A stretch of DNA of 64,000 bases. Source: Phycisphaerales bacterium. Its GTDB lineage: Bacteria > Planctomycetota > Phycisphaerae > Phycisphaerales > UBA1924. Shown here in pieces: positions 1 to 64,000 of the stretch. The notes below the pieces were generated by a model. The model worked only from the letters and a program-made list of their open reading frames with translations. It searched no databases and had not been told where the DNA came from. Positions within the stretch are counted from its first letter, which is position 1; the number at the start of each line of letters is the position of its first letter. Made by a program: the position numbers and the translations under genes. The stretch spans positions 1-64,000 of the forward strand of contig JALHNL010000003.1 of assembly GCA_022843545.1 (NCBI GenBank), written 5' to 3'.

Positions 1-1
1 C

Positions 2-658
2 GCCGAACTGGCGACGAAGGTGGAGGCCCTGCTCATCACCGCGGGCAAGCCGCTGACGGTTGAGCGATTGGGCCAGGCCCTGGGGCTCATCGCGCCCGAC
101 CCGGCGGAAGCCGCGGCGAGCGCCGCGCCCGCGGTCGCGCCCCCCGCCACGCCCGAATCCGAAGCCGCGCCCGCCGAGCCCGCGATCATCACGCGTGTGA
201 AGCGTCGCTCCAAGCGCCACGCCGCGGAGGGCCCCACGCCCCAGGACCGCCTGCTCGCGGCCATCAAGCACCTCAACGCGATCTACGCCGCGACGGAGCG
301 TTCTTTCCGCATCGAGCCCATGGCGGGCGGCTTCCGCCTGATGACCGTGCCCGAGTTCGGCGCGGTGGTCGAGGCCCTGCGCGGCGGGCAGTCGTCGGGC
401 AAGCTCTCCCGCGCCGCCATCGAGACGCTCGCCATCATCGCCTACAAGCAGCCCATCACCCGCGGCAAGCTCGAGGCCGTCCGCGGGTGCAGTTGCGGCG
501 AGGTGCTCAAGAGCCTCACCGAGCGGCGCCTGGTCACCGTCGTGGGCCGAGCGGAGGAATTGGGGCGCCCGCTGCTTTACGCCACCAGCAAGCAGTTTTT
601 GGACGCCTTCGGTCTGTCGAGCCTGAAAGACCTGCCCACGTCTTCAGAGCTGAAGTGA
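2..658 (+). CDS. scpB: Segregation and condensation protein B (5' end outside window)
   Basis: ScpB is the winged-helix kleisin partner that joins ScpA and SMC in the bacterial condensin complex for chromosome segregation. The frame is open from base 2, so the gene very probably starts left of the window; the GTG at 20 lies within the typical ScpB opening (E-A-L-L-I-T-A-G-K-P-L) and is unlikely to be the true start. An Ala/Pro-rich insert (about residues 30-60) separates the two parts of the first winged helix. The second winged helix shows the family motif AAIETLAIIAYKQPITR followed by LVTVVGRAEELGRPLLYATS. scpA would be expected just upstream. Identification is by the conserved ScpB core. 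Confidence 0.92.
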   Translation, partial: AELATKVEALLITAGKPLTVERLGQALGLIAPDPAEAAASAAPAVAPPATPESEAAPAEPAIITRVKRRSKRHAAEGPTPQDRLLAAIKHLNAIYAATERSFRIEPMAGGFRLMTVPEFGAVVEALRGGQSSGKLSRAAIETLAIIAYKQPITRGKLEAVRGCSCGEVLKSLTERRLVTVVGRAEELGRPLLYATSKQFLDAFGLSSLKDLPTSSELK

Positions 659-697
659 CCCGCCCCCGGCCCAGCGACACCGCGATCGAGCCTCCCC

Positions 698-1402
698 ATG
701 CGCATCCAGCCCACCGAGTTCGGAGCCGTCATCGTCACCCCCGAGGGCGAGATGCCCATCCGGCAGATCTTCGGGATCGGGCTCAACTATGCCGAGCACG
801 CCAAGGAGCAGGGCTCGGTGTTGCCCGAGCGTCCGGTGGTCTTCAGCAAGGGCATCCGGTCCGTCATCGCGACGGGCCAGCCCATCATCGTCCCCAAGAT
901 CTGCCAGGACCGCGAGCAGGTGGACTTTGAGGGCGAACTGGCCATCGTCATCGGCCGCCCCGCCCGCGACGTGCCGCGCGACCGGGCCGCGTCGTTCATC
1001 TTGGGGTACGCCGCGGCCAACGACGTCAGCGCCCGCTGGTGGCAGAAGCAGGGCTCGGGCGGTCAGTTCCTCCGCGGCAAGGGGTTTGACACCTTCTGCC
1101 CGCTCTCGAGCGTCACGCCCGTCGGCAGCGTGCCCAATCCCAGCGACCTGCGCGTCATCACCCGCCTCAACGGGCAGGTGATGCAGGACGGCCCCACCAG
1201 CGACATGATCTTCGACCCGCTCACGCTGGTCGCCGAACTCTCGCGCGGGCTCACGCTCGTCCCCGGCACGGTGATCCTCACCGGCACCCCCAGCGGCGTG
1301 GGCATGGCCCGCAAGCCACCGGTGTTTTTGAAAGCCGGCGACACGATCGAGGTCGAGATCCCCGGCGTGGGCAAAGTGTCCAGCCCGGTGAAGTTCGAGT
1401 GA
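698..1402 (+). CDS. Fumarylacetoacetate hydrolase (FAH) family protein
   Basis: A 234-residue enzyme of the FAH superfamily, which hydrolyses or decarboxylates acylpyruvate-type substrates with a divalent metal. The FAH core is visible: the opening IFGIGLNYAEHAKE, then VDFEGELAIVIGR with acidic metal-ligand residues, GYAAANDVSAR, and the C-terminal ILTGTPSGVGMARKPP with the final metal-site region. The length equals the single-domain bacterial enzymes (about 210-280 residues). It starts 40 bases after scpB and may be co-transcribed. The exact substrate (acylpyruvate, oxaloacetate or a catechol-pathway intermediate) cannot be read from the sequence. Confidence 0.85.
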   Translation: MRIQPTEFGAVIVTPEGEMPIRQIFGIGLNYAEHAKEQGSVLPERPVVFSKGIRSVIATGQPIIVPKICQDREQVDFEGELAIVIGRPARDVPRDRAASFILGYAAANDVSARWWQKQGSGGQFLRGKGFDTFCPLSSVTPVGSVPNPSDLRVITRLNGQVMQDGPTSDMIFDPLTLVAELSRGLTLVPGTVILTGTPSGVGMARKPPVFLKAGDTIEVEIPGVGKVSSPVKFE

Positions 1403-1495
1403 GAGGCCGGGAATCCCCGCTCCGCCCGGCCCGAGCGAATCTTGCGCGGCCCCCCGCCCCCGACCCACCCGCCTCAGGGGCCCTTCATCGCCCCG

Positions 1496-1717
1496 GATGG
1501 AACATTGGTCGCCACAAAACAAGTTTTTGATCGTGCGCGCGCGGCAAAAACAGAATCGAAAATGATCTTTGGTGGCACGAACCTTCCATCCGATCGTGCG
1601 CGCGCGACAAAAACAGAATCCAAAATGATATTGGGTGGCACGAACCTTCCATCCGACCCTGCGAGCGCGGCAAAAACAGAATCAAAAGTCATTTTTGGTG
1701 GCACCAACATTCCATCC
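1496..1717 (+). repeat. 63-bp tandem repeat, three copies plus an inverted partial copy
   Basis: Three consecutive 63-bp units occupy 1529-1591, 1592-1654 and 1655-1717. Each begins GATCGTGCGCGCGCG or a variant and ends CCTTCCATCC or a variant. The stretch 1496-1528 resembles the end of a unit in inverse orientation, so the array begins with a potential foldback. A degenerate continuation may follow to about 1790. Because 63 is a multiple of three, one frame encodes a 21-residue repeat, but I see no convincing gene start or family and regard the array as non-coding. Confidence 0.8.
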
Positions 1718-1961
1718 GACCCACCCCGGGCCCCGCGCGCCGAGCCCAAAAAGGCCTTTCCGCCGCCAAAACAGACCTCCCCCGCCCCCTCCCCCCGCTC
1801 CGCGGACGGATAACCCCCGCACAAAGACCCAAAGACGCGAAGCAGCGGACGGAAGGCCCGGCCAGCCAACACTGCGCAAAGACCGCGGGCCCGGATAATT
1901 TTTCGGCCGGCCACGAGGTCGCCTGTTGCTTGGCGTGCACTCAGGTTTGATTCTTTGCGGC

Positions 1962-1993
1962 TTTGCAGGTTTGCAGGTTTGCAGGTTTACAGG
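1962..1993 (+). repeat. Short tandem repeat, TTTGCAGG x3 plus TTTACAGG
   Basis: Four consecutive 8-bp units, the last with one change, lie in intergenic DNA. The array looks like a simple slippage repeat with no evident gene association. Confidence 0.75.
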
Positions 1994-2116
1994 CTTGCAA
2001 CTTCGCGGGGTTACCTCAGCGGTGGCCGAGCACCGAAGTCCAGCCGAAGCGCGCGGGACTTCCGTGGTACAGGAAGGGACTTCGATGCCGCCTGCCGGGA
2101 GGTCGCGTGGTCTTGA

Positions 2117-3190
2117 CTACCTGGCACCGGCTCGTGATGAGCCGTACTGCTTCCACACGGCGTTCATGTCAACCGTTGCCTTGGCTTCAATGAGTTGAGA
2201 AACGGCCTTGGCGGAGTAATTCTTGAAGACCTGAGACCTCACCCGCACTTCCTTGAAGCACTCCGGGTTGCTCTGCAACTTCTGGTGACGGATGAGAGCG
2301 AGTGCCTTTGGCGCGGTCAAACCAATCTTCTCAGCGACCTGGTTGAGTCCCATCGTGTAGAACCCCAGGTCATCCACCCGCTTCACGGCGACAACGGCGG
2401 CTCCGGGCGTGCCCTCGGGCACAAGCGTAATCGGGATGCCCTCCTTCTTCGTGATGCGCAGGTCGATGCTCGGTCCCGTGCCGGTTGCGGTGAGCGTTAT
2501 CGACGCGACGCCGGGAAACACCTGTTCCCACGTTGAGCCCTTGGCGATTTGATTGCCGAGTGCTGACAGTTCACCCTCGCTCGGTTGAACCCGCTCGCCT
2601 TTGATGGCCCCCTCCACAATCGACAGCCCTCGCAGTTTGGCCTGCGCCTCCAGTGCCTTCCGGGTTCCGGGACGGAGCAACTTCTTGACCTCGTCCACCT
2701 CGTGCGCGAAGAGAGCGGCGAGGTCGGTGGGCGGAGTCGTGGACACAGCGATTGCCCGCTGTGGGAGGTCAGCAGTGATGTTCTTCCCGAACACTCTGAG
2801 TGTGACATCCCGGAACAGGGTTAGCCCCGTGAGCATCTGCACCGCCAAGTGCTGTTCCGACAGCGCCACAAGATGATGCTCTGCCGCGTCACGCAGGCTG
2901 TTGATGGTCTGCAAAGCAACAGCCTGTTCGTCACTTATGAACTTCAGTCCACCATCGGAGAGAGCCTTGCGCACACACTGGTCAAATCCGATGGTCTGCT
3001 TGGCCCGTCGCTCGCGGATGCGCCCACCTTTGTGGAGAATGGCGGCTTTCAACAGCATCTCGAATGAATGGTTCAAGAAGATCAAAACCGCTTCAATCCG
3101 TCCGCAGTCCCAAGGGCGGTTGAAGTGGTCAATGCTCAGGAGGAGGGAGTTCATTCCCTTCTCAAACAGGTGCTTGGCTTCTTTCTTCAA
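2117..3190 (-). CDS. DUF3644 domain-containing protein
   Basis: A 357-residue protein of unknown function. The N-terminal third resembles DUF3644: an opening helix with FEKGMNSLLLSIDHFN, then EAVLIFLNHSFEMLLKAAIL and a later RDAAEHHLVALSE segment, a helical pattern reminiscent of HEPN-like or abortive-infection families. The C-terminal part (about 200-357) carries a beta-rich segment and a short helical end (GLTAPKALALIRHQKL) that could bind DNA. It stands alone between intergenic stretches and its codon use is less GC-biased than its neighbours, which suggests acquisition. DUF3644 proteins are sometimes found near defence genes; no such role is shown here. Confidence 0.7.
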   Translation of the reverse strand: MKKEAKHLFEKGMNSLLLSIDHFNRPWDCGRIEAVLIFLNHSFEMLLKAAILHKGGRIRERRAKQTIGFDQCVRKALSDGGLKFISDEQAVALQTINSLRDAAEHHLVALSEQHLAVQMLTGLTLFRDVTLRVFGKNITADLPQRAIAVSTTPPTDLAALFAHEVDEVKKLLRPGTRKALEAQAKLRGLSIVEGAIKGERVQPSEGELSALGNQIAKGSTWEQVFPGVASITLTATGTGPSIDLRITKKEGIPITLVPEGTPGAAVVAVKRVDDLGFYTMGLNQVAEKIGLTAPKALALIRHQKLQSNPECFKEVRVRSQVFKNYSAKAVSQLIEAKATVDMNAVWKQYGSSRAGAR

Positions 3191-3511
3191 GGTGTGGTCT
3201 CCCGCGCCGATCAGACAATCCTAGAAGTCGGCCGGGTTCCGTTCTGTGGACCGAACCAATGGCAGAATTGGCCGGCGGCACCAAGGTCCACCTCACCGGC
3301 CCTGCGCCACAACCCATTCCCGTCTGGCCTCACCGAAGTCACCCGACGACTCCCGCCGTGCCACAAAAATCCCGGGGCTTCGCGGGACTTCAATGCTCCC
3401 CACCCCCCCCACCCCACCCCGCCTTGAGCGAGCGGACCCGCCTCTCGGAGAGAGGTAATGCCCATGATCCGGCCGTCACTCCAGCGACACCGCCTCACCG
3501 GTGGCACCGGC
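3191..3511. other. Intergenic stretch, no gene seen
   Basis: Between the start of the DUF3644 gene and the HU terminator lie about 320 bases of Pro/Gly-biased open frames with poly-C runs. I recognise no gene, RNA or repeat. Confidence 0.5.
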
Positions 3512-3550
3512 GAAAAACAGAACCGGGCCCGCGCGTGGCGCGGGCCCGGT
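3512..3550 (-). terminator. Rho-independent terminator of the HU gene
   Basis: On the minus strand, about 50 bases past the HU stop codon, a near-perfect GC hairpin (ACCGGGCCCGCG paired with its complement, 5-nt loop) at 3522-3550 is followed by the U-rich run TTCTGTTTTT. This is a classic intrinsic terminator. Confidence 0.85.
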
Positions 3551-3598
3551 CGTTGTTCCGTGCTGTCGCACAGGCGGGACGCCTGTGCCACCGGCTTC

Positions 3599-3958
3599 TC
3601 AGACCATGCCCTTGAGGGCCTTGAGGGGGCGGATCTTCAGGACGGTCTTGGCGGGCTTGGCCTTGACCTCCATCATCTCGCCCGGCTTGAAGGGGTTGGG
3701 CTTGGTGGTCGCCTTGCTGGCGGGCTTGAACTCGCTCTTGACCTTCATGAGGCCGGGGACCACGAAGAACTTGGGCTTGTTGGCGACCGGCTTGGTCAGG
3801 TCGACCGACATGATCTTGGCCAGGGTCTCGAAGACCTGGGCGACCTGCTTGCGGGCCAGGCCGGTGTGGTCACCGATGGTGCGGTACAGCTCGCTCTTGC
3901 CGCGCGGCTTGGCGGAGGCGGTGAGCTTCGGGGGCTTGGGGGCAGCGGACTTGGCCAT
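3599..3958 (-). CDS. HU-family DNA-binding protein
   Basis: A 119-residue histone-like protein that bends and compacts DNA. A Lys/Pro/Ala-rich N-terminal tail (about 15 residues) precedes the HU fold: helices containing SELYRTIGDHTGLARKQV and FETLAKIMSVDL, then a beta region with FFVVPGLMKVKSEFKP and the arm-proximal N-P-F-K-P-G-E. The C-terminus VLKIRPLKALKGM fits the family end. The ATG at 3958 follows AAAGGAG; an in-frame TTG six bases upstream is less likely. Extended Lys-rich tails are known in planctomycete HU proteins. It is monocistronic with its own terminator. Confidence 0.88.
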   Translation of the reverse strand: MAKSAAPKPPKLTASAKPRGKSELYRTIGDHTGLARKQVAQVFETLAKIMSVDLTKPVANKPKFFVVPGLMKVKSEFKPASKATTKPNPFKPGEMMEVKAKPAKTVLKIRPLKALKGMV

Positions 3959-4149
3959 GTTCAAACTCCTTTAGATGCGTCTTTCGCCGCACATCCGGTG
4001 CGACGGTCGCGGTTCATGCTTGTTCTACCGTGGATTTCACGGCATTTCAAGCCCGCGGCGATGTGGATATCGCTTTTTCCCCGGGTTTCTTTGCACTTTT
4101 TTCCGAATTGTCCGCTCCGGGGCCTTCCGGGGCGTTTTTCGGGGCGTTT

Positions 4150-5520
4150 TCACGACTCGCGGCGGATCAGGATCGCCGTGCGGTCGTCGTGGTACGGGTG
4201 CCCCGCCACGAACGCGTCCGCCGCCGCGTCGATCGCCGCCAGGATTTCCACCGCCGGCTTGTGCAGCGAGGCCTTGATCACCTCGATGGCCCGCTCCTCG
4301 CCGAATTGCTCGCTCGCGGCGTTCTGGGCTTCGTAGTACCCGTCCGACAGCAGCACGAACACGTCGCCCGGCTCGAGCGTGAAGGGCTCCACCGGGTCGT
4401 TGGGCAGGTCCGGATCGATGCCCATGGGCATGCCGTTGGCCGGGCGGTTGTCGACCTGGCCGTTCTTCTTCACCAGGATCAGCGGGGCCTGTCCCATCGC
4501 CTCGTACACCACCTCGTGCTTCTGGGGGCACAGCCGCCCGACAAAGGCGGTGACGAACCGCCCCGGCGGCAGGTCCTCGCACAACTGGGCGTTGAGGTTC
4601 TTGGTGATCCGGTCCACCTCGCCACCCAGCCGGGTGCCCATGCGCACCATGGCGCGGAACTGGCCCGCGGACAGCGCGGGGCCGATGCCGTGGCCCGTCG
4701 CGTCGCCCAGGATCATGACCAGGCCGGGGTGCACGCCCCCACCACCTCCCCCACCCCCCTCCCCCCCCTCACCCCCCGACGGGGTGGCAAAGGCGTCCAG
4801 TTGCGAGAGGTCGATGACATCAAAGGCGTCGCCCCCGGTCTCCTCGGCGGGCACCGACCGGGCGGCGATGCTGTAGCCCGGGATGGACGGGACGCTCTTG
4901 GGCCAACTGCTCTGCTGGATGGTCTTGGCCACGCCCAGGTCGTGCTCGAGCTTCTTCTTGCGGGCCTCGGCCTCGATGGACACCGCGCGGCGCAGGGCGA
5001 TGGCCGCCTGCCCAGCCAGCACGCGGGCGAGGTCTTCGTCAAACGCATCGAAAGCCTCGCCGCGCTGCGGGTCTTTGTTCAGCACCTGGGCCACGCCCTG
5101 CAGTTCGCCGTCAAAGGCGACGAGCGGGATGGTGAGCATGTTGCGCGTGCGGTAGCCGGTCTTCTTGTCGATCTCGGGGTTGAAGCGGGCGTCGGCGTAG
5201 CAGTCGGGCACGTTGATGATCGCGCGATTGCGGGCCGCCTCGCCGGCGATGCCCTTTTCCACCGAGAAGCGGATGGTGGACGCGCCGGTGCCGTGGGCGC
5301 TGGTGATGAAGAGTTCCTTCGCCTTGGCGTCGTACTGAAACACGCTGGCGCGGTCCGCACGAAGGCAGTCGCGCATCGAGTCGACGATCAGGCTCAGCAC
5401 CTTGGGCAGGTCGCTGCTGCTGGCGAGCTTTTCCAGCACGGCTGTAACGCGACTCCACGTCGCGGCGTCAAGCGCGAACCCACTCGAACCGGCCTGTCCA
5501 CCTTCCCCACTGGCCTGCAC
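4150..5520 (-). CDS. GAF domain-containing PP2C (SpoIIE/RsbU-type) serine phosphatase
   Basis: A 456-residue cytosolic signalling protein. Residues about 30-175 form a GAF sensor domain (LRADRASVFQYD, GIAGEAARN, TIPLVAFDGELQGVAQVLNK). A helical linker (EAEARKKKLEHDLGVAKTIQ) leads to a PPM/SpoIIE phosphatase domain with metal-binding acids in GGDAFDVIDL, ILGDATGHGIGPALSA and LSDGYYEAQNAA, and a final HDDRTAILI. Such enzymes usually dephosphorylate anti-anti-sigma factors in partner-switching cascades; no partner gene is adjacent. The start is GTG after GGAGG. A run of glycines encoded by poly-C interrupts the phosphatase domain between the first two metal motifs. Confidence 0.88.
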   Translation of the reverse strand: MQASGEGGQAGSSGFALDAATWSRVTAVLEKLASSSDLPKVLSLIVDSMRDCLRADRASVFQYDAKAKELFITSAHGTGASTIRFSVEKGIAGEAARNRAIINVPDCYADARFNPEIDKKTGYRTRNMLTIPLVAFDGELQGVAQVLNKDPQRGEAFDAFDEDLARVLAGQAAIALRRAVSIEAEARKKKLEHDLGVAKTIQQSSWPKSVPSIPGYSIAARSVPAEETGGDAFDVIDLSQLDAFATPSGGEGGEGGGGGGGGVHPGLVMILGDATGHGIGPALSAGQFRAMVRMGTRLGGEVDRITKNLNAQLCEDLPPGRFVTAFVGRLCPQKHEVVYEAMGQAPLILVKKNGQVDNRPANGMPMGIDPDLPNDPVEPFTLEPGDVFVLLSDGYYEAQNAASEQFGEERAIEVIKASLHKPAVEILAAIDAAADAFVAGHPYHDDRTAILIRRES

Positions 5521-5613
5521 AACACCTCCAAGAGCAAGACGGACAGCATACCGAATCCCGCGACTGGCGCGCGGGGTTCACTGGCACGCTGGCGTTAGGG
5601 GTACGATAGGTCG

Positions 5614-6792
5614 GTGTCCGACACGCCGCGCAACCTCGCCAGTTCCTCGGGCCAGCCACCGGCCAAGGGGCGCGGCGCGGGCGTGAATCCCGTGAACCGC
5701 TTCGAAACGCTCAGCCTGCACGTGCTCCCCGAGCACATCGAGCACATCACCGCCGACCCCGACGAGCCGGACCGCCCGCCCATCACCACCGCGGTGTACA
5801 CCGACCGCTCGCGATCGATCATCAACCCGGTGGACTCGCCCGACCTGGGCATGGAGTGGACCGTGAACCCGTACCGCGGGTGCGAGCACGGGTGCGTGTA
5901 CTGCTACGCGCGCCCGGGGCACGAGTATCTGGGGCTGTCGAGCGGGCTGGACTTTGAGACCAAGATCATCGCCAAGCGCGATGCCGCCGCGCTGCTGCGG
6001 GCCGAGTTCATGAAGCCGGGATGGAAGGGTCAGACCATCGCCCTCAGCGGCGTGACCGACCCGTACCAGCCGGTGGAGGCGAAGCTGGGGATCACGCGGG
6101 CGATCCTGCAGGTGTGCGCCGAGTTCCGCCAGCCCATCACCATCGTGACCAAGAACCGCCTGGTGACGCGCGACATCGATCTGCTGGCGGACCTGGCGCG
6201 GGATGGTGCGGCGGCGGTGGCCGTGAGCCTGACGACGCTGGACCCCGCGCTGTCGAGGATCATGGAGCCCCGCGCCAGCGCGCCCGCCGCGCGACTCGCG
6301 GCGATGCGGGCGCTGGCCGACGCGGGCATCCCCGTCCGCGTGATGACCGCGCCGATCATCCCGGGGATCAACGACCGCGAACTGCCCGCGCTGCTGGGCG
6401 CCGCCGCGGGCGCGGGGGCCACGGGCGCGGGGTATGTGCTGGTGCGTTTGCCCTATCAGAACAAGGCGATCTTCGTGGAGTGGCTCGAGCGCCACTTCCC
6501 CGACCGCGCCGCGCGGGTGCAGAGCCTGCTGAAGCAGTGCCACGACGGTCGGCTGTATAGCGCCGACTTCGGCGCGCGCCAGCGCGGGACCGGCCCTGTC
6601 GCGAAGATGATCGCCGACACGTTCCGTGTGTTTGCGGCGCGGGAGGGGCTGCTGCCCCGGGGCCGCACGCTCACACCCGAAGAGCTTGAGGACGAGGTCG
6701 CGACGCACCAGAGCGTGGTGCAGAGGCGTAGACCCACGCCCTTCCGCCGGCCCCAGCCGCCGCGCGAGCCCTCGCTGTTCGACTTCACGTGA
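5614..6792 (+). CDS. PA0069-family radical SAM protein
   Basis: A 392-residue iron-sulfur enzyme. The radical SAM motif C-x3-C-x2-C is seen as CEHGCVYCYARP, preceded by MEWTVNPYRGC as in the PA0069/SplB-like group. Later blocks typical of the group are LSGVTDPYQPVEAK, TIVTKNRLVTRDIDLL and the Arg/Pro-rich C-terminus ending PSLFDFT. The biochemical reaction of this family is not established. GTG start; the gene is divergent from the GAF-phosphatase with 93 bases between them and ends 10 bases from the convergent purD. Confidence 0.88.
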   Translation: MSDTPRNLASSSGQPPAKGRGAGVNPVNRFETLSLHVLPEHIEHITADPDEPDRPPITTAVYTDRSRSIINPVDSPDLGMEWTVNPYRGCEHGCVYCYARPGHEYLGLSSGLDFETKIIAKRDAAALLRAEFMKPGWKGQTIALSGVTDPYQPVEAKLGITRAILQVCAEFRQPITIVTKNRLVTRDIDLLADLARDGAAAVAVSLTTLDPALSRIMEPRASAPAARLAAMRALADAGIPVRVMTAPIIPGINDRELPALLGAAAGAGATGAGYVLVRLPYQNKAIFVEWLERHFPDRAARVQSLLKQCHDGRLYSADFGARQRGTGPVAKMIADTFRVFAAREGLLPRGRTLTPEELEDEVATHQSVVQRRRPTPFRRPQPPREPSLFDFT

Positions 6793-6801
6793 CCGTGCCC
6801 G

Positions 6802-8142
6802 TCAGCCGACGACGTCGGTCCCGATGTCGCGGCGCAGCACCTTGCCCTCGAACTGAATCCGATCGGCGGCGGCGTAGGCCCGCTTGCGGGCCTCGTTCAC
6901 ATCAGCCCCCACCGCCGTGACGCTCAGCACGCGCCCGCCCGCGGTGACCAGCCGTCCCTCGGCGTCGCGGCGCACACCGCCCATGAAGACCTCCACGCCC
7001 TCGACCTGTCGCGCTTCGTCGATGCCCGTGATGACCTGGCCGGTGCGCGGGTTGTCGGGGTAGCCCTGCGCAGCCAGCACGACGCAGACCGCCGCGCCGG
7101 GCCTAAAGGACAGGTCCACCTTGTCGAGCCCGCGCGAGCCGGTGGCGAGCATGATCTCGACCAGATCGCCCTGGAGCCTCGACATGAGCACCTGGCACTC
7201 GGGGTCGCCGAAGCGGACGTTGTACTCCAGCACCTTGGGCCCGGCGGGGGTGAGCATGAGCCCGACGTAGAGCACGCCGCGGTACTCGATGCCGTCGCGT
7301 CGCAGCGCGTCGATCGTGGGGACGACCACATCGCGCTCGATCTTGGCGAGCAGGCGCTCGTCGAGCGCGGGCGAGGGGCAGAGCGAGCCCATGCCGCCGG
7401 TGTTGGGCCCGGTGGCGCCGTCGCCCAGCCGCTTGTGGTCCTGGCAGGCGTCGAGCATGAAGATGTTCTTGCCGTCTACCAGCGCGAAGACACTGACCTC
7501 GCGCCCCTTCAGGCGTTCCTCGATCACCACCTTGTCGCCCGCGGCGCCGAAGGCCTTCTTGACCATGATCTGCTCGAGCGCCGCGATGGCCTCGGGCAGA
7601 CTGGCGGGCACGAACACGCCCTTGCCCTTGGCGAGCCCCGCCGCCTTGATCACCTGCGCCGACTCGCGCGACTCCAGATACGCCTTGGCCGCACCGAAGT
7701 CGGTGAAGGTCCGGGCGTCGGCCGTGGGGATCAGCGACGAGCGCATGAGTTCCTTGGAGAAGGCCTTGTCGCTCTCGAGCTGGGCGGCCGCCTGGCTGGG
7801 ACCGAAGACCGCCTGCACGCAGCCCTTGAGCCCGCCGCTGCTCTTACCGGCCATGCTCTGCTCGCCCAGCAGCGCGTCGCTGAGCCCGGCGGCCAGCGGC
7901 TCCTCGGGCCCGATGACGGCGAGCTGCACGCGGTTGGCGAGGCAGAAGTTCTGGAGCCGCATGGTGTTCTTGGGGTCAAGCAACACGTCGGCGGGGGCGG
8001 CGAGGGCGGAGATGCCCGGGTTCTCCGGGTTGGCGGTGAAGAGCTGCCCGAGCCTTGGCGACTGGCGGAGCTTCCACGCGATGGCGTGCTCGCGCGCGCC
8101 GGAGCCGATGAGCAGGACGTTGATCTTCGAGGGGTCGGGCAT
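6802..8142 (-). CDS. purD: Phosphoribosylamine-glycine ligase
   Basis: PurD joins glycine to 5-phosphoribosylamine with ATP to give GAR, the second step of purine synthesis. The 446-residue protein has the usual ATP-grasp organisation: an N-terminal domain with VLLIGSGAREHAIAWKL, VQLAVIGPEEPLAAGLSD, the ATP-grasp core with VIKAAGLAKGKGVFVP, the DACQDHKRLGDGATGPNTGG motif and a C-terminal RFGDPECQVL. The ATG at 8142 is chosen because the family starts directly before the beta strand INVLLIGSG; the extra 12 upstream codons are unlikely to be translated. The downstream end converges on the radical SAM gene. Confidence 0.95.
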   Translation of the reverse strand: MPDPSKINVLLIGSGAREHAIAWKLRQSPRLGQLFTANPENPGISALAAPADVLLDPKNTMRLQNFCLANRVQLAVIGPEEPLAAGLSDALLGEQSMAGKSSGGLKGCVQAVFGPSQAAAQLESDKAFSKELMRSSLIPTADARTFTDFGAAKAYLESRESAQVIKAAGLAKGKGVFVPASLPEAIAALEQIMVKKAFGAAGDKVVIEERLKGREVSVFALVDGKNIFMLDACQDHKRLGDGATGPNTGGMGSLCPSPALDERLLAKIERDVVVPTIDALRRDGIEYRGVLYVGLMLTPAGPKVLEYNVRFGDPECQVLMSRLQGDLVEIMLATGSRGLDKVDLSFRPGAAVCVVLAAQGYPDNPRTGQVITGIDEARQVEGVEVFMGGVRRDAEGRLVTAGGRVLSVTAVGADVNEARKRAYAAADRIQFEGKVLRRDIGTDVVG

Positions 8143-8170
8143 CGCGGGCAGGATAGCGGGCGCCGAGGCC

Positions 8171-8206
8171 AAAAACACAAGCCCCGGGCACAGGGCCCGG
8201 GGCTTG
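8171..8206 (-). terminator. Intrinsic terminator of the PEP-CTERM-like gene
   Basis: The hairpin CAAGCCCCGGG / CCCGGGGCTTG (8178-8188 with 8196-8206) is followed on the minus strand by TGTTTTT. It lies about 40 bases past the stop of the gene at 8243-8989 and just ahead of purD. Confidence 0.85.
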
Positions 8207-8242
8207 CTTGGGTCACACGATGTGGACCGTCAGGTCACGCGA

Positions 8243-8989
8243 TTAGGCGCGACGACGACGGGCCGCCGCCAGGCCGCCCAGGCCCAGGAGCGCCATGGCG
8301 CCGGGGGTGGGGATGAGGTACTGGTTGTAGTTGTCGTAACGCACCTCGTTCAGGCCCGGCACGCCGCCGAAGTTGCCGTCGCCGTGGCCGGGGTTGCCGG
8401 GCAGGCTGTTGATGGACGGCGAAGCGGGGAGCGACTCGTTGGAGGCATAGCCGTCACCGGAGATGTAACCGGCGAACCAGTTCACCTGGGTGGGGCTGCC
8501 CAGCAGGCTGAGCGGGATGGTGATGTCCTGCGCGCCGTTGAAGATCTCGAACTGCAGGTGACCGTCGGTGTTGCCCGCGTTGAGGCGGAAGAGCACCGCG
8601 CCGAAGTTGCCGATCGCCAGGCCGAAGTCGGGGAGCGAGGGCATATCGGGGAAGACGTCGTTGAGTTCGCGGGTGAACTCGCTGACGGCGTAGCGGCCAC
8701 CGTCGGCGCGATCACGCATGTCGGCATCGGCGAACCCGCCGGCCTGGGTGTCGAGCATGATCGCGGCGATGTCGTTCAGACCGCCCGCGGCGGCAAAGCT
8801 GATCTTCAGATCAGCGCCACCGTTGACGACTTCCATCGTGATGGAGCCGCTGCCCAGCGTGCCGCCGAAGCCGCTGCCGCCGCCGTTGCTGTACGTGCGG
8901 GCCACCGGACCGGTCTGGGACGAGCTCAGAGCAGCGTTCGCAGCACCGGCCAGAGCCAGCACCGCACAGATCGACAACACAGCCTTCAT
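8243..8989 (-). CDS. Exported protein with PEP-CTERM-like sorting signal
   Basis: A 248-residue secreted protein of unknown function. It starts with a Sec signal peptide (MKAVLSICAVLALAGAANA) after a GAGGAGAGAG ribosome site; the longer upstream frame is rejected for that reason. The body is Gly/Asn/Asp-rich and predicted beta. The C-terminus carries the tripartite PEP-CTERM-like tail: PTPGA, a hydrophobic stretch LLGLGGLAA and a basic end RRRR, as is frequent in Phycisphaerae. Such proteins are thought to be processed by an exosortase/archaeosortase and exported or wall-anchored. No exosortase gene is in this window. Confidence 0.8.
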   Translation of the reverse strand: MKAVLSICAVLALAGAANAALSSSQTGPVARTYSNGGGSGFGGTLGSGSITMEVVNGGADLKISFAAAGGLNDIAAIMLDTQAGGFADADMRDRADGGRYAVSEFTRELNDVFPDMPSLPDFGLAIGNFGAVLFRLNAGNTDGHLQFEIFNGAQDITIPLSLLGSPTQVNWFAGYISGDGYASNESLPASPSINSLPGNPGHGDGNFGGVPGLNEVRYDNYNQYLIPTPGAMALLGLGGLAAARRRRA

Positions 8990-9157
8990 GGGTCTCTCTC
9001 CTCTTCGATTGAAGCGCACGTGCCGGCGGGGTCGCCGACACGGATCGCCGAGTTCTGGCTGGTCGGCCCCACAGCGGGGAAATCACGCCCAGTCCAACGC
9101 TTACAAAGGTATCACACGACTTGATGCGGGCAACCCGGAACTCTCCGGAGAAGGTGT

Positions 9158-9171
9158 TGTAAACGCTTACA
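9158..9171. promoter_or_regulatory. LacI-family (cre-like) operator candidate
   Basis: TGTAAACGCTTACA matches every fixed position of the classical LacI/CcpA-type consensus TGWAANCGNTNWCA. A second partial copy sharing AACGCTTACA lies 66 bases away at 9096-9105. The pair sits between the divergent PEP-CTERM-like gene and ndk, closer to ndk. The consensus match is seen directly; regulation is inferred. Confidence 0.5.
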
Positions 9172-9276
9172 GGGGGACATCCCTGTCCCGCCCCCCACTC
9201 AGGCACATACCTAAGGCCTTCGACAGCACGCCCCCACCCCCCTACCCTTCGGCCCACTTCTTTCTGGAGACCCCGC

Positions 9277-9747
9277 ATGGAAACCACGCTCATCATCCTG
9301 AAGCCCGACGCCGTTCAGCGCGGGCTCATGGGCCGCATCATCAGCCGCTTTGAGGACAAGGGTCTTCAGGTCGTCGGCTGCAAGCTCATGCAGATCAGCC
9401 AGCAACTGGCCGCCACGCACTACGAGGCGCACACCACCAAGCCCTTCTACCCCGGGCTGGTCAAGTTCATGACCTCCGCCCCGGTGCTGGTGCTGGCCCT
9501 GCGCGGCAACGGCGCCATCACCATCGCCCGCAACATGATGGGCGCGACCTTCGGCTCCAAGGCCAACCCCGGCACCATCCGCGGCGACTTCGGGGTCTCC
9601 AACTCGTTCAACCTCATCCACGGGTCCGATAGCCCCGAGGCCGCCGAGCGCGAACTGAAGCTCTTCTTCGCCCCCGGCGAGGTGCTGACCTTCGGTCGGG
9701 CCATCGAGACCTGGGTGTACGACATGTCGGGCGGCAAGCCGGAGTAA
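9277..9747 (+). CDS. ndk: Nucleoside diphosphate kinase
   Basis: Ndk transfers the gamma phosphate between nucleoside triphosphates and diphosphates through a phospho-histidine. The 156-residue protein shows the family opening TLIILKPDAVQRGLMGRII, the nucleotide-site segment ARNMMGATFG-x-A-NPGTIRGDFG and the active-site His at about residue 115 in NLIHGSDS, followed by SPEAAERELKLFF. The length is slightly above the common 140-150. ATG start after CTGGAGA. Its own terminator follows. Confidence 0.97.
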   Translation: METTLIILKPDAVQRGLMGRIISRFEDKGLQVVGCKLMQISQQLAATHYEAHTTKPFYPGLVKFMTSAPVLVLALRGNGAITIARNMMGATFGSKANPGTIRGDFGVSNSFNLIHGSDSPEAAERELKLFFAPGEVLTFGRAIETWVYDMSGGKPE

Positions 9748-9777
9748 GCCGGCCTTGCGCTCAGTCTGAATTTCCCT

Positions 9778-9812
9778 CCCGGGCCGGCCCAGCGCCGGCC
9801 CGGGGCGTTTTT
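9778..9812 (+). terminator. Intrinsic terminator of ndk
   Basis: A perfect 11-bp stem (CCCGGGCCGGC with GCCGGCCCGGG, 5-nt loop) is followed after GCG by TTTTT, about 30 bases past the ndk stop codon. Confidence 0.88.
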
Positions 9813-9855
9813 GGGGGCCCGCGCCTGCGTCGCCGGTTCACTACACTGCGTGCCC

Positions 9856-11388
9856 ATGAGTTCGCCGTTCCTCGTCGTTGAGCACGTCTCCAAGCGCTTC
9901 GGGCCCACGCAGGCCCTCAGCGACGTGAGCGTGACCATGATGGCGGGCGAGGTTCACGCGCTGATGGGCGAGAACGGCGCGGGCAAGAGCACGCTGGGCA
10001 AGGCCATCGCGGGGCTCCACGCCCCGGACACCGGGCGGATCGTGGTGGGCGGGCGCGAACTGGCGAAGGGCTCGGTCCACGACGCGTACGACGCGGGCGT
10101 CCGCATCGTCCACCAGGAACTGGCGCAGTGCCCCAACCTCACCGTCGCCGAGAACCTGTGCCTGCACGCCCTGCCCACGCGCGGCGGGCTGCTTGACCGG
10201 CGGGCGATGAACGAACGGGCGGCGCGGCTGCTGAAAGACCTGGCCCCCGAGATCCGCGTGGACGCGCCGCTGGGCACGCTGGCGCCGGGTCGCCGGCAGA
10301 TCGTGCAGATCGCCAGCGCGCTGGACGACCGCGGAGGGGCAGACGGCGCGGGGCGGGCCAAGATCATCGTGTTCGACGAGCCGACGAGCTCGCTGTCGGT
10401 GAGCGAGGCCGACCGGCTGATCAAGATCATCCGCGGTCTGGCTGCGCAGGGCATCCTGTGCATCTACGTGAGCCACCGCATGGGCGAGATCTTCGCGGCG
10501 TGCGACCGGGTGACCGTGCTGCGCGACGGCAAGTTCGTCGCGACCAGCGTGATCAAGGACATCAACGAGTCGGTGCTGGTGTCGCAGATGATCGGGCGGA
10601 CGATCGACCCCGCGTCGCGCGTGCAGAGGCCCGCGCTGAACGCCGGCGCCGCCCCGATGCTGCAGGTGCGCGGGCTGGCGTCTCCCAAGCGGCTGTCGGG
10701 CGTGTCGCTGAGCGTGCGCCCGGGCGAGATCCTGGGCGTGGGCGGGCTGGTGGGCTCGGGGCGGTCGGAACTGCTCGACGCGGTCTTCGGGCTTGATCCG
10801 CGGGCCACCGGCGAGGTGCTAGTGGGCGGCGAGGCCATCCCGCCGCGAAGCCCGCGGGCCGCGATCCGCGCCGGCGTGGGCTACGTGCCCGAAGATCGGC
10901 GGCTGCAGGGTCTGTTCTTCCAGCTCGGCTGCGACGAGAACATCGTCATGCCGTTCATGGGTCTGCTGGCCCGCGTGGGCTTCCGCGGGTTCGGGGGCGA
11001 GCGTTCGCTGGTGAGCGAGCGACTGTCGCGCTTCCGCGTCAAGACCGCCAGCCCGGCCGCGCCGCCGGGGTCGCTCTCGGGCGGCAACCAGCAGAAGCTG
11101 CTCATCGCGCGGTGGATGGACAAGCGCACGCGGGTTCTGCTGCTGGACGAGCCCACGCGGGGCATCGACGTGGGCACCAAGAGCGAGATCTACCGCCTGG
11201 TGCGCGAAGCGGCGGACGCGGGTCTGGCCGTGCTGCTGGTCTCGAGCGAGATGCCCGAACTGCTGGCGCTCTCGGACCGGATCGTCGTGATGTGCGAGGG
11301 CGAACTCACGGGCGAACTGACGGGCGAGGCCATGACGCAGGAGAACATCCTGCGCCTCGCCACGCTCAAGCACAGCGCGAGCGCCTGA
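9856..11388 (+). CDS. Sugar-type ABC transporter ATP-binding protein (RbsA/MglA-like, two nucleotide-binding domains)
   Basis: A 510-residue duplicated ABC ATPase of the carbohydrate-uptake CUT2 family. NBD1 has Walker A GENGAGKST, a degenerate signature LAPGRRQIVQIASAL as is usual for RbsA, Walker B IIVFDEPTSSLS and SHRMGEIF. NBD2 has VGGLVGSGRSELLDAVFG, the signature LSGGNQQKLLIARWM and Walker B VLLLDEPTRGIDVG. CUT2 ATPases work with RbsC-like permeases and a binding protein, but none lies next to it, so it may be an orphan or serve permeases elsewhere. The ATG at 9856 is preferred to the GTG-type extension because the family begins with the strand FLVVEHVSKRFG. Confidence 0.9.
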   Translation: MSSPFLVVEHVSKRFGPTQALSDVSVTMMAGEVHALMGENGAGKSTLGKAIAGLHAPDTGRIVVGGRELAKGSVHDAYDAGVRIVHQELAQCPNLTVAENLCLHALPTRGGLLDRRAMNERAARLLKDLAPEIRVDAPLGTLAPGRRQIVQIASALDDRGGADGAGRAKIIVFDEPTSSLSVSEADRLIKIIRGLAAQGILCIYVSHRMGEIFAACDRVTVLRDGKFVATSVIKDINESVLVSQMIGRTIDPASRVQRPALNAGAAPMLQVRGLASPKRLSGVSLSVRPGEILGVGGLVGSGRSELLDAVFGLDPRATGEVLVGGEAIPPRSPRAAIRAGVGYVPEDRRLQGLFFQLGCDENIVMPFMGLLARVGFRGFGGERSLVSERLSRFRVKTASPAAPPGSLSGGNQQKLLIARWMDKRTRVLLLDEPTRGIDVGTKSEIYRLVREAADAGLAVLLVSSEMPELLALSDRIVVMCEGELTGELTGEAMTQENILRLATLKHSASA

Positions 11389-11409
11389 CGCGGATTCCAA
11401 GGAGCACCG

Positions 11410-12057
11410 ATGTTCTCAGGGCACCGCCCGCTGTATGACCTCCTTTTCGGCGACGTTCCCATGGACCGCTGGCCGCCCGACGACCGGCGCACAGGCCCGG
11501 TGTGGGACGAGTTCCTCGACGCGCGCCGGCGCTGGGCGCAGGGTGACCAGTTCGGCGCCACCACGCTGTGGAAGCACGTCGCCGCGATGAAGGACATCGA
11601 GGCCCGGCACATCGCGCAGGCGTGGAACTGCCTGCGCCTGGCGGGCGTGGAGCCGCCGCCCGCCGAGGCCCGGCGGCTCCTGGGCGTGGTGCTGGAGGTG
11701 CCGGTGAACCCGGCGCTGGACATCCTGGCGTGCTACGAGGACGGCAGCGCGTACTACCTGAACCACGCGGGGCGGGCGGTCATCTGGTCGCGCCCCGACG
11801 CGCGGCTGGATCCGGCGATCGCGGCGGTGATGGCGGCGGCACGCGAGGTCGTGGCCAAGACCGGGCCCTGGGGCAAGCCCCGCCTTGACCTGCCGCCCAC
11901 GGGGCACGCCCGGGTGAACATGATCACCCCCGGCGGTCTGCACTTCGGGCAGGCTCCGTCGGACGCGCTCTTCAAGGACCCCATGGGCGGCCCGCTGCTG
12001 GCGGCGGGTGCGGCGCTGATGCAGGGGATGATCGCGATCGACACCGCAAAAGAGTGA
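11410..12057 (+). CDS. Protein of unknown function
   Basis: A 215-residue soluble protein that I cannot assign. It has no signal peptide or membrane segment. It begins with an aromatic-rich stretch (GHRPLYDLLFGDVPMDRWPPDD), has a central helical part (ATTLWKHVAAMKDIEARHIAQAW) and an ordered beta/alpha middle (LACYEDGSAYYLNHAGRAV). An ATG follows AAGGAGCACCG, 21 bases after the ABC ATPase stop, so both may form one transcript. Composition and codon use match the neighbours, which supports a real gene. Confidence 0.7.
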   Translation: MFSGHRPLYDLLFGDVPMDRWPPDDRRTGPVWDEFLDARRRWAQGDQFGATTLWKHVAAMKDIEARHIAQAWNCLRLAGVEPPPAEARRLLGVVLEVPVNPALDILACYEDGSAYYLNHAGRAVIWSRPDARLDPAIAAVMAAAREVVAKTGPWGKPRLDLPPTGHARVNMITPGGLHFGQAPSDALFKDPMGGPLLAAGAALMQGMIAIDTAKE

Positions 12058-12203
12058 TCTTGAGCGCTTCAGTCGTGGCCGGGTTGGTCCGATCACTGTC
12101 TCGTGACCCGGCTCCGCTCGCAGGAATGACGCCGCCGTGATCCGCGCATGTGCGCGGGCGCGGCGGCTTGTCATTCGGGGCCGTGATTCGAGGAGAGACG
12201 CCC

Positions 12204-12455
12204 ATGACCGCCGCGCTCCCGACCGCCACGCTCCGCTACAGCCTTGAGCAGGACGCCGACCTTCGAACGGGTTGGCTGGTCGACCGGGCCCCCACCGGAG
12301 TCGCCTTTCTGACCAGCGAAGAGCCGCCCTGCCTGGGCGCGGTGCTCCACGCGCACACCGACGGCGCGGGCCCGATGCCCGCGCTGGTGCGGCGCGTGGT
12401 CCGCCTCTCGGGCGGGCTGGTGCTGGTGGCGGCGACGTTCGCGTCGTCGTTCTGA
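12204..12455 (+). CDS. Small PilZ-like domain protein (tentative)
   Basis: An 83-residue protein starting at an ATG behind GAGGAGAGACGCCC. The pattern GWLVDRAPTGVAFLTSEEPP followed by LGAVLHAHT and VRRVVRLSGGLVLVAATF resembles the beta-barrel core of PilZ-type domains (a D-x-S/A-x-x-G turn after a strand), but the usual RxxxR c-di-GMP motif is not evident. It is short for a complete PilZ domain, so the assignment is weak. Confidence 0.45.
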   Translation: MTAALPTATLRYSLEQDADLRTGWLVDRAPTGVAFLTSEEPPCLGAVLHAHTDGAGPMPALVRRVVRLSGGLVLVAATFASSF

Positions 12456-12478
12456 GCCGGGGCGAGACCCCCGACGGG

Positions 12479-15304
12479 TCAACGCTGCGTGTTCTTCATG
12501 TCGTTGGTTTCGAGCGCCCGGAAGGGGCTGACGCGCTGCTGCAGGCGGATGACGTTGCGCTCCAGGATCTGGCGGTCGAACGCGTTGATCGTGTTGTCCG
12601 CGTTCATGTCGGCCTCGCCCACGTACGCCGGGTTGCTGCTGGGCGTGTTCTCGGGGATGAGCTGGATCGCGTACAGATCGTCGAGGGAGAGGATGCCGTC
12701 GCGGTTGACGTCGCCCGACCCCAGCGTGATCGTGATGTTCTCGTAGCGCGTGATCGCGACGTTGCCCGACTCTTCGAAGGCGACGGTGGTGATGCTGTTG
12801 GCGCCCGGCGGGAGCGAGCCCAGGTTGCGGCGCCATTCATAGCGGTCAAACTGATACGCCTGGTTGGACGTGTTGACGAGCGACAGCACGTTGGCCCCCA
12901 CCGGCACGTTGGCCAGGATGTGGACGCGGTTGGTCGTGCGGTCGTTGGCGATCACCCGCCACTCCACCGAGCCGCTGCTGGCGATCGGCGTGGTCAGCAG
13001 GGTGGTCGAGGGCGGCAGGCGATCGACGTAGATCGGCAGACGGAAGTCGGTGAGGATCGGCAGCCCGCCGTCGGTGCGACGGCGATAGGCGTAGGCGGTG
13101 ACGTAGTTGTCGCCCTCGGGGAGCAGGGCGGTATTCACGACCTGGCGGTAGATGCCCGCGTTGTTGTTGCCGCTGGGCCCGCTGATGGGGCTGAACTGGG
13201 TGAGGAAGGTCTCGAAGCCGGCGTCGAGCGTGGCTCCGGGCGGCTGCAGGTCCACCGATCCGTTGCCGTTGTAGTCGACGTAGCCCTGGTTGACCTTGAA
13301 GACCGCGAAGTCGTCGAACGCGCTGTCGAGCGGGTCGGTCTTGGTGGTGTCGAGGCGAATCTCGAAGGTGTTCGTGGTGACGATGGGCAGGGCGGTGTTG
13401 CGCCGGCGCCAAGCGGGCACGTCGACGCCGTCGGCGGGGATATTGACGGGGGTGACGCGGGCGCTGGAGCCGTCGATGTTGAAGACCCGCAGCGTGCCCG
13501 AAGGGGCGGCGGGGCCGTACACGACGTAGCCGCGGTGGTGCTGGAAGTTGTTGACGTTGGTGTTGTTGGGGATGTTGATGGTGATGCGGCGATTGGCATC
13601 AACCACCACCACGTCCTGGATCACGTTCGTGGGGTCCACCACCGCGTCGGTGGCGGTGCCCGAGAGCTCGCGCAGGCGGGTGCCGGGGGCGAAGTCGGTG
13701 AGGATGTTGCGGGTCTGGAAGCCCGCGTCGTAGCGGTCATTGACGGCGACGACGACGTTGGACTTGTCGACCCCGATGGTGCGCTCGAAGACGAGCACGT
13801 CGGCCTGCGAGGTGTTCTGCGGGTCGGTGCCGTTGCGGACCTGCATGAATCCGCGGGCGTAGCCGTTGACGAGTTTGACGACGCGCCGCAGGTGCGGGTC
13901 GATGTCGCCCAGGGCGGTCGGGTTGCCCTCGCGCGGCCAGAAGCCACGATTGGTGAACCGGGTGTGCATCTCGCGCCCGTTGAAGTAGATCATCGGCACG
14001 CCCGTGCGGAACAGGACGTAGACGTTCTGCGGCATGGCGTAGTTGGAAGCGCCCGGGAGCGACGGGGCCGCCGAGCCGCTGCCCGCACTGCCGTTGTCAT
14101 GGCTGAAGACGTGGTGGACGCCCTGATCGCCGTCCTGCAGCCCGTCGTTGGTGAGGTCGATGGAGGCGCCGGTGGCGTTGCTCCAGGAACCGAAGCCGCG
14201 CTGGTTCATGACATCGCGCAGGGCGCCGGCCTCGTTGAGGTCCAGGGCGTCGCGGTTGCCGAAGCCGTCGCGGCGGATGTAGGTCTGCACGAACGAGTTG
14301 CTCTCGACGCTCTCGCCGAAGGAGAAGGCGGTGCCCTTGCTCCCGTTGGGGAAGGTGCGCCGGTTGAACATGATCGGGTCGAAGTAGTTGTTCCAGAACC
14401 ACTGCGGGATGTGCTTGGCGGCATCGAGGCGGAAGCCGTCGACCTTGAACTCGTCGAGCTGCCACTGCGCAAACCGATTGAGCAGGCCCGTGGCGTTCTC
14501 CACCCGCGCGTCACCCGCCATGGGGTTGGCGGTGTTGAACGGATGGATGGTCCACGACTGCCCGTCGCCCGTGGGGGCCGGGTTCGTGAACGTGATGGGC
14601 GTGAGCGCGGTGTCGGGATAGAACCGCGCGTTGTTGGGGTCCGGACGATTGCGGACGTTGCCCGGGGGGATGTTCTGCGCGTTGGTTGCGACGGGGTGGC
14701 GGATGTAGTTGTAGTTCTTTTCCTGCGCGATGTCGATCAGCCCGACCAGGTCGCCCTGGAAGAGGTTGTAGTTGGCGTTGCTCGGATTGGTGGACTGGGT
14801 CGTCCCGTCGTGGAAGTCGCCCCAGAAGTCGGGGCCCGAGCCGGGGAAGTAGAACCCGGGCCAGCCGCCGTCGGCGATGAACTGCGCGTCGCTGGTGCGC
14901 CCGCCGTTGTGGTTGACCACCAGGTCGATGAACAGGGCCTGGTCGGCGTTCTTGAGCTCGCCGATCATGGCGCGGTAGAAGTTCTCGGTGCCGTAGGTGG
15001 TGGGCGATCCGGGGGTGCCCAGGTCAAAGCGGTCGAAGGGGTCATAGCCCGGGGAGCCGAAGCTGGCCTTGCTGGGCGGGGGGAGCCAAAGCCCGTTGTA
15101 CCCGCTCACGAACAGGTCGGGCGCTCGATGCTCGAGCACGTACCACGAGTTCTCGAACCAGTGCAGCAGCACCGGCTGGGCCCGCTGCGGGTCGGTGGTC
15201 TGCGCAAGCGCCGGCGAACACGCCAGTGCGGCGCAGGAGCCGGCCAGGGCGATGAGCGTGGAACGAAGAGAGCGAGAGCGCAGGCGCGCGGCGGAACACA
15301 GCAT
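12479..15304 (-). CDS. Secreted GH13 alpha-amylase with dockerin-like C-terminus
   Basis: A 941-residue exported glycoside hydrolase. The ATG at 15304 gives a Sec signal (arginine-rich start, then LIALAGSCAALACSPALA); the longer frame upstream is rejected. The GH13 barrel shows region I DLVVNH, region II GFRLDAAKH with the nucleophile Asp (about residue 293), region III FSFGESVES with the acid/base Glu (about 331) and region IV VFSHDNGS with the third carboxylate (about 403). After the catalytic part, about 400 residues of beta-rich modules follow, then two calcium-loop repeats GDVNRDGILSLDDLY and ADMNADNTINAFDR as in type I dockerins. It would hydrolyse alpha-1,4-glucans outside the cell. 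A convergent small gene lies 23 bases away. Confidence 0.9.
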   Translation of the reverse strand: MLCSAARLRSRSLRSTLIALAGSCAALACSPALAQTTDPQRAQPVLLHWFENSWYVLEHRAPDLFVSGYNGLWLPPPSKASFGSPGYDPFDRFDLGTPGSPTTYGTENFYRAMIGELKNADQALFIDLVVNHNGGRTSDAQFIADGGWPGFYFPGSGPDFWGDFHDGTTQSTNPSNANYNLFQGDLVGLIDIAQEKNYNYIRHPVATNAQNIPPGNVRNRPDPNNARFYPDTALTPITFTNPAPTGDGQSWTIHPFNTANPMAGDARVENATGLLNRFAQWQLDEFKVDGFRLDAAKHIPQWFWNNYFDPIMFNRRTFPNGSKGTAFSFGESVESNSFVQTYIRRDGFGNRDALDLNEAGALRDVMNQRGFGSWSNATGASIDLTNDGLQDGDQGVHHVFSHDNGSAGSGSAAPSLPGASNYAMPQNVYVLFRTGVPMIYFNGREMHTRFTNRGFWPREGNPTALGDIDPHLRRVVKLVNGYARGFMQVRNGTDPQNTSQADVLVFERTIGVDKSNVVVAVNDRYDAGFQTRNILTDFAPGTRLRELSGTATDAVVDPTNVIQDVVVVDANRRITINIPNNTNVNNFQHHRGYVVYGPAAPSGTLRVFNIDGSSARVTPVNIPADGVDVPAWRRRNTALPIVTTNTFEIRLDTTKTDPLDSAFDDFAVFKVNQGYVDYNGNGSVDLQPPGATLDAGFETFLTQFSPISGPSGNNNAGIYRQVVNTALLPEGDNYVTAYAYRRRTDGGLPILTDFRLPIYVDRLPPSTTLLTTPIASSGSVEWRVIANDRTTNRVHILANVPVGANVLSLVNTSNQAYQFDRYEWRRNLGSLPPGANSITTVAFEESGNVAITRYENITITLGSGDVNRDGILSLDDLYAIQLIPENTPSSNPAYVGEADMNADNTINAFDRQILERNVIRLQQRVSPFRALETNDMKNTQR

Positions 15305-15451
15305 GCCGATCTCCGAAGGCGATAGTGCGCCGACGATGGGAACGAACACCGATACGGACGACCCCCCGAATGGGTTCCCCAAAGGTACAAGCGCAACCGG
15401 AACCCGACCACCCCAAACTGACCGCTTTCGCACCCTCCCCGCCCCCACCAT

Positions 15452-16555
15452 TCACAGCGGGGAGAGGCCCTGGACCACGTTCTGGCGTGATCCGGTCTGG
15501 ACCACCGAGGTGACGAAGGCCCGATACTCCGCGGCGGCCTTGCCCAGATCCGCGCCGAAGTAGGCCTGGAACACCAGCCCGCTGTTGCGCGAGAGCCCCC
15601 CGGCGGGCGGGCGGACCCCCTGGGCGGACAACTCCGCGGCGACGGTCCGGGACAGGTGACCCGTGGCGGCGTCCCGGAGGAGGCGTTCGAGCCCTTCGCG
15701 ATACCGCCCGTCCGCGCCCTCGCGCAGGAAGTGGACCAGCGACCAGACCTGGGCGTAGTACGTGAGGGCCTCGGTTCCGTTGCCGTGTTCGACGAGCTGG
15801 TTGGGCGAAGAGTTCAGCAGGTCGGGGAGCGAGAGCAACTGGCGGTTGGCCGCGGCCCGTCGCAACTGGTCGAAGCGCTCGATGTTCGCCCAGCCGGCGA
15901 AGGTGACGCTGTACCCGGACCAGCGGTGCCCCTCCATGTACGACGCGATGCCCTCCTCCAGCCACACCGGCAAGGGCTCGGCGAACGTCCGCTGCGTGTA
16001 CTGGTGCCAGCCTTCGTGGCTCGCCAGGCTCATCGTGTCAGTGGAGCCGATGTCAAACAGGTACGCCCGCCCGGCGTAGGTCATGCCGCCGCGGGTGATC
16101 GCGTTCACCGCGGCCTGCGCCTTGGAGCCCAGCATCGACAGCACCAGCCGCCGCCACTCCTGCCGCCCGGACATGACGAACATCTCCAGCCGGTCCGGGG
16201 GCTGGGGCAGATCGCCCAGGGCGCGGGTGTAGTGATCGGCCGCCGCCTCCATGAAGCCCGGCAAACGCTGCGCGATGAGCGGATCACGCTCGGTGATGTA
16301 GATCACGAAGCGGTCGGTGGTGACCGCCTGACCGGTGGATGAACCGAACGACCAGGGCTGCACCGAGCGGATGACCCCGCCCGACTCGATGGTCCGCGCC
16401 ACCCCGGCGTCGGCGGAGGTGGTGGTGACAGAGAGCGCCGGCGACGACGACGATTGCCCGGTCGAATCGCCCGACCCGCCGGACTGGCAACCGGCAAGCA
16501 GAAGGGGAGACCCCACCGCCAGAGCCGCGATCAACCGACGGGCGCGCGTGCTCAC
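15452..16555 (-). CDS. Lipoprotein with gluzincin-type (HExxH) peptidase motif
   Basis: A 367-residue protein with a lipobox signal (ALAVGSPLLLAGC), so it is probably anchored to a membrane on the outer face. The segment SHEGWHQYTQ gives HExxH and is followed after about 15 residues by WLEEGIASYMEG, whose Glu is the expected third zinc ligand: the arrangement of gluzincin families such as the DUF1570/MA-like peptidases. The substrate is unknown. The GTG start overlaps the valS stop codon by 4 bases, which implies translational coupling to valS. Confidence 0.75.
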   Translation of the reverse strand: MSTRARRLIAALAVGSPLLLAGCQSGGSGDSTGQSSSSPALSVTTTSADAGVARTIESGGVIRSVQPWSFGSSTGQAVTTDRFVIYITERDPLIAQRLPGFMEAAADHYTRALGDLPQPPDRLEMFVMSGRQEWRRLVLSMLGSKAQAAVNAITRGGMTYAGRAYLFDIGSTDTMSLASHEGWHQYTQRTFAEPLPVWLEEGIASYMEGHRWSGYSVTFAGWANIERFDQLRRAAANRQLLSLPDLLNSSPNQLVEHGNGTEALTYYAQVWSLVHFLREGADGRYREGLERLLRDAATGHLSRTVAAELSAQGVRPPAGGLSRNSGLVFQAYFGADLGKAAAEYRAFVTSVVQTGSRQNVVQGLSPL

Positions 16556-19500
16556 ACGACCTCCAGGGCCTTGCGGGCCGCTTCCAGTTCCGCCTTTTTG
16601 CGGAGGATCTCCGCCTTCGTTTCGTCGACGAGTTTGGGCGGCGCCTTGGCGAGGTACCCGGGGTTGGCCAGGCGCCCCTCCAGCGCGGCGATGGACTTGG
16701 CCAAGTCAGCCACCTGCTTGCTCAGCCGCTCGCGCTCAGCACCGGCATCGAGCTGCTCAGCGAGGGACGACAGGACGAGCGTGGCGGGCCCGAAGGTGAT
16801 GGACACGCTCGAGGGCGGAGCCTGCCCGGGCTTGGGCGCGGGCTCGATGCGCTCCAGGCCCGCGAAGATCGGCAGGAAAGACGCCGCGCCACCCAGCGGG
16901 GCGAGCGCCGAAGCGTCCGCATGCAGCACGATCTTGCGGCGGGGCTCGACCTTGTGCTGGGAGCGGGCCTCGCGGATGATGCCGGCGAGATCCTGCAGCG
17001 CGCCGAACTCGCGCTCGGCGTGCGCATCGCGGAGCGAACCGCTGATCGCGGGCCAGGGCATGAGGGCCAGGGGCGTGCCCTCGGGCATGGGGCGACCAAA
17101 GTCAACGCCGGGGATCGGGGCCGCCTCCAGGCGCCGCACGTGCTCGTAGATCGCCTCGGTCACGTAGGGCAGCAGGGGATGGGCCAGGCGGAGGATCGCC
17201 TCCAGCGTGTGAACCAGCACGGCGCGAGTGCCGGGGTCGGTCTGCACGGTGGGCTTGATGGCCTCCAGGTACCAATCGCAGAAGTCGCGCCAGAGCAGGT
17301 CGTAGAGCGCCTGGGCGTACACGCTGAACTCGTAGTTCTTGATCGCCTCGGCGATGGCTGCGCTGGCCTGCGACAGGCGAGAGAGCATCCAGCGGTCAAC
17401 GGGGGAGAGAGACTGCGGCGTGAGTCGCGAATCGCCACTCGCGCCCTCCAGCATCGTCATCGCAAACCGCGCCGCGTTCCACAGCTTGTTGCAGACGTTG
17501 CGGCCAAGGTCGAACTTGGGCGAGGTGTTGCGCCCGGTCTTGGCGTCCTTGACGACCGGCATCCGCACGTCCTGCGTGCTCGTAGTCATCTGGCACAGCG
17601 TGAATCGCATCGCGTCGGCGCCGTGGCTGGCGATGATGTCCAGCGGGTCCACGCCGTTACCGGCGGACTTGGACATGCGCTTGCCGTCGCCGTCCTGCAC
17701 CACGGCGTGGATGAAGACATCCTTGAACGGAACGGGCCCCCGACCGCCACCCTCACCGAGCAGGTACCGGTTCATCATTACCATGCGCGAGACCCACAGC
17801 GTGATGATCTCTCGCGCGGTGGAGAGCAGGCTGGAGGGGTTGAAGGCGCTCAGCAGGCCCCGCGTGTCAGGGGACTGGTCGGGATCGGGCCAACCCAGCG
17901 TGGAGAGGGGCCAGAGGGCGGAGGAGAACCAGGTGTCGAGGACGTCGGGGTCTTGGGTGAAGCCGATCTGCTCCAGCGCGTCCATGACCTCGCGATCATC
18001 CGCGCTGCGCACACTCACGAAGTACCAGTCCCTGTTGGGCGTGGATGACGAGCCATCGCCTTCGGCCATCCCTCGACCGTGAATCCGGCCCTGTGCCTGC
18101 CAGTCTTGAAGCCGTGGCCAATGCGCACGGAATCGGTCGTGGCCCGCCGAGTCCAGATCCAGACTCCACACCGGAATCCGATGCCCCCACCACAACTGCC
18201 GCGAGATGCACCAGTCGCGGATGCCCGTGTGCCACTGCTCGTAGGTCTTGGCGTAGCGGTCGGGGTGGAAGGCCAAGTCCCCACCTGCCAGCGCCCGGTT
18301 CGCCGCGCCAGCCATCCGATCATCCGTCACCTTGCAGAACCACTGGTCGCTCAGGTAGGGCTCGATCAGCGCCTTGCTGCGGTCGCTGAACTTCAGCGTT
18401 TGCCTGTACGGGCGCACCTTCTCCAGCACCGGGTACGCGTCGCTCCCGATCGGGTGGCCCTTGAGCGCCTCCACCACCGCCTTGCGCGCCTCGGCGGGTT
18501 GGCGGATGCCGTCGTGGGTCTGCATCACTTTCATGCCCACGAAGCGGCGCGCGTCGCCCACGTCGCTCCAGCCGTGCTGATCGCTCAGGCGACCATCGGG
18601 CGAGAGGATGTTGATCAGCACCTCGCCGGCGGAGTTGGTCTTGATCTGTTCGGCGTACAACTGGCCGAGCTGGTAGTCGTTGTTGTCGTGCGCGGGGGTG
18701 ACCTTGAGGAAACCCGTGGCGAACTCGGCCTTGGGGTCGTTGCGTTCCTCTTCGCTGCGGGCGAAGTCTTTGGGCAGCACCACGTAGCCGCTGGTGTCCT
18801 CGATGATCGGGATCACGCGCCCGACCAGGGGCAACTGCACCTGCAGCCCGCGCAAGGCCGCCGCACGAGGGTCGTGCTGGCTGATCGCCACGGCGGTGTC
18901 GCCCAGGTACGTCTCCGGTCGCGTGGTGGCGACCGTGACCCACGCCTGCTGATCGCCGGGATGGTCGCCCGCGCCGGGATAGCCGCGGGTGGCGAGTTCG
19001 GACCAGGTGATCGGGCGGAGCGAAGAGTCGGCACCGAGTGCCGACTTACCCACGAGCGGATACCGCAGGTAGTAGAACGCCGCCTCCACCTCTTCTTCGT
19101 AGCACTCGTCGTCGGCCACGGCGGTCTGCAGCGCGGGGTCCCAGTTCACCAGCCGTTTGCCGCGGTAGATCAGCCCGTCCTTGAAGAGCCGGAAGAACGC
19201 CTCGCGCACCGCGCGGGCGCAGATGTCGTCCATCGTGAATCGCTGGCGCGAGAAGTCGCACGAGCACCCCATCGCCTTGAGCTGCTCGGTGATCCGCGCC
19301 TCGTACTCGTCCTTCCACGTCTGCACCCGCGCGATGAACTCCTCGCGCGAAAAGTCCTTGCGGCGTTTGTTCTCTTCCTTCAGCAGCCGCTTCTCCACCA
19401 CCGCCTGCGTCGCGATGCCCGCGTGGTCCGTCCCAGGCATCCACAGCGCTTCGTACCCCATCATGCGGTGCGTGCGCGTCAGGATGTCCTGGAGCGTGTT

Positions 19501-19716
19501 GTTGAGCGCGTGCCCAAGGTGCAACTGCCCCGTCACGTTCGGCGGCGGGATGAAGATGGCGTACGGCGGGCGCTTGGCCCCCGGCTCGTGCGTGGGCTTC
19601 GCCCCGCGATCAACCCGCGTGGGGTTGGCCCGACCGACTTGGTGAGAATCCCAGCGATCCCTGATCCGGGATTCGTGTTCCGCCGGCACGTACTGCTTGG
19701 CCATCGATTCTGACAT
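16552..19716 (-). CDS. valS: Valyl-tRNA synthetase
   Basis: A class Ia aminoacyl-tRNA synthetase of 1054 residues that charges tRNA-Val and edits mischarged threonine. The HIGH signature is HLGH in FIPPPNVTGQLHLGHALN, the KMSKS loop appears as RMSKSAGNGVDPLDII, and the editing-domain motif GTDHAGIATQ region follows the family. Tryptophan-rich DWCISRQLWWGHRIPVW is the canonical synthetase block. The C-terminal 70 residues form the coiled-coil arm (ERERLSKQVADLAKSIAALE). The frame is open for another 1 kb upstream, but that part is antisense to the TPR gene, and the family N-terminus (YVPAEHESRIRDRW) begins right after the ATG at 19716 (or the ATG at 19704). Confidence 0.96.
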   Translation of the reverse strand: MSESMAKQYVPAEHESRIRDRWDSHQVGRANPTRVDRGAKPTHEPGAKRPPYAIFIPPPNVTGQLHLGHALNNTLQDILTRTHRMMGYEALWMPGTDHAGIATQAVVEKRLLKEENKRRKDFSREEFIARVQTWKDEYEARITEQLKAMGCSCDFSRQRFTMDDICARAVREAFFRLFKDGLIYRGKRLVNWDPALQTAVADDECYEEEVEAAFYYLRYPLVGKSALGADSSLRPITWSELATRGYPGAGDHPGDQQAWVTVATTRPETYLGDTAVAISQHDPRAAALRGLQVQLPLVGRVIPIIEDTSGYVVLPKDFARSEEERNDPKAEFATGFLKVTPAHDNNDYQLGQLYAEQIKTNSAGEVLINILSPDGRLSDQHGWSDVGDARRFVGMKVMQTHDGIRQPAEARKAVVEALKGHPIGSDAYPVLEKVRPYRQTLKFSDRSKALIEPYLSDQWFCKVTDDRMAGAANRALAGGDLAFHPDRYAKTYEQWHTGIRDWCISRQLWWGHRIPVWSLDLDSAGHDRFRAHWPRLQDWQAQGRIHGRGMAEGDGSSSTPNRDWYFVSVRSADDREVMDALEQIGFTQDPDVLDTWFSSALWPLSTLGWPDPDQSPDTRGLLSAFNPSSLLSTAREIITLWVSRMVMMNRYLLGEGGGRGPVPFKDVFIHAVVQDGDGKRMSKSAGNGVDPLDIIASHGADAMRFTLCQMTTSTQDVRMPVVKDAKTGRNTSPKFDLGRNVCNKLWNAARFAMTMLEGASGDSRLTPQSLSPVDRWMLSRLSQASAAIAEAIKNYEFSVYAQALYDLLWRDFCDWYLEAIKPTVQTDPGTRAVLVHTLEAILRLAHPLLPYVTEAIYEHVRRLEAAPIPGVDFGRPMPEGTPLALMPWPAISGSLRDAHAEREFGALQDLAGIIREARSQHKVEPRRKIVLHADASALAPLGGAASFLPIFAGLERIEPAPKPGQAPPSSVSITFGPATLVLSSLAEQLDAGAERERLSKQVADLAKSIAALEGRLANPGYLAKAPPKLVDETKAEILRKKAELEAARKALEVV

Positions 19717-19761
19717 GGAATGTCGAGGGTAGGCCGCCGCCGCGCGCCGATACCCTTGGGC

Positions 19762-20757
19762 ATGGCGTCCCCCAAGAGCGGAACCGTTGTGATCGCGCTG
19801 CTCACCCTGCTTCTGGTGGGTGTGCTGGCGATGGCCCTGCGTGGGCTGGTGACCGGACCCGCCAACGCACCCGCCGCGCCCGACCCTCCCGCCCTCACCG
19901 GCGAGGACTACGACACGGCGCTGGCGGCGGCCGAGGCGTTCGTGCGCGACAACAAGCCCGAAGAAGCCGTCCGCGTGCTGGAGCGCGTGATCACGGTCTA
20001 TCCCGATCGCCAGACCGCACGCATCGCCCTGGCCGAGGCACGCCGCCTGCTGGGGCAGCTTGACCAATCGCTGGAGCAGTACGCCGCGGCGATCCGCATC
20101 GGGCCCGCCGGCGCGCCGCTGCTGTTCAACGCGGGCGGCGTGGCCGACGACGCGGGCAAGATCGAGAAGGCCATCGACTACTTCAACCGCGCCCAGTTCG
20201 CCGACCCCAAGGAACCCCGTTACCCGCTGTGGCTGGCGCAGGTGCAGATCAAGGCCGGGCAGGAGTCGGCGGCGCGCGTGAGCCTCGTCCGCGTGGTGAA
20301 CATCGACCCGGCCCAGGCCATCGCGTGGGGCACGCTGGCGCAACTGGAACTCAAGGACAACAACCTCGACCTTGCGTGGCAGCACGTCTCCGAAGCCCGC
20401 AAGCACGAGCCCGACTCGCTCGCGTGGCGCGTGCTCGCCGCTCGCATTCTCAATCGTCAGAACAAGCCCAAGGACGCGCTCGACTTGCTCCAGGGCCTGC
20501 CCGCCACCGATCGCCTGAAGCCCGGCGTGCTGCAAGCCATGTCGCAGTCGCTCGGGCTTCTGAAGCAGCCCGAAGCCGCCGCGAAGCTGTATCAGGACGC
20601 CGCGGAACTGGCGCCAAGGGAGCCTGAATGGGCGTATCAGGCGGCGGTGTGGCTGGATCGCGCCGGCGACAAAGCCGCCGCCCGCGTCTGGGCCCTGCGA
20701 GCCTCCAACCTGGGGCACGAGAAGGCCCGCGAACTGGCCGCCCGCCTGGCCCCGTGA
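19762..20757 (+). CDS. Membrane-anchored TPR protein
   Basis: A 331-residue protein. One N-terminal membrane segment (VVIALLTLLLVGVLAMAL) is followed by an Ala/Pro linker and about seven helical tetratricopeptide repeats (e.g. PEEAVRVLERVITVYPDRQ, GQLDQSLEQYAAAIRIGP, GKIEKAIDYFNRAQFADP). TPR arrays act as protein-binding scaffolds; the partner is unknown. It is divergent from valS with only 45 bases between the two starts, so their promoters overlap. The ATG at 19762 is used because the membrane helix begins soon after it. Confidence 0.82.
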   Translation: MASPKSGTVVIALLTLLLVGVLAMALRGLVTGPANAPAAPDPPALTGEDYDTALAAAEAFVRDNKPEEAVRVLERVITVYPDRQTARIALAEARRLLGQLDQSLEQYAAAIRIGPAGAPLLFNAGGVADDAGKIEKAIDYFNRAQFADPKEPRYPLWLAQVQIKAGQESAARVSLVRVVNIDPAQAIAWGTLAQLELKDNNLDLAWQHVSEARKHEPDSLAWRVLAARILNRQNKPKDALDLLQGLPATDRLKPGVLQAMSQSLGLLKQPEAAAKLYQDAAELAPREPEWAYQAAVWLDRAGDKAAARVWALRASNLGHEKARELAARLAP

Positions 20758-20799
20758 TGCCCATGTCGCGCCCGCGGCGCACTACAGTGCGGCCCACCC

Positions 20800-20886
20800 G
20801 GTGGGGTGGCAGAGTGGTCGAATGCGCCGGTCTTGAAAACCGGTAACGGTGCAAGCCGTTCGGGGGTTCGAATCCCCCCCCCACCG
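20800..20886 (+). tRNA. tRNA-Ser (anticodon TGA)
   Basis: A cloverleaf can be drawn: acceptor stem GGTGGGG (20800-20806) with CCCCACC (20879-20885) plus discriminator G, anticodon stem CCGGT/ACCGG with loop CTTGAAA giving anticodon TGA at 20834-20836, a long variable arm (AACGG...CCGTT) as in class II tRNAs, and T arm GGGGG-TTCGAAT-CCCCC. No CCA is encoded. The long variable arm and the anticodon both indicate serine, reading UCA. Confidence 0.95.
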
Positions 20887-20996
20887 CTTATCCCAAGCCC
20901 CTCGCCCTTCATCGCCCGATCCCAGCCGCCCCCTAGCTCGGTGCGACGGCGTGACGGCCAAATCGCCCTCACCTCCCCGATGATGAAGCCTTGCGC

Positions 20997-23792
20997 TCAG
21001 GGCTTCTGTTCATCGGCGGCGGGTCGCTGGCCCCGGGCAGACTCCACATGCTTCAGAATGTTCGCCACGCGGCCCGGGTTCTTCGACACCGCCAGCGCGT
21101 CCTTCGCGAGCGCGATCGCCTGATCACCCAGTTCTTGATTGCGCACCGAAGCGCACCAGCGGGCGAAGTTGGCGAAGAACATGGCGCGATTCTGGTGCCC
21201 CGGCGGCGCGAGCGTGTCACGGTGCTGCCACACCAGATTCATGCAGTCTTTCTCCGAGCGCGGGTCTCCCTCGTTCGTGGCCACCGCCGCGAACTCGCCG
21301 GCGACACGCCGGAGCGTGAGCGGGATGATGCCCCACCGCTCCGCCACCGTGTGCGACAGGCGGCTTGCCAGGCTGCTCATTCCCCATTGGCGAAGCTGAT
21401 GGGCGTGAGCGCCTCCGGGCCACTGGACGTAGACCCGGCGGAGTTGCTCAATGCAGAAGTCCTGCTCGCCGAACGAATCGGGCAGGCTCCCGGCGAATAT
21501 CGCCTGCGCGAGAAGGGCGTACTTCTCCGCGTCTTCGAACCGGGCCGCGGCGAGAAACGCCTCCGCCGAGCCGCGATACACTCGCCCTCGCATCAGGTGG
21601 CCGGAAGCGAAGACTCGTTCAGCATCGGCGATCAGTTCCGAAGCCAGCGAGGCGGCCTCCTCGGAACGGCGGCCCAGCACGAGCGTTCTGAGCAGCATCA
21701 GATTGGCGTTGACGGCCGCGGGGCCGTCTTCGCCGAAGGTCTTCCTGGCTTCGGCGGCGATCTGCCGGCTCATGTCGAGGGCTTCATCGCTAGAGGCAAC
21801 TCCGGGGCGGTTGTGTTCGCACTGGAACTTCGTGATCATCAGCATCAGGATCGCTTCGGTGTGCTTCTCGGGCGAACGCTTTGCGAGGTCGAGCGCGTCG
21901 TCCAGATCGTCCCTGGCTCGCTTGAAGCGGCCGCCCGCCGCATGCCCGGCCGCCACACGATGCAGCGACGCGATGATCAACGCTTCGCGCTCCGCTCCGT
22001 CCGGCGCGAGCGCTCGAGCCTGGTCGAGAGCGTCGTTGGCCAGCTTGATCGATCGCCGCACGTCCTTGAGTTGAAGACAGGTCGCGCTCAGCCCGAGGGT
22101 GGCGTGAATCGTTCTGGGATCGTCCGCCCCGTACAGATCCGCCATGAGCGGAATCGCGAGCTCCCACTGCGATCGGCTCTCTTCCAGCTTGCCGACCTTC
22201 AGCAGGACGCCGGCCAGTTCGGCGCGGATGCTCGCCTCGACCTCGGGCTGATCGGCGAAGCGCTCCTGCAGGCCCTCGGTCGCCTGCGTCAACACGTCGA
22301 GCATCTTCACGTCATGCCCCATGTTCTCCGGGGCGGCGGCCATGAGCGGGCCGTTCACCATGTAGTCCCGGATCGCCGCGCTCAGCCGCTCCTTCGAGTC
22401 GGCACGCTGCCGCTCCTGCTCCGCGAGCCGGCGATTCGACTCGGCCCGCAGGTACAGCCCCGTGCTGACCGCCAGCCCCGCCGCCAGCATGATCATCGCC
22501 GACACCGCTCCCGCGACCAGCCCGGGGTGCCGCCGCGCGAACTTGGAGAGCTGATACGCCGCCGTCGCCGGGCGAGCCTGGATGGGTTCCTGTCTCAGGT
22601 ACCGCCGAAGGTCGTCGGCCAGGCCCGCGGCGGTGGAGTATCGCCGATCACGGTTCCGATCGATCGCGTGCGCAACGATGGTCTCCAGATCCCGATCAAA
22701 CCGAACGCCCGTGGTGTTCCCGGCCGCGTTGAGCGACCGGGGCTCTTCGTCGCGGACGATTCGTGCGGCCTCGGCCACCGGTTTGCTTCGAACGTCGTGG
22801 GGCGTCTCGCCCGTCAGCAGTTCGAACAGCATGACACCCATGGCGTAGACATCGCTGCGCGTGTCCACCGCGTCGTTGTCACCGGCGAGCTGCTCGGGGC
22901 TCATGTACGCCACGGTGCCGATGAGAAGCCCCGCCTCCGTAAGCGCGGTGTGCGATGACTCGGGCTCGGAGAGGCGGGCCACGCCAAAGTCCAGGATCTT
23001 GGGCTGAGCGTCGACCGAGCCCGGGGAAGCGCGACGCGGAAGTGCGCCCGGGGCGTCGCCCGCTTCGCCAGAACCAGCGTCCGAGCCGTCGCAGACCAGG
23101 ATGTTGCCGGGCTTCAGATCACGATGAATGACACCCCGCGCGTGCGCGTGCTGCACCGCGTCCGCGACTTTGGCGATCAACTCCACACGGTCAGCGGTGC
23201 TCAGCAGCTTGCGGGCCGCGTAATCGGTGATCCGCGGCCCGCGCACGTACTCCATCGCGAAGTAGGAGATCGGGCCATCATCCGTCTTCGCCGTTCCCGC
23301 CTCGTAGATCCGAGCGATGCCGGGGTGCTCCAGAAGGCCCAGCACACGCACCTCGCGACCAAAGCGGCTCTGCGGTCGACCGGCGCCCGCGCCCCAGCCC
23401 GGGCGGAGCACCTTGAGCGCCACTTCCCGCCGCGGGTGGGTCTGTTCCGCGAGCAGCACGGTCCCCATCCCGCCCTGCCCGATGACCCGCTGGATCCGAT
23501 ACGGGCCGATCTGTTTGGGCAGCCGGGCCGCGTCGACGTCACCAGATGGCGAAAGGCCGAACACCACTCTGGCGATCGCGCCATCATCCGGCGCAAGGCA
23601 GTCGCTGGGCTCATCGCTCGCGGCCAGCAGTTGCCGGACGCTCGTCCGCGTGGCTTCGTTGTCGCCACACTCCTGATCCAGCACCGCCGCACGCTCGCTC
23701 GCAGGCAGATCGACCACCCGGTGGAACAGCGCCCTGACCCGGGCGAACTCCGCCGCGGTCATCTCTCCGAATTTGGACGGGCCGTCGTTCAA
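20997..23792 (-). CDS. Ser/Thr protein kinase with transmembrane segment and TPR-like sensor
   Basis: A 931-residue bacterial eukaryotic-type kinase. The kinase domain covers about residues 98-380: glycine loop VIGQGGMGTVLLAEQ, ATP-binding lysine in VALKVL, catalytic loop HRDLKPGNIL (about 223-232), DFGVARL (about 268-274) and the activation end GTVAYMSPEQLAGD. A single membrane helix (about 425-448) separates it from a helical, TPR-like domain reaching the C-terminus. A Pro/Asp-rich insert lies between the catalytic loop and DFG. It overlaps the upstream ECF sigma gene by 4 bases, the common planctomycete ECF-kinase pairing, so it probably signals to that sigma factor. Confidence 0.92.
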   Translation of the reverse strand: MNDGPSKFGEMTAAEFARVRALFHRVVDLPASERAAVLDQECGDNEATRTSVRQLLAASDEPSDCLAPDDGAIARVVFGLSPSGDVDAARLPKQIGPYRIQRVIGQGGMGTVLLAEQTHPRREVALKVLRPGWGAGAGRPQSRFGREVRVLGLLEHPGIARIYEAGTAKTDDGPISYFAMEYVRGPRITDYAARKLLSTADRVELIAKVADAVQHAHARGVIHRDLKPGNILVCDGSDAGSGEAGDAPGALPRRASPGSVDAQPKILDFGVARLSEPESSHTALTEAGLLIGTVAYMSPEQLAGDNDAVDTRSDVYAMGVMLFELLTGETPHDVRSKPVAEAARIVRDEEPRSLNAAGNTTGVRFDRDLETIVAHAIDRNRDRRYSTAAGLADDLRRYLRQEPIQARPATAAYQLSKFARRHPGLVAGAVSAMIMLAAGLAVSTGLYLRAESNRRLAEQERQRADSKERLSAAIRDYMVNGPLMAAAPENMGHDVKMLDVLTQATEGLQERFADQPEVEASIRAELAGVLLKVGKLEESRSQWELAIPLMADLYGADDPRTIHATLGLSATCLQLKDVRRSIKLANDALDQARALAPDGAEREALIIASLHRVAAGHAAGGRFKRARDDLDDALDLAKRSPEKHTEAILMLMITKFQCEHNRPGVASSDEALDMSRQIAAEARKTFGEDGPAAVNANLMLLRTLVLGRRSEEAASLASELIADAERVFASGHLMRGRVYRGSAEAFLAAARFEDAEKYALLAQAIFAGSLPDSFGEQDFCIEQLRRVYVQWPGGAHAHQLRQWGMSSLASRLSHTVAERWGIIPLTLRRVAGEFAAVATNEGDPRSEKDCMNLVWQHRDTLAPPGHQNRAMFFANFARWCASVRNQELGDQAIALAKDALAVSKNPGRVANILKHVESARGQRPAADEQKP

Positions 23793-24355
23793 CGGGACAG
23801 TTCCTTCTGAAGCCAGGCGCGGATGAACTGGGTGTCGAGTTCAACCGTTCGCGGTGAGATCCCCAGGATCTCCGCCGTCTTATCAACGGAAAGACCCACC
23901 AGGAAGCGCAATTCGCAGATCTCCCCGATCCTCTTGTCCAGCGCCGCGAGCCTGGTCAGGGCTTCGTCAAGCACCACGATGTCGATCGGCGGCCCCGGGT
24001 CAGCAACGTCCGAAGAACCCAGCGACACCGTCAGGTGGTCGCCGCCGCGTCGAACCGCCTTCTTCGCCCGGGCGTGATCGGTCAGAAGGTTGCGCATGGC
24101 GCACGCCGCCGCCCTGAAGAAGTGCTTCCGATCCTCCCACCCCGCAGCGTCGGTCTTGAGCAGCCGCAAGCACAGTTCGCTGACCAGCGCGGTAGGCTGA
24201 AGAGTGTGATCGCGGGGCTGGCCCTGGAAAACATGCCCCGCCAGACCGCGGAGTTCGGCGTACGTTAGCCCGATGAGCTCAGACCTGGCCTCCGCATCGC
24301 CTGCGCGGACGCGTGCAAGCAGCAGGGTCAGGTCTTGGTCGGGTGCCTTAGGCAT
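23789..24355 (-). CDS. ECF sigma factor, kinase-associated group
   Basis: A 188-residue sigma-70-like factor with region 2 (LLLARVRAGDAEARSELIGLTYAELRGLA, then ALVSELCLRLL) and region 4 (LRFLVGLSVDKTAEILGISPRTVELD, a helix-turn-helix). The end WLQKEL fits the group of about 185-residue planctomycete/acidobacterial ECF factors genetically linked to Ser/Thr kinases. No anti-sigma gene lies nearby; the kinase that overlaps its 3' end by 4 bases may control it by phosphorylation. The ATG at 24355 is preferred because the family opens with D-x-T-x-L-L near the start. Confidence 0.9.
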   Translation of the reverse strand: MPKAPDQDLTLLLARVRAGDAEARSELIGLTYAELRGLAGHVFQGQPRDHTLQPTALVSELCLRLLKTDAAGWEDRKHFFRAAACAMRNLLTDHARAKKAVRRGGDHLTVSLGSSDVADPGPPIDIVVLDEALTRLAALDKRIGEICELRFLVGLSVDKTAEILGISPRTVELDTQFIRAWLQKELSR

Positions 24356-24571
24356 GGTGTGCGGGGCTGAAGGTGGGCGGCGCCGGCGCCGGATGGGCAC
24401 GCTGAGTTTTCAGTCTACCACGAATTCCCTTGCGCCGAGCACATCTCGGCACCGTTGCTAGAGAGATCGTGGCGTCTGATCCGGGCGTGAAGTCCGCCTT
24501 CCAAGCGAGCACGTTCGCGCCACCCTCGCTCCGGCAGCCCGCGCTGCGCGTCAACACAGAGGAGTCATCGC

Positions 24572-26887
24572 ATGCTTCGCAAGACCCTTTTCATGTCGGC
24601 CACCACCGTCGCTATCGCGCTCTGCTTCCCCGCGGCCCGTGCCCAAACGCCCGTCGGAACCGCCTTCACCTACCAAGGCTCGCTGGAAGTGAGCGGCGCA
24701 CCGGCCAGCGGCACCTTCGACCTGCGGTTCCACCTCTTCGACGACAGCTCCGCTGGCGTCGAGCTCGGCACGCCCCAGTGCTTCAACGACGTCGCTGTCA
24801 CCGGCGGGCGCTTTGCCGTGTCGCTGGACTTCGGCACTCAGTTCGCGGGGAGCAGGCGATGGCTCGCCATCGAAGTCCGCGACGGCGCAACCGGAGACTG
24901 TTCAAACCCCGCTGACTACACCGCTCTGTCGCCGAGGCAGGAAATCGGAGCAACGCCTTACGCCCTCTTCGCGCTGAACGGCAACCCCGGCCCGGCGGGC
25001 CCCATCGGCCCACAGGGCCCAGAGGGCGCCGCGGGTTCAACCGGGGCGACAGGAGCAACTGGCGCGCAGGGCAATCAGGGCCCCCAAGGCGTCCAAGGTG
25101 CACAGGGCGACGTGGGCCCGCAAGGCCCGCAGGGCATCCAAGGCGTGGCCGGTCCGAACGGCCCGACCGGGGCCACCGGTCCCGCGGGCGCGACCGGCGC
25201 CACGGGCGCTTCGCCGTGGGGCTTCACCGCGGCCACTCCAGGCACGGAGGCCCTCGACCAGAGTCAGAACGTCATCCTCGGTCCGTTTGCCCCCATCACG
25301 GTCGCCCCGGGAATCTGGCAGTCCTTCACAGCCGGCACCAGCGGCCTACTGACGCGCGTCGATTTCGGTCGGTACAACGGAGGCAACGGCACGGTCAACA
25401 CCACGATGAACATCTACTCAGGCGAAGGCACCGGAGGCACGCTGCTGGGCTCCGTCCCCGTCACTATTGACGACAATGCGCCGTCCGGTCTGCAGTCGGT
25501 GTTGTTCGCGCCAAGCCTGGGCATCAACCTCACGGCGGGACAGTTCTACACCTTTGCCTTCCCCGCTTCCGCGGGCTTTGGGCTTCGGTTCAGCGGTGCC
25601 ACAGACCCCTATCCCGGCGGCGTCTGCAGTGTTGGCGGGAACTATGATCTGCAGTTCAAGACCTACGTGACCAACGGCTACGTCCCGCCCCAAGCCTCGA
25701 TCGCCGCCACCGTCTCGGTGACCGGAACCATCACGGGCAACGGCACGGGCGTGACGAACGTCAACGCGGCGCAGCTCAACGGCGCAACGAGCGCCACGAC
25801 GGCAACAGCCAATACCCTGGTGCTCCGCGACGCGAACGGCGCCGTTTCCGCCGCCAAGGGCACCTTTACCGGAACCGTGACCGCTCCATCGTTCGTGGGT
25901 GATGGCTCGGGCCTCACCAACCTTCAGGCCGGCGACATCGCCGGCGGAACCCTCCTCGACGCGCGCCTGAGCAGCAACGTGCCGCTCAAGAACGCCAACA
26001 ATGTGTTCACCGGCAGTATCACGGCCACCACGCTTTCCGGCGATGGTGCAAGTCTGTCCAATCTCAACGCCAGCCTCATCACCACCGGCACCATCGATGA
26101 CGCCCGCACATCCGCCACCGCCAGCAACACCGCCGGCACGATCGTGAAGCGCAACTCGTCCGGCAACTTCTCGGCCAATCAGATGAACGCCGTAGCGTTC
26201 GTCGGCAGCGGTGCCTCGTCCTTTGTCGGCCCCGTCGGGATCGGTACGACCACGCCGGGCACAAACGCCGTGCTCGAGGTCAGCGTTCCGACCCTCGGCA
26301 CCGGCATCAATGCCTGGATGGTCCGCTTCTCCAACGACCAGGCCACCGCCTTGACCACTCCCGCCATCGCCGGCCTGCGTCAGACCAATAACGGGTTCCT
26401 GGAGATGACCAACCAGATCGGCACGTTCACCGGCGTTGCTCGCCTGAACAACACCGGTGCGTGGACCATCTCGTCGGACCGCCGCCTCAAGAAGGACATC
26501 GAGCCCGCTACCGGCAATCTCGAAGCCGCCCTGCACCTGCGGCCCGTGACGTACGCGATGATCAAGGACGAGGCCGGCGCTCAGCGGCACCTCGGCCTCA
26601 TCGCCCAGGAGGTCCGCGAAGTGCTCCCCGACTTCGTCGTCGGCGACGAAGCCAAGGACACGCTGACCGTGAACTACAGCCAGATGTCCGTGGTCGCCAT
26701 CGGTGCCATCCAGGAACTGAAGGCAGAGAACGACGAACTCAAAGCCCGCATCGCCGCCCTCGAGTCCATCACCAAGGGCGGCGGGCTCTCGGTGGGTCAG
26801 TCCGCCGGGCTCGGGGTCGGCATCGGCCTGCCGGTGTTGGCTATCGCGGCCGTTCGTCGCCGAAAGAGCGCGGCCACGTCGGCCTGA
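24572..26887 (+). CDS. Secreted collagen-like protein with peptidase S74 chaperone domain
   Basis: A 771-residue surface protein. It has a Sec signal ([18 protein letters not shown]) and an N-terminal beta domain ([22 protein letters not shown]) common in planctomycete tail-fibre-like proteins. About residues 143-213 form a Gly-x-y collagen-like stretch ([16 protein letters not shown]). Long beta-repeat regions (GDGSGLTNL-type) follow. The peptidase S74 intramolecular chaperone domain starts with [15 protein letters not shown] and contains [17 protein letters not shown], which normally self-cleaves after trimer folding. A coiled coil and a hydrophobic C-terminal helix ending RRRK follow. It probably forms trimeric fibres on the cell surface. 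The ECF/kinase pair diverges upstream. Confidence 0.85.
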
Positions 26888-26918
26888 TTCTTGAACACTC
26901 CAACACGCAAGATCCCCT

Positions 26919-26951
26919 GGGGCTGAGCGGAGACATCTGCTCGGCCCCTTT
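26919..26951 (+). terminator. Probable terminator after the S74 protein
   Basis: A 10-bp stem with one G-T pair (GGGGCTGAGC with GCTCGGCCCC) is followed by a short TTT, about 30 bases past the stop codon. The U-tract is short, so activity is uncertain. Confidence 0.5.
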
Positions 26952-27334
26952 GCGTTAGGCATAGCTCACAGAGCACCACCCCACCGCCCGCAGCGACCCG
27001 CCGGACCACACGCGGCTCGGGACTCGCGCACCAAAAGCGAAATCGAGGGTCGTCAGTTCAGGCCTGTTTTCCAGGCACAAACTGACGACCCTCGATCGTG
27101 AAGCGGAGAGGGATCCGAGACTCGGCTTGTGGTCTTTCGATGGGGCCGGTGCGGTCCCGGCAGGCTACATGATGGCTGATGTGGCAGTGGTTGCCAGGAC
27201 AACGCTGGTACGAGGTCCGAGAATAACTTCGTTCTGTGCGTCAAGCGCCGGTCCATTTCACGGCAGCAGCGTGTTCCGAAGCACGAACGGTGACAAGACT
27301 GCAGTCGCTCGGCGCCGCCGAGTCAGGGAACCTG
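26952..27334. other. Intergenic stretch between converging genes
   Basis: Apart from the 55-nt hairpin at 27042-27096 I see no gene, tRNA or further repeat in this stretch. Confidence 0.55.
27042..27096. repeat. 55-nt compound hairpin (17-bp perfect arms with an inner stem)
   Basis: The arms ATCGAGGGTCGTCAGTT (27042-27058) and its exact complement (27080-27096) flank an inner stem GCCTG/CAGGC with a short T-rich loop. The structure is strong on either strand. It lies between two converging genes, so it might act as a bidirectional terminator, but no run of T follows on either side. No other copy is in the window. Confidence 0.8.
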
Positions 27335-28624
27335 TCAGCCGGAGTTATCCGACACCAGCCAGGGTGTCTTCTGCACCAACTGGTGGATTCGGCCCCGCAT
27401 GCCGGAGGGGGTGACTCCGTCGTACAGGATCGCTCGCGTCAAGGCACGAATGAAGAAGACGAGCCCAGAGTTGCGGGGCTGCGCATGCTCGCCGGTCTGC
27501 TGATCGAGTACATCGATCATCGCTTCGGCGGATCTGACGGCAAGCACGGGTTCGCATCTGCACCGCAGGCGCAGATGATGATCGTTGGCCCATGCCAGTC
27601 CCTGGCCACGGTCGTGGATGCACAGGTCGTACGTGTCGCGCAGCCATTGGTCGCGGTAGCGCTTCAGGAGTTGCTCATTGGTTGCCGTACCTGAGGGCGA
27701 TGGACACCAAGATTCGTACTTGTCCTGTACCGGGAAGTAGAACTCGGACAAGCCCGGGCACTTGCCCCATCGCATGTTGCCGATGCTGCGGCGGAGAGGG
27801 AACGGCGAGTGCCGGAAGCGGTACTTCGCAGCCTCAAAGCTCGGCAGATCGAGGGCGTCAGGATCGGCGTAGAGGAAGACCCCGCGTTGAAGCCGTGGAC
27901 GCATGAAGCACGGAGGGAGTGTCACGAGCCGCGTTGACTCCCATGGCAACGAGCCCGCGGTGATCGCGTAGATCGCGCCGGCGTCGTCGCTGGGCTGCCA
28001 ATCGTCAGAACCTCCCTCGGCGAAGTACGCGGCCACCTCGTACTCGGTCGTCAGGTCGAGGTAGTGGGTCGGGAAGCCGTAGTGCTGGGCGGCCGCGACA
28101 AGGTGCTCGGAGAGCGGCGGCGCGCCGCCGTAGAAGAACCGCACCTCCGGATCCTCGCGGAGCTTCGACATGAACGCGGCGGCTGCCTCCTCCCGTGCCC
28201 GGAGGGCAGCAGGATCGCCTGTCGAAGCCCGAGTTCTCGATGTGACCAGACCCCACTCAGCGTTCCGTTGGCCTCGGTAGTAGACCGCATCGTCGCAGTG
28301 AAGCACCGCGATGAAGAAGCCCACGGCGTATACGTCTGGAAATAAGAAGCTCGACCCACCGTTCTGCGCAGTCGAGCTCTGCCACTGGTCAAACAGTTCG
28401 CACCACGCCTGGGCAGCCTCGCCAGCGACTGCGGTGGCTTCGGCAGCCGAAGCCGACCGCTCTTCCCAAGCGAAGCCGTGCTGTCGCGGATCGTTTGTGA
28501 CATTCGCGGCTCTTCTCCGGGCTATGACCTCAGCATTCTCGACGATATCGGCACCGCTGAAGTGCAGGAGTCGGTACAGGAACTCCCAGCGACGGGTCGG
28601 GACGGACAAGGCGCTCTCAGTCAT
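27335..28624 (-). CDS. FRG domain-containing protein
   Basis: A 429-residue soluble protein. The FRG signature is visible as YYRGQRNAEWGLVTS (about residues 115-130), followed by AAQHYGFPTHYLDLTTEYEVAAYFAEGG, which matches the usual Q-H-x-G-x-P-T-x-L-L-D-x-T block; here the sequence is HYLDLTT. FRG is named for the conserved Phe-Arg-Gly type motif and its activity is unknown, although the domain is often seen in phage- and defence-linked genes. The ATG at 28624 is used because upstream codons lack similarity. It diverges from the giant nuclease-like gene with about 195 bases between starts, so the two may share control. Confidence 0.78.
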   Translation of the reverse strand: MTESALSVPTRRWEFLYRLLHFSGADIVENAEVIARRRAANVTNDPRQHGFAWEERSASAAEATAVAGEAAQAWCELFDQWQSSTAQNGGSSFLFPDVYAVGFFIAVLHCDDAVYYRGQRNAEWGLVTSRTRASTGDPAALRAREEAAAAFMSKLREDPEVRFFYGGAPPLSEHLVAAAQHYGFPTHYLDLTTEYEVAAYFAEGGSDDWQPSDDAGAIYAITAGSLPWESTRLVTLPPCFMRPRLQRGVFLYADPDALDLPSFEAAKYRFRHSPFPLRRSIGNMRWGKCPGLSEFYFPVQDKYESWCPSPSGTATNEQLLKRYRDQWLRDTYDLCIHDRGQGLAWANDHHLRLRCRCEPVLAVRSAEAMIDVLDQQTGEHAQPRNSGLVFFIRALTRAILYDGVTPSGMRGRIHQLVQKTPWLVSDNSG

Positions 28625-28818
28625 GGGGTGACTTCTCCCATCTGCCAGACACGCCCCGCTCTTGACTTGATGGGCGTGCTGGACGCACTCGGCTCTCGGC
28701 AGCACGGTCAATCAGCATAGTTGCCCCCCTATGGGGCTGCACGCCCAGACCACGCCTCGGAGCCGACGAGTCCGTACATGGCGTAGCAGACGATGACAAC
28801 GGCGATAGTCTTTACGTG

Positions 28819-31800
28819 ATGGAAACGACGCCCATGTCGCCGCTCGTGTCGCTGCTCGCGGAGGTTGCTCCGTACGAATCGAAAGACCTCCTCGCGAAAG
28901 TGGCGGCCCTCCAGCTCGTGCCGTCCAACGCCTCCAGATTGATCCGACTGAACCAGCTCGCTGCGGCGATCGCGTCGCGGCCCGTACTCGCAGGCCGCGC
29001 CAAGATCAGCGCTGGAGGGCTGAAGCGCCTCGCACGTAGCGAAGCGCTCGCAAGGCTCGGGGCTCACCAGGAAGACCGCGTCTTCGCCCCATTCAGCGAG
29101 TGTGTCCTGTTCTTCGGGGGCGACTACGTCGTTCTGCCGGGCCTTCAAGAGCACGCGACCTTCATCGTCAAGGCTTTCGCGACTGGCATGTTCCTGAAGC
29201 GGGACACGTTCGGAGATCATGGCTCCACGGCGACATGCTACCAGTTGCTCCGCGGCGTGCTCGCGCTTTCGAACGAACTGGCGCGCCGCGCTGGTATCAC
29301 ACGCAACACCCCCGCTCAGGTGGCCAACTCCAGCACGATCACGGTGCCCGATGCCTCGGAGGTCGATCGTCTTGCCGGATGCGTGGTCTTCAAGCGAGAC
29401 GAACTCGGGGCAACTCTCGCTCGGCACAACTTGCCGGCGCCAGCCTTGGATGCCTTCATGGTTGATGCGGGACGCGCAGAACTCACAACGTACACGAGCC
29501 CGGAAGATTCCCGATTGCTCTCTACCCCGCTCGTAGCCTTCGGCGACGACATTGTCGTTGCGGCTCCGACCGACCTGCTCGCCGCGTGGATGCGACGGGT
29601 CGTGGGGATGGCTCAGCGTTCGGGACTCGCCGAGAGCGTCGCCGAGCGCTTCTGCGATGGAGTTTGGCGGACAGTTCAAGAAAGCATGTTCCTGCTGTCT
29701 GGCACGCCGGTGGTCAACGCGCTTCCCGAGCCGCCGGGGGCGAAGCCGTGGCGTGAGATGCTCTACGCGACCGACTCGGACAAGGCGACGCACGTCATTT
29801 TGGTGACGGACCCCCTGGACGACTCCGGTGGTGATGACGCGAACTTCTGGGAGACAGGCGAGCTCGGGGAGATTGTCCAGAGGCGGCTGGAGGAGGTCAA
29901 CGCCCACTGCGCGCATGCCCATCCCAGAGTCAATGAGCTTGTTCACCTGGTACTCTTTCAATCCATGGGACGGTGGATGATGCTGGGGCTACCGCACTCC
30001 GACCTCCCGGTCGGCAAGACCGTGGTGATGACCGCCAACGAGCTATCCATCATCGCGACGCTCGACCCGGATCCCATGACGCTGAGAAACTTCGTCAACG
30101 CAGCCGACCGCTTCGCGTTGCGCACGGAGATCCACTCGTTCAGCACGCTCGACACGTACCACCTCTACCGCAGCCGTGGTCAGAGTTTCTACCTGAGCGA
30201 TGGCCCTCCCGTTCACCACCTGAGTCTGCTGCCCAACGAAGGGGACCTTCTGGCATGCGAGATGCTGACGCGGCGCGACTTCCACGGCGCAATCTCGATC
30301 GACGGCGGGACCATCGAGGTCACTCGAAAGCACGACTCCGGGGCCATCCCAATCTACTTCGCACCGACATACGAGAGTCGCAGTCAGTTGGCCCTGCTTG
30401 TGGAGGGTTGCGGGCTACCAATTTGGGTCGTCGCATTCACCGACGGGTCATCTCGGGCTGCGATGAGCGTGTATCGGTTGCTTGTCGACGCGGTGGCCTA
30501 CTGGCTTTGGCAGTTCACGTCGTCGCTGCACCAGCCGCTCGGCATGGGGCTCCGCGAGCATGACAAGTTGATCATCGAGATTCGTGTGAAGGGCGACGAG
30601 GAGTGGGTCCGGCCACCGCAAAAGAACAGCGCTCTCGATGACGCAGTGGAGATCGGCTCGGACGGAGATCATGGCAGACTGACCGTCACAGTCTCGCCCT
30701 CGCTGACCACCCACCTCAAAGGCAACGACAACGTTGGCGAGCGCGAGCTGATGCGCCGCGTCTTGCGAGGAGTCTCGTCCCTTTGCCTGCCGGCAGCGTC
30801 GCTCAGCGAGTCGGCGATCAACGCCTGTATCGATCGGCACGCGCCTCTCGGTCCGAAGAAGATGTGCCATCTGCTGGAGGCAGACCGCCATCCAACGCTC
30901 AGACCAGCGGCGCGAGGGCGCGTCCGGTTGGTCCAGGCCGCCGTCGAGCAGATGCTGCTCGACGATATCGGGCACTACCTGCGCAACGAACGCGGCGTGC
31001 AGACTAGCCCGTGTGCGACGGCGAAAGAAGGCACAGCGCTGCTCAACCATGCCGTCGAGTATGTGTTCGGCCGACTGGAACGACTCGTGTCGAAGCTCTC
31101 GCCGTTACGGCTGATCGAGGGGCTGCTCGAGTTCCACGAGAGGCTGATCCGGGAGCGGGACTATCACGCGATCACGCTCGCAAACCGGCTCGCGTGCTAC
31201 TCGAACGCGCCGGAGCTGGCGGCGGACTATGCCAAGGAGGGTCGCGAACGTGGCATTGCGTCAGTGGCGATACGGTTCCTGATTGAGTACGTTGCCGCCC
31301 GGCCGCCCGAGGGCATTCGCCCCTTCTCGCTCTCGGTGTTCGACGAGCTCATGGCGATGGCGGCGACGATCATCCACTTTGGGACGCACAGCGACTATCT
31401 CGACAGCGGACTCGTTGAACTCAAGGTCTCGATGCTCGAGTCTGGCCGGGTCGGGATCGGCCGAGAGGCTTTGTCCGACGTGCACGACAAGTACTCAGCA
31501 CTGCGTGCGCGCGGAGACATCGATCGAAAGTCCGCTACGGCGATGTCAAGTGATGCGGTAGACCCGTATCAGTCGGAACAACGGGCTGTGTTCTCGAACT
31601 TCGTGAGTGCATGCCGCTCTGAGTTCGGCGTGGGCTTTGATGAGATCCTCGCAGTAACCGAGGCCGCGACCGCGATCACGCCAAGAGACGCAGCCGTATG
31701 CTCACGACCTTTGAATCAGGCTGTGCGCGAAATGGCGGAAGCCTGCAGGCTGCCTTCTGACCGGGTGTCCGCAGTGGTCGAGATGCTCTCCCTGCGTCCG

Positions 31801-32535
31801 CGGAACCGTTTCTTGAAGCCTCCACCTCCATTCGCTCCACGCGACGTCTACCCGTGGAGGTACACACGTCCACTTTCGCACGCGCGACGGCCGTTCGTCA
31901 TCGCTCCCGACGGATCGAGTGAGCGCCTCGTGTGGGGCGCTGGACACGTCTCCCGTTTCCCCGGGTACTTCCATGACATCGTGCTCTCAGAGAGGCTTCA
32001 GGCAAGTACGCAGCAGATGCGAGAGGCGGTCGGTCGCGCGGTGAACCTCGCCGGCAAGCGATTCGCTCACGAGGTGGCTGAGGTATGCAGATCGTTCGCC
32101 TCTGGAAGGGTCTTCCTTCATGTTGGCAAGATCGGCGCTGTTCCGATCGCCGATGCCGACCGAAAGACGCTCGGCGACATCGACGTTCTCGCTGTTGACG
32201 CCCGGCGACACGCCATCTATGTCATCGAATGCAAGGATCTGGAGTCGGCACGCACGCCGCGTGAGTTGGCCAACGAGATTGCCAAGCTCATGGCGGATTC
32301 ATCGACGTACCGCAGTACATCGACCAAGCATCTGCGCCGAATGGAGTGGGTGCGGGCGAACATCGACCAGGTTCTGGCCATGGCAGGAGAGCCCAACACC
32401 GGGCGATGGCGGGTACGCGGAGGGATCGTGACCAGTATCGAGTTGCTTGGCCCCCTCTTGAAGCCTGGCCAGCTTCCGGTCGCATCGCTGGCTCAGGTGA
32501 AGCGAGACGGGCTGCAGTGGTGTCGGAGTGTGTGA
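28819..32535 (+). CDS. Large protein with C-terminal PD-(D/E)XK nuclease-like domain
   Basis: A 1238-residue protein whose first 1000 residues I do not recognise; they are mixed alpha/beta without clear membrane segments. Near the C-terminus (about residues 1116-1142) the segment GDIDVLAVDARRHAIYVIECKDL fits the restriction-endonuclease fold: an Asp after a strand, then E-C-K on the next strand, as in Mrr/NERD-like domains. A Lys/Arg-rich tail follows. It could be a large nuclease effector or a protein-binding factor with a nuclease end. The ATG at 28819 is chosen; a GTG one codon upstream is also possible. The divergent FRG-domain gene and the nearby decayed genes mark an accessory region. 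Confidence 0.65.
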   Translation: METTPMSPLVSLLAEVAPYESKDLLAKVAALQLVPSNASRLIRLNQLAAAIASRPVLAGRAKISAGGLKRLARSEALARLGAHQEDRVFAPFSECVLFFGGDYVVLPGLQEHATFIVKAFATGMFLKRDTFGDHGSTATCYQLLRGVLALSNELARRAGITRNTPAQVANSSTITVPDASEVDRLAGCVVFKRDELGATLARHNLPAPALDAFMVDAGRAELTTYTSPEDSRLLSTPLVAFGDDIVVAAPTDLLAAWMRRVVGMAQRSGLAESVAERFCDGVWRTVQESMFLLSGTPVVNALPEPPGAKPWREMLYATDSDKATHVILVTDPLDDSGGDDANFWETGELGEIVQRRLEEVNAHCAHAHPRVNELVHLVLFQSMGRWMMLGLPHSDLPVGKTVVMTANELSIIATLDPDPMTLRNFVNAADRFALRTEIHSFSTLDTYHLYRSRGQSFYLSDGPPVHHLSLLPNEGDLLACEMLTRRDFHGAISIDGGTIEVTRKHDSGAIPIYFAPTYESRSQLALLVEGCGLPIWVVAFTDGSSRAAMSVYRLLVDAVAYWLWQFTSSLHQPLGMGLREHDKLIIEIRVKGDEEWVRPPQKNSALDDAVEIGSDGDHGRLTVTVSPSLTTHLKGNDNVGERELMRRVLRGVSSLCLPAASLSESAINACIDRHAPLGPKKMCHLLEADRHPTLRPAARGRVRLVQAAVEQMLLDDIGHYLRNERGVQTSPCATAKEGTALLNHAVEYVFGRLERLVSKLSPLRLIEGLLEFHERLIRERDYHAITLANRLACYSNAPELAADYAKEGRERGIASVAIRFLIEYVAARPPEGIRPFSLSVFDELMAMAATIIHFGTHSDYLDSGLVELKVSMLESGRVGIGREALSDVHDKYSALRARGDIDRKSATAMSSDAVDPYQSEQRAVFSNFVSACRSEFGVGFDEILAVTEAATAITPRDAAVCSRPLNQAVREMAEACRLPSDRVSAVVEMLSLRPRNRFLKPPPPFAPRDVYPWRYTRPLSHARRPFVIAPDGSSERLVWGAGHVSRFPGYFHDIVLSERLQASTQQMREAVGRAVNLAGKRFAHEVAEVCRSFASGRVFLHVGKIGAVPIADADRKTLGDIDVLAVDARRHAIYVIECKDLESARTPRELANEIAKLMADSSTYRSTSTKHLRRMEWVRANIDQVLAMAGEPNTGRWRVRGGIVTSIELLGPLLKPGQLPVASLAQVKRDGLQWCRSV

Positions 32536-32589
32536 GTTGACATTGCCTTGTGCTCGCGGATAGTTATAGACGACCTCTGCGTTGTATAA

Positions 32590-33560
32590 CGCAGACTGCA
32601 AAGTGCCGCACGATCGGGTGTGTACCAGGACGCAGGAGCGTGCGCGATCTGTCCTGGATCGTCCTTTCTTCGATAGTCACGCGCTCGTGTTGACGGAGGT
32701 GCTCCAGCCACGAGCCACAGTGAATTCTTCCAAGTGCAGATTTGGGTCTTCGAGGCTGAGGACGATACTCCATGAGGTACTGCCGTCGCGGAAGCGGATC
32801 TCGCGCACGGGCTGCATCGCTTGGACGAAAGCGTCGGCGTTGTGCGGATCGACTTGGTACTCGATGATCAACGTGACTTCGCCGCCTACCTCTTCGTGTG
32901 CATCCGAGATCATCGCGTCGGCCAGTGAGCGACGGGCGCCAGATCACTGCTGGGCGATGACGGCAGTCGGAGAATAGGTGTAGCAAGAAAGCCGCAAGCC
33001 ATCACGCCAGAGCCGGCCAGGAGCGATGTCGCGAGATCCCATCGGGTGGCCACCTAACCCCATATGTACGACCCGGCCGTCATGGCGCCGAAGAACACGA
33101 TCAGATGGAACGAAGAGTGCCCGCGCACGGACCTAGGAGAATACCGCGACCTGGACCGCGACTGTGACGCCAATCATGCAGACGATTCACGCAAGATCCG
33201 CCGCGAGCAGGATGTTGCATGAAACCAGGAAGGACGACGTGAACGCCAGAGCCGAGGCGGACGAAGCGACAACGATGCTGGTGCAAGCCACGAGCGCGTA
33301 GATCGACATCGACTTCCGAAGCCTCGACAAGAGCGCCGCTCTCAGCACGGCACCGAGGCCTATGCAGGTGAGCAGCACGCCGTGAGCCGTAGCGCCGAGT
33401 TGCATCTCAACTCGGACGACCAGTGGCAACAGGCTCCAGAGCAAGCTGGAGCCGTACACACGGCCGCCGAGGTTCGAATCGGTGACGCTCAGCGGGCCTT
33501 GCCGCTTGCGACTGGCTTTCCTCATGCTCTCCGGGCCATCGCTCAAGCAGAACGATCTAT
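32590..33560 (-). pseudogene. Decayed MFS_3-type transporter gene
   Basis: Pieces of one MFS transporter of the MFS_3 (enterobactin-exporter-like) family lie in the same order on the minus strand but in different frames: YGSSLLWSLLPLVV (near 33450), GLGAVLRAALLSRLR, then FFGAMTAGSYMWG (near 33070), a membrane stretch SLLAGSGVMACGFLA, the extension VDPHNADAFVQAMQP with RFRDGSTSWSIVLSLEDP (32700-32900) and finally GSWLEHLRQHERVT in yet another frame. Several frameshifts and an internal stop separate them, and the N-terminal half is missing. The fragment order matches the intact family, so this is a pseudogene. Confidence 0.8.
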
Positions 33561-33898
33561 CGCTGCTGGACGCCCGCGTCATCGTCAGGATGTCCGTCAA
33601 CAACGCCTGGTCGGTACGGCGTCCGACGCTGTGAAACGCGTGGACGACCCCGAGCGGCTTATCGACTTGGGGTGGAAGCGCCGGGGCATCCTGAAGTTCT
33701 TCCCCACGTGCATGTGGGACAAGCGGCTAAAGGGATGAACCCCGACGGCACGATCCGCGACAGCGCTTTCAAGGTCCACCAGATGCCGGAACGCGTGGGC
33801 GCGCTACGGGGCAAGTGAACGACCTCGGGTCGGCGCGATCCGGCCCGAACCACTTGAGCCGCTCGAACAACCCGTGCGGCGGCGTTACCGTTGGGCCT
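33561..33898. other. Stretch without a clear gene before pdxH
   Basis: Between the MFS remnant and pdxH I find no family match. A 27-codon frame at 33735-33818 and an open frame ending at 33738 exist but cannot be supported as genes. This may be further decayed coding sequence. Confidence 0.4.
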
Positions 33899-34588
33899 AT
33901 GACCCTCGCTGCCCAGCTCGCCTCGATGATCCTGCGTTCGGGCCTGCCCGAGACGCTCCCGCGTGACCCGATGCCGCTGCTGCGCGCGTGGTTCGATCAG
34001 GCGATGAACGACAAGCACATGCCCAACCCCGACGCGATCGCGCTGGGCAGCGTGAGCGCGCAGGGCCGACCGGCCGTGCGCGTGGTGCTGGCCAAACGGA
34101 TTATCGATGCGCCGCCGGCAGTAGTGTTCTTCACCAACTACACCAGCCGAAAGGCGCAGGAGCTCGACGCGACGGGCGTGGCGGCGGGGGTGTTCAACTG
34201 GGACCACCATACGCGTCAGGCGCGGGTCGAGGGTGTGGTGAGCCGTGCGAGCGCTGCCGACAGCGACGCGTACTTCGCCAAGCGGCCGCTGCTGTCGCGG
34301 ATCGGCGCGTGGGCCAGCCACCAGAGCCAGCCGATTGCCTCGCGGACCGAGCTGATCGACGCCGTGCTTACGCAGATGAAGCGTTTTGGCGTCGGACTGA
34401 CCGACCTTATGGGCGAGAGCAGCAAGCCCTTCGAAATCCCCCGGCCCGAGTTCTGGGGCGGGTACGTGCTGAGCATCGAGGCGCTGGAGCTCTGGTGTGC
34501 CGGCGGCGGTCGCGTACACGACCGCGCCCGCTGGGCCTACGACCGCTCCACCAAGGCCTGGACCTATGCGACGCGGCAGATGCCGTGA
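33899..34588 (+). CDS. pdxH: Pyridoxine/pyridoxamine 5'-phosphate oxidase
   Basis: PdxH oxidises pyridoxine or pyridoxamine phosphate to pyridoxal phosphate with FMN. The 229-residue protein shows the FMN-binding core: DAIALGSVSAQGRPAVRVVL, then VVFFTNYTSRKAQEL with the expected Y-x-S-x-K-x-x-E/D-L, LSRIGAWASHQSQPI and the C-terminal WGGYVLSIEALELWCAGGGRVHDR block ending in the usual R-x-x-W-x-Y-D pattern. The length matches the family. The ATG at 33899 is chosen because upstream residues do not fit the family. It stands alone. Confidence 0.93.
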   Translation: MTLAAQLASMILRSGLPETLPRDPMPLLRAWFDQAMNDKHMPNPDAIALGSVSAQGRPAVRVVLAKRIIDAPPAVVFFTNYTSRKAQELDATGVAAGVFNWDHHTRQARVEGVVSRASAADSDAYFAKRPLLSRIGAWASHQSQPIASRTELIDAVLTQMKRFGVGLTDLMGESSKPFEIPRPEFWGGYVLSIEALELWCAGGGRVHDRARWAYDRSTKAWTYATRQMP

Positions 34589-35357
34589 TGACGCTCGCGC
34601 GGGCGCGAGTAGTCGTCATCGCGGCCGTGCCCGCTCGGGGACTCGCGCTCGATCTCGCACGTTGTGAGCGGCGAGCTCATTCCCGACAGCGTGACGATGC
34701 ACTGGGCGTGGTCGTGGCCGCGGACCAGCAGCGTGCCCCACGCGGTGATGGGGTTCCCGCCCATCTAAACAGCGATGTGGTACGCCGTTGAGATGGCGGA
34801 GTAGTGCCTCTTCGAGGAGTGGTACGTCGGTGTTCAGGCGGGGCCGGGTTAATCGCACGAGTCGTGCCGCAGAACGACGACGTGGCACCTAATCCGCCGG
34901 CGTATTCCACCCGATGATCACGGACGTCAAGTCCAACTCGGAGGCGACGGCGCATCTCGAGGCGACGCATCTCTTCGTTGGGACGTGGGTGGAGGGGAAT
35001 CGGCGGTGATATCGCGACACGTGGACAGCACGTTGCCAGCGAAATCCTCTGCACCCGTGAAAACACGCGTTGCTCACGCCGGAGTTCTCAGCCGACTATA
35101 CGAAGGCAGACGTGCGAGACAACCTCATATCACAGCATCCGATGTGGCCACGCTCAATTCACGCTGGATACGTCGACTGCTGCGGATTACTCGCTCAATG
35201 GCCGTACCGCAACGTCTGCTCTCTGCACGGAACGGGCATTGTCCACAAGCACAAAAGCGGATTTAAACACTGGTGACGTCGCGCCTGGTCCGGAACTCTG
35301 AATGTCAATCGAAAGGTATGCCGAAGTGCTCAGGCTTGGTCAGCTAGAACCGAAGGG
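34589..35357. other. Intergenic stretch, no gene recognised
   Basis: This 770-base stretch separates pdxH from the nrf genes. Its right half (about 35000-35340) is less GC-rich than its surroundings. Short open frames on both strands lack similarity to anything I know. It may hold decayed sequence; I see no tRNA or inverted repeat. Confidence 0.45.
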
Positions 35358-37055
35358 TCACTTTCCACTCGGCACAGGAGCCCTCTCGGTCGGGGTCACG
35401 CCCCGTACCGGCTCCTTCGGAAGTTGTTGAGTAGCGGGAGCTCTCGGGGCCCGAAGTCGTAGCGCCATCGCCAGGGCCTGTCGACTGAAGTCGATCGATT
35501 CCCCCAGAATCCTGGTGGCTTCTTGGTCAGCATGGAACCCGCGAGAGTTCTCGCTGCTAATAAAGTCGAGTCTCCACATCGCCTTCCTTTGCAACGAGAA
35601 GACTGGGGCGAGTTGCTCATCAGTCGCCCCGGAAGCTTTTGCTTCGAGGATGGCATCGAGCATGTCCGTCATCGCGACCGCAGCACGGTCCATTTGAGCC
35701 ATGGTCCGGCTCTGGATCGTCTCCACCTTCTCACGAAGCGTTGCTTCGTCATCGTTGTGGCATTGCTGGCACGCGTTGTTGATGTTCTTCATCGGGCTCT
35801 GAATGTTGTGGCTGCTGACCTTCATCGCCCCTTCGCGTTGATACGGCATGTGGCAGTCCGCGCAGCTCACGCCGCTCCGCGCGTGGATGCCTTGGCTCCA
35901 GAGTTCAAACTCAGGGTGCTGCGCCTTGAGAACCTCTGCGCCGGTCTCTCCATGTTTGTAGTCGTAGAAGCCCGAGCCGTCGGGGAACTTCTTGGCGTCC
36001 CAGTGAGCCTCCATCTCTTCCACCTTGAGACCCTTAGCCCAGGGGAACTCGAGTGTGTCTTTGGTCGCGCAGTAGTACTCCACGTGACACTGTCCGCAGA
36101 CAAGGGACCGCATCTCCTGGCGAGTCGCGTCCTTGTTGGGATCGAACGGCCGATCTCGATCGCCACGCCTCCACTTCTCGATGCTGGGCAGGTGGGGCGT
36201 CGGCTCGTTGCTCGCCGCGAGCGCCGCGATACCGAGCATAAAGCCAGGGCGCGTCACTCGCACCGTCATGGTCTTGGGATCGTGGCAGTCGATGCACGAC
36301 ACCGGGTGGGCTTCTCCCGTGATGGCTGGATGGTCACTCGGGATCTTCTGGCCAGCGAACTCGCCTGTGAAGCCGCCGATCGGGGGCTGGGGAACAGCGG
36401 GCTTGTTCTCGCCAGGAGTGCCGTCCGGAGAAGACGTCAGCAGCGTGTAAACCTCGGAGTACGGCTTGCGGCTGACTTCTTGGAACCCACGGATCACCGC
36501 ATCCATATTGAAATCAGACGCCAGAGCTTTATCGTCGTGCGGCAGCCCCATTACCTTCAAACCTTCACGCCGGTACATCACCGTGTTGGATGCATGGCAA
36601 TGCAGGCACGCGCCGGCCTGCGGCTTCTGAGTGACACGCTCAGTGACGCCCTGGTCGTAGAGCATATAGGCGTGTCCGCGGGCCTCACGATAGTCGATGC
36701 TGAAGGCATATCCCGCATAGAGCCGCTTGAGCCAAGGGTACTTATCGAGTTTGCTCTCGGGGAGCGCGCTCGAGCCGCCGTAGAACTTGTCGCCCGCGGT
36801 CGATTTCCAACCGTCGAACTGGTGAGGCCAATTGCGCCCCCACGGCTCGGGGTCCGTGCTGATCTCGTCGACTTCCGCAACACGCACGAACGGCTGCCGC
36901 GCCGCCTGCTTGTGCCCGAACATTGTGATCAGCACCCACGTCACCAACAACGTGCCGACGACGGCAACGACAAACACGAGGGCAAGCAGCATCGCACGCC
37001 CGGCCCGGTGTGAAGCCGCGTAGGTGGCAGGCTGTGTCGAATCTCGCGTGGCCAT
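35358..37055 (-). CDS. nrfA: Cytochrome c nitrite reductase, catalytic subunit
   Basis: NrfA reduces nitrite to ammonium with six electrons outside the cytoplasm. The 565-residue protein has an N-terminal membrane helix (about 20-45, uncleaved-signal-like) and five CxxCH heme sites at about residues 150, 254, 320, 398 and 429 (CLHCH, CIDCH, CGQCH, CADCH, CQQCH). All five are CxxCH, so the catalytic heme 1 lacks the CxxCK form of the E. coli enzyme and this belongs to the CxxCH-type NrfA group. The active-site-like segment VCGQCHVEYYC and the heme-distal SHNIQSPM are visible. It follows nrfH by 32 bases. Confidence 0.93.
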   Translation of the reverse strand: MATRDSTQPATYAASHRAGRAMLLALVFVVAVVGTLLVTWVLITMFGHKQAARQPFVRVAEVDEISTDPEPWGRNWPHQFDGWKSTAGDKFYGGSSALPESKLDKYPWLKRLYAGYAFSIDYREARGHAYMLYDQGVTERVTQKPQAGACLHCHASNTVMYRREGLKVMGLPHDDKALASDFNMDAVIRGFQEVSRKPYSEVYTLLTSSPDGTPGENKPAVPQPPIGGFTGEFAGQKIPSDHPAITGEAHPVSCIDCHDPKTMTVRVTRPGFMLGIAALAASNEPTPHLPSIEKWRRGDRDRPFDPNKDATRQEMRSLVCGQCHVEYYCATKDTLEFPWAKGLKVEEMEAHWDAKKFPDGSGFYDYKHGETGAEVLKAQHPEFELWSQGIHARSGVSCADCHMPYQREGAMKVSSHNIQSPMKNINNACQQCHNDDEATLREKVETIQSRTMAQMDRAAVAMTDMLDAILEAKASGATDEQLAPVFSLQRKAMWRLDFISSENSRGFHADQEATRILGESIDFSRQALAMALRLRAPRAPATQQLPKEPVRGVTPTERAPVPSGK

Positions 37056-37087
37056 TTCTGTTCCTCGTGTCGCGGTTCAGCCGCGAA

Positions 37088-37630
37088 TTAGTCTCGTTCA
37101 GCGTATCCAGATTCCCGTCCGGCGTGCCCGACGCTGCCATGGCAGTGCACGCACAGTTGCATCTGACCACCAGGCTCGGCGGGGAGCATGTGGTCGACGT
37201 AGTCTGCATGACAGTGCAGGCAGGCGCTTTGTGTCACTCGACGGTTGCGTTCCTTGATCTGGATCGGTTCGTGGAAGTTGCCCGTCGTGAACGCCAGCGA
37301 GTGGAAGAAGCCATTGTCGCCCTTGGTGATCCACTTGCCCGCAAAGTCGTGCGGCAGGTGGCAATCGTTGCACGTCGCAACCCCGTGATGGCTTGACTTC
37401 ACCCAAGCGTCGTAGTGCTCCTGCATCACGTGGCAGTTGGCGCAGGACGCGGGGTTGTTGGTGAGGTAGGCGGCACCGTCGCCGTATCCGAACGTGAAGG
37501 CCCCAAGGCCGCCAAGCACGCCGAGGGTGCCCGCGCACAGCACGGACAGCACCGTAACCGCTCGCGCAGAGAGAACCTTCTTCTGGGCTGAGTCTGCGGT
37601 TGTCGCTGGTGCGGTGGGGGGCTCGGTCAC
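37088..37630 (-). CDS. nrfH: Cytochrome c nitrite reductase, small quinol-oxidising subunit
   Basis: NrfH is a membrane-anchored tetraheme NapC/NirT-family protein that passes electrons from quinol to NrfA. The 180-residue protein has one N-terminal membrane helix (AVTVLSVLCAGTLGVLGGLG), then four CxxCH sites: CANCH, CNDCH, CLHCH and CVHCH. Family features are SCANCHVMQEHYDAWVKSSH and the block CNDCHLPHDFAGKWITKGDNGFFHS, which carries the His ligands. GTG start. It is followed by nrfA, giving the typical nrfHA pair. Confidence 0.94.
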   Translation of the reverse strand: MTEPPTAPATTADSAQKKVLSARAVTVLSVLCAGTLGVLGGLGAFTFGYGDGAAYLTNNPASCANCHVMQEHYDAWVKSSHHGVATCNDCHLPHDFAGKWITKGDNGFFHSLAFTTGNFHEPIQIKERNRRVTQSACLHCHADYVDHMLPAEPGGQMQLCVHCHGSVGHAGRESGYAERD

Positions 37631-37646
37631 GGTGCTCTCCGTCAGA

Positions 37647-37677
37647 CAGATACAGGATAAGCGTATACGAATACGCT
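37647..37677 (-). promoter_or_regulatory. Candidate control site of nrfHA
   Basis: Just upstream of nrfH lie a perfect inverted repeat AGCGTAT-ACGA-ATACGCT (37660-37677) and, abutting it on the minus strand, TTATCCTGTATCTG (37647-37660). The second element resembles the sequence overlapping the nos promoter. Both are directly visible; function is inferred. Confidence 0.4.
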
Positions 37678-37696
37678 CTTCAAGCCGTCTGTGCGA

Positions 37697-40591
37697 TCAT
37701 TCTCGGAGCGGCGTCGGCCGCCAACGGTTCTGCATCCCCGCCAGCGCGATGATCGCCAGTTGCGACGCGACGAACACCACGAGCCAGAGCATTGCGGAGT
37801 CCATGAACCCATAGGCGTGCAGCCCGACGCCGAGCATGTTGGTCCCGAACCAGCTCCACGCTGTGACAATGTTGCCGACGACGGCAATCGCCGCGATCCC
37901 TCGGGCCTGGATCATGCCGCCCCATCGCGCGTGCAGGATGATCGCGTTGATGAGCACGACCAATGCTGCGCCATTTTCTTTCGGATCCCAGCCCCAGAAC
38001 CGGCCCCACGACTGATCCGCCCAGATCCCGCCCAGCACCGTGCCGACAAAGCTGAGCAGCAGCGCGAAGCAGACCACCCCGTAGACCATCCGGAGCATCG
38101 CCCGCTCGCGCTCCGCGTTGACGGCGGTCGTAAACACCCGCCCGATGAGATAGACCGACGCGATCGCGCCCGCGAGGAACGTCGCGGAGTATCCCAACGT
38201 GATCGTGATGACATGGGTCGCGAGCCAGAAGTTGCTGTCGAGCACAGCCTGCATCATCTGCATCGTGTCGCCGTCGTTGCCGAGGTTGTGCGCGATGATC
38301 AGCGTCGCCGCCCCGATCGTCGCCGAGCCCAGGATCGACACGCCCAGCGGGAAGAGTCGCTCCATGAACACGCCCGCGAGCGCCGCGGCCCAGCCGACGA
38401 AGACCGCGGACGAGTACAGGTTCGTCACCGGCGGTCGGTCCGTCAGGTAGATGCGAAGCCCGATCGCGACGGTGTGCACGAGCACGGCCGCGGTGAGCAG
38501 AGCCAAGGAGCCGACCCGAAGCCGCTCGGCCCCAGGACTGGCCTGCTGGCGCGAGCGCAGGATGAACGAGAAGCACACGCCCAGAAAGGCGAGCACGTAG
38601 ACCGCGGCGGTCCCGGTGAACAACGAGGCGCGATTGAATAACACCTCCAGCCGCATCCGCTGCATCACCTCGGGCATCGAGGCTTCGAGCAGCTTCGTGT
38701 ATGAAGCCTGCGCGGAGTTGAACGTCTCGGCGTCGTCCTCGCTCGCGGCCTTAAGCATCGTCGCCAGGTACGCCACGCTCGGGTGTGGCGTGTTCGAGCT
38801 CCGCTCGTCCATGAACGCTTCGTTGAAGGGACGCCACTCGCCGTCCGGCGAAAGCGGCGGGATCGCGAAGGGCTCGCGCAGCTGAGCGTGCGAGAGCAGT
38901 GTGTTCACACGCCGGTGCAGTTCCAGCACCGCCCGCTGGAACGGATCTCGGTCGCGGGGCTCAACGTTCGACGCCCTCTGCGCCTGCTCGGCGATCTTGT
39001 CCCACTTGGGCTGAATCGCCGAGAGCGGGATCCGTCCGCCGTCCTCCGGTGCACGATCCAGCATCGCGAGAAGATCGGGATGGTCGACACGAAGGATCGG
39101 CAGTCCCGCGGCGCGATCAGGGTTGGTGACGAGGTCGAGCAGGAATGTGGTCGCGGGCACGACGCCCTTGTCCGTGCGCACCTGTTGGCGTCCGCCCGCG
39201 AGCATGAGCATCGACCGCGCCGCCGTGTCGAGCGGCTTGATCCGACCCCCAGCCGACACGGGCAGTTCCGCCAAGGACCGCACGTTGAGGTCTGACTGCG
39301 GCATCGGCCTCAGCAGCGCGCTGCACGCGATCAGCAGACCGAACACACCGACCGCCCAAGGCCAGACGTGTCCGAGCGCAGCGGCGGGCTTCTTCGTGGG
39401 TGTGGGCTCGCTACCCGTCCGCACGGGCCCGTGCTCTGCGCGGCGGCGCAGGAATACGACGAGCGATTGGCCAAAGTGCCACGTCATCCCTCCGCCCACC
39501 AGAATGCACGCGACGTACGGCAGCAGCCAACCCGGATTGCGCACCACCTGGAGGACGGTCCCGCTGCCGTCGGGCTTGTACGATGACTGATAGAAGGTCA
39601 TGCCCGCGTACCGCAGCGGGTTGTTCATCCAGATCCTGACCTCGCGGTCGGTGCCATGCTCCGGGTCGACCAGCCGGACGTCGCTGGAGAAGTTCCGCGC
39701 GATGTTGGTACCGGTAAATCGATCGTGCCTGAAATCAATCAGGTGCAGCGTGAACGGCAAGTACGTGCGCCGGTATCGCAATGCCAGGCCAAAGGCCGCG
39801 TCACCATGCGCCACGCGCTGGGGCTCGATCAGCGAGGTCGACACCATCCATGTCCCGAGCTCGGTACCGCCTCGCAGAAGTGTCACGTACGCCGCAGGCG
39901 AGTCGGACTGCGAGCCTTCAACACCGGCGACACGCGGCTTGTCCTCGGCACGGGCTTTCAGCCCAATGCCCGCAGTTGCCTCCGTCTTCCCGTGCGCACG
40001 CAGCAACTCGGCGTTGGCCATCCACCGATCAACTCGCACCTCAAAGGGTAGCCGCTCATCAACGATCGTCGCTCCCGACCGAGCGGCGCCGGCGAGCATC
40101 CAGCCCGGAATCGTGATCACCCGGTCGCGGCTCGGATCGCTGGGATCGATCAAGGCCAGCTCGGCCTCGCGGATGTCCTCGACGAACGAGCTGCTCGCTC
40201 CCTCATCGATGGACATCAACCCCTCGTCGGCCATGAAGCCCGTGACGAACTCGCCTGCGAGCAGAACGATCAGGCCCGCGTGCAGCACCAGCACACCGAC
40301 ACGCTTCCGCGTAGCCTTAAACCGGATGGCGTGGGCTGCGAGCAGATTCACGATCATCAGGCCCGCGATCGTCAGCCCGCCTGGAATCGGCACGCGAAAG
40401 CCAAAGTCCCCCGAGGGAACGAACAGCCCCGGGTCCGCCATCGCGACCCACGACCGGAAGTACTCGTCGACCGCCTGCCAGACGCCGAGCTTGGTCTGGG
40501 CGATCGTGCCGATGAAAATGAGTACCATCGCCAGCGTCATCAGTACGACCGTCAGCTTCAGGGACGCCAGAATCTCAACCAATCGCCGCAT
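37697..40591 (-). CDS. ccsBA: Fused cytochrome c synthetase CcsBA (ResB-CcsA)
   Basis: A 964-residue membrane protein of the System II cytochrome c maturation pathway, which exports heme and ligates it to CxxCH sites. The N-terminal ResB/CcsB part (to about residue 370) has membrane helices beginning ASLKLTVVLMTLAMVLIFIGTI and a large extracytoplasmic domain. The C-terminal CcsA part has the heme-handling WWD motif WADQSWGRFWGWDPKEN with flanking histidines (AHNLGND, THVITITLGYS). Fused forms are typical of epsilonproteobacteria and several planctomycetes. It would mature NrfA, NrfH and the cytochrome next to nosZ. It shares one base with the upstream lipoprotein gene. Confidence 0.92.
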   Translation of the reverse strand: MRRLVEILASLKLTVVLMTLAMVLIFIGTIAQTKLGVWQAVDEYFRSWVAMADPGLFVPSGDFGFRVPIPGGLTIAGLMIVNLLAAHAIRFKATRKRVGVLVLHAGLIVLLAGEFVTGFMADEGLMSIDEGASSSFVEDIREAELALIDPSDPSRDRVITIPGWMLAGAARSGATIVDERLPFEVRVDRWMANAELLRAHGKTEATAGIGLKARAEDKPRVAGVEGSQSDSPAAYVTLLRGGTELGTWMVSTSLIEPQRVAHGDAAFGLALRYRRTYLPFTLHLIDFRHDRFTGTNIARNFSSDVRLVDPEHGTDREVRIWMNNPLRYAGMTFYQSSYKPDGSGTVLQVVRNPGWLLPYVACILVGGGMTWHFGQSLVVFLRRRAEHGPVRTGSEPTPTKKPAAALGHVWPWAVGVFGLLIACSALLRPMPQSDLNVRSLAELPVSAGGRIKPLDTAARSMLMLAGGRQQVRTDKGVVPATTFLLDLVTNPDRAAGLPILRVDHPDLLAMLDRAPEDGGRIPLSAIQPKWDKIAEQAQRASNVEPRDRDPFQRAVLELHRRVNTLLSHAQLREPFAIPPLSPDGEWRPFNEAFMDERSSNTPHPSVAYLATMLKAASEDDAETFNSAQASYTKLLEASMPEVMQRMRLEVLFNRASLFTGTAAVYVLAFLGVCFSFILRSRQQASPGAERLRVGSLALLTAAVLVHTVAIGLRIYLTDRPPVTNLYSSAVFVGWAAALAGVFMERLFPLGVSILGSATIGAATLIIAHNLGNDGDTMQMMQAVLDSNFWLATHVITITLGYSATFLAGAIASVYLIGRVFTTAVNAERERAMLRMVYGVVCFALLLSFVGTVLGGIWADQSWGRFWGWDPKENGAALVVLINAIILHARWGGMIQARGIAAIAVVGNIVTAWSWFGTNMLGVGLHAYGFMDSAMLWLVVFVASQLAIIALAGMQNRWRPTPLRE

Positions 40592-41256
40592 CAGTTGCCA
40601 CCTTTATCGCCAAGACCCGCGATCGATCGGGCCATCCCGAAGAGGTCGGCTTCGAGTCGATCGGCCACCTCGGCGTCCGTGACGGTTGCCCGCACAAACC
40701 AGGTCTGATCGCCGGTCTCGTCGTAGACCCCAGCCGCCAGCATCACACCCCCTGGTGCTTCAATCCGGGTCTCGTAGCCGGCGTGACCTTTTGCCGAGAA
40801 GCGGACGACCGTCTCATCCAGCTCGGCTTCCCCGATCGGTGGCAAGCCCAGTTGTCCGCGCCAGCGATTGATGTTCGCGAGTTCGCCACCAACGCGACCA
40901 CCGAAGCGCGTCACCGCGACCTCCACCGGTCCGGCAGGATCGGGCGCGATGTACGTCGCTAGCCGCATCTGCCGCGGGTTTGGGTCCTCAGTCCAGCCAG
41001 CCGGAACAGCCCACTCACGGCCGGGCTCTTTCGCCGGGCGGGCCGCAGCGGGCCCGGACTCGGAGACCGGCTCCGATGCCGCGGGAACACTCTCGACGCC
41101 CTTGCCGATCGAGTGTTCCTGAATTCCGACCCGCTCACAGCCTCCGAGCAAGAGCATCGCACATCCAGCGGCGAGTCGACACGCCAAGACGGCTCGCACG
41201 CGCTGGTACTGTAACAGACGGCGGCAATTGTCGAGGTCGATCCTCATCGTGCACAA
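40591..41256 (-). CDS. Lipoprotein of unknown function next to ccsBA
   Basis: A 221-residue protein with a lipobox-like end of its signal (LAAGCAMLLLGGC) and a Ser/Pro/Ala-rich linker. The C-terminal 130 residues form a mixed domain (WAVPAGWTEDP, RLATYIAPD, EVAVTRFGG, AGYETRIEAPGG, TWFVRATV) like small exported proteins that sit beside cytochrome c genes in planctomycetes. The stop overlaps the ccsBA start by one base, so the two are probably translated together. It is the first gene of the minus-strand transcript lipoprotein-ccsBA-nrfH-nrfA. Confidence 0.65.
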   Translation of the reverse strand: MCTMRIDLDNCRRLLQYQRVRAVLACRLAAGCAMLLLGGCERVGIQEHSIGKGVESVPAASEPVSESGPAAARPAKEPGREWAVPAGWTEDPNPRQMRLATYIAPDPAGPVEVAVTRFGGRVGGELANINRWRGQLGLPPIGEAELDETVVRFSAKGHAGYETRIEAPGGVMLAAGVYDETGDQTWFVRATVTDAEVADRLEADLFGMARSIAGLGDKGGN

Positions 41257-41744
41257 GCCTATTCACTTCTCCGGTGCCGAGGGCATCGAGTGGAGCGGGT
41301 CGGATACGTCTGGATCACGAACTCTTCGCGTTGTTTCTCGGGGCCAGTCAAGTTGTGCTCTGCCCTATGCATCCGCTCCTGCATGGAGTCGCTGGCGATC
41401 AGCGTCGAAGTACTCGCCGAGAGATCGTGGCCCCGAGGCGTCACCCAACGCCTCGGCGGAAGTGGCGTAGGGGCACGATCACGCGCCGTTTCAGCAGTGC
41501 GGCGATGCTCCGGTGGATTGTGAGCCTCCGCCGATCGAGCTTCAGGATCCTGACCGAACTCGTCGAATGTCGCGACCACATCCCACCCTGGTGATGTAGC
41601 CGTGGGGTCCCAGCCTCTTCGACTCCCAAGTGAGCGGGCGGCCACACCCGCGTCCTCCCTTGTGGCGTCCCACCTGCCATCCGGATGCGATCAAAGCCCG
41701 AACTTTTCATGCGCAGCAGCCTCCGTGAAAAAACACCCGAGTGA
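41257..41744. other. Divergent intergenic region between the nrf and nos transcripts
   Basis: About 490 bases without a credible gene; it must contain the promoter of the lipoprotein-ccsBA transcript. I see no clear terminator, repeat or RNA here. The nos promoter follows at its right end. Confidence 0.5.
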
Positions 41745-41785
41745 TTGACAGGGGGACATTTGGTCGATATCTTTATCCAGATATC
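41745..41785 (+). promoter_or_regulatory. Promoter and overlapping operator of the nos operon
   Basis: TTGACA at 41745-41750, a 17-base spacer and TATCTT at 41768-41773 form a plausible sigma-70 promoter. A perfect inverted repeat GATATCT-TTATCC-AGATATC (41766-41785) covers the -10 box, so a bound dimer would block it. A ribosome site AAGGAG follows 14 bases before... the ATG at 41802. The Rrf2 regulator encoded further down the operon is a candidate ligand of this site. Confidence 0.55.
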
Positions 41786-41801
41786 TGCCAAGGAGACGGT
41801 C

Positions 41802-42758
41802 ATGGGCCTCGAAGACACTGTGAAAGCGAGTTCCTCTTCCAGCGATGCGACGATGCGGGACACGACAAATGAGTGGCACCCACCGCAGGACGGCGGACTG
41901 CGAGAGGTTGGGAAGGCCTTTCTCATGGCCTGCTTGGTGATGGCCCCCATTCTCGGGTTCGGGGGACGCGAGGTTTACAAGACGTGGAAGGGGCAGGAGG
42001 ATGCACGGCTGGCCGCCATCAAGTATGGCCGAGCCCACGCGGATCTCGTCGCCGCACCAGCCCTTCCGTTGTTGTCGGTCGAAGAAGCAACGCACGGGCG
42101 CGATCTCTTCGCCAGAGCCTGCGTCGCGTGCCATGGTGCCGATGCACGGGGAGTGCAGGGACTCGGCAAGAACCTTCTCGAAAGCAACTTCGTCGCTACG
42201 CAAGACGACGAACAGTTGAAGCAGTTCTTGATCACGGGCCGGCCGAACGCCCAGCCTGTGGGGATGCCGCCAAAAGCGGGGCGAGACGACTTGACGGATG
42301 AGGACCTTCGTCACTTGGTCGTCTATATGCGCGGACTTCAGGATCCAAGGCGCATGCCCGCACTTCCAGCGATGGTGGCCGACGCTCCGCCCACGGCGGC
42401 GCAGCAGGACGCGGCGCTCGCAGCTGCTGGCGGCGACAAGGAGCTCGCCGGGTACATCGCGAGCGGAGACAAACTGTTCCATAGCTCGTGCATCGCTTGC
42501 CACGGCAAGGGCGGGGTAGGCATCGCGGGCAATGGCAAGGCGCTGGCCAACAACGAGTTCATCCGGTCGCTCGACGACGACAGCCTGCTGGCCTTCATCA
42601 AGCAGGGCCGATCGCCCACGGATCCGAAGAACACCACCGGGATTCAGATGCCGCCCAAGGGCGGGAACCCGGCGATGAGCGACGACGACATCCTGGATGT
42701 CATCGCCTATTTGCGGACGCTGCAGGGCACCAAGCCCAGCACTCCTGGCGGCAAGTGA
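41802..42758 (+). CDS. Membrane-anchored diheme cytochrome c
   Basis: A 318-residue electron carrier. One membrane helix (about residues 38-55, FLMACLVMAPILGFGG) anchors two class I cytochrome c domains facing outward. Domain 1 has CVACHGADARG with a distal Met in MPPKAG; domain 2 has CIACHGKGGVG with QMPPKGG. It is the first gene of the nos operon and lies 62 bases before nosZ, so it is the likely electron donor to NosZ, a place taken by NosC-type cytochromes in clade II clusters. The ATG at 41802 follows AAGGAGACGG. Confidence 0.88.
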   Translation: MGLEDTVKASSSSSDATMRDTTNEWHPPQDGGLREVGKAFLMACLVMAPILGFGGREVYKTWKGQEDARLAAIKYGRAHADLVAAPALPLLSVEEATHGRDLFARACVACHGADARGVQGLGKNLLESNFVATQDDEQLKQFLITGRPNAQPVGMPPKAGRDDLTDEDLRHLVVYMRGLQDPRRMPALPAMVADAPPTAAQQDAALAAAGGDKELAGYIASGDKLFHSSCIACHGKGGVGIAGNGKALANNEFIRSLDDDSLLAFIKQGRSPTDPKNTTGIQMPPKGGNPAMSDDDILDVIAYLRTLQGTKPSTPGGK

Positions 42759-42820
42759 ATCGCACCCGCGGCTGCGAGCCGGCCTTCGGCATCGCGTCCG
42801 CACAACTTTGGAGACTCAGC

Positions 42821-44929
42821 ATGAGAATGGCTTCACCGACTCGATATCGCACCATGTGGACACTGCTCCTGGCTGCGGGTGCCGCGCTCGCCTGCTTCAG
42901 CCCCGACGCGATCGCGCAGCAGGAAGGCCGTCGTCGCCGCAGCGGCACTCAGGAGGCCAAGCCCGTCGAGATCACCCCAGAGCAACTCGCGCAGCTCACG
43001 AAGATCGCCAACGACCGCAAGCTGAATGTCGACGATCTCCTGGCCGCCGCCAAGACGTTCATGCCCAGCGGTCGGCATGACGAGTACGTGCTGTTCTCCT
43101 CGGGCGGGCAGAGCGGACAGGTTTTCGCGATCGGGATCCCGAGCATGCGCCTGCTGCGGTCGATCGCGGTGTTCACGCCCGAATCGTGGCAGGGCTACGG
43201 CTTCGCGGGCGACAAGGACCCGATTCGCGAGTCGCTCAAGATCAACGGCAAGCCCGTGGAATGGGGCGACACCCATCACCCCGCTTTGTCGGAGACCAAG
43301 GGCGACTACGACGGCGAGTTCCTGTTCATCGGCGACAAGGCCAACGCCCGGCTGGGCGTCATTGATCTTCGTGACTGGGACTGCAAGCAGGTCGTCAAGA
43401 ACCCGCTGACGATCAGCGATCACGGCGCGGCATTCGTGACGCCGAACACGGACTACGTGATCGAGGGTGGTCAGTACGGAACGGTGCTGGGTTACGGCTA
43501 CGCCCTGCCCGAGGACTACAAGAAGTCTTACCGCGGCATGGTGACGATGTGGAAGTTCGACCGGGCCAAGGGCCGGATCGACGAGTCGCAGTCCTTCGCC
43601 CTGGAGCTGCCGCCCTACTGGCAGGACCTTGCCGACGCGGGCAAGCTGGCCAGTGATGGGTGGTTCTTCATCAACTCGTTCAACACGGAGATGGCGACCG
43701 GCGGCGTCGAGAAGGGCAGCCCGCCCTTCGAGGCTGGTGCCAGTAAACGTGACATGGACTACCTGCACATCATCGACTGGAAAAAGGCCGAGGCCGCTTT
43801 CAAGGCGGGCAAGGCCGAGAAGGTCAACGGATTCCCGCTGCTCAAGCTTGCGACGCTGGTGGAGGAAGGCATCCTGCACTTCGCTCCCGAGCCCAAGAGC
43901 CCGCACGGTGTGGACGTGACTCCCGACGGAAAGTACATGGTGGTCGCCGGCAAGCTGGACCCGCACGTGACGGTCTACTCCATCGAGCGGATCAAAAAGG
44001 CGATCGCCGAGAAGAAGTTCTCGAGCAAGGACGAGTACGGCGTTCCGGTGCTGGACTTCGACGCGGTCAGGGAGGCACAGGTCGAGTTGGGCTTGGGGCC
44101 CCTCCACACCCAGTTCGATGACAAGGGCTACGCCTACACGTCGCTCTTTCTCGATTCGGCTGTCGCGCGATGGAGCCTGGGCGGCGAGACGGCCAAGAAA
44201 GCCCCCGAGGGCGACTGGAAGCTCGTTCAGAAGACCCCGGTGCAGTACAACATCGGGCACCTGTGCGCCGCCGAGGGCGACACTGTGAGTCCCGACGGCA
44301 ACTTCCTGGTCTCCATGAGCAAGTGGTCGGTCGATCGGTTTCTCACAACGGGCCCGCTGCTCCCGCAGAACTTCCAGCTCCTCGACATCGTTCAATCCGG
44401 AACGACCATGCCGGTGATCTACGACAGCCCCATCGGCGTCGGCGAACCGCACTACTGCCAGATGATCAGGGCCGACAAGCTCAAGACCTGGAAGGTCTAC
44501 CCCGAGGTCGGCTGGGACCCGCACAAGCAGATGCTCTCACCCGACGCTCCCAAGAAGGGTGACGAAGGCGTGACGCGCGAGGGCAACAAGGTGCTGGTCA
44601 AGATGACTGCCGTCCGCAGCCACTTCAAGCCCGAGCACGTCGAGGTCAACGAGGGTGATGTGATCACCTGGCGCATCACGGCGATGGAAACCGCGCAGGA
44701 TGCGACGCACGGATTCTGTATCGGCGGGTACAACGTGAACCTGTCGCTCGAGCCGGGCGAGTACACCGAGTTCACGTTCACCGCCGATCGGGCGGGAACG
44801 TACCCCTACTACTGCACCGAGTTCTGCTCCGCTCTGCACCTGGAGATGATGGGCTATCTGCACGTGAAGCCCAAGGGAAACGCTGCCGTGCCGGCGAAGG
44901 ACGCTGATCACGTGGCTGCTTCCAAGTAG
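42821..44929 (+). CDS. nosZ: Nitrous oxide reductase, clade II (Sec-type)
   Basis: NosZ reduces N2O to N2 in the periplasm. The 702-residue protein has a Sec signal without twin arginines (MWTLLLAAGAALACFSPDAIA), the mark of clade II. The propeller carries the CuZ ligand block DTHHPALSETKGDYDG, with further His residues in TISDHGAAF, HGVDVTPD and NIGHLCAAEGD. The C-terminal cupredoxin domain has CuA ligands: His in DATHGF, Cys-x3-Cys in YYCTEFCSALHLEMMGY, then His and Met. It follows the diheme cytochrome and precedes nosB-like and nosDFYL, the clade II order. All visible copper ligands are present. Confidence 0.95.
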   Translation: MRMASPTRYRTMWTLLLAAGAALACFSPDAIAQQEGRRRRSGTQEAKPVEITPEQLAQLTKIANDRKLNVDDLLAAAKTFMPSGRHDEYVLFSSGGQSGQVFAIGIPSMRLLRSIAVFTPESWQGYGFAGDKDPIRESLKINGKPVEWGDTHHPALSETKGDYDGEFLFIGDKANARLGVIDLRDWDCKQVVKNPLTISDHGAAFVTPNTDYVIEGGQYGTVLGYGYALPEDYKKSYRGMVTMWKFDRAKGRIDESQSFALELPPYWQDLADAGKLASDGWFFINSFNTEMATGGVEKGSPPFEAGASKRDMDYLHIIDWKKAEAAFKAGKAEKVNGFPLLKLATLVEEGILHFAPEPKSPHGVDVTPDGKYMVVAGKLDPHVTVYSIERIKKAIAEKKFSSKDEYGVPVLDFDAVREAQVELGLGPLHTQFDDKGYAYTSLFLDSAVARWSLGGETAKKAPEGDWKLVQKTPVQYNIGHLCAAEGDTVSPDGNFLVSMSKWSVDRFLTTGPLLPQNFQLLDIVQSGTTMPVIYDSPIGVGEPHYCQMIRADKLKTWKVYPEVGWDPHKQMLSPDAPKKGDEGVTREGNKVLVKMTAVRSHFKPEHVEVNEGDVITWRITAMETAQDATHGFCIGGYNVNLSLEPGEYTEFTFTADRAGTYPYYCTEFCSALHLEMMGYLHVKPKGNAAVPAKDADHVAASK

Positions 44930-44938
44930 GCTCGTCGT

Positions 44939-44964
44939 CCGTCGCGGGTGAGAATCCGCGACGG
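44939..44964 (+). other. Hairpin between nosZ and the next gene
   Basis: A perfect 9-bp stem CCGTCGCGG / CCGCGACGG with an 8-base loop lies just past the nosZ stop. No T-run follows, so it is more likely an mRNA-stabilising or partial attenuation structure than a full terminator. Confidence 0.5.
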
Positions 44965-45039
44965 GTATTGAGCACACGTTCCGCCGCGAGGGTTCTGGAC
45001 ACTCGCGCCGCAGTTGGCGACAAGGAAAGTAGTTGACCC

Positions 45040-45735
45040 ATGAGCAAGCTCTTCACCTCCCTGATCGGTCCACGGATCCCGCCCGAGGAGCTTCATGCAC
45101 GCCGCTGGCGGTATCTGACGCCAACCGTGATTTTCATGGCGGCCCGTGTGCTCTTGCTGGTGTCGATCTTCTTCCCGTACTGGCACATGGAGCTCGAAGC
45201 GCCCCAGTATCCCAACGGTCTCTTCCTCACCGCGTACTGCAATCATCTCACGGGCGACGTTCGTGAGATCGACGGGCTGAACCACTACATCGGGATGCGA
45301 CCCCTCGGCGAAGCCGCAGCGTTCGAGCGGGCAGCGGCGGTGTGGATGATCATCGCGATGTTCCTGCTCGTCGAGGGCGCTGCGGCGATCCACAGCAAGT
45401 GGGCCGTGCTACTCGCGCTTCCGGCGGTGACGTTCCCGATTGGTTTCATCGTCGATTTGTACTACTGGATGCGCACCTTCGGGCTCAACCTCGATCCAGG
45501 TGCGCCGCTGTCATCGTCTGTCAAGCCATTCGTGCCCACCGTCATCGGCGAGGGCGGGATCGGACAGTTCAAGACCTACGCGGAGTTCGGGACGGGGTAC
45601 TGGCTTGCGGTCGCTGCCGCCGCGCTCATCGTCGTAGGCTTCTTCTTCCATCGTCGGGCGTATAAGCCGCTGTTCGCCAACAGCCAGCCAGACAAGACCC
45701 AGCGCGACACAGGCCGGGAAGGAGCCACGCGGTGA
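45040..45735 (+). CDS. nosB: NosB-like integral membrane protein
   Basis: A 231-residue protein with about four to five membrane segments (e.g. VIFMAARVLLLVSIFFPYW, AVWMIIAMFLLVEGAAAI, YWLAVAAAALIVVGFFF). The outward loop YWHMELEAPQYPNGLFLTAY and GLNHYIGM recur in membrane proteins directly after clade II nosZ, called NosB in Wolinella-type clusters. Its role in N2O reduction is unknown. Assignment is by position and topology with those few conserved stretches. The stop overlaps the nosD start by 4 bases. Confidence 0.65.
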   Translation: MSKLFTSLIGPRIPPEELHARRWRYLTPTVIFMAARVLLLVSIFFPYWHMELEAPQYPNGLFLTAYCNHLTGDVREIDGLNHYIGMRPLGEAAAFERAAAVWMIIAMFLLVEGAAAIHSKWAVLLALPAVTFPIGFIVDLYYWMRTFGLNLDPGAPLSSSVKPFVPTVIGEGGIGQFKTYAEFGTGYWLAVAAAALIVVGFFFHRRAYKPLFANSQPDKTQRDTGREGATR

Positions 45736-47237
45736 GTGCTTCCGGACTCGATAGCTTCGGGTTTCGCCCATGGTCCTACCCGGCTCATCGCCCGCGGTCC
45801 CCATGGCAGCTACTCGCACTGGTGGGCCTGTTCATGACTTCACCGTGCACCGCGCAGGAACACGCCGCGCCGCGCGACGTGTCCCCGAGAACAACGGCCG
45901 AGCGTGAGCTCGGTCCCATCGGGCGTCTGCTCGCGTCGGCACGACCCGGCGACACCGTGCGCGTACCCGCCGGTACCTATCGAGAGCACCTGCAGATCGA
46001 CAAGCCCGTCACCCTCGTCGCTGACGGCGCCGTGACCATCGACGGTGGTGGATCCGGGGACATCATCGAGATCGTCGCTCCCGACGTGACGATCCGGGGC
46101 TTTGTGATCCGCAACACGGGCATAGACCTTGACCAGGAAAACGCCGCCATACGCGTCCTTGCACCACGCGTGACACTCGAATCGAACGTCCTTCAAGACA
46201 TCCTCTTCGGCATCGACCTGCGCGAGTCTCCGGATAGCCGCATTATCGCCAACACTATCGGCGGCAAACGGCTGGACATCGCTCGACGCGGCGACGGGCT
46301 GCGTCTATGGCGTGCCGACCGCGGCATCATCGAAGGCAACAGGATCCATGACGGCCGCGACGCGATTCTGTGGTACTCCTCCGGTGTGATCGTTCGTGGG
46401 AACACCGCCCATGACTGCCGGTACGGCCTCCACCTCATGTTCAGCGACGACGTCACGATCACCGATAACGAGCTCACCGGCAATTCGGTGGGCGTTTATC
46501 TCATGTACAGCACGGGCGTCACGCTCATGGGCAATCGCCTGCTCAAGAACCGTGGGCCCAGTGGGTACGGCATCGGACTCAAGGAGACCGATCGCTTCAC
46601 GGTGCGCAACAACCTGATCGCGGGCAATCGCTCCGGCGTCTATCTCGATGGGTCGCCGTTCACCGACGCTCAGCCCGGCATCTTCGAGTCCAACACTGTC
46701 GCATACAACGATGTGGGCTTCACGATCCTCCCATCGAGCCGCGGCAACGAGATTGTCGGCAACAACTTCATCGACAACATCGACCAGGTTGCCGTGGCCG
46801 GGAGGGGCTCGCTGGATGGGAACCGCTTCTGGAAGGGCGAACGCGGCAATTTCTGGAGCGATTACACAGGCTACGACCAGAACAACGACGGCATCGGAGA
46901 CTTTGTCCACGAATCACAGACGCTCTTTGAGAACCTGATGGACAAACGACCCGCCCTCCGCCTCTTCCTCTTCAGCCCGGCACAGCAGGCCATCGAATTC
47001 GTCGGGCGGGCGATTCCAGCCGTTCGTCCAGAGCCCAAGTTCACGGACGAGGTGCCGCTCATGCGTCCGCTGCCGTTGCCTACTTGGACGCCAGATGTCC
47101 CTCCATCACACTTTCCAATCCTCATCGCTGGTGGGTCTCTCCTCGCGATTGGCGTGAGCATGCTTGCCCTGGGATATGAGCGTCGCCGCTCGGGCGATGG
47201 TTCGAGCGGAGAGAAGCCAGCACGAGGTGCCGCATGA
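45732..47237 (+). CDS. nosD: Nitrous oxide reductase maturation protein NosD
   Basis: NosD is a periplasmic right-handed beta-helix protein that acts with the NosFY transporter to deliver sulfur/copper for the CuZ site. The 501-residue protein has an N-terminal hydrophobic signal (QLLALVGLFMTSPCTA), then carbohydrate-binding-like parallel beta-helix repeats (VRVPAGTYREHLQIDKPVTL, RGFVIRNTGID, NRIHDGRDAILWYSSG, GNTAHDCRYGLHLMFSD, NELTGNSVGVYLMYS) and a conserved FWSDYTGYDQNNDGIGD near the end. A C-terminal membrane helix (LIAGGSLLAIGVSMLALGY) anchors it. GTG start overlapping nosB-like. Confidence 0.93.
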   Translation: MSASGLDSFGFRPWSYPAHRPRSPWQLLALVGLFMTSPCTAQEHAAPRDVSPRTTAERELGPIGRLLASARPGDTVRVPAGTYREHLQIDKPVTLVADGAVTIDGGGSGDIIEIVAPDVTIRGFVIRNTGIDLDQENAAIRVLAPRVTLESNVLQDILFGIDLRESPDSRIIANTIGGKRLDIARRGDGLRLWRADRGIIEGNRIHDGRDAILWYSSGVIVRGNTAHDCRYGLHLMFSDDVTITDNELTGNSVGVYLMYSTGVTLMGNRLLKNRGPSGYGIGLKETDRFTVRNNLIAGNRSGVYLDGSPFTDAQPGIFESNTVAYNDVGFTILPSSRGNEIVGNNFIDNIDQVAVAGRGSLDGNRFWKGERGNFWSDYTGYDQNNDGIGDFVHESQTLFENLMDKRPALRLFLFSPAQQAIEFVGRAIPAVRPEPKFTDEVPLMRPLPLPTWTPDVPPSHFPILIAGGSLLAIGVSMLALGYERRRSGDGSSGEKPARGAA

Positions 47238-48169
47238 TCACGATCACCAACTTGATCATGAGATTCGGAAGGACACCCGCCGTAGACGACGTGTCATTGT
47301 CGCTCGATCAAGGCGACGCGGTCGCGCTTTGGGGTTCCAACGGCGCCGGCAAGACCACCCTTATCCGATGCGTGCTCGGTCTGCTACGTTACCGCGGCAC
47401 GATCACCGTTGGTGGCATCGACGTGCGCCGGAATGGCAAGGCGGCACGGATGCTCATCGGCTATGTCCCACAGGAACTGGGGTTCTACGACGAGCTCAGG
47501 GTGGACTCGGCAATCTGCTACTTCGCCCGCCTGAAGGGCATCACGAATATCTCGCCTGCGGTCTCACTTCAGGGTGTCGGTCTCGCCGGAAACGGCGGCA
47601 AGCGTGTCCGCGAGCTCTCCGGCGGGATGAAGCAGCGTTTGGCGCTGGCAATCGCTCTTCTGGGCGATCCGCCCATCCTGGTGCTCGACGAAGTCACCGC
47701 AAGCCTCGATGCGCTCGGACGTCACGAGTTTGTCGGGCTGCTCAGGCAGCTTACCGGCTCGGGAAGGACATTGCTCTTTGCCTCGCATCGTCTCGAGGAA
47801 GTACGGTCGCTGGCACGACGCGTCGCTGTGCTTGAACGGGGGCGACTGCTGCGGATCGACGACTGCGCTCGCTTCGCTCCGGATGCGCAGCACGCCGCCG
47901 TGCTGCACCTGCACCTCTCCGCGGACACACGGGTGCCCGCGATCCGGGCTCTCGCCGCGGGCGGCTTCTCCCCGACGCTCAACGGCACAGGCATCCTGGT
48001 TCCGGTATCCGCGGAACACAAGGCTGCTCCCTTCCGCATCCTCGCCGAGGCACAGATCGCGGTCGACAACTTCGAGGTCGATGCGGCCGATCACTCATCC
48101 GCGCCTCCTGTGACCGGCGACCGTCGGCGCGAGTCATCCACACCCTCGGATTGCGAGGTGACCCAATGA
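47234..48169 (+). CDS. nosF: Nitrous oxide reductase maturation ATPase NosF
   Basis: The ABC ATPase that powers the NosY permease. The 311-residue protein has Walker A WGSNGAGKTT, Q-loop YVPQELGFYD, signature RELSGGMKQRLALAIAL, Walker B ILVLDEVTASLD and the switch His in FASHRLEE. The last 90 residues form a regulatory-type extension. It overlaps nosD by 4 bases and nosY by 4 bases (ATGA), so the three are translationally coupled. Confidence 0.92.
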   Translation: MITITNLIMRFGRTPAVDDVSLSLDQGDAVALWGSNGAGKTTLIRCVLGLLRYRGTITVGGIDVRRNGKAARMLIGYVPQELGFYDELRVDSAICYFARLKGITNISPAVSLQGVGLAGNGGKRVRELSGGMKQRLALAIALLGDPPILVLDEVTASLDALGRHEFVGLLRQLTGSGRTLLFASHRLEEVRSLARRVAVLERGRLLRIDDCARFAPDAQHAAVLHLHLSADTRVPAIRALAAGGFSPTLNGTGILVPVSAEHKAAPFRILAEAQIAVDNFEVDAADHSSAPPVTGDRRRESSTPSDCEVTQ

Positions 48170-49047
48170 GCACCGTGATACCAGCCGCGGTGGCGTTCGC
48201 TTCTCGCCGTCCCCCCTCGATGGCCTCTAACACGTTCTGCATCGCCCGCCGCGAACTCCGCGATGCCCTGAAGAGCCGGTGGTTCGTGTTGTACACGCTG
48301 GCATTTGTGGTTCTCGGTCTGGCGGTGTCCTTCGTCTCCGCAGCCGGCACCGGTGGGACTGGCTTCTCTGGCTTCGGTCGCACGACCGCGGGGCTTGTGA
48401 ACCTCATCCTGCTGGTGGTGCCGCTCATGGCTCTCACCGCGGGTGCTGCGACGATCGCGTCTGATCGCGAACGCGGCATGCTTGCATACCTGCTCTCGCA
48501 ACCCGTCTCGCCCGTCGAGGTCCTGCTGGGCAAGTACATCGGCCTCGGGGCTTCGCTTCTGGCCGCGATCAGTCTGGGGCTCGGCGCGTGCGCCTTGATC
48601 CTCTCCTGGCGCGGCGGCGTGTCGTCGCCTCAGACCATTCTCTGGCTTGCTGGTCTTTCATTTGTGCTCGCCCTGGGAATGCTTAGCGTCGGTGTCATGA
48701 TCTCGTCGCTCACGAGGCGTGCCTCCGCTGCAGTGGGTGTCGCGATCTTCGTCTGGCTCACGCTGGTGTTTGGTTCCGACCTGGCGTTGATGGCGGGCGC
48801 GGTAGCGCTCCACCTGCGGATCAACGAGCTGTTCGCACTTGCGCTCCTCAATCCGCTCCAGGTGTTCAAGATGTGGTCTCTCCACGCGATCGACGCCAAT
48901 CTCGACGTGCTCGGCCCGGCGGGCCTGTACGCGGTTGAGGAGTACGGACGGAGCCTCCATGCGATCTTTGCGGCCAGTCTGACCACATGGATCGCAATCC
49001 CACTTGTGGTCTCATCGATCGTTCTTGCTCGGAAGTCTCCCCTATGA
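48166..49047 (+). CDS. nosY: Nitrous oxide reductase maturation permease NosY
   Basis: A 293-residue ABC-2 type permease with six predicted membrane helices, e.g. RWFVLYTLAFVVLGLAVSFV, LVNLILLVVPLMALTAGAA, LGASLLAAISLGLGACALIL and a final WIAIPLVVSSIVLA. Typical NosY features are SDRERGMLAYLLSQPVSP and LLNPLQVFKM. The ATG at 48166 overlaps nosF. It partners NosF and NosD. Confidence 0.92.
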   Translation: MSTVIPAAVAFASRRPPSMASNTFCIARRELRDALKSRWFVLYTLAFVVLGLAVSFVSAAGTGGTGFSGFGRTTAGLVNLILLVVPLMALTAGAATIASDRERGMLAYLLSQPVSPVEVLLGKYIGLGASLLAAISLGLGACALILSWRGGVSSPQTILWLAGLSFVLALGMLSVGVMISSLTRRASAAVGVAIFVWLTLVFGSDLALMAGAVALHLRINELFALALLNPLQVFKMWSLHAIDANLDVLGPAGLYAVEEYGRSLHAIFAASLTTWIAIPLVVSSIVLARKSPL

Positions 49048-49574
49048 AAAAAGCCTCCTGCATCGTGATCGCACTGGCAGCGTTGCTCCTCTCGGCCTGC
49101 GAGCCAGCGCCGCTCTCGGGACCGCCCGACATGCCCCTCGGGCGCCACGAGTGCAAGGCCTGTGGGATGCTCGTCAGCGAAGATCGCTGCTCGAGCGCCC
49201 TGCTGGTTGAAAGCAACGGGCGACGCGAGTACTTTTTCTACGACGATCTCGGCTGCATGCTTGACCAAGTGCGAAAGGGGCTTGAGAACACGACGATCGT
49301 CAATCACTTCGCCCACGACTACAACAGCCGCTCCTGGGTGTCCGTGGCAGATGCCACTTTCTTGTTCGCCGACCCTGCCAAGTTGCAGACGCCCATGGGG
49401 TCCGGGATCGTGGCCTTCTCAACCAGTGCAGATGCCGAGCAGGCCAAGGCCACGTTCGGCGGTCGCACCATGAGCTATGCAGACCTCGCTGAAGCGCGGC
49501 GTGTGTGGATGGAAGAACGCTACGGGCGACCGAAGTCACAAGACGGCCAGCCGGCCGGGAAGGGACCGCCATGA
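49044..49574 (+). CDS. nosL: Copper chaperone lipoprotein NosL
   Basis: NosL binds Cu(I) and helps to load NosZ. The 176-residue lipoprotein has a lipobox (ALLLSAC) and the copper motif CKACGMLVSEDR, whose Cys and Met are the known ligands. Further conserved parts are REYFFYDDLGCML and VAFSTSADAEQ. ATGA overlap with nosY (4 bases) and again with the Rrf2 gene (4 bases). Confidence 0.92.
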   Translation: MKKASCIVIALAALLLSACEPAPLSGPPDMPLGRHECKACGMLVSEDRCSSALLVESNGRREYFFYDDLGCMLDQVRKGLENTTIVNHFAHDYNSRSWVSVADATFLFADPAKLQTPMGSGIVAFSTSADAEQAKATFGGRTMSYADLAEARRVWMEERYGRPKSQDGQPAGKGPP

Positions 49575-50035
49575 TCTCTCAGACCATGGAGTATGCCTTG
49601 CGGGCGATGACCCACTTGGCGAGTCTCGGCGACGCCGTGGGCACCAGCGAGAAGCTCGCTGAGGCTACCCAGACCCCGCACGACTATCTCAGCAAGGTCA
49701 TGCGCGATCTGGTTCGAGCCGGGCTTGTCACATCGACACGGGGGAGGCAGGGCGGGTTCGCCTTGGCGCGCCCCGCTTCGAGAATATCTGTCCTCGACAT
49801 TGTGAACGCGGTTGAACCCCTCCGTCGAATCACGTCGTGCCCGCTGGGCGACCCCACGCATACGCAACTCTGTCCGCTGCACCGCTGTCTTGATGACGCG
49901 ATGGCACAGATCGAGCATGCGTTCGCGAGCAACACCTTGAGCGATCTCGTCGCCGGAGCGGCAGTCCCGATGGGGTGCCGCCGGCTGGTCGGTGTGGGAC
50001 TGGCCATTGATCTGAAGCGTTCGGAGAACCACTGA
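49571..50035 (+). CDS. Rrf2-family transcriptional regulator (NsrR/IscR-like)
   Basis: A 154-residue winged-helix regulator. The N-terminal HTH is typical: MEYALRAMTHLA, KLAEATQTPHDYLSKVMRDL, GLVTSTRGRQGGFALARP. Three cysteines at about residues 90, 101 and 106 (C-x10-C-x4-C) can hold an Fe-S cluster, as in NsrR and IscR. Within a nos operon the likely signal is nitric oxide, so it probably represses or activates the nos/nrf genes. The inverted repeat over the nos -10 box is a candidate operator. It overlaps nosL by 4 bases and the ScdA_N gene by one base. Confidence 0.88.
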   Translation: MISQTMEYALRAMTHLASLGDAVGTSEKLAEATQTPHDYLSKVMRDLVRAGLVTSTRGRQGGFALARPASRISVLDIVNAVEPLRRITSCPLGDPTHTQLCPLHRCLDDAMAQIEHAFASNTLSDLVAGAAVPMGCRRLVGVGLAIDLKRSENH

Positions 50036-50232
50036 TGGCCACGCTTGAACTGACCGACCCCGTCGCCGCGATCGCGATCCAGCGGCCGGATCTACTGGCG
50101 CTGCTTGATCGACTTGGCATCGACTACTGCTGCCATGGGTCGGACTCGGTCGCCACCGCGATTGCCGCTGAGACGCCCAGCGAAAGATGTGAGCCTCCAC
50201 TCGTGTCGGAAGGCGGCGCATGCTCATGCTAA
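50035..50232 (+). CDS. Small ScdA_N (DUF542) domain protein
   Basis: A 65-residue protein consisting of an ScdA N-terminal domain: DPVAAIAIQRPDLLALLDRLGIDYCCHGSDSV, with the diagnostic double cysteine after the helix. In full-length Ric/ScdA/YtfE proteins, which repair iron-sulfur centres after nitrosative stress, this domain precedes a hemerythrin-like di-iron domain, absent here. The C-terminus has more cysteines (CSC). The position between an Rrf2 regulator and CopD/NnrS genes supports a nitric-oxide or metal function. Confidence 0.75.
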   Translation: MATLELTDPVAAIAIQRPDLLALLDRLGIDYCCHGSDSVATAIAAETPSERCEPPLVSEGGACSC

Positions 50233-50672
50233 CCAAGCTGCTCGTGATCCTCCACGTCTTGGGCGCGTCGGTTTGGGTCGGCGGACACGTCGTGCTGCTC
50301 GCTGTGACAATTCCCTCCGCACGGCGTCGCGGAGAGGTGGCCCCGATCCGCGAGTTCGAGGCCGCCTTCTCACGCGTTGGGCTTGTTGCGCTGCTCGTCC
50401 AAGTGGCGACCGGCTTTGCGCTGGCCTCGCGGTGGGTCGGGGAGTGGCGAAGCATCCTCTCGAGCCCGAACCCGGCGGCGCACCTCGTACTCGCAAAGAT
50501 TGGACTGCTCGCGCTGATTGTTGGGCTTGGCACCCATGCATCCCGACGCATCGTGCCCGGCCTCACCATACAGACGCTGCCACGTTTCGTACGCCACGCA
50601 TGGCTTGTAACGGCTCTCTCGGTTGCGCTCGTGATCTGCGGCGTCTCGGTCAGATTCGGAGGTCTGCTATGA
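50220..50672 (+). CDS. CopD-like membrane protein
   Basis: A 150-residue integral membrane protein with four helices (LLVILHVLGASVWVGGHVVL, VGLVALLVQVATGFALA, LVLAKIGLLALIVGL, WLVTALSVALVICGV). The first helix carries the H-x(6)-W-x-G-G-H arrangement of the CopD/DUF2214-like family, whose His residues may bind heme or copper. It overlaps the ScdA_N gene by 13 bases and the next lipoprotein by 4. A role in copper handling for NosZ is plausible but not shown. Confidence 0.72.
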   Translation: MLMLTKLLVILHVLGASVWVGGHVVLLAVTIPSARRRGEVAPIREFEAAFSRVGLVALLVQVATGFALASRWVGEWRSILSSPNPAAHLVLAKIGLLALIVGLGTHASRRIVPGLTIQTLPRFVRHAWLVTALSVALVICGVSVRFGGLL

Positions 50673-51448
50673 ATCGCATTGTCTGCAGTTTGCTGGCGTC
50701 GCTTGTGCTCCTCGCCGCGAGCACCGCTGGCTGTACGTCGAGTCCCGCTACGCGTTCGGGCCCGCGGCCCCAGTCTCCGGCCCAGCACAGCACCGCATCT
50801 GCCGATCAGCGCGCTGATGCCGCGGGACGCCCATCTGACGTTGATGCCGCGGACTTCATGGACCGGTATCCGATGAGTCGTTGTCCGCTGTGCGACGCGT
50901 ACCTTGGCTCACGCGGAGAAGCCGTTGAAATAGTCGACTCCGGTCGGCAGATCCGCCTCTGCTGCGACTCCTGCCGACTCGCCTTCGAGCGTGACCCCTC
51001 CCACGCACTCGCCCGGATCGATGCCGTGCTGATCGCGGATCAGATGCCGTACTACCCGCTGAAGATGTCCCTACTCGATGCTCGTCCGCTCCCGGAGCGG
51101 CCGATCGACTTCGTCTGGGGCAACCGGCTCTTCCGTGCGGTCGATGCGTCCGATCGTGATCGCATCCTCGCCAACCCGGTGGCCGCGATCCGCCGCCTCG
51201 ACCAGGCGGTCGTCGAGGCCCAGCAACCGATATACGGCATGCCCGACAAGTGCCCGGTACAGGGCGACATCCTGCCCAACGAAGCCCGCATCGACATCGT
51301 CGTCGCCAATCGCATGATCCGCGTGTGCTGTGGCCGGTGCGTGAAGGTCGTCAAAGCCAGGCCGTACCAGTACCTCGCGATGGTCGAGTTTGCCAACCGC
51401 GAGCGTGCACTGCGAATGAGTGTCGACCCTGAGGAGGTATCGCGGTGA
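50669..51448 (+). CDS. Cys-rich lipoprotein with two metal-site-like motifs
   Basis: A 259-residue lipoprotein (signal LLASLVLLAASTAGC). It contains two similar Cys clusters: CPLCDAYLG with LCCDSCRLAFE, and CPVQGDIL with RVCCGRCVKVVKA. The spacing resembles YHS/TRASH-type metal-binding folds. A duplicated motif suggests two bound metal ions, probably copper given the nos setting. I cannot name a known family. It is coupled to the CopD-like gene by an ATGA overlap. Confidence 0.65.
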   Translation: MNRIVCSLLASLVLLAASTAGCTSSPATRSGPRPQSPAQHSTASADQRADAAGRPSDVDAADFMDRYPMSRCPLCDAYLGSRGEAVEIVDSGRQIRLCCDSCRLAFERDPSHALARIDAVLIADQMPYYPLKMSLLDARPLPERPIDFVWGNRLFRAVDASDRDRILANPVAAIRRLDQAVVEAQQPIYGMPDKCPVQGDILPNEARIDIVVANRMIRVCCGRCVKVVKARPYQYLAMVEFANRERALRMSVDPEEVSR

Positions 51449-51515
51449 TCTCGCAAGATGCACTAGGGAGCAGCACGCGAGGAGCCCTGTTGATGACATC
51501 TCAAGGAGTTCGCAG

Positions 51516-52799
51516 GTGAGCAGCCGAGCAATGGACGAACTCGAGGCACGTCGGGCGACTGTGTTCGTCACCGCGCCATCCATTTCTGCTGGACCGCGTG
51601 TAAAGCCTCACTTCAACTGGTCCCAGTTCTTTCACGACGCATTCCGTCCGTTCTATCTGGGTGGGGCTTTCTTCGCAGCGATCGCAGTACCGCTGTGGTT
51701 GGGCATGTGGTACCACAATTGCTTCACGCCGTCGCTGCCATCACTGTACTGGCACGCCCACGAGATGGTGTTCGGATTTGCAGGGGCCATCATCATCGGC
51801 TTCCTCTTCACCGCAGCTCGCAACTGGACCGGGCTACCGCTCCCCGCAGGGATACCGCTGGGCCTGCTCGTCAGCCTGTGGCTCGTCAGTCGCGTGGGCA
51901 TGTTCTTCGCGTATGGCCCGGTGTTGGCCGTAGTCGACTCGCTGCTTTTGCTTATCGTGGCTGGTGTGCTGGCGAGGAAGTTCATCCTGGCCCGCAGCTG
52001 GCGCAGCATGCCGCTGGTCATCGTGCTCTCGCTGCTCGCTGGTGCCAACATCGCGTTCCACGCGGCCGCCCACAATCTCATCCCAATCTCTCCTCTCCAA
52101 GCGATCGAGGCCGGGCTGCTCTTTGTGGTGCTTATCGAGATGATCGTCGGTGGGCGTGTAGTGCCCGGCTTCTCGGCCAACGCGGCCCCCGGCGTGTGGC
52201 GGTGGCGCCCCACGTGGCTGCACCCCGGATCATTCATGCTCGCGGCGGCCGCGTTCCTGGCCGACTCGTTCCACGTGCCGGGGCCCTTGACCGGAACGCT
52301 CGCCCTGCTCGCCGGGGCAGCCGTCGCCGTCCAGGCGATCGGCTGGAATGCGCTCGCGGCTCGCAGCAATCCGATGCAGTGGATTCTCCACGCCGCCTAC
52401 GCCTGGATACCGATCGGGCTCGTGCTGCTGGGCCTGGCATCCTTCGGCATTGTGCCGCGCTCCGCGGCGATCCACGCGCTCGCCGTCGGTTCCATGGGAG
52501 GACTGATCATCGGGATGATCACCCGGACGTCACTCGGTCACTCAGGCCGGGTGGTACGTGCCGGACGCGTCGAGGTCACGGCCTTCATCCTCGTCCTGCT
52601 CGCCGCGGCCCTGAGGGTCGCGTCGGCGCTCATCCCGCCGTTCTACTTCGCTGGCATGCTCGCAGCGGGCACCGCGTGGGCGGCGGCCTTCCTGCTGTAC
52701 GTCGTCTCTTATGGTCCAATTCTGCTGGGCAAGCGGCCGCCGGGGGATGATGTCCCGGTGCCAGTGGGCCGCCACCGAACGATCGGAGTTCATCCATGA
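51516..52799 (+). CDS. nnrS: NnrS-family heme-copper membrane protein
   Basis: NnrS proteins are membrane proteins made with denitrification genes that relieve nitric-oxide stress. The 427-residue protein has about twelve helices. Family marks: FRPFYLGGAFFAAIAVPLW near the start, WHAHEMVFGFAGAIIIGFL, NWTGLPLPAG, VGGRVVPGFSANA, SMGGLIIGMITRTSLGHSGR. The GTG at 51516 is chosen because it follows AAGGAG at 51504; an ATG at 51531 is possible. The stop overlaps the cupin start by 4 bases. Confidence 0.92.
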   Translation: MSSRAMDELEARRATVFVTAPSISAGPRVKPHFNWSQFFHDAFRPFYLGGAFFAAIAVPLWLGMWYHNCFTPSLPSLYWHAHEMVFGFAGAIIIGFLFTAARNWTGLPLPAGIPLGLLVSLWLVSRVGMFFAYGPVLAVVDSLLLLIVAGVLARKFILARSWRSMPLVIVLSLLAGANIAFHAAAHNLIPISPLQAIEAGLLFVVLIEMIVGGRVVPGFSANAAPGVWRWRPTWLHPGSFMLAAAAFLADSFHVPGPLTGTLALLAGAAVAVQAIGWNALAARSNPMQWILHAAYAWIPIGLVLLGLASFGIVPRSAAIHALAVGSMGGLIIGMITRTSLGHSGRVVRAGRVEVTAFILVLLAAALRVASALIPPFYFAGMLAAGTAWAAAFLLYVVSYGPILLGKRPPGDDVPVPVGRHRTIGVHP

Positions 52800-53176
52800 A
52801 CGATCAGCGTCTCCGTCCGGCACCCGAGTCCCGGTTTGATACTCCTTCCCTCGTCTTTGATCTTGTCGCGGAGGCGGCCGCTGTTCGTGCTGAGGGACCG
52901 TCACCGCACGGCCACCGCCAGAAGGCGCTGTACAAGAACGGCAATCGCACGATCGCACTGTTCACGCTCGATGCCGGCGCATGCATCCCCGAGCACAGGA
53001 CTGCGGGAACAGTCACGATTCAGCCCGTCGAGGGAGAGATCACGGTCGTGACCGATGGTCAGTTACACCGCCTGTGCGTCGGCCACGTTCTGGTCCTCGC
53101 CCCCAAGGTTGCACACGATGTCCGAGCTGAACGTTCTGCTTCTTTTCTGCTTCAAGTATCCCTGGTCGCGCCATAG
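52796..53176 (+). CDS. Cupin-domain protein
   Basis: A 126-residue small barrel protein. The cupin motifs are GACIPEHRTAGTVTIQPVEGEITV and VLVLAPKVAHDVRAE, with His residues suited to bind one metal. Small cupins of this kind often accompany denitrification regulators and nnrS. The reaction, if any, is unknown. It overlaps nnrS by 4 bases. Confidence 0.8.
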   Translation: MNDQRLRPAPESRFDTPSLVFDLVAEAAAVRAEGPSPHGHRQKALYKNGNRTIALFTLDAGACIPEHRTAGTVTIQPVEGEITVVTDGQLHRLCVGHVLVLAPKVAHDVRAERSASFLLQVSLVAP

Positions 53177-53230
53177 CCGAGCCGAACAACTGCGTCGATC
53201 CAACCGATCTCGCGAACACGGAGTCCTCGA

Positions 53231-54691
53231 GTGCTCACCAATAGGCTTCCCATCATCATCCAAGGCGGCATGGGCGCTGGAGTCTCAGATTGGCGGCTTG
53301 CGCGTGCCGTGTCGACTACGGGGCAGCTCGGGGTGGTGTCGGGCACAGCCCTTGACGCAATCGTCGCGCGCCGACTTCAGATGGGTGATCCAGGTGGCCA
53401 TGTCCGGCGAGCCTTGGCGGCGTTTCCCATCGATGGGGTCGCGGACAACATCCTCAGCCGATACTTCTTACCAGGCGGCAAGATGCCCGACGCTCCGTTC
53501 AAGTCCAAGCCACTGCCGTCTGACCGCCTTTCGCGATCGGCCTTGGAACTGCTCGTTGCAAGCAACTTCGTCGAGGTGTTTCTCGCTCGTGATGGCCACC
53601 AAGGCCCCGTCGGGATCAACTTTCTTGAGAAGATCCAAGCGACATTACTTCCATCGCTTTACGGAGCGATGCTCGCAGGAGTTTCATGCGTGCTTGTGGG
53701 TGCCGGCATCCCGCGAACGATCCCGGGCGCGTTGGACCGATTCGCTCGCGGGGAGCCCGCCGAGGTGACGCTCGATGTAAAGGGGGCGACCTCGGACGAT
53801 CACTTTGTGACAAGGTTCAGTCCCTCCGAGCTATGGCCGGCGGGTTCCTGTCCACCCGCCCTCGTCAGACCCGCGTTCTTTGCCATCGTCTCATCCGCGA
53901 CGCTCGCGACGATGCTCGTGAAGAAGTCCAACGGCCGCGTCGATGGGTTCATCGTTGAGGGTCCAACCGCCGGAGGACACAACGCGCCGCCACGAGGCCC
54001 GTTGCGGCTCACCCAGGCCGGCGAGCCGATCTACAGCGACCGCGACCAGCCGGATTTGGAGGAGTTCCGGGGGCTGAACCTCCCATTCTGGCTGGCAGGC
54101 TCGTACGCCCACCCCGAGCGCGTCGCCGAAGCCTTGCGATGCGGCGCGACCGGGGTGCAAGTGGGCACCGTCTTCGCATACTGCGATGAGTCGGGGCTGA
54201 CGCGGGAAATCAAGGACCAGACGCTCGCGATGAGCAAGGCCCAAACACTCCGCGTGTTCACCGACCCGACAGCCTCGCCCACCGGATTTCCCTTCAAGCT
54301 CGTGCAATTGCCCGGCACACTCGCCGACCCGGCAACCCCGGGACGGTCCGCGCGAGTGTGCGACCTTGGCTACCTTCGCCACGCGTACAAGAAACCCGAC
54401 GGCTCACTCGGCTGGCGTTGTCCCGCAGAACCGGTAGAGGACTTCGTCAAGAAGGGGGGAAGCGAATCGGAAACGCAAGGACGCAAATGCCTCTGTAACG
54501 CTTTGCTTGCCAACATCGGCTTGGAGCAGGTGCGGGGAGAGACGGGCGAGGAGCGTGAAATGCCTCTGGTGACTTCGGGTGATGACGTGATCGACGTAGC
54601 GCGTTTCCTCAAGTCGGGGTCAGACTCCTATCGGGCGGCGGATGTGGTCGCGTATCTCCTGCGTGGCGCAAGTGGACTTACGTCGAACTGA
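53231..54691 (+). CDS. Nitronate monooxygenase-family FMN enzyme
   Basis: A 486-residue TIM-barrel flavoprotein related to nitronate monooxygenase and FabK-type enoyl reductases. Visible blocks: PIIIQGGMGAGVSDWRLARAVS at the start, a central FIVEGPTAGGHNAPP with the flavin-site G-G-H, and FWLAGSYAHPERVAEALRCGATGVQVGTVFAY with the phosphate-binding GTxF. Its long form (about 480 residues) is seen in several bacteria with unknown substrate. It starts 55 bases after the cupin and ends the plus-strand island. Confidence 0.85.
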   Translation: MLTNRLPIIIQGGMGAGVSDWRLARAVSTTGQLGVVSGTALDAIVARRLQMGDPGGHVRRALAAFPIDGVADNILSRYFLPGGKMPDAPFKSKPLPSDRLSRSALELLVASNFVEVFLARDGHQGPVGINFLEKIQATLLPSLYGAMLAGVSCVLVGAGIPRTIPGALDRFARGEPAEVTLDVKGATSDDHFVTRFSPSELWPAGSCPPALVRPAFFAIVSSATLATMLVKKSNGRVDGFIVEGPTAGGHNAPPRGPLRLTQAGEPIYSDRDQPDLEEFRGLNLPFWLAGSYAHPERVAEALRCGATGVQVGTVFAYCDESGLTREIKDQTLAMSKAQTLRVFTDPTASPTGFPFKLVQLPGTLADPATPGRSARVCDLGYLRHAYKKPDGSLGWRCPAEPVEDFVKKGGSESETQGRKCLCNALLANIGLEQVRGETGEEREMPLVTSGDDVIDVARFLKSGSDSYRAADVVAYLLRGASGLTSN

Positions 54692-55544
54692 GTGTCTTGC
54701 ACAACGACGACGCATATCGCCGACCAGCATAATTGCCGTGTGCGCTCGCTTTACACGCCATGCGGTCGTGTGTAGAGCTGCGAACCACCGACCATGCTCG
54801 ATTTGACCCGACAGCACCTCGGGGCTCGGCACAGGTGAGCTGCTGCGGAATGGTCGCATCCGGTTGGGTTGTCACTTCGGCCCTGCACTGCATGTTGTCA
54901 GAACGCCCCCGATCCGCTGGGAGGCATCACTGAGCGGAGCGGAGTGCCGGATCCGTCGCCGTCGCGCGTCAAACCGCTCTATTGCAGGAGTAGGTGCAGC
55001 CAACGTCCGAGATGGTGTGACAGATCATGGGATCTGGAGTTGAAGGCCTGCGTGGCGGCAAACCGGGCTCCGTTGTCTGCAGAGTCCGAGATCTCGTGGC
55101 GTGAACAGCGATTCGTCACAGAAGTAGTGTTCTGACGACATCGAGCACGAAACTCTGTCAACGCATCTATTCCGCGCTTGAACTCCAAGCAGCAGGCCGC
55201 GTAGTGTGATGCACGGGTCTGCTCTCCCCACGCACGGCGTGGCGGGTGCAGAACCAGACCTCGCGGCGAAGGGGCACGATGCTCCGACAGCTGCCGGCCC
55301 GCATCTCTTGCGGGCGTCCTAACCCCGGAGGCACGGCTTCCGGGCGAAACCCAGGCATGGCTTGGGCTGGGATCCAGACACAGCAGCACAACTGAGTCAG
55401 TCGTGCCGTCGCGATCTTGATCGCTGGCTCATCGCGTGCTCGCGGTGTGCTGGCGCTCCAGCGTCGGGTCGGCGTTCCCGTCCGCACGCGATGCCGCGGC
55501 CGCTTCGACGCGATCGATCCGGCGCCGGCGATTGGAGACCGTCC
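54692..55544. other. Intergenic stretch at the left flank of the phage-like genes
   Basis: About 850 bases without a credible gene. A small hairpin GCCCGCA/TGCGGGC (55297-55315) is present. No tRNA or clear att repeat is seen, but this gap is where a left end of the mobile element would be expected. Confidence 0.45.
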
Positions 55545-56954
55545 ATGGATCCGAACATCTATCTCAACAGTCCCGACCTGCCCCCGAAGCTGCCGCAAGG
55601 CACGCAGGTGCAGCTCATCCCGATCGAGCGCATCAACCCCGCGCCGTACAACCCGCGCGTCGACCTCAAGCCCGGCGATCCGGCGTACGACAAGCTCGTC
55701 AAGAGCATCGCCGAGTTCGGCCTCGTCGAGCCGCTGGTGTGGAACCAGCGCAGTGGGCATCTCGTCGGGGGCCACCAGCGGCTGAAGATCCTTCGCGATC
55801 GCGGCGACGAGACCGTTCCGGTCGTCGTCGTGGATCTATCGTCGCAGAAGGAGCGTGCCCTCAACCTCGCCCTCAACAAGATTCAGGGCGACTGGGACGA
55901 GACCAGGCTCGCCGAGGTGCTCCAGCACTTGATGCTGACGCCGCACCTCGATTGGGATATCACCGGCTTCGAGTTCGACGAGGCCAAGGACATCATCGCC
56001 GAGGTGCTCGCCGACTCAGAGGAAGAAGCCGAGGAGGATTTCGACGAAGAGCAGGAGCTGGCGAAGGCCGCGGCGCAGCCGACCGTCACCCAGCCCGGCG
56101 ACCTCATCCTCCTGGGCACCGATCCCGCCCGCCAGCACCGGCTGCTCTGCGGCGACAGCACCAACCCCGAGCACGTGCGCCGTCTCATGGACGGCCAGCG
56201 GGCGGCGCTCTTCGCCACCGATCCGCCGTACCTGGTCGACTACGACGGCACTAACCACCCCGGGGCCAAGGCGGGCGTGAAGAACAAGGACTGGTCGGGC
56301 ACCTACGGCGTGACCTGGGACGACGCAGACGCCAACAGCGATCTCTACGACCGCTTCATCGCGACCGCGGTGGCCGAGGCGATCGCGCCGAATGCCGCGT
56401 GGTACTGCTGGCATGCTTCGCGGCGCCAGGCGATGCTCGAGGCGGCGTGGAATCGCCACGGTGCGTTCGTGCACTGCCAGATCATCTGGGCCAAGAACCG
56501 CCCGGTGCTCACGCGGACGTGGTACGCCTGGCAGCACGAGCCGTGCCTGATGGGCTGGATCCGCGGCAACCTGCCCCACCGCGCCGACGAGTCGCGGCTC
56601 TCCACGGTCTGGTCGATCGACACCATCCCCAACGGCGACCAGCGCCCCGACCACCCCACGCCCAAGCCGCTGGAGGTCTTCGAGATCCCGATGCGGCAGC
56701 ACACCAGGCCCGGCGAGGTCTGCTACGAGCCCTTCGCCGGCAGTGGCACGCAGATCATCGCGGCACAGCGGCTGCGGCGGCGTTGTTTCGCGATCGAGAT
56801 CTCGCCGGTCTACTGCGACCTCATCGTGCGGCGGTTCATCAAGCTGGCCGGCGAGGACTCGGTGACGCCAGAGATCGCGGAGCGATACCGCGTGCGCGAG
56901 GCACCCACACAGATGGTTGAGACGGCTGCTCAACCCACGGAGGGCGGGCAGTGA
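55545..56954 (+). CDS. ParB-like nuclease/DNA methyltransferase fusion (phage type)
   Basis: A 469-residue two-domain protein. The N-terminal ParB/sulfiredoxin-like domain has IERINPAPYNPR, KLVKSIAEFGLVEPLVW and LVGGHQRLKILRD. An acidic linker (EEEAEEDFDEEQEL) leads to an N4/N6 DNA methyltransferase domain with the catalytic DPPY in ATDPPYLVDYDG and the SAM motif FAGSGTQIIAAQRL near the end, so the order is that of beta-class amino-methyltransferases. Such fusions are common in prophages beside terminase genes. The ATG at 55545 opens MDPNIYLNSPDL. It overlaps the next gene by 4 bases. Confidence 0.9.
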   Translation: MDPNIYLNSPDLPPKLPQGTQVQLIPIERINPAPYNPRVDLKPGDPAYDKLVKSIAEFGLVEPLVWNQRSGHLVGGHQRLKILRDRGDETVPVVVVDLSSQKERALNLALNKIQGDWDETRLAEVLQHLMLTPHLDWDITGFEFDEAKDIIAEVLADSEEEAEEDFDEEQELAKAAAQPTVTQPGDLILLGTDPARQHRLLCGDSTNPEHVRRLMDGQRAALFATDPPYLVDYDGTNHPGAKAGVKNKDWSGTYGVTWDDADANSDLYDRFIATAVAEAIAPNAAWYCWHASRRQAMLEAAWNRHGAFVHCQIIWAKNRPVLTRTWYAWQHEPCLMGWIRGNLPHRADESRLSTVWSIDTIPNGDQRPDHPTPKPLEVFEIPMRQHTRPGEVCYEPFAGSGTQIIAAQRLRRRCFAIEISPVYCDLIVRRFIKLAGEDSVTPEIAERYRVREAPTQMVETAAQPTEGGQ

Positions 56955-57793
56955 GTGAACGCCACGACCCATTGATCCCAGAGGAGCAAGGCGGCGGCGT
57001 TGAGCAAACGCCGCCGCCTCGCGCGCAGAGGCCAGATGTCGAACCCGAAGAACCAGTCGAGACCGACCACACGACGGTGCTCGACATCCTCCGCGCTATC
57101 AAGTCGGTTCAAATCAACCCGCGCAACGTCCACCCCGACGACCGGCGGCTGTGCGTGGCCCATCTCGTGGGCGAAGGGTTGTCGGTCTCCGAGGTGGCAC
57201 AGGTGCTGCGGATCAGCGTGCGCACGGTTGCCCGTGACCGCCGGGCGATCAACGAGGAGAACGCGATCCAGCCCGACGCACGGCTGGCCGGCCTGTACGC
57301 GGGCCGGCTCGCCGCGGAGGCCGAGGCGACGATCGGCCGCATCCGCCGCGTCACCCGCGACAAGGACACGCCGCACGCGGTCAAGATCGACGGCGAGTTC
57401 AAGTGCTTTGACATCCTCGACCGCTTCGTGCAGCGCATGCAATCCATGGGCTATCTGCCAACGGCCGCGCACCGGATCCAGGCAGATCTGACCCACAACA
57501 CCGCCGATCTGAGCAGCCTCGCGGAGCTCAAGGCCGAGCTCACCCGGCTCGAGTCCATCGACACCGAGTGCCGGGTCATCGAGTCGGATGGCATCGACGA
57601 CGCTATGGGTGACGCGTCCGAAGACGACCTTCCTGCTCACGCCGGAGAGCATTCCGCACTGAGGGGTCCGGCCGGTGCTCCCATGCCTCGAGCCCAGACA
57701 CGCGTTGAACGCGAGCGGCTGGAGGAGCAGGATCTCAAGCGACGCATTGAAGAGAAGTGGAGGACCAAGAAGCCCGATGTCCAAAACCTCTGA
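56951..57793 (+). CDS. Phage-type HTH protein, possible small terminase
   Basis: A 280-residue protein. Around residues 74-98, GLSVSEVAQVLRISVRTVARD is a clear helix-turn-helix. The middle (ERERLEEQDLKRR at the end, and long helical parts before it) is coiled-coil-like, and an acidic patch follows. Its place between a ParB-methyltransferase and the large terminase fits a DNA-recognising small terminase, but no family match can be claimed. It overlaps the terminase start by 17 bases. Confidence 0.6.
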   Translation: MSERHDPLIPEEQGGGVEQTPPPRAQRPDVEPEEPVETDHTTVLDILRAIKSVQINPRNVHPDDRRLCVAHLVGEGLSVSEVAQVLRISVRTVARDRRAINEENAIQPDARLAGLYAGRLAAEAEATIGRIRRVTRDKDTPHAVKIDGEFKCFDILDRFVQRMQSMGYLPTAAHRIQADLTHNTADLSSLAELKAELTRLESIDTECRVIESDGIDDAMGDASEDDLPAHAGEHSALRGPAGAPMPRAQTRVERERLEEQDLKRRIEEKWRTKKPDVQNL

Positions 57794-59381
57794 CACCCTC
57801 GTCGGCGTGCGGACGGCGCTCTCGCTTCACCGACGGACGCTCGCGTCGCAATCGCCGCGTGCGTTCGCCAAGGTGTACCTCGCGCGTCACTTCCGCTTGA
57901 AGCCTTCGCGCATGCACGAGGGGGTCTTCGAGCTGCTGGGTCAGGCCACCCACGAGCGCTCGAAGCGCCTAGCCATCGCCGCGCCGCGCGGCCACGCCAA
58001 GAGCACCGTCGTCAGCCTTGCCTACGTGCTCTGGTCGGCGCTGTACCGGCACGAGCCACTGATCCTGCTGGTGTCCGCCACCCGCGAGCAAGCCGTGCAG
58101 CTGCTCAAGAACGTCAAGGACGAGATCCAGGGCAACGAGCTCCTGCTGGAAGACTTCCCGGAGGTCTGCTCACGACCGGGCGAGGGCCGCACGCCCAAGC
58201 CGTGGCGCGACAACAACATCCTCCTCCGCAACGGCGTGATGATCCGTGCCCTCGGCAGCGGCCAGGGTCTCCGCGGCGTGCGCCACGGGGCCAGCAGGCC
58301 CAGCCTGATTATCGGTGACGACCTTGAGAACCAGGAGCAGTGCGAGTCGCCCGAGCAGCGCGCCAAGATGCGCGACTGGTTCGAGAAGACGCTGCTCAAG
58401 GCCGGCGACGGGCGCACCAACGTGGTGGTCGTCGGCACCGTCCTCCACTACGACTCGCTTCTGGCCACGCTGGTCAACCCCGTCCGCGGCAAGGGTTCGG
58501 GCTGGGACAGCCGCGTGTACCGCGCCGTCGAGTCCTTCAGCGAGCGTGCGGACCTCTGGGACCGCTGGGAGTCGATCCGAGTCGGCGAGACCGAGCACGA
58601 CGGCCGGCGCGGCCCCGAGGCGTCATCGGCGTTCTTCGATGCGAACAGACAGGAGATGCTCCGCGGTACGCGCGTGCTCTGGCCCGAGATGGAGGACTAC
58701 CACCGGCTCATGCAGATCCGCGTCGACGAAGGTCGGCTGAGCTTCCAATCCGAGAAGCAGAACGAGCCGCTCGACCCCGAGCAGTGCCTCTTCTCATCGG
58801 CATCGTTCCGCTACTGGGACGACGAGAGCTCTGACCCTTCGGATCCCGCGGCTCTGCTCCGCCGGCTCGGCCCGCACACCCGCATCTACGGCGCCTGCGA
58901 CCCCAGCCTCGGCCGGCACGTCGGCCGCGGCGACTACACCGCGATCATCACCGTGGCCAAGGACACCAGGGACGACTCGATCTACATCCTCGACGCCGAC
59001 ATCGCGCGCCGCAAGCCCGAGCAGACCATCGAGCGCATCCTCGCGCTGGCGGGCGTGTACCGCTACGACGACTTCATCGTCGAGGCCAACCAGTTCCAGG
59101 AGATCATGGTCCGCCAGCTCGAGCACCTCGCCCGCACCCGTGGGGTGCGCCTCTACCCCCGCGCGGTGAACAACACCGCTAACAAGCAGGCCCGGGTGGA
59201 GGGCCTCGAACCGCTGATCAGCTCCGGCCGCCTCAAGTTCAGCCGCCGGCAATCCACGCTGCTGGACCAGCTCCGCCACTTCCCCCTCGGCGCCCACGAC
59301 GACGGCCCCGACGCCCTCGAGATCGTCGTCACCCGCGCCGTCGAACGCCGCACGGCGAAGTTCGGGCGGTACGTGATGTGA
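57777..59381 (+). CDS. Phage terminase large subunit
   Basis: The motor/nuclease that packages phage DNA. The 534-residue protein shows an adenine-site and Walker A region AIAAPRGHAKSTVVSLAY, Walker B-like LIIGDDLENQEQ and motif III-type VVVVGTVLHYDSLL. The C-terminal RNase H-like nuclease has GACDPSLGRHVGRGDYTAI, FIVEANQFQEIMV and a final HDDGPDALEI, which carry the metal-binding acids. The ATG at 57777 overlaps the HTH gene. No portal or capsid gene lies within the window, so this is part of a prophage, gene transfer agent or remnant. Confidence 0.9.
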   Translation: MSKTSDTLVGVRTALSLHRRTLASQSPRAFAKVYLARHFRLKPSRMHEGVFELLGQATHERSKRLAIAAPRGHAKSTVVSLAYVLWSALYRHEPLILLVSATREQAVQLLKNVKDEIQGNELLLEDFPEVCSRPGEGRTPKPWRDNNILLRNGVMIRALGSGQGLRGVRHGASRPSLIIGDDLENQEQCESPEQRAKMRDWFEKTLLKAGDGRTNVVVVGTVLHYDSLLATLVNPVRGKGSGWDSRVYRAVESFSERADLWDRWESIRVGETEHDGRRGPEASSAFFDANRQEMLRGTRVLWPEMEDYHRLMQIRVDEGRLSFQSEKQNEPLDPEQCLFSSASFRYWDDESSDPSDPAALLRRLGPHTRIYGACDPSLGRHVGRGDYTAIITVAKDTRDDSIYILDADIARRKPEQTIERILALAGVYRYDDFIVEANQFQEIMVRQLEHLARTRGVRLYPRAVNNTANKQARVEGLEPLISSGRLKFSRRQSTLLDQLRHFPLGAHDDGPDALEIVVTRAVERRTAKFGRYVM

Positions 59382-59453
59382 GATCAGAGGGATTTTCCCT
59401 CGCCGCCCGTCGGCGGTACTGCTGGCGTCACCCAGAGGCAGGATGCGAATCCG

Positions 59454-60497
59454 TCACCTTCGCGTGATGAGGGCGATCACCTTGTCGACATGCCGGCGGG
59501 CCTCGACCACCACGTCGCCGTCCCCGATGGGGCCGCCACCCGAGGTGGTCCAATCTCTGAGGGACTCGACGCTTCGTAGAGTAACGCCCGCATCCGTGAC
59601 GGACGGGTCGCTGAGACGGGCGATCACCGAAGTCTGAGGTACGCGCATATTCAAGTGAAACCGAAGTCCCGCGCTTCGGGCAAGTTCATTGCCTCCGGCA
59701 GCAAGCACACGCAGCGCCGGCTGAGGCTTGAGCTCGGGGAACAGGCCCGGCGAGCTGGTCATGTCACGCTCACCCTTCTTCAAGCCCAAGCCCGCTTCGA
59801 TGGTCACCGCTTGCACCGGCGCCCGTGTGGCAACGGCGATGAGTGTCGCGTGGAAACTTGCCCGCGGGCAATCCGATGCACGGATCTGCTCGACGACGTC
59901 AAAGTTCAATCCCCCGGCCCGTTCGACGGCCTTTCGCACGACAGGCGCGAACAGATCATCGAAGAACCCCACTTCAGCGGCGATCTTGTCCATCAGTTGC
60001 TCGATCGGGTCACGGTTGACCGTGGACCGATGAAAGGGCAAGGCCATCTGGCCCCTGACGAGAGTGAGGACGTGAGCGATCTCGTGCCACCGTGTAAAGA
60101 AACGGCGGGCCGCTTTGTCACCACGGCAGTCAATAATCGCGACGAACTGATCGAGACATGAGGGCGTCGCGTTCTCTCGGCGGATTAGCGTCGCAAAGGT
60201 CTCGGGCCCGAAACCGTCGCGCTGTGCGGCAAAGACGTACTCGCCTTTCGCCACGTACTTGGCGATGACCGCGTCGAGCTCGTCATCAGAGCTGAACTCC
60301 TCGATCACCAATCGCAGTTTCTTGCGCACGAGTGCCTCGAGGTCGTCGAGCGTTCGGACATTGGGGGCGCCGGAGAGCCATCCGGCGATCCGCTGTTTGC
60401 AGAACTCGATAATGGCCTCGGTGGGCACTTCGCGCCAATCGAGCCCGAGATCGGCCGCCATCTGGATCACTTTTTGATCGCGGTCGATGACGCTCAT
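59454..60497 (-). CDS. CapP-like ImmA/IrrE-family metallopeptidase
   Basis: A 347-residue protein with a gluzincin site: HEIAH at about residues 138-142 (TRWHEIAHVLTL) and a third ligand candidate Glu in KIAAEVGFFDDLF (about 175). The remaining C-terminal part resembles the sensor half of such proteins. In CBASS loci, CapP of this family cleaves the repressor CapH after a DNA-damage signal. The overlap of 4 bases with the HTH gene and the placement beside a CBASS-type operon fit that role, which is inferred here. Confidence 0.82.
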   Translation of the reverse strand: MSVIDRDQKVIQMAADLGLDWREVPTEAIIEFCKQRIAGWLSGAPNVRTLDDLEALVRKKLRLVIEEFSSDDELDAVIAKYVAKGEYVFAAQRDGFGPETFATLIRRENATPSCLDQFVAIIDCRGDKAARRFFTRWHEIAHVLTLVRGQMALPFHRSTVNRDPIEQLMDKIAAEVGFFDDLFAPVVRKAVERAGGLNFDVVEQIRASDCPRASFHATLIAVATRAPVQAVTIEAGLGLKKGERDMTSSPGLFPELKPQPALRVLAAGGNELARSAGLRFHLNMRVPQTSVIARLSDPSVTDAGVTLRSVESLRDWTTSGGGPIGDGDVVVEARRHVDKVIALITRR

Positions 60498-60895
60498 AGG
60501 AACCCCTTCACCGACTCGTAGAACTTTCGCCAGTCGAAGTTGTCCCCCGGGCTGCGGTCGTTGGCGCTTCGATGCGCGAGTATCTGCTGCCGCATCTTCA
60601 GCAGCATCAAGACCTTGCGGAACCCCAATCCTTCCTGGCTGGCGAACTCCGCAAGAGACGAGGGGATCTCAATGTCCTTGGGAGTTGGCTGCTCGGCTTC
60701 GTCCCCAGTCATCAGATAGTCGAGCGTGACCCCAAGCACCCGCGCGAGGTCGAGGAGCTTCTCGGCGCTGATCCCGCGCTTGCCGTTCTCAAGATCCGAC
60801 AGGAATCCCTTGCTGATGCCGGCCTTCTGGCCCAAGACGTCCTGCGTCCATTCGAGCTCTTCACGCCGCGTTTTGATCCGTGCACCGAGTTCCAT
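60494..60895 (-). CDS. CapH-like XRE-family repressor
   Basis: A 133-residue protein with an N-terminal XRE helix-turn-helix (RIKTRREELEWTQDVLGQKA, GISKGFLSDLENGKRGIS) and a helical C-terminal half that may dimerise. It precedes and overlaps the ImmA-like peptidase gene and diverges from the CBASS-type operon, as CapH does in CapH-CapP controlled systems. The ATG at 60895 is used: the first part of the longer frame lies over the promoter. It would repress both divergent promoters. Confidence 0.85.
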   Translation of the reverse strand: MELGARIKTRREELEWTQDVLGQKAGISKGFLSDLENGKRGISAEKLLDLARVLGVTLDYLMTGDEAEQPTPKDIEIPSSLAEFASQEGLGFRKVLMLLKMRQQILAHRSANDRSPGDNFDWRKFYESVKGFL

Positions 60896-60950
60896 GCCCT
60901 GCTCCTTGACCCTGGCCACGGCCTTGTGGGAAGGGGGACGACGGTACGAG

Positions 60951-60979
60951 ATTGTACCACATCGGTCAAGATCGGTCAT
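60951..60979 (-). promoter_or_regulatory. Promoter of the CapH/CapP-like pair with direct repeats
   Basis: On the minus strand, ATGACC (60974-60979), 17 bases, TACAAT (60951-60956). The direct repeat ATCGGTCA occurs at 60961-60968 and 60971-60978, between the boxes, and is a candidate operator for the XRE protein. Confidence 0.5.
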
Positions 60980-61019
60980 TTGACATCACTGACAGCGAAC
61001 ATATCATGTATAGCGAACA
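60980..61019 (+). promoter_or_regulatory. Promoter of the CBASS-type operon with repeats at the -10 box
   Basis: TTGACA at 60980-60985, 16 bases, TATCAT at 61002-61007. The 8-base repeat AGCGAACA occurs at 60994-61001 and 61012-61019, on both sides of the -10 box. The -35 box abuts the -35 of the divergent promoter, so one bound repressor could close both. Confidence 0.6.
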
Positions 61020-61068
61020 CGCCCGCAGCGGGCATATCCGCGGGTGCGGCGTCCGGAGGATCCAGCCC

Positions 61069-62202
61069 ATGTCGACGATCACCGCGTCTGCGAATCCCAC
61101 GGTCGATGGCCTCGTTGAGGCAGTCACGGTCATGCTTCAGCTCCCGCCGTCGCTCGAGCAACAGGCCCGGGAGCGCGCGGCAGGCGTCGCCGAATGGCTC
61201 AACTCCCCGGGCACACTCCTCGCGCGGTATGCCCCGGAAATCCATGATCAGGGGTCGATGCGGCACGGGACCACCGTCCACCCCAAGCACTACACCGAGT
61301 ACGACCTCGACCTGGTTTGCCTCCTGCGCCTGCTTGGCGCGGACAACTTGATGACGCCCGACGAACTCTACGAGCTGGTCTATCAGCGCCTCCACGAGAG
61401 CCCGGTGTACCGGCCCCTCCTCAAGCGGATGAACCGCTGCATCAGACTTGTCTACGCGAACGATTTTCATCTCGACATTCTCCCGGCCCGGCCCGACTGG
61501 ACGCGTGGTGGCACCTGTGTGCTCGTGCCCGACCGAGAGCGCCGCTGCTGGAAGCCCAGCAATCCGAAGGGCTTTGCTGAGTGGTTCGACCGTCAGGCCA
61601 CCAGCGGTGGCCGGGTGATGGAACGCTACCTCGGTAGGGTCGTCACCGCGTCCGATCGGCTTCAGATGAAGGCGACTCTGCGGCGGGTCGTGCAGCTGAT
61701 GAAGCGTCGGCGCGACATCCGTTTCGACGGCGATCAGTCGTGCGCGCGCTCGGTGGTCTTGACGACGCTGGCGGGTGCCGACTACGACGGGCAGCTCCTC
61801 TGCACCGACGCCCTGATCTCCGTACTCGACGCCATCATCGATGCCTTTGGTGGTCATATCGATCCGCCGCCCGTGCTCAACCCGACCAACCCCGACGAGA
61901 ACTTTGCCGAGAAATGGACACGCAAGACCTTTGCCCAGTTCATGGAGTATGTGCGTGTGTTCCGGTATGAGATGGAGGAACTCCTCGACTTGCACGACCT
62001 GGAGGAGATCCACGCCAAGCTCAAGGCGATGTTCGGCGAGGGCGTCGCGACCGACGTGGTCAAGGAACTCGGCGGGCGGATGCGCGCCGCCAAGAACCAG
62101 CGAGCACTGCGGTGGACGGGTCCAGCCGTCTCGCTCACCGCCGCTCCGATCGCAGAGGCCAGGACAATCCCAGCGAACACCTTTCATGGCGACCATGTTT
62201 GA
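61069..62202 (+). CDS. CD-NTase (CBASS cyclic oligonucleotide synthase), first of two
   Basis: A 377-residue nucleotidyltransferase of the cGAS/DncV-like family. The catalytic block is G-S at about residues 62-63 followed by MRHGTTVHPKHYTEYDLDLV, with acids at 79 and 81; the third Asp is at 136 in FHLDILPA. The family uses these to make cyclic di- or trinucleotides after phage infection. It is the first gene of the operon; an ATG at 61069 follows GGAGGA. The region after 200 is helical, as in the family. All three active-site acids are present, so the enzyme should be active. Confidence 0.9.
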   Translation: MSTITASANPTVDGLVEAVTVMLQLPPSLEQQARERAAGVAEWLNSPGTLLARYAPEIHDQGSMRHGTTVHPKHYTEYDLDLVCLLRLLGADNLMTPDELYELVYQRLHESPVYRPLLKRMNRCIRLVYANDFHLDILPARPDWTRGGTCVLVPDRERRCWKPSNPKGFAEWFDRQATSGGRVMERYLGRVVTASDRLQMKATLRRVVQLMKRRRDIRFDGDQSCARSVVLTTLAGADYDGQLLCTDALISVLDAIIDAFGGHIDPPPVLNPTNPDENFAEKWTRKTFAQFMEYVRVFRYEMEELLDLHDLEEIHAKLKAMFGEGVATDVVKELGGRMRAAKNQRALRWTGPAVSLTAAPIAEARTIPANTFHGDHV

Positions 62203-62641
62203 ACGAATCCGCACGATCGGTGTCCACGAGCAGCTCGCGCTGATGCGGCTTCTGCACCCGCAGTTCCGCACCACCGTGCAGGAAGGTGTTCTCCTTTGCC
62301 GCGGAGCGATAAGGCCGACTTCCCTGAACCGCACCTACTTGGTCCGCGTCGAATACCGGGCCCCCGAGGCGCCGCTTTCCTTCGTAGACGATCCGCCGCT
62401 CCGCCGTCGAAACCAGGACGAGCGCATCCCTCACACTTACGCGGGGGACCGACCTTGTCTCTACCTGCCCGGAGTGAACGAATGGCGATCAGACAAGCGC
62501 ATCGCCCAGACCATCATCCCGTGGCTCTCCGAATGGCTCTTCTACTACGAGGTGTGGCGTGCAACGGGTGAATGGATGGGAGGGGGAGTCCATCCGACCG
62601 GGCCGCGGGAACCACGCGGACGCACCAGGGAGGTGGCATGA
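62186..62641 (+). CDS. Stand-alone E2-like protein of CBASS type
   Basis: A 151-residue protein like the short ubiquitin-conjugating-E2-like partners of CBASS. Conserved features are RTYLVRVEY, IPHTYAGDRPCLYLPG with the candidate catalytic Cys at about residue 91, and IAQTIIPWLSEWLFYYEVW followed by GEWMGGGVHP. In type II CBASS such proteins link or prime the CD-NTase; here no E1 and no JAB gene is seen in the window. It overlaps the CD-NTase by 17 bases and the next gene by 4, so production is tightly coupled. An ATG at 62195 is an alternative start. Confidence 0.82.
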   Translation: MATMFERIRTIGVHEQLALMRLLHPQFRTTVQEGVLLCRGAIRPTSLNRTYLVRVEYRAPEAPLSFVDDPPLRRRNQDERIPHTYAGDRPCLYLPGVNEWRSDKRIAQTIIPWLSEWLFYYEVWRATGEWMGGGVHPTGPREPRGRTREVA

Positions 62642-63396
62642 GCGGGCATAACTACTTAGCGTCTCTGTTGGCGGCCCAGAACCTCGACGACCGGGAGTTG
62701 CAGCCGCTCCGCAACGCCCGCGACGCGATCGAGCAGTGGCTCCGCGGCGAAATCGGTTCCGCACCCCGGATCTACTACGGGGGGTCCTTCGCCAAGGGCA
62801 CGATGCTCCGCGCCTCGTATGACCTGGACATCGTGGTCTACTTCCCATCCACGGACGCCAGGACGCTTCAGCAGTTGTTCACAGGCGTGCATCAGCGGCT
62901 GCTGGCCGGGAACCTGATCGTGCACCCGCGAACCGTCGCGCTCCGCCTTCCCTACGAGGGCGGCTTTCACATCGATATCGTCCCGGGGCGTGCTCAGGAT
63001 TCATCGTTTCGCTACGCCACGCTCTACAAGAACACGACGCCTCCGAGCACGCTCCAGACCAGCCTCAAGGTCCACATCGACGCGGTGAAGGACGCCGAGT
63101 TGAGCGAGGTGGTGCGCATCGCCAAGCTCTGGCGCCTGCGTCACGGCCTCGACGTATCCACGTTCGCGCTCGAGCTCGCGGTCGACCGCGCAATGCAGGG
63201 CGTGCGACGCGACGATCTGGGCACGGCGTTCTGGACCGTGCTGGGCTACCTCGCAGGCGAGTTCACTACGGCTCGTCTCGTCGACCCCGCCAACACGAAC
63301 AATGTCATCGAAGTGTCTCAAAGCACTCGGAATGTGGTCGCGGCGGGTGCGCAGCATTCCCGCGAGCAGAAGAACTGGTCAACGATCGTTTGGTAG
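62638..63396 (+). CDS. Second CD-NTase-fold nucleotidyltransferase
   Basis: A 252-residue enzyme with an independent complete active site: G49-S50 in YYGGSFAKGTMLRASYDLD, acids at about 62 and 64, and a third Asp at about 113 in FHIDIVPG. It is distinct in sequence from the first CD-NTase and shorter, closer to OAS/CCA-like minimal nucleotidyltransferases with a helical C-terminal domain (VVRIAKLWRLRHGLDVSTFALE). Two complete NTases in one operon is unusual for CBASS. It may make a second signal, modify tRNA or protein, or act on the same substrate. ATGA overlap with the E2 gene. Confidence 0.82.
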   Translation: MSGHNYLASLLAAQNLDDRELQPLRNARDAIEQWLRGEIGSAPRIYYGGSFAKGTMLRASYDLDIVVYFPSTDARTLQQLFTGVHQRLLAGNLIVHPRTVALRLPYEGGFHIDIVPGRAQDSSFRYATLYKNTTPPSTLQTSLKVHIDAVKDAELSEVVRIAKLWRLRHGLDVSTFALELAVDRAMQGVRRDDLGTAFWTVLGYLAGEFTTARLVDPANTNNVIEVSQSTRNVVAAGAQHSREQKNWSTIVW

Positions 63397-63408
63397 CCGG
63401 GAGACCCC

Positions 63409-64000
63409 ATGCCCACGAGCATCCTCATCGTCCGTCATGCCGGTCCGTGGCCCGTCCCAGCCACCGCGATCGCGCCGGCGATCCCTGCACCGTTGAACGC
63501 GCTGCACCGCGAGGATTTCGAGGTGAACACGGAGCCTTTCAACGCCCAGATCGAGCAGGGTGATTGGAGTGGGCAAAGTCGGTTCCTCGCGGAAAGGGCC
63601 AGCGAGATCCACGCCAAGATGGCTCTGCTCACGGGTGCCGAACTGCATTACTTCGGTCTGGCCGAAGTGCCCCACGTGATTGCTATGGGCGCGTACCTCG
63701 GCGATGAGATTCCCATCGAGCTCCACGATTTCGACCGCGACGCCAAGTCGTGGGCCTGGCCAGAGTCAAAACGGACACTCGAAGCACGGGTGCTTGGGCT
63801 TCCGTCTGGCGACCCTATCCCCGCGGAGGGCTCTGTCGTCCTGCGCGTCGAGATCTCGTTCGCAATCTCCGACGAGGACGTGCATGACGCGGCCGGGGCC
63901 AAGCATCTCGCCGAGGTTCGGGTCACCCTGCGCGAAGGGCTTAACCCGGCGATCTGCAAGGTGCGGTCCCCAGCCGATGTCCAGGAGGTGCGCCTGCGCA
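63409..64000 (+). CDS. SAVED-domain protein (3' end outside window)
   Basis: The frame opens at an ATG 12 bases after the previous stop and runs without stop to the window edge (197 codons). From about residue 75 it resembles the SAVED cyclic-nucleotide sensor: LHYFGLAEVPHVIAMGAYLGDEIPIELHDFDRDAKSWAWP is the typical alpha/beta opening with P-x-x-x-A-x-x-x-G and a following acidic strand. The first 60 residues are short and carry no recognised effector domain, so an effector would have to lie beyond the edge or in another gene. It is the likely receptor for the operon's nucleotide signal. Confidence 0.65.
   Translation, partial: MPTSILIVRHAGPWPVPATAIAPAIPAPLNALHREDFEVNTEPFNAQIEQGDWSGQSRFLAERASEIHAKMALLTGAELHYFGLAEVPHVIAMGAYLGDEIPIELHDFDRDAKSWAWPESKRTLEARVLGLPSGDPIPAEGSVVLRVEISFAISDEDVHDAAGAKHLAEVRVTLREGLNPAICKVRSPADVQEVRLR

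What the first reader, a model, noticed from the sequence alone, without database searches (positions are those of the whole stretch)
59454..61068. CapH/CapP-like control module with back-to-back promoters
Seen: an XRE gene overlaps an HEIAH peptidase gene by 4 bases and diverges from the CBASS-type operon; two promoter candidates abut at their -35 boxes, and there are direct repeats ATCGGTCA x2 and AGCGAACA x2. Known: CapH-CapP pairs switch CBASS on after DNA damage. Inference: one repressor closes both promoters and is removed by proteolysis.
Basis: partly seen in the sequence, partly recalled or inferred. Interest (0 to 1): 0.7.

Follow-up and report, generated by a model that had tools for sequence, protein, structure and literature searches.

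The report
CapH/CapP-like switch for immune operons
A repressor gene and a protein-cutting enzyme gene sit back to back with an anti-phage CBASS operon; relatives in other planctomycetes show that this same switch, with the same promoter DNA tag, has been re-used next to several unrelated bacterial immune systems.

Summary
A CapH-like XRE gene (60494-60895, -) overlaps an HEIAH peptidase gene (59454-60497, -) by ATGA and diverges from a CBASS operon (CD-NTase, E2-like, second NTase, SAVED-peptidase). The peptidase has no Pfam match and only a marginal PADLOC capP match. Profile comparison with canonical CapP (hhalign P 7e-6) and structure search (PprI/IrrE, the top four PDB hits) make it a diverged CapP/PprI-type protease. 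Six further complete orthologous pairs were found, all in Planctomycetota and all with the same 4-base overlap. Five diverge from immune operons: short pAgo (two), Pycsar (two), CBASS (one). All seven loci carry GTTCGC-N10-GTCAA (one with two mismatches) in the operon promoter, at fixed spacing from its -35 box; flanking DNA is near random identity. A matrix built from the other six loci picks 61001-61018, over the operon's -10, as the best site in 81 kb. Closure of both promoters by one repressor is not shown: the operator covers the operon promoter, not clearly the regulator's. ssDNA-triggered proteolysis is inferred. Verdict: diverged CapH/CapP variant, a portable switch with a candidate operator.

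The parts
60494..60895 (-). CapH-like XRE repressor, 133 aa: HTH (res. 2-65) plus DdrO-like C-terminal dimerisation/cleavage region (predicted cleavage loop about res. 108-120)
   Evidence: Pfam HTH_3 1.9e-15; PADLOC capH 4.7e-13; CapH NTD 7t5u and full-length DdrO match; the C-terminal 104 aa have DdrO as the three best PDB hits
59454..60497 (-). CapP/PprI-like metallopeptidase, 347 aa: H138-E139-x-x-H142, third ligand candidate E166, ssDNA-cavity arginine candidate R131, C-terminal GAF-like part
   Evidence: No Pfam; capP E 0.0079; profile vs IrrE aligns HEXXH, E166, R131; hhalign vs canonical CapP P 6.9e-6 with shuffle control; AF2 model pLDDT 77, pTM 0.75, Foldseek top four = PprI/IrrE, E 2e-7 to 6e-6
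60494..60497 (-). ATGA stop/start overlap of the two regulator genes (conserved in all seven complete pairs)
60980..61007 (+). CBASS operon promoter: -35 TTGACA 60980-60985, -10 TATCAT 61002-61007
   Evidence: the -35 position is conserved in the homologues
61001..61018 (-). Probable CapH-like operator O1 GTTCGCTATACATGATAT, over the operon -10
   Evidence: Best match in the 81-kb contig (21.1 bits, next 12.4) to a matrix built only from the six other loci
60980..61000 (-). Operator O2 / conserved element GTTCGC-N10-GTCAA, in the operon -35/-10 spacer and -35
   Evidence: Six of seven loci exact, L007 with ATTCGG for GTTCGC; four divergent representatives share only this gapped 11-mer, 0 of 100 shuffles
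60951..60979 (-).
60941..60969 (-). Alternative regulator promoter: TTGACC-17-TACCGT, at about the offset seen in homologues (TTGAAA-17-TAGACT)
60961..60978 (+).
61069..62202 (+). CBASS CD-NTase (SMODS/DncV-like), 377 aa
   Evidence: Pfam SMODS 1.8e-10; PADLOC cyclase PDLC00780 1.7e-80
62186..62641 (+). CBASS E2-like protein, 151 aa
   Evidence: PADLOC E2 PDLC00864 6.7e-43
62638..63396 (+). Second nucleotidyltransferase, 252 aa
   Evidence: PADLOC cyclase PDLC00803 8.4e-61, full length
63409..64000 (+). SAVED-HExxH peptidase effector (600 aa; runs on to contig position 65211, L003 409-2211)
   Evidence: Pfam SAVED 5.6e-36; PADLOC effector 'Peptidase' PDLC00754 2e-86

Best explanation
A DNA-damage-type derepression switch of the CapH/CapP kind. 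In resting cells the XRE repressor binds tandem operators (GTTCGC-type, 60980-61018) across the -35/-10 of the divergent CBASS promoter and keeps the potentially suicidal CBASS operon low. When ssDNA accumulates during phage infection or damage, the PprI/CapP-type peptidase, made from the same transcript as the repressor, cuts the repressor in its DdrO-like C-terminal region, dimerisation is lost and the operon is transcribed. Shown here: genes, homology, operator conservation and position, repeated linkage to immune operons. Inferred: binding, repression, ssDNA sensing, cleavage, and any autoregulation.
For: XRE: capH model, CapH NTD 7t5u and full-length DdrO matches. Peptidase: HEXXH, E166 and R131 align with IrrE; profile homology to canonical CapP, whose member L032 matches the solved CapP 7t5t; Foldseek hits only PprI/IrrE at E<1e-3. 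The PprI ssDNA-cavity Arg85 sits 7 residues before HEXXH (PMC10904395); R131 has the same offset and is invariant in nine sequences. All seven complete pairs keep the 4-base overlap, and six diverge from immune operons. Operator. Recognition-helix residues are nearly invariant.
Against: No Pfam hit; capP model only E 0.0079 for the window protein and no hit for the seven relatives scanned. The operator is only partly palindromic (TGT-N7-ACA), and O2 in the window lacks the right half. No experiment. One pair (L019) has no recognised immune operon upstream.
Confidence: 0.82

Rival explanations
1. ImmR/ImmA-type switch of a mobile element or prophage that happens to lie beside CBASS; its real target is the element.
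For: Terminase and ParB-methylase genes lie directly left of the pair and a large serine recombinase about 13 kb to the right. ICEBs1 ImmR NTD 7t8i is among the XRE hits.
Against: In the homologues the pair diverges from immune operons, not integration or conjugation genes, and the conserved element sits in the immune promoter.
Confidence: 0.07
2. The repressor controls CBASS but the peptidase responds to another signal through its GAF-like part (for example a nucleotide) rather than ssDNA.
For: GAF/PAS domains of the phytochrome class are the next structural hits; the sequence is far from known CapP.
Against: PprI (complex 8sln) and CapP both use ssDNA (PMC10904395); R131 is kept.
Confidence: 0.15
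3. One repressor closes both divergent promoters, through the abutting -35 boxes.
For: Abutting candidate boxes; operator O2 ends at that junction; autoregulation is common in XRE pairs (general knowledge).
Against: Four homologues place the regulator's -35 12 bp away from the operon -35, outside the conserved element.
Confidence: 0.4
4. The conserved GTTCGC element is part of promoter strength or a site for another regulator, not the CapH-like operator.
For: GTCAA is simply the -35 on the other strand.
Against: GTTCGC lies in the -35/-10 spacer, is kept at exact spacing and repeated in tandem in at least three loci, and travels with the regulator pair while the immune genes change.
Confidence: 0.1

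Closest known systems
CapH/CapP (CBASS and other immune operons; Lau et al. 2022, cited in PMC13373217)
   Same: XRE repressor plus HEXXH peptidase as neighbours of immune operons; capH model match; detectable profile homology to canonical CapP
   Different: Peptidase outside Pfam and essentially outside the PADLOC capP model; 347 aa; found only in Planctomycetota in these searches; fold search returns PprI rather than solved CapP 7t5t
PprI(IrrE)/DdrO of Deinococcus
   Same: Full-length DdrO-like repressor; PprI-like fold; HEXXH, third ligand and cavity arginine aligned
   Different: Genes overlap; local immune target instead of a repair regulon; operator GTTCGC-type, not RDRM (TATGYYHTTARCRKA, PMC8533742); no genome-wide regulon seen
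ImmR/ImmA of ICEBs1-like elements
   Same: XRE repressor and metallopeptidase pair
   Different: Target is immune operons; no element genes in the conserved neighbourhood
CapW/BrxR and CapK/CapS
   Same: DNA-damage-responsive controllers of immune operons (PMC13373217)
   Different: Different protein families (WYL; kinase/STAS)

Membership tests
CapH/CapP | XRE-type HTH repressor matching CapH | tested here: met
   PADLOC capH 4.7e-13; 7t5u in PDB hits
CapH/CapP | HEXXH metallopeptidase | tested here: met
   H138-E139-I-x-H142 and E166 invariant in nine sequences
CapH/CapP | Peptidase matches the capP sequence model | tested here: inconclusive
   E 0.0079, too weak for assignment; profile-profile P 6.9e-6 with canonical CapP, score 48 vs at most 21.6 in 20 shuffles
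CapH/CapP | PprI-like fold with GAF-like C-terminus | tested here: met
   Foldseek E 2e-7 to 6e-6, TM 0.49-0.54 by target length, GAF/PAS domains next; model of medium confidence
CapH/CapP | Next to CBASS or another immune operon | tested here: met
   Window CBASS; pAgo, Pycsar, CBASS in homologues
CapH/CapP | Repressor binds the operon promoter | not testable with these tools
   Only indirect: conserved operator
CapH/CapP | ssDNA-stimulated cleavage of the repressor | not testable with these tools
   Needs biochemistry
PprI/DdrO | Repressor of DdrO domain plan | tested here: met
   DdrO aligned end to end; top three hits for the C-terminal part
PprI/DdrO | RDRM palindrome operator and dispersed regulon | tested here: not met
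   Conserved element is GTTCGC-N10-GTCAA; own-genome matches are at control level
ImmR/ImmA | Controls integration/conjugation genes | tested here: not met
   Conserved divergent neighbours are immune operons

The most novel reading that the evidence does not exclude
A diverged, Planctomycetota-specific CapP/PprI family forms a portable 'regulator plus operator' cassette that recruits unrelated immune systems (CBASS, Pycsar, short pAgo, possibly others) on its divergent side, and sometimes a second defence operon downstream of the peptidase, putting several systems under one damage signal; the operator is transferable and predicts new immune operons.
Probability: 0.5. Interest if true: 0.7.

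Novelty: new variant of a known kind. Interest (0 to 1): 0.58.

Why it matters
It gives a concrete candidate operator for a CapH-type repressor, places a peptidase family with no Pfam entry among PprI/CapP proteases, and shows one control cassette re-plugged next to CBASS, Pycsar and short Argonaute operons. Within a clade of 65-72% identical peptidases three different immune systems are the neighbours. The operator could be used to find unknown immune operons.

Tried and rejected
ATCGGTCA repeats as operator: not conserved. My own idea of an inverted GGTCA/TGACA array at 60962-60995 (note): present but not conserved, dropped. RDRM-like operator: rejected. Genome-wide regulon of the element: 7 hits vs 4 in the reversed control, chance. 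Viral contigs and plasmids: no homologues. First structure model with 6 sequences was poor (pLDDT 57), replaced by a 9-sequence model. The 161-aa XRE start at 60979: rejected, since it lies inside the promoters and lacks the conserved Shine-Dalgarno. L006/L013 (G277): broken fragment of a relative, no use.

Full report
What is there. On the minus strand an XRE gene (60494-60895) and an HEIAH peptidase gene (59454-60497) overlap by ATGA. They diverge from a plus-strand operon of CD-NTase (61069-62202), E2-like (62186-62641), second nucleotidyltransferase (62638-63396) and a SAVED-peptidase effector (63409 to contig 65211). PADLOC names all four operon genes as CBASS parts: cyclase 1.7e-80, E2 6.7e-43, cyclase 8.4e-61, effector 'Peptidase' 2e-86. 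A Wadjet JetABCD set follows.

The repressor. It matches Pfam HTH_3, PADLOC capH at 4.7e-13, the solved CapH N-domain 7t5u, and Deinococcus DdrO from end to end. With the C-terminal 104 residues alone the three best PDB hits are DdrO (E 0.012-0.05), aligned through its DW..(I/F)Y..(L/V)K end. DdrO is cut between Leu106 and Arg107 in the loop before that end (PMC8072749); the equivalent loop here is about residues 108-120 (inference).

The peptidase. Pfam has no credible match for any of eight members; the PADLOC capP match is marginal (0.0079) and seen for the window protein only. The nine-member profile finds IrrE as its best PDB hit (E 0.13) with HEXXH, the later Glu and the Arg seven residues before HEXXH in register. 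That Arg (Arg85 in D. geothermalis PprI) lines the ssDNA cavity (PMC10904395); here it is R131, invariant. Against nine CapP-model proteins from the phylum, of which L032 matches solved CapP 7t5t, hhalign gives P 6.9e-6, score 48; twenty column-shuffled controls reach at most 21.6. An AF2 model (pLDDT 77, pTM 0.75) returns PprI/IrrE as the only hits under 1e-3. I conclude it is a strongly diverged CapP/PprI-type protease, on medium-confidence structural evidence.

Relatives. Searches gave six other complete pairs, all in Planctomycetota; none came from viral contigs or plasmids. Most searches were of that phylum, so absence elsewhere rests on one pattern-based scan of genome contigs. All keep the 4-base overlap. 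Divergent neighbours: HNH plus short pAgo in L007 and L009 (pAgo_I 1e-144 for L007; L009 carries close homologues of the same two genes); Pycsar cyclase plus TIR effector in L010 and L024; CBASS cyclase (2e-112) plus 4TM effector in L012; no recognised system in L019. A distant pair, L020, faces a multiubiquitin-ThiF (Bub-type) operon, a context in which CapH/CapP is already reported (PMC13373217). Downstream of the peptidase, co-directional defence-like genes occur: SIR2 in L024; DUF6079 in L009, with a similar gene in L012 by eye. Peptidases of L007, L009, L010 and L012 are 65-72% identical and form a supported clade (99/96), yet face three different immune systems.

The operator. In regulator orientation the loci carry GTTCGC, ten bases, GTCAA, where GTCAA is the complement of the operon -35 TTGAC. 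Six of seven are exact; L007's proximal copy reads ATTCGG, with an exact GTTCGC 17 bp further upstream, so the strict all-seven test returns nothing, while the four most divergent representatives (window, L024, L019, L010) share exactly this one gapped 11-mer; shuffles never gave one (0 of 100). Pairwise identity is 0.78 in the element against 0.31-0.32 in the flanks over all seven, and 0.73 against 0.25-0.29 for the four representatives. Tandem copies lie 17-18 bp apart in the window, L019 and L007. A matrix built without the window places its best hit in the 81-kb contig at 61001-61018 (21.1 bits; next 12.4), over the operon -10.

Geometry and mechanism. The operators cover the operon promoter. 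Repression of the operon is thus the well-supported part, joint closure an open question. Proteolytic release on ssDNA is inferred from CapP and PprI.

Verdict. A diverged CapH/CapP variant with an identified candidate operator and clear cargo exchange; not a new kind of switch.

Noticed in passing
L003 2420-9092 (contig C3 65420-72092): Wadjet JetABCD directly after the CBASS operon, about 209 bp from the effector; whether it shares the CBASS control is unknown.
   Followed up: partly
L003 11668-13455: Large serine recombinase beyond Wadjet; with the terminase on the left this suggests an integrated element carrying the defence island.
   Followed up: no
window 55362-59381: ParB-methylase fusion, small terminase-like and TerL genes on + strand up to 73 bp before the peptidase gene: phage-like remnant.
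   Followed up: partly
window 63409-64000 / L003 409-2211: The CBASS effector is itself a SAVED-HExxH peptidase (HEYLH), so the locus has two different HEXXH proteases; a second NTase sits between E2 and effector.
   Followed up: partly
L019 3859-4128: The operator-bearing promoter faces only short ORFs, one with repeated GPKTV/HKRSKP peptides, instead of a known immune operon.
   Followed up: partly
L024 8116-10430: The Pycsar TIR effector appears cut short and is followed by a transposase-like gene.
   Followed up: no
L007 7294-12565: HNH-PNTD, short pAgo, PhoD-like phosphatase and trypsin-like genes in one direction: unusual pAgo neighbourhood.
   Followed up: partly
L009 1345-2250, L012 431-1441: ArdC-type antirestriction genes near the controlled operons (Pfam-tested in L009, by eye in L012), suggesting mobile elements.
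   Followed up: no

Follow-up and report, generated by a model that had tools for sequence, protein, structure and literature searches.

In the usual description, a CBASS has a single cyclase, a single signal and a single effector. The locus analysed here, at the right end of a 64,000-nt stretch of DNA from a Phycisphaerales bacterium (the window), raises the question of what two complete CD-NTases are doing in a single operon with one effector. The four-gene CBASS operon stands as originally predicted (Table 1): NTase1 and E2 overlap by 17 bases, E2 and the second nucleotidyltransferase (NTase2) by 4 bases (ATGA), a 12-base gap precedes the SAVED gene, and the catalytic residues are in place. 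The predicted SAVED-like sensor does carry a SAVED domain, but its gene is cut at the window end and is thus not whole there; reading contig C3 further to the right (L002:3409-5211) completes it at 600 aa, at C3:65211, with a Wadjet operon directly following the CBASS operon. We put the reading of this locus as a composite two-input CBASS, with two intact CD-NTases and one effector, at roughly even chances.

Table 1. Features of the CBASS operon and its divergent neighbours (window positions).
Feature	Position	Strand	Remarks
ImmA/IrrE-like (CapP-like) regulator, 347 aa	59454..60497	-	divergent from operon; weak assignment
HTH repressor-like gene (CapH-like), 161 aa	60494..60979	-	PADLOC capH 3e-13; Pfam HTH_3 1.9e-15
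Candidate promoter TTGACA-16-TATCAT	60980-61007		consensus match only
17-nt imperfect direct repeat	60985-61001 / 61003-61019		overlaps candidate promoter; possible repressor site
NTase1, CdnG-like CD-NTase, 377 aa	61069..62202	+	PADLOC PDLC00780 1.7e-80; G62-S63, D79/D81/D136
NTase1 C-terminal tail IPANTFHGDHV	62167..62199	+	codons overlap E2 start
E2 (short type II, without E1), 151 aa	62186..62641	+	PADLOC E2 PDLC00864 6.7e-43; Cys91 at 62456-62458
NTase2, tail-less CD-NTase, PDLC00803 clade, 252 aa	62638..63396	+	PDLC00803 8.4e-61; D62/D64/D113
SAVED effector, in-window part	63409..64000	+	Pfam SAVED 5.6e-36 (full gene)

Judged from their sequences, NTase1 and the lone E2 are an ordinary short type II CBASS module related to CdnG-E2. 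The best PDB match of NTase1 was 9woo (2.7e-36), named only as a cyclic GMP-AMP synthase, and the further matches included SmCdnG (8hsb_A, 2e-30) and 7ljn_A (1e-16); NTase1 is closest to CdnG structures, which assigns it to the CdnG clade. The E2 matched 8hsb_B (1.1e-21), and its Cys91 was aligned in all 14 E2 sequences examined. As expected of short type II CBASS, the E2 has its catalytic Cys, no Pfam match to E1/ThiF was found among the ten genes from the CapP-like gene through JetD, and NTase1 carries a tail of the E2-linked type, its conjugation being predicted. Tails related to this NTFxG-like tail were found in the Anaeromyxobacter locus L029 and in six plasmid NTase1-E2 systems (L069-L074, hand-picked out of 134 plasmid records). 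Short type II CBASS, however, has one CD-NTase per operon; because two are present here, the operon is a variant of this type and no plain member of it. The NTase1 model PDLC00780 matched four of the 12 genomes behind the loci; the reading covered those other than G470 and G473.

NTase2 appears, from its profile match and residues, to be a complete CD-NTase of a clade other than that of NTase1. In the profile HMM search the two enzymes fell to different PADLOC models, NTase2 matching its own over the full length (1-253 of 253), and the NTase2 family is already known, as it stands in PADLOC as a CBASS cyclase. The prediction that the second nucleotidyltransferase has all catalytic acids was borne out: both NTases match cyclase models and carry the G-S motif and the three Asp of an intact CD-NTase. 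These residues are kept in 12/12 NTases from six two-NTase loci, and those of NTase2 are invariant in all 27 rows of alignment A3. The AlphaFold model of NTase2 (pLDDT 95) had CdnC 6u7b as its first Foldseek hit (4.1e-13), and CdnC was also the only sequence match in the PDB (6e-8), whereas VIA-align placed CdnB (Z 24.0), CdnG and CdnD equal to or above CdnC (Z 21.8). Since all catalytic residues are present, a degraded copy is ruled out, as is a duplicate of NTase1, with which NTase2 shares 32% identity over 87 aa only. Among 37 aligned CD-NTases, one distant plasmid relative (L009) is without two catalytic Asp.

The neighbourhoods of NTase2 relatives, collected as 41 loci from GTDB genomes, support the view that the second NTase belongs to the operon. 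A SAVED gene was present in the fetched neighbourhood of 36 of them (at most 300 bases from NTase2 in 33/41), which rules out an unrelated neighbour. The NTase2 relative is the single CD-NTase found in 35/41 loci, and a second one accompanies it in three loci from three phyla, namely L029 (Anaeromyxobacter), L028 (Calothrix) and L064 (a planctomycete, of the window's own phylum); L028 and L064 have an NTase1 of a different, DncV-like type and other effectors. Further CD-NTase pairings, of other clades, occur in L077 and L075/L076. In the tree, window and L029 pair together among the NTase1 as well as among the NTase2 sequences, with modest supports (0.73 and 0.79). NTase2 is rare among the window's own relatives (4/101 genomes, its own included), and PDLC00803 matched 4/244 genomes of the Calothrix phylum, of which Calothrix and G797 were read and G716 and G737 left out. 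No NTase2 relative was detected on viral contigs at the sensitivity of the search tool.

The C-terminal tails divide these relatives. Five loci were set apart before the count, L061 and L068 (NTase2 gene broken) and L034, L037 and L064 (long extension or fused domain). A long tail of 64-80 aa (about 70) after the DPAN motif is found in 28/41 relatives, and an E2 adjoins 27 of these 28 (24 by phmmer, three by eye); none was seen at L066, a locus that is broken too and was kept among the 28. A short tail of 32-36 aa occurs in eight relatives, six of them without any E2 and the other two being dual loci. The NTase2 of the window, with 33 aa, is without the ~70-aa tail of relatives having their own E2, and in its operon the E2-linked type of tail sits on NTase1 and not on NTase2.

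The effector combines a SAVED domain (residues 72-259) with a peptidase-like C-terminal half bearing HExxH at residues 394-398, and PADLOC identifies it as a CBASS effector (PDLC00754 Peptidase, 2e-86; PDLC02018 SAVED_peptidaseM48, 9.4e-35), hence the operon has the cyclic-nucleotide-sensing effector expected of CBASS. The C-terminal half gave no Pfam peptidase match; HEYLH and DYxADxYA are kept in both sequences available (window and L055), and DYxADxYA presumably resembles the M48 zinc motif. L055, an NTase2-type system, holds the nearest relative (41% over 597 aa), and through this one close relative the effector appears akin to NTase2-type systems. Likewise, the L029 effector, labelled SAVED_HNH by PADLOC, has its nearest relatives (~50% identical) in NTase2-type systems (L041, L049, L054, L039), with the NTase1-type L070 effector at 31%. 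For both effectors, the comparison included only four NTase1-type or E1-E2-type HNH-SAVED effectors (L070, L072, L075, L076). In the L055 model the peptidase half is poor (pLDDT mostly <50); for the SAVED part Cap5 and also Cap14 rank first and Cap4 lower. Cap5 and Cap14 are cyclic dinucleotide binders. Cap5 is known to partner with CdnG, and a review describes it as the SAVED-HNH nuclease (PMC10419184). PDLC00754 matched 8/392 Planctomycetota genomes, most of the model being covered only in the window's own and part of it in the other seven. Of 149 genomes searched within one class, the one carrying L055 was alone in giving a match, and the peptidase half had no match on plasmids, nor on viral contigs at the sensitivity of the search tool.

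The two divergent genes upstream, HTH- and ImmA/IrrE-like, are the probable regulators of operon expression. The CapP-like gene has a HEIAH motif, reaches only 0.0079 with PADLOC capP and gave no match in Pfam up to 0.1 or in NCBIfam up to 0.01; its homologues, 32-37% identical, occupy the same divergent position beside NTase2-type CBASS in L039 and L054. Two promoter-like sites were found in the 4.7-kb region, with 0.9 expected in shuffles.

Given this, we propose that the tail-less NTase2 and the SAVED-metallopeptidase-like effector would form the core pair: NTase2 would make a cyclic nucleotide, the SAVED half would bind it, and the peptidase half of the ligand-bound effector would kill or arrest the infected cell. 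The E2 might tune NTase1 by attaching it, via the NTFxG-like tail, to itself or to partners, and NTase1 would make a second nucleotide converging on the same effector. Possibly, the two cyclases serve as two triggers, or as two signal chemistries hard for one phage sponge or nuclease to clear. That the second NTase would give a second signal, as originally suggested, is plausible, and the occurrence of similar pairings in unrelated bacteria suggests a two-input alarm over an accident. For the other roles suggested, a hetero-complex or the modification of a target, no positive sign was found. Against this count the low number of dual loci (3/41) and the modest tree supports; moreover, since the SAVED model is nearest Cap5 and CdnG is a Cap5 partner, NTase1 alone could drive the effector.

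Instead of converging as separate inputs, the cyclases may be coupled. An E2-conjugated, tail-bearing NTase1 would then gate the tail-less NTase2 or the effector (as an AND gate, a guard or an NTase1-on-NTase2 conjugate), so that NTase1-E2 would replace the tail and SEC-C E2 of three-gene relatives; we hold this as a possible but tentative reading. It is rather unlikely that the modules sit nested and do not cooperate. In that case a type I CBASS made up of NTase2 and the SAVED effector would have landed within or next to a short type II CBASS that lost its own effector, leaving NTase1-E2 as a passenger on its way out. Defence islands do shuffle modules, as the Wadjet operon directly at the right here and the back-to-back pair of complete CBASS operons in L075/L076 illustrate, and single NTase1-E2 systems had their own effector in all six hand-picked plasmid cases; however, both NTases are intact, their genes each overlap that of the E2, no terminator-like site was found between NTase1 and NTase2, and NTase1-E2-NTase2 with one effector recurs, in another order, in L029 of another phylum. 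In addition, the published DS-2 CBASS requires its second cyclase (PMC13092281).

We consider it improbable that the two signals are opposed, with NTase1-E2 driving the Cap5-like SAVED effector and a decoy or antagonist nucleotide from NTase2 restraining it, in Panoptes-like fashion, for as long as no phage sponge or nuclease takes that nucleotide away. The Cap5-like SAVED model, the CdnG-like NTase1 and an NTase2 without a regulated tail, as a constantly active enzyme might be, would fit such guarding, and Panoptes shows decoy nucleotides in use (PMC12657218). Yet the NTase2 clade is the sole CD-NTase-like gene found in 35/41 loci, mostly beside a SAVED effector, which points to activation as its default role. 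That NTase2 is a transferase adding nucleotides to a protein or RNA (e.g., NTase1 or the effector) is very unlikely. Some relatives do have DUF4145 HEPN-like or DUF6602 neighbours and no SAVED gene (L031, L032, L008, L010, L011, L080), but NTase2 matches a CBASS cyclase model over its full length, has CdnC as nearest Foldseek structure and belongs to a family with SAVED genes in most of its loci.

The claim that the composition is new compared with described systems holds in part. We found no two-CD-NTase CBASS in the open-licence literature, an absence weakly supported because subscription literature was mostly outside the search; NTase1-E2, however, is an ordinary module, the NTase2 family is in PADLOC, and a two-cyclase CBASS, DS-2, has been published. 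DS-2 combines a phospholipase, a cGAS-like CD-NTase and a diadenylate cyclase. Its two cyclase genes are reported to be parts of one system, and defence was abolished when the second cyclase was mutated (PMC13092281); hence, a CBASS with two cyclases can function as a unit. DS-2 resembles the window operon in uniting two unlike cyclase genes with a single effector in one CBASS, but its second enzyme is a diadenylate cyclase and no CD-NTase, a phospholipase stands in place of the SAVED-peptidase, and its description names three genes, none an E2 (PMC13092281). If true, the two-input reading of the recurring two-CD-NTase/one-effector operon would show, along with DS-2, that CBASS is able to integrate two inputs or signal chemistries. 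Two signals would directly answer phage proteins that remove a single nucleotide by sponging or cutting it, and the tail comparison could give a simple rule to tell which cyclase is the target of an E2. Panoptes (mCpol with its S-2TM-beta partner) indicates that a nucleotide-making enzyme can keep an effector in check, a lead for the opposed-signal alternative only (PMC12657218). Its enzyme family differs from that of the window. To our knowledge, it has neither a SAVED effector nor an E2.

The closest solved relative is the short type II CdnG-E2 of Serratia marcescens (PDB 8hsb/8yjy), to both chains of which the window NTase1 and E2 are homologous. Compared with CdnG-E2 CBASS, the window has an additional CD-NTase of another clade, placed after the E2 and before an effector that is of another lineage; the plasmid systems L069-L074 resemble the window in having NTase1 followed by E2 and in their NTFxG-like tails. 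CBASS consisting of a SAVED effector, a PDLC00803 cyclase and an E2(SEC-C) (e.g., L041, L049, L055) use the cyclase family of the window NTase2, and L055 even the same SAVED-peptidase effector, but the window has no SEC-C E2 and, in its place, NTase1-E2. The locus of Anaeromyxobacter oryzisoli (L029), undescribed in the literature searched, differs in its HNH-SAVED effector, placed before NTase2, and otherwise combines, like the window, NTase1-E2, one SAVED effector and a tail-less NTase2, at identities of 37% (NTase1), 40% (E2) and 48% (NTase2).

The gene coordinates, overlaps and motifs of the four-gene operon agree with the original prediction, which had described a CBASS-type operon with two complete nucleotidyltransferases, a lone E2 and a SAVED-like sensor. 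The first enzyme, the CdnG-like NTase1, matches PADLOC family PDLC00780 (1.7e-80) and has as its best solved relatives 9woo, named as a cyclic GMP-AMP synthase, and SmCdnG; the neighboring E2 matches the E2 that was solved in complex with SmCdnG. The second enzyme, NTase2, matches PDLC00803 over its whole length (8.4e-61), and a PDB sequence search at a cutoff of 0.001 gave a single match, CdnC (6e-8). Its predicted model (pLDDT 95) adopts the CD-NTase fold; Foldseek places CdnC first, in VIA-align the structures of CdnB, CdnG, CdnD and DncV score as high as CdnC or higher, and, since these rankings differ, the product of NTase2 cannot be called from the fold.

Relatives of NTase2 were collected by a pattern-based scan of one genome from each of 84,980 GTDB species, a procedure that misses divergent relatives; it returned 41 relatives among 93 candidate stretches. 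The number of residues that follow the DPAN motif, up to the protein end, divides most of them into two classes. In 28 of the 41 this tail is long (64-80 aa), with [RK]PW within the last ten residues in 17 of the 27 unbroken proteins; an E2 gene lies next to 24 of these 28 by phmmer, three more (L040, L043 and L056) were added by eye, and none was found in the broken locus L066. Eight relatives have a short tail (32-36 aa), six of them without E2 and two in loci with CD-NTases of two clades (L028 and L029), while five (L034, L037, L061, L064 and L068) fall outside both classes. NTase2 of the window has 33 aa after the motif. NTase1 ends in IPANTFHGDHV, and the NTase1-type enzymes of L029 and of the plasmid loci L069-L074 end in VPSNTYFGD, VRTNTFYGQ, VRANTFFGR, VRGNTFFGDPR, VPRNNFFGK, VPTNTFFGD and VRSNTFFGD. 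In type II CBASS, as described for E1-E2 systems (PMC10097602), the cyclase is conjugated via its C terminus and the C-terminal glycine is required. Hence, as NTase1 ends in an E2-linked tail whereas NTase2 has a short end, the E2 of the window probably acts on NTase1 and not on NTase2.

The neighborhoods of the relatives are mostly those of single-cyclase systems: when 37 CD-NTases were used to search the 41 loci, 35 contained one CD-NTase-like ORF, three (L061, L066 and L068) one broken gene in two pieces, and three two CD-NTases. A SAVED gene was present in 36 fetched neighborhoods, within 300 bases of NTase2 in 33, and an E2 or E1-E2 was found by phmmer in 26. The commonest layout joins HNH-SAVED and NTase2 to an E2 that bears a SEC-C-like zinc motif, and a pattern search recovered this motif in 23 of the 28 loci with a long tail; L030, L033, L035 and L036 consist of SAVED and NTase2 without E2. 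Moreover, NTase2-like genes stand beside a DUF6602 gene in L008, L010, L011 and L013 (Pseudomonadota, Bacillota and one planctomycete genome), and the plasmid members L008, L010 and L011 form a separate tree branch; this pair is possibly a two-gene system outside CBASS. Additionally, L082 and L080 (genomes G361 and G161) each have a same-strand cluster of three CD-NTase-like genes, and phmmer found no SAVED gene in these stretches.

The effector consists of a SAVED domain and a second half matching PADLOC Peptidase and SAVED_peptidaseM48. It contains HEYLH followed by DYxADxYA, which we take to resemble the M48 zinc motif, and both are kept in its closest relative (41% over 597 aa), the effector of L055, which accompanies a tailed NTase2 and a SEC-C E2. 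In a comparison in which NTase1-type or E1-E2-type systems were represented by four effectors, the HNH-SAVED protein of L029 shared about 50% identity with its counterparts in the NTase2 systems L041, L049, L054 and L039 and 31% with the NTase1-type effector of L070. Since the closest relatives of both effectors sit in NTase2 systems, effector kinship appears to go with NTase2 in both NTase1-E2 dual loci (the window and L029). A counter-argument comes from the modelled SAVED domain of L055, for which Cap5 is the nearest structure and Cap14 another close one; the product of VcCdnG is 3'2'-cGAMP, for Cap5 (PMC12804361), and hence NTase1 could also feed the effector. Both arguments fit a single effector as the point of convergence.

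In three of the 41 loci (L029, L028 and L064) the NTase2 relative shares its locus with a CD-NTase from a different clade. Among 392 Planctomycetota genomes, PDLC00803 occurs in 12 (at 1e-10) and PDLC00780 in 19 (at 1e-6), with matches close together in two (the window's own and G119). Two PDLC00780 matches within 10 kb were found in 2 of 195 genomes of the phylum of Anaeromyxobacter, presumably Myxococcota (G468, carrying L029, and G605, carrying L077). One of the two cyclases bears AGS_C in L064, L075 and L077; in L075 it is the second nucleotidyltransferase, and the second SAVED gene encodes 2TM-SAVED. Catalytic residues are kept in all 12 NTases examined from the window, L028, L029, L075, L077 and L079. 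In L079, tail and conjugation genes may have been lost together.

Features of the window contig C3 (L002 is a stretch of it) and of loci from other genomes and plasmids
Feature	Coordinates	Strand	Content
SAVED effector gene, whole	L002:3409-5211 = C3:63409-65211	+	600 aa; runs past the window end
Wadjet operon	L002:5420-12092 = C3:65420-72092		complete JetA-JetB-JetC-JetD, immediately to the right of the effector gene
Left of the CBASS regulators	55362-59381		ParB-like/DNA methyltransferase fusion, small unknown gene, terminase large subunit
L029, Anaeromyxobacter oryzisoli			NTase1, E2, HNH-SAVED, NTase2
L028, Calothrix			DncV-like NTase1, E1-E2, JAB, NTase2; SAVED-phosphorylase on opposite strand
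L064, planctomycete (same contig as L079)			SAVED, NTase2 with AGS_C domain, DncV-like NTase; no E2 found
L079, DncV-like NTase	L079:9283-10278		no E1/E2 in its locus; C-terminal tail of the Calothrix counterpart absent
L077 (G605)			CHAT-SAVED effector, DncV-like NTase, E1-E2, JAB, second AGS_C-bearing CD-NTase
L075 (Roseovarius sp. THAF9 plasmid), L076 (Jannaschia sp. M317 plasmid); Roseobacter			one complete CBASS operon directly after another: NTase, E1-E2, JAB, HNH-SAVED, then second nucleotidyltransferase and second SAVED gene
L031, L032	L031:4362-5773, L032:159-1597		NTase2 relative whose gene overlaps that of a HEPN-like protein (a DUF4145 match in L031, the one compared); search for SAVED negative
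NTase1-type match	G246:C112:89040-92330		split on a single contig, with about 2 kb between its two parts; perhaps insertion-interrupted

The contig extends beyond the window, to 81,318 bases, and the CBASS operon and Wadjet, side by side, form a defence island. On the left, the terminase large subunit, the only gene there compared with PHROGs, gave a match of 5.8e-107. The divergent HTH and ImmA/IrrE-like genes of the window have divergent counterparts beside NTase2-type CBASS in L039 and L054 (32-41% identity, three pairs measured), and the same kind of pair is annotated in the plasmid NTase1-E2 systems L070 and L074. Between the NTase1 gene and the regulators stands a sequence that resembles a promoter, by consensus match only, together with a direct repeat of 17 nt. 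A search of the whole operon for terminator-like sites gave none, against 2.7 expected in shuffles.

From the observed composition, clades, tails and recurrence we infer the signals and the logic of the locus: NTase2 and the SAVED-peptidase would constitute the core, and NTase1-E2 would provide a second input under conjugation control. We regard this two-input arrangement as the most likely, with a roughly even chance of being correct. Alternatively, NTase1-E2 may be a passenger module, or, by analogy with Panoptes (PMC12657218), a guard or decoy enzyme may be involved; a non-cyclase role is the remaining rival to the two-input arrangement.

Each half of the locus is already known, and its effector class has PADLOC labels. 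Most CBASS operons are described as having one synthase and one Cap gene (review, PMC10419184), and a four-gene type II operon is described with one cyclase (PMC11153139). What is new is that two CD-NTases, an E2 that fits just one of the two, and a single effector occur together. For CBASS with two cyclases, the only system of relevance found in the open-licence literature was DS-2 of DefensePredictor (PMC13092281), in which three genes encode a phospholipase, a cGAS-like enzyme and a diadenylate cyclase; mutation of the last of these eliminated defence, and that study suggests a CBASS type that carries two cyclase genes of different kinds. Thus, DS-2 is a precedent for the two-cyclase idea, but differs from the window in its second enzyme, a diadenylate cyclase.
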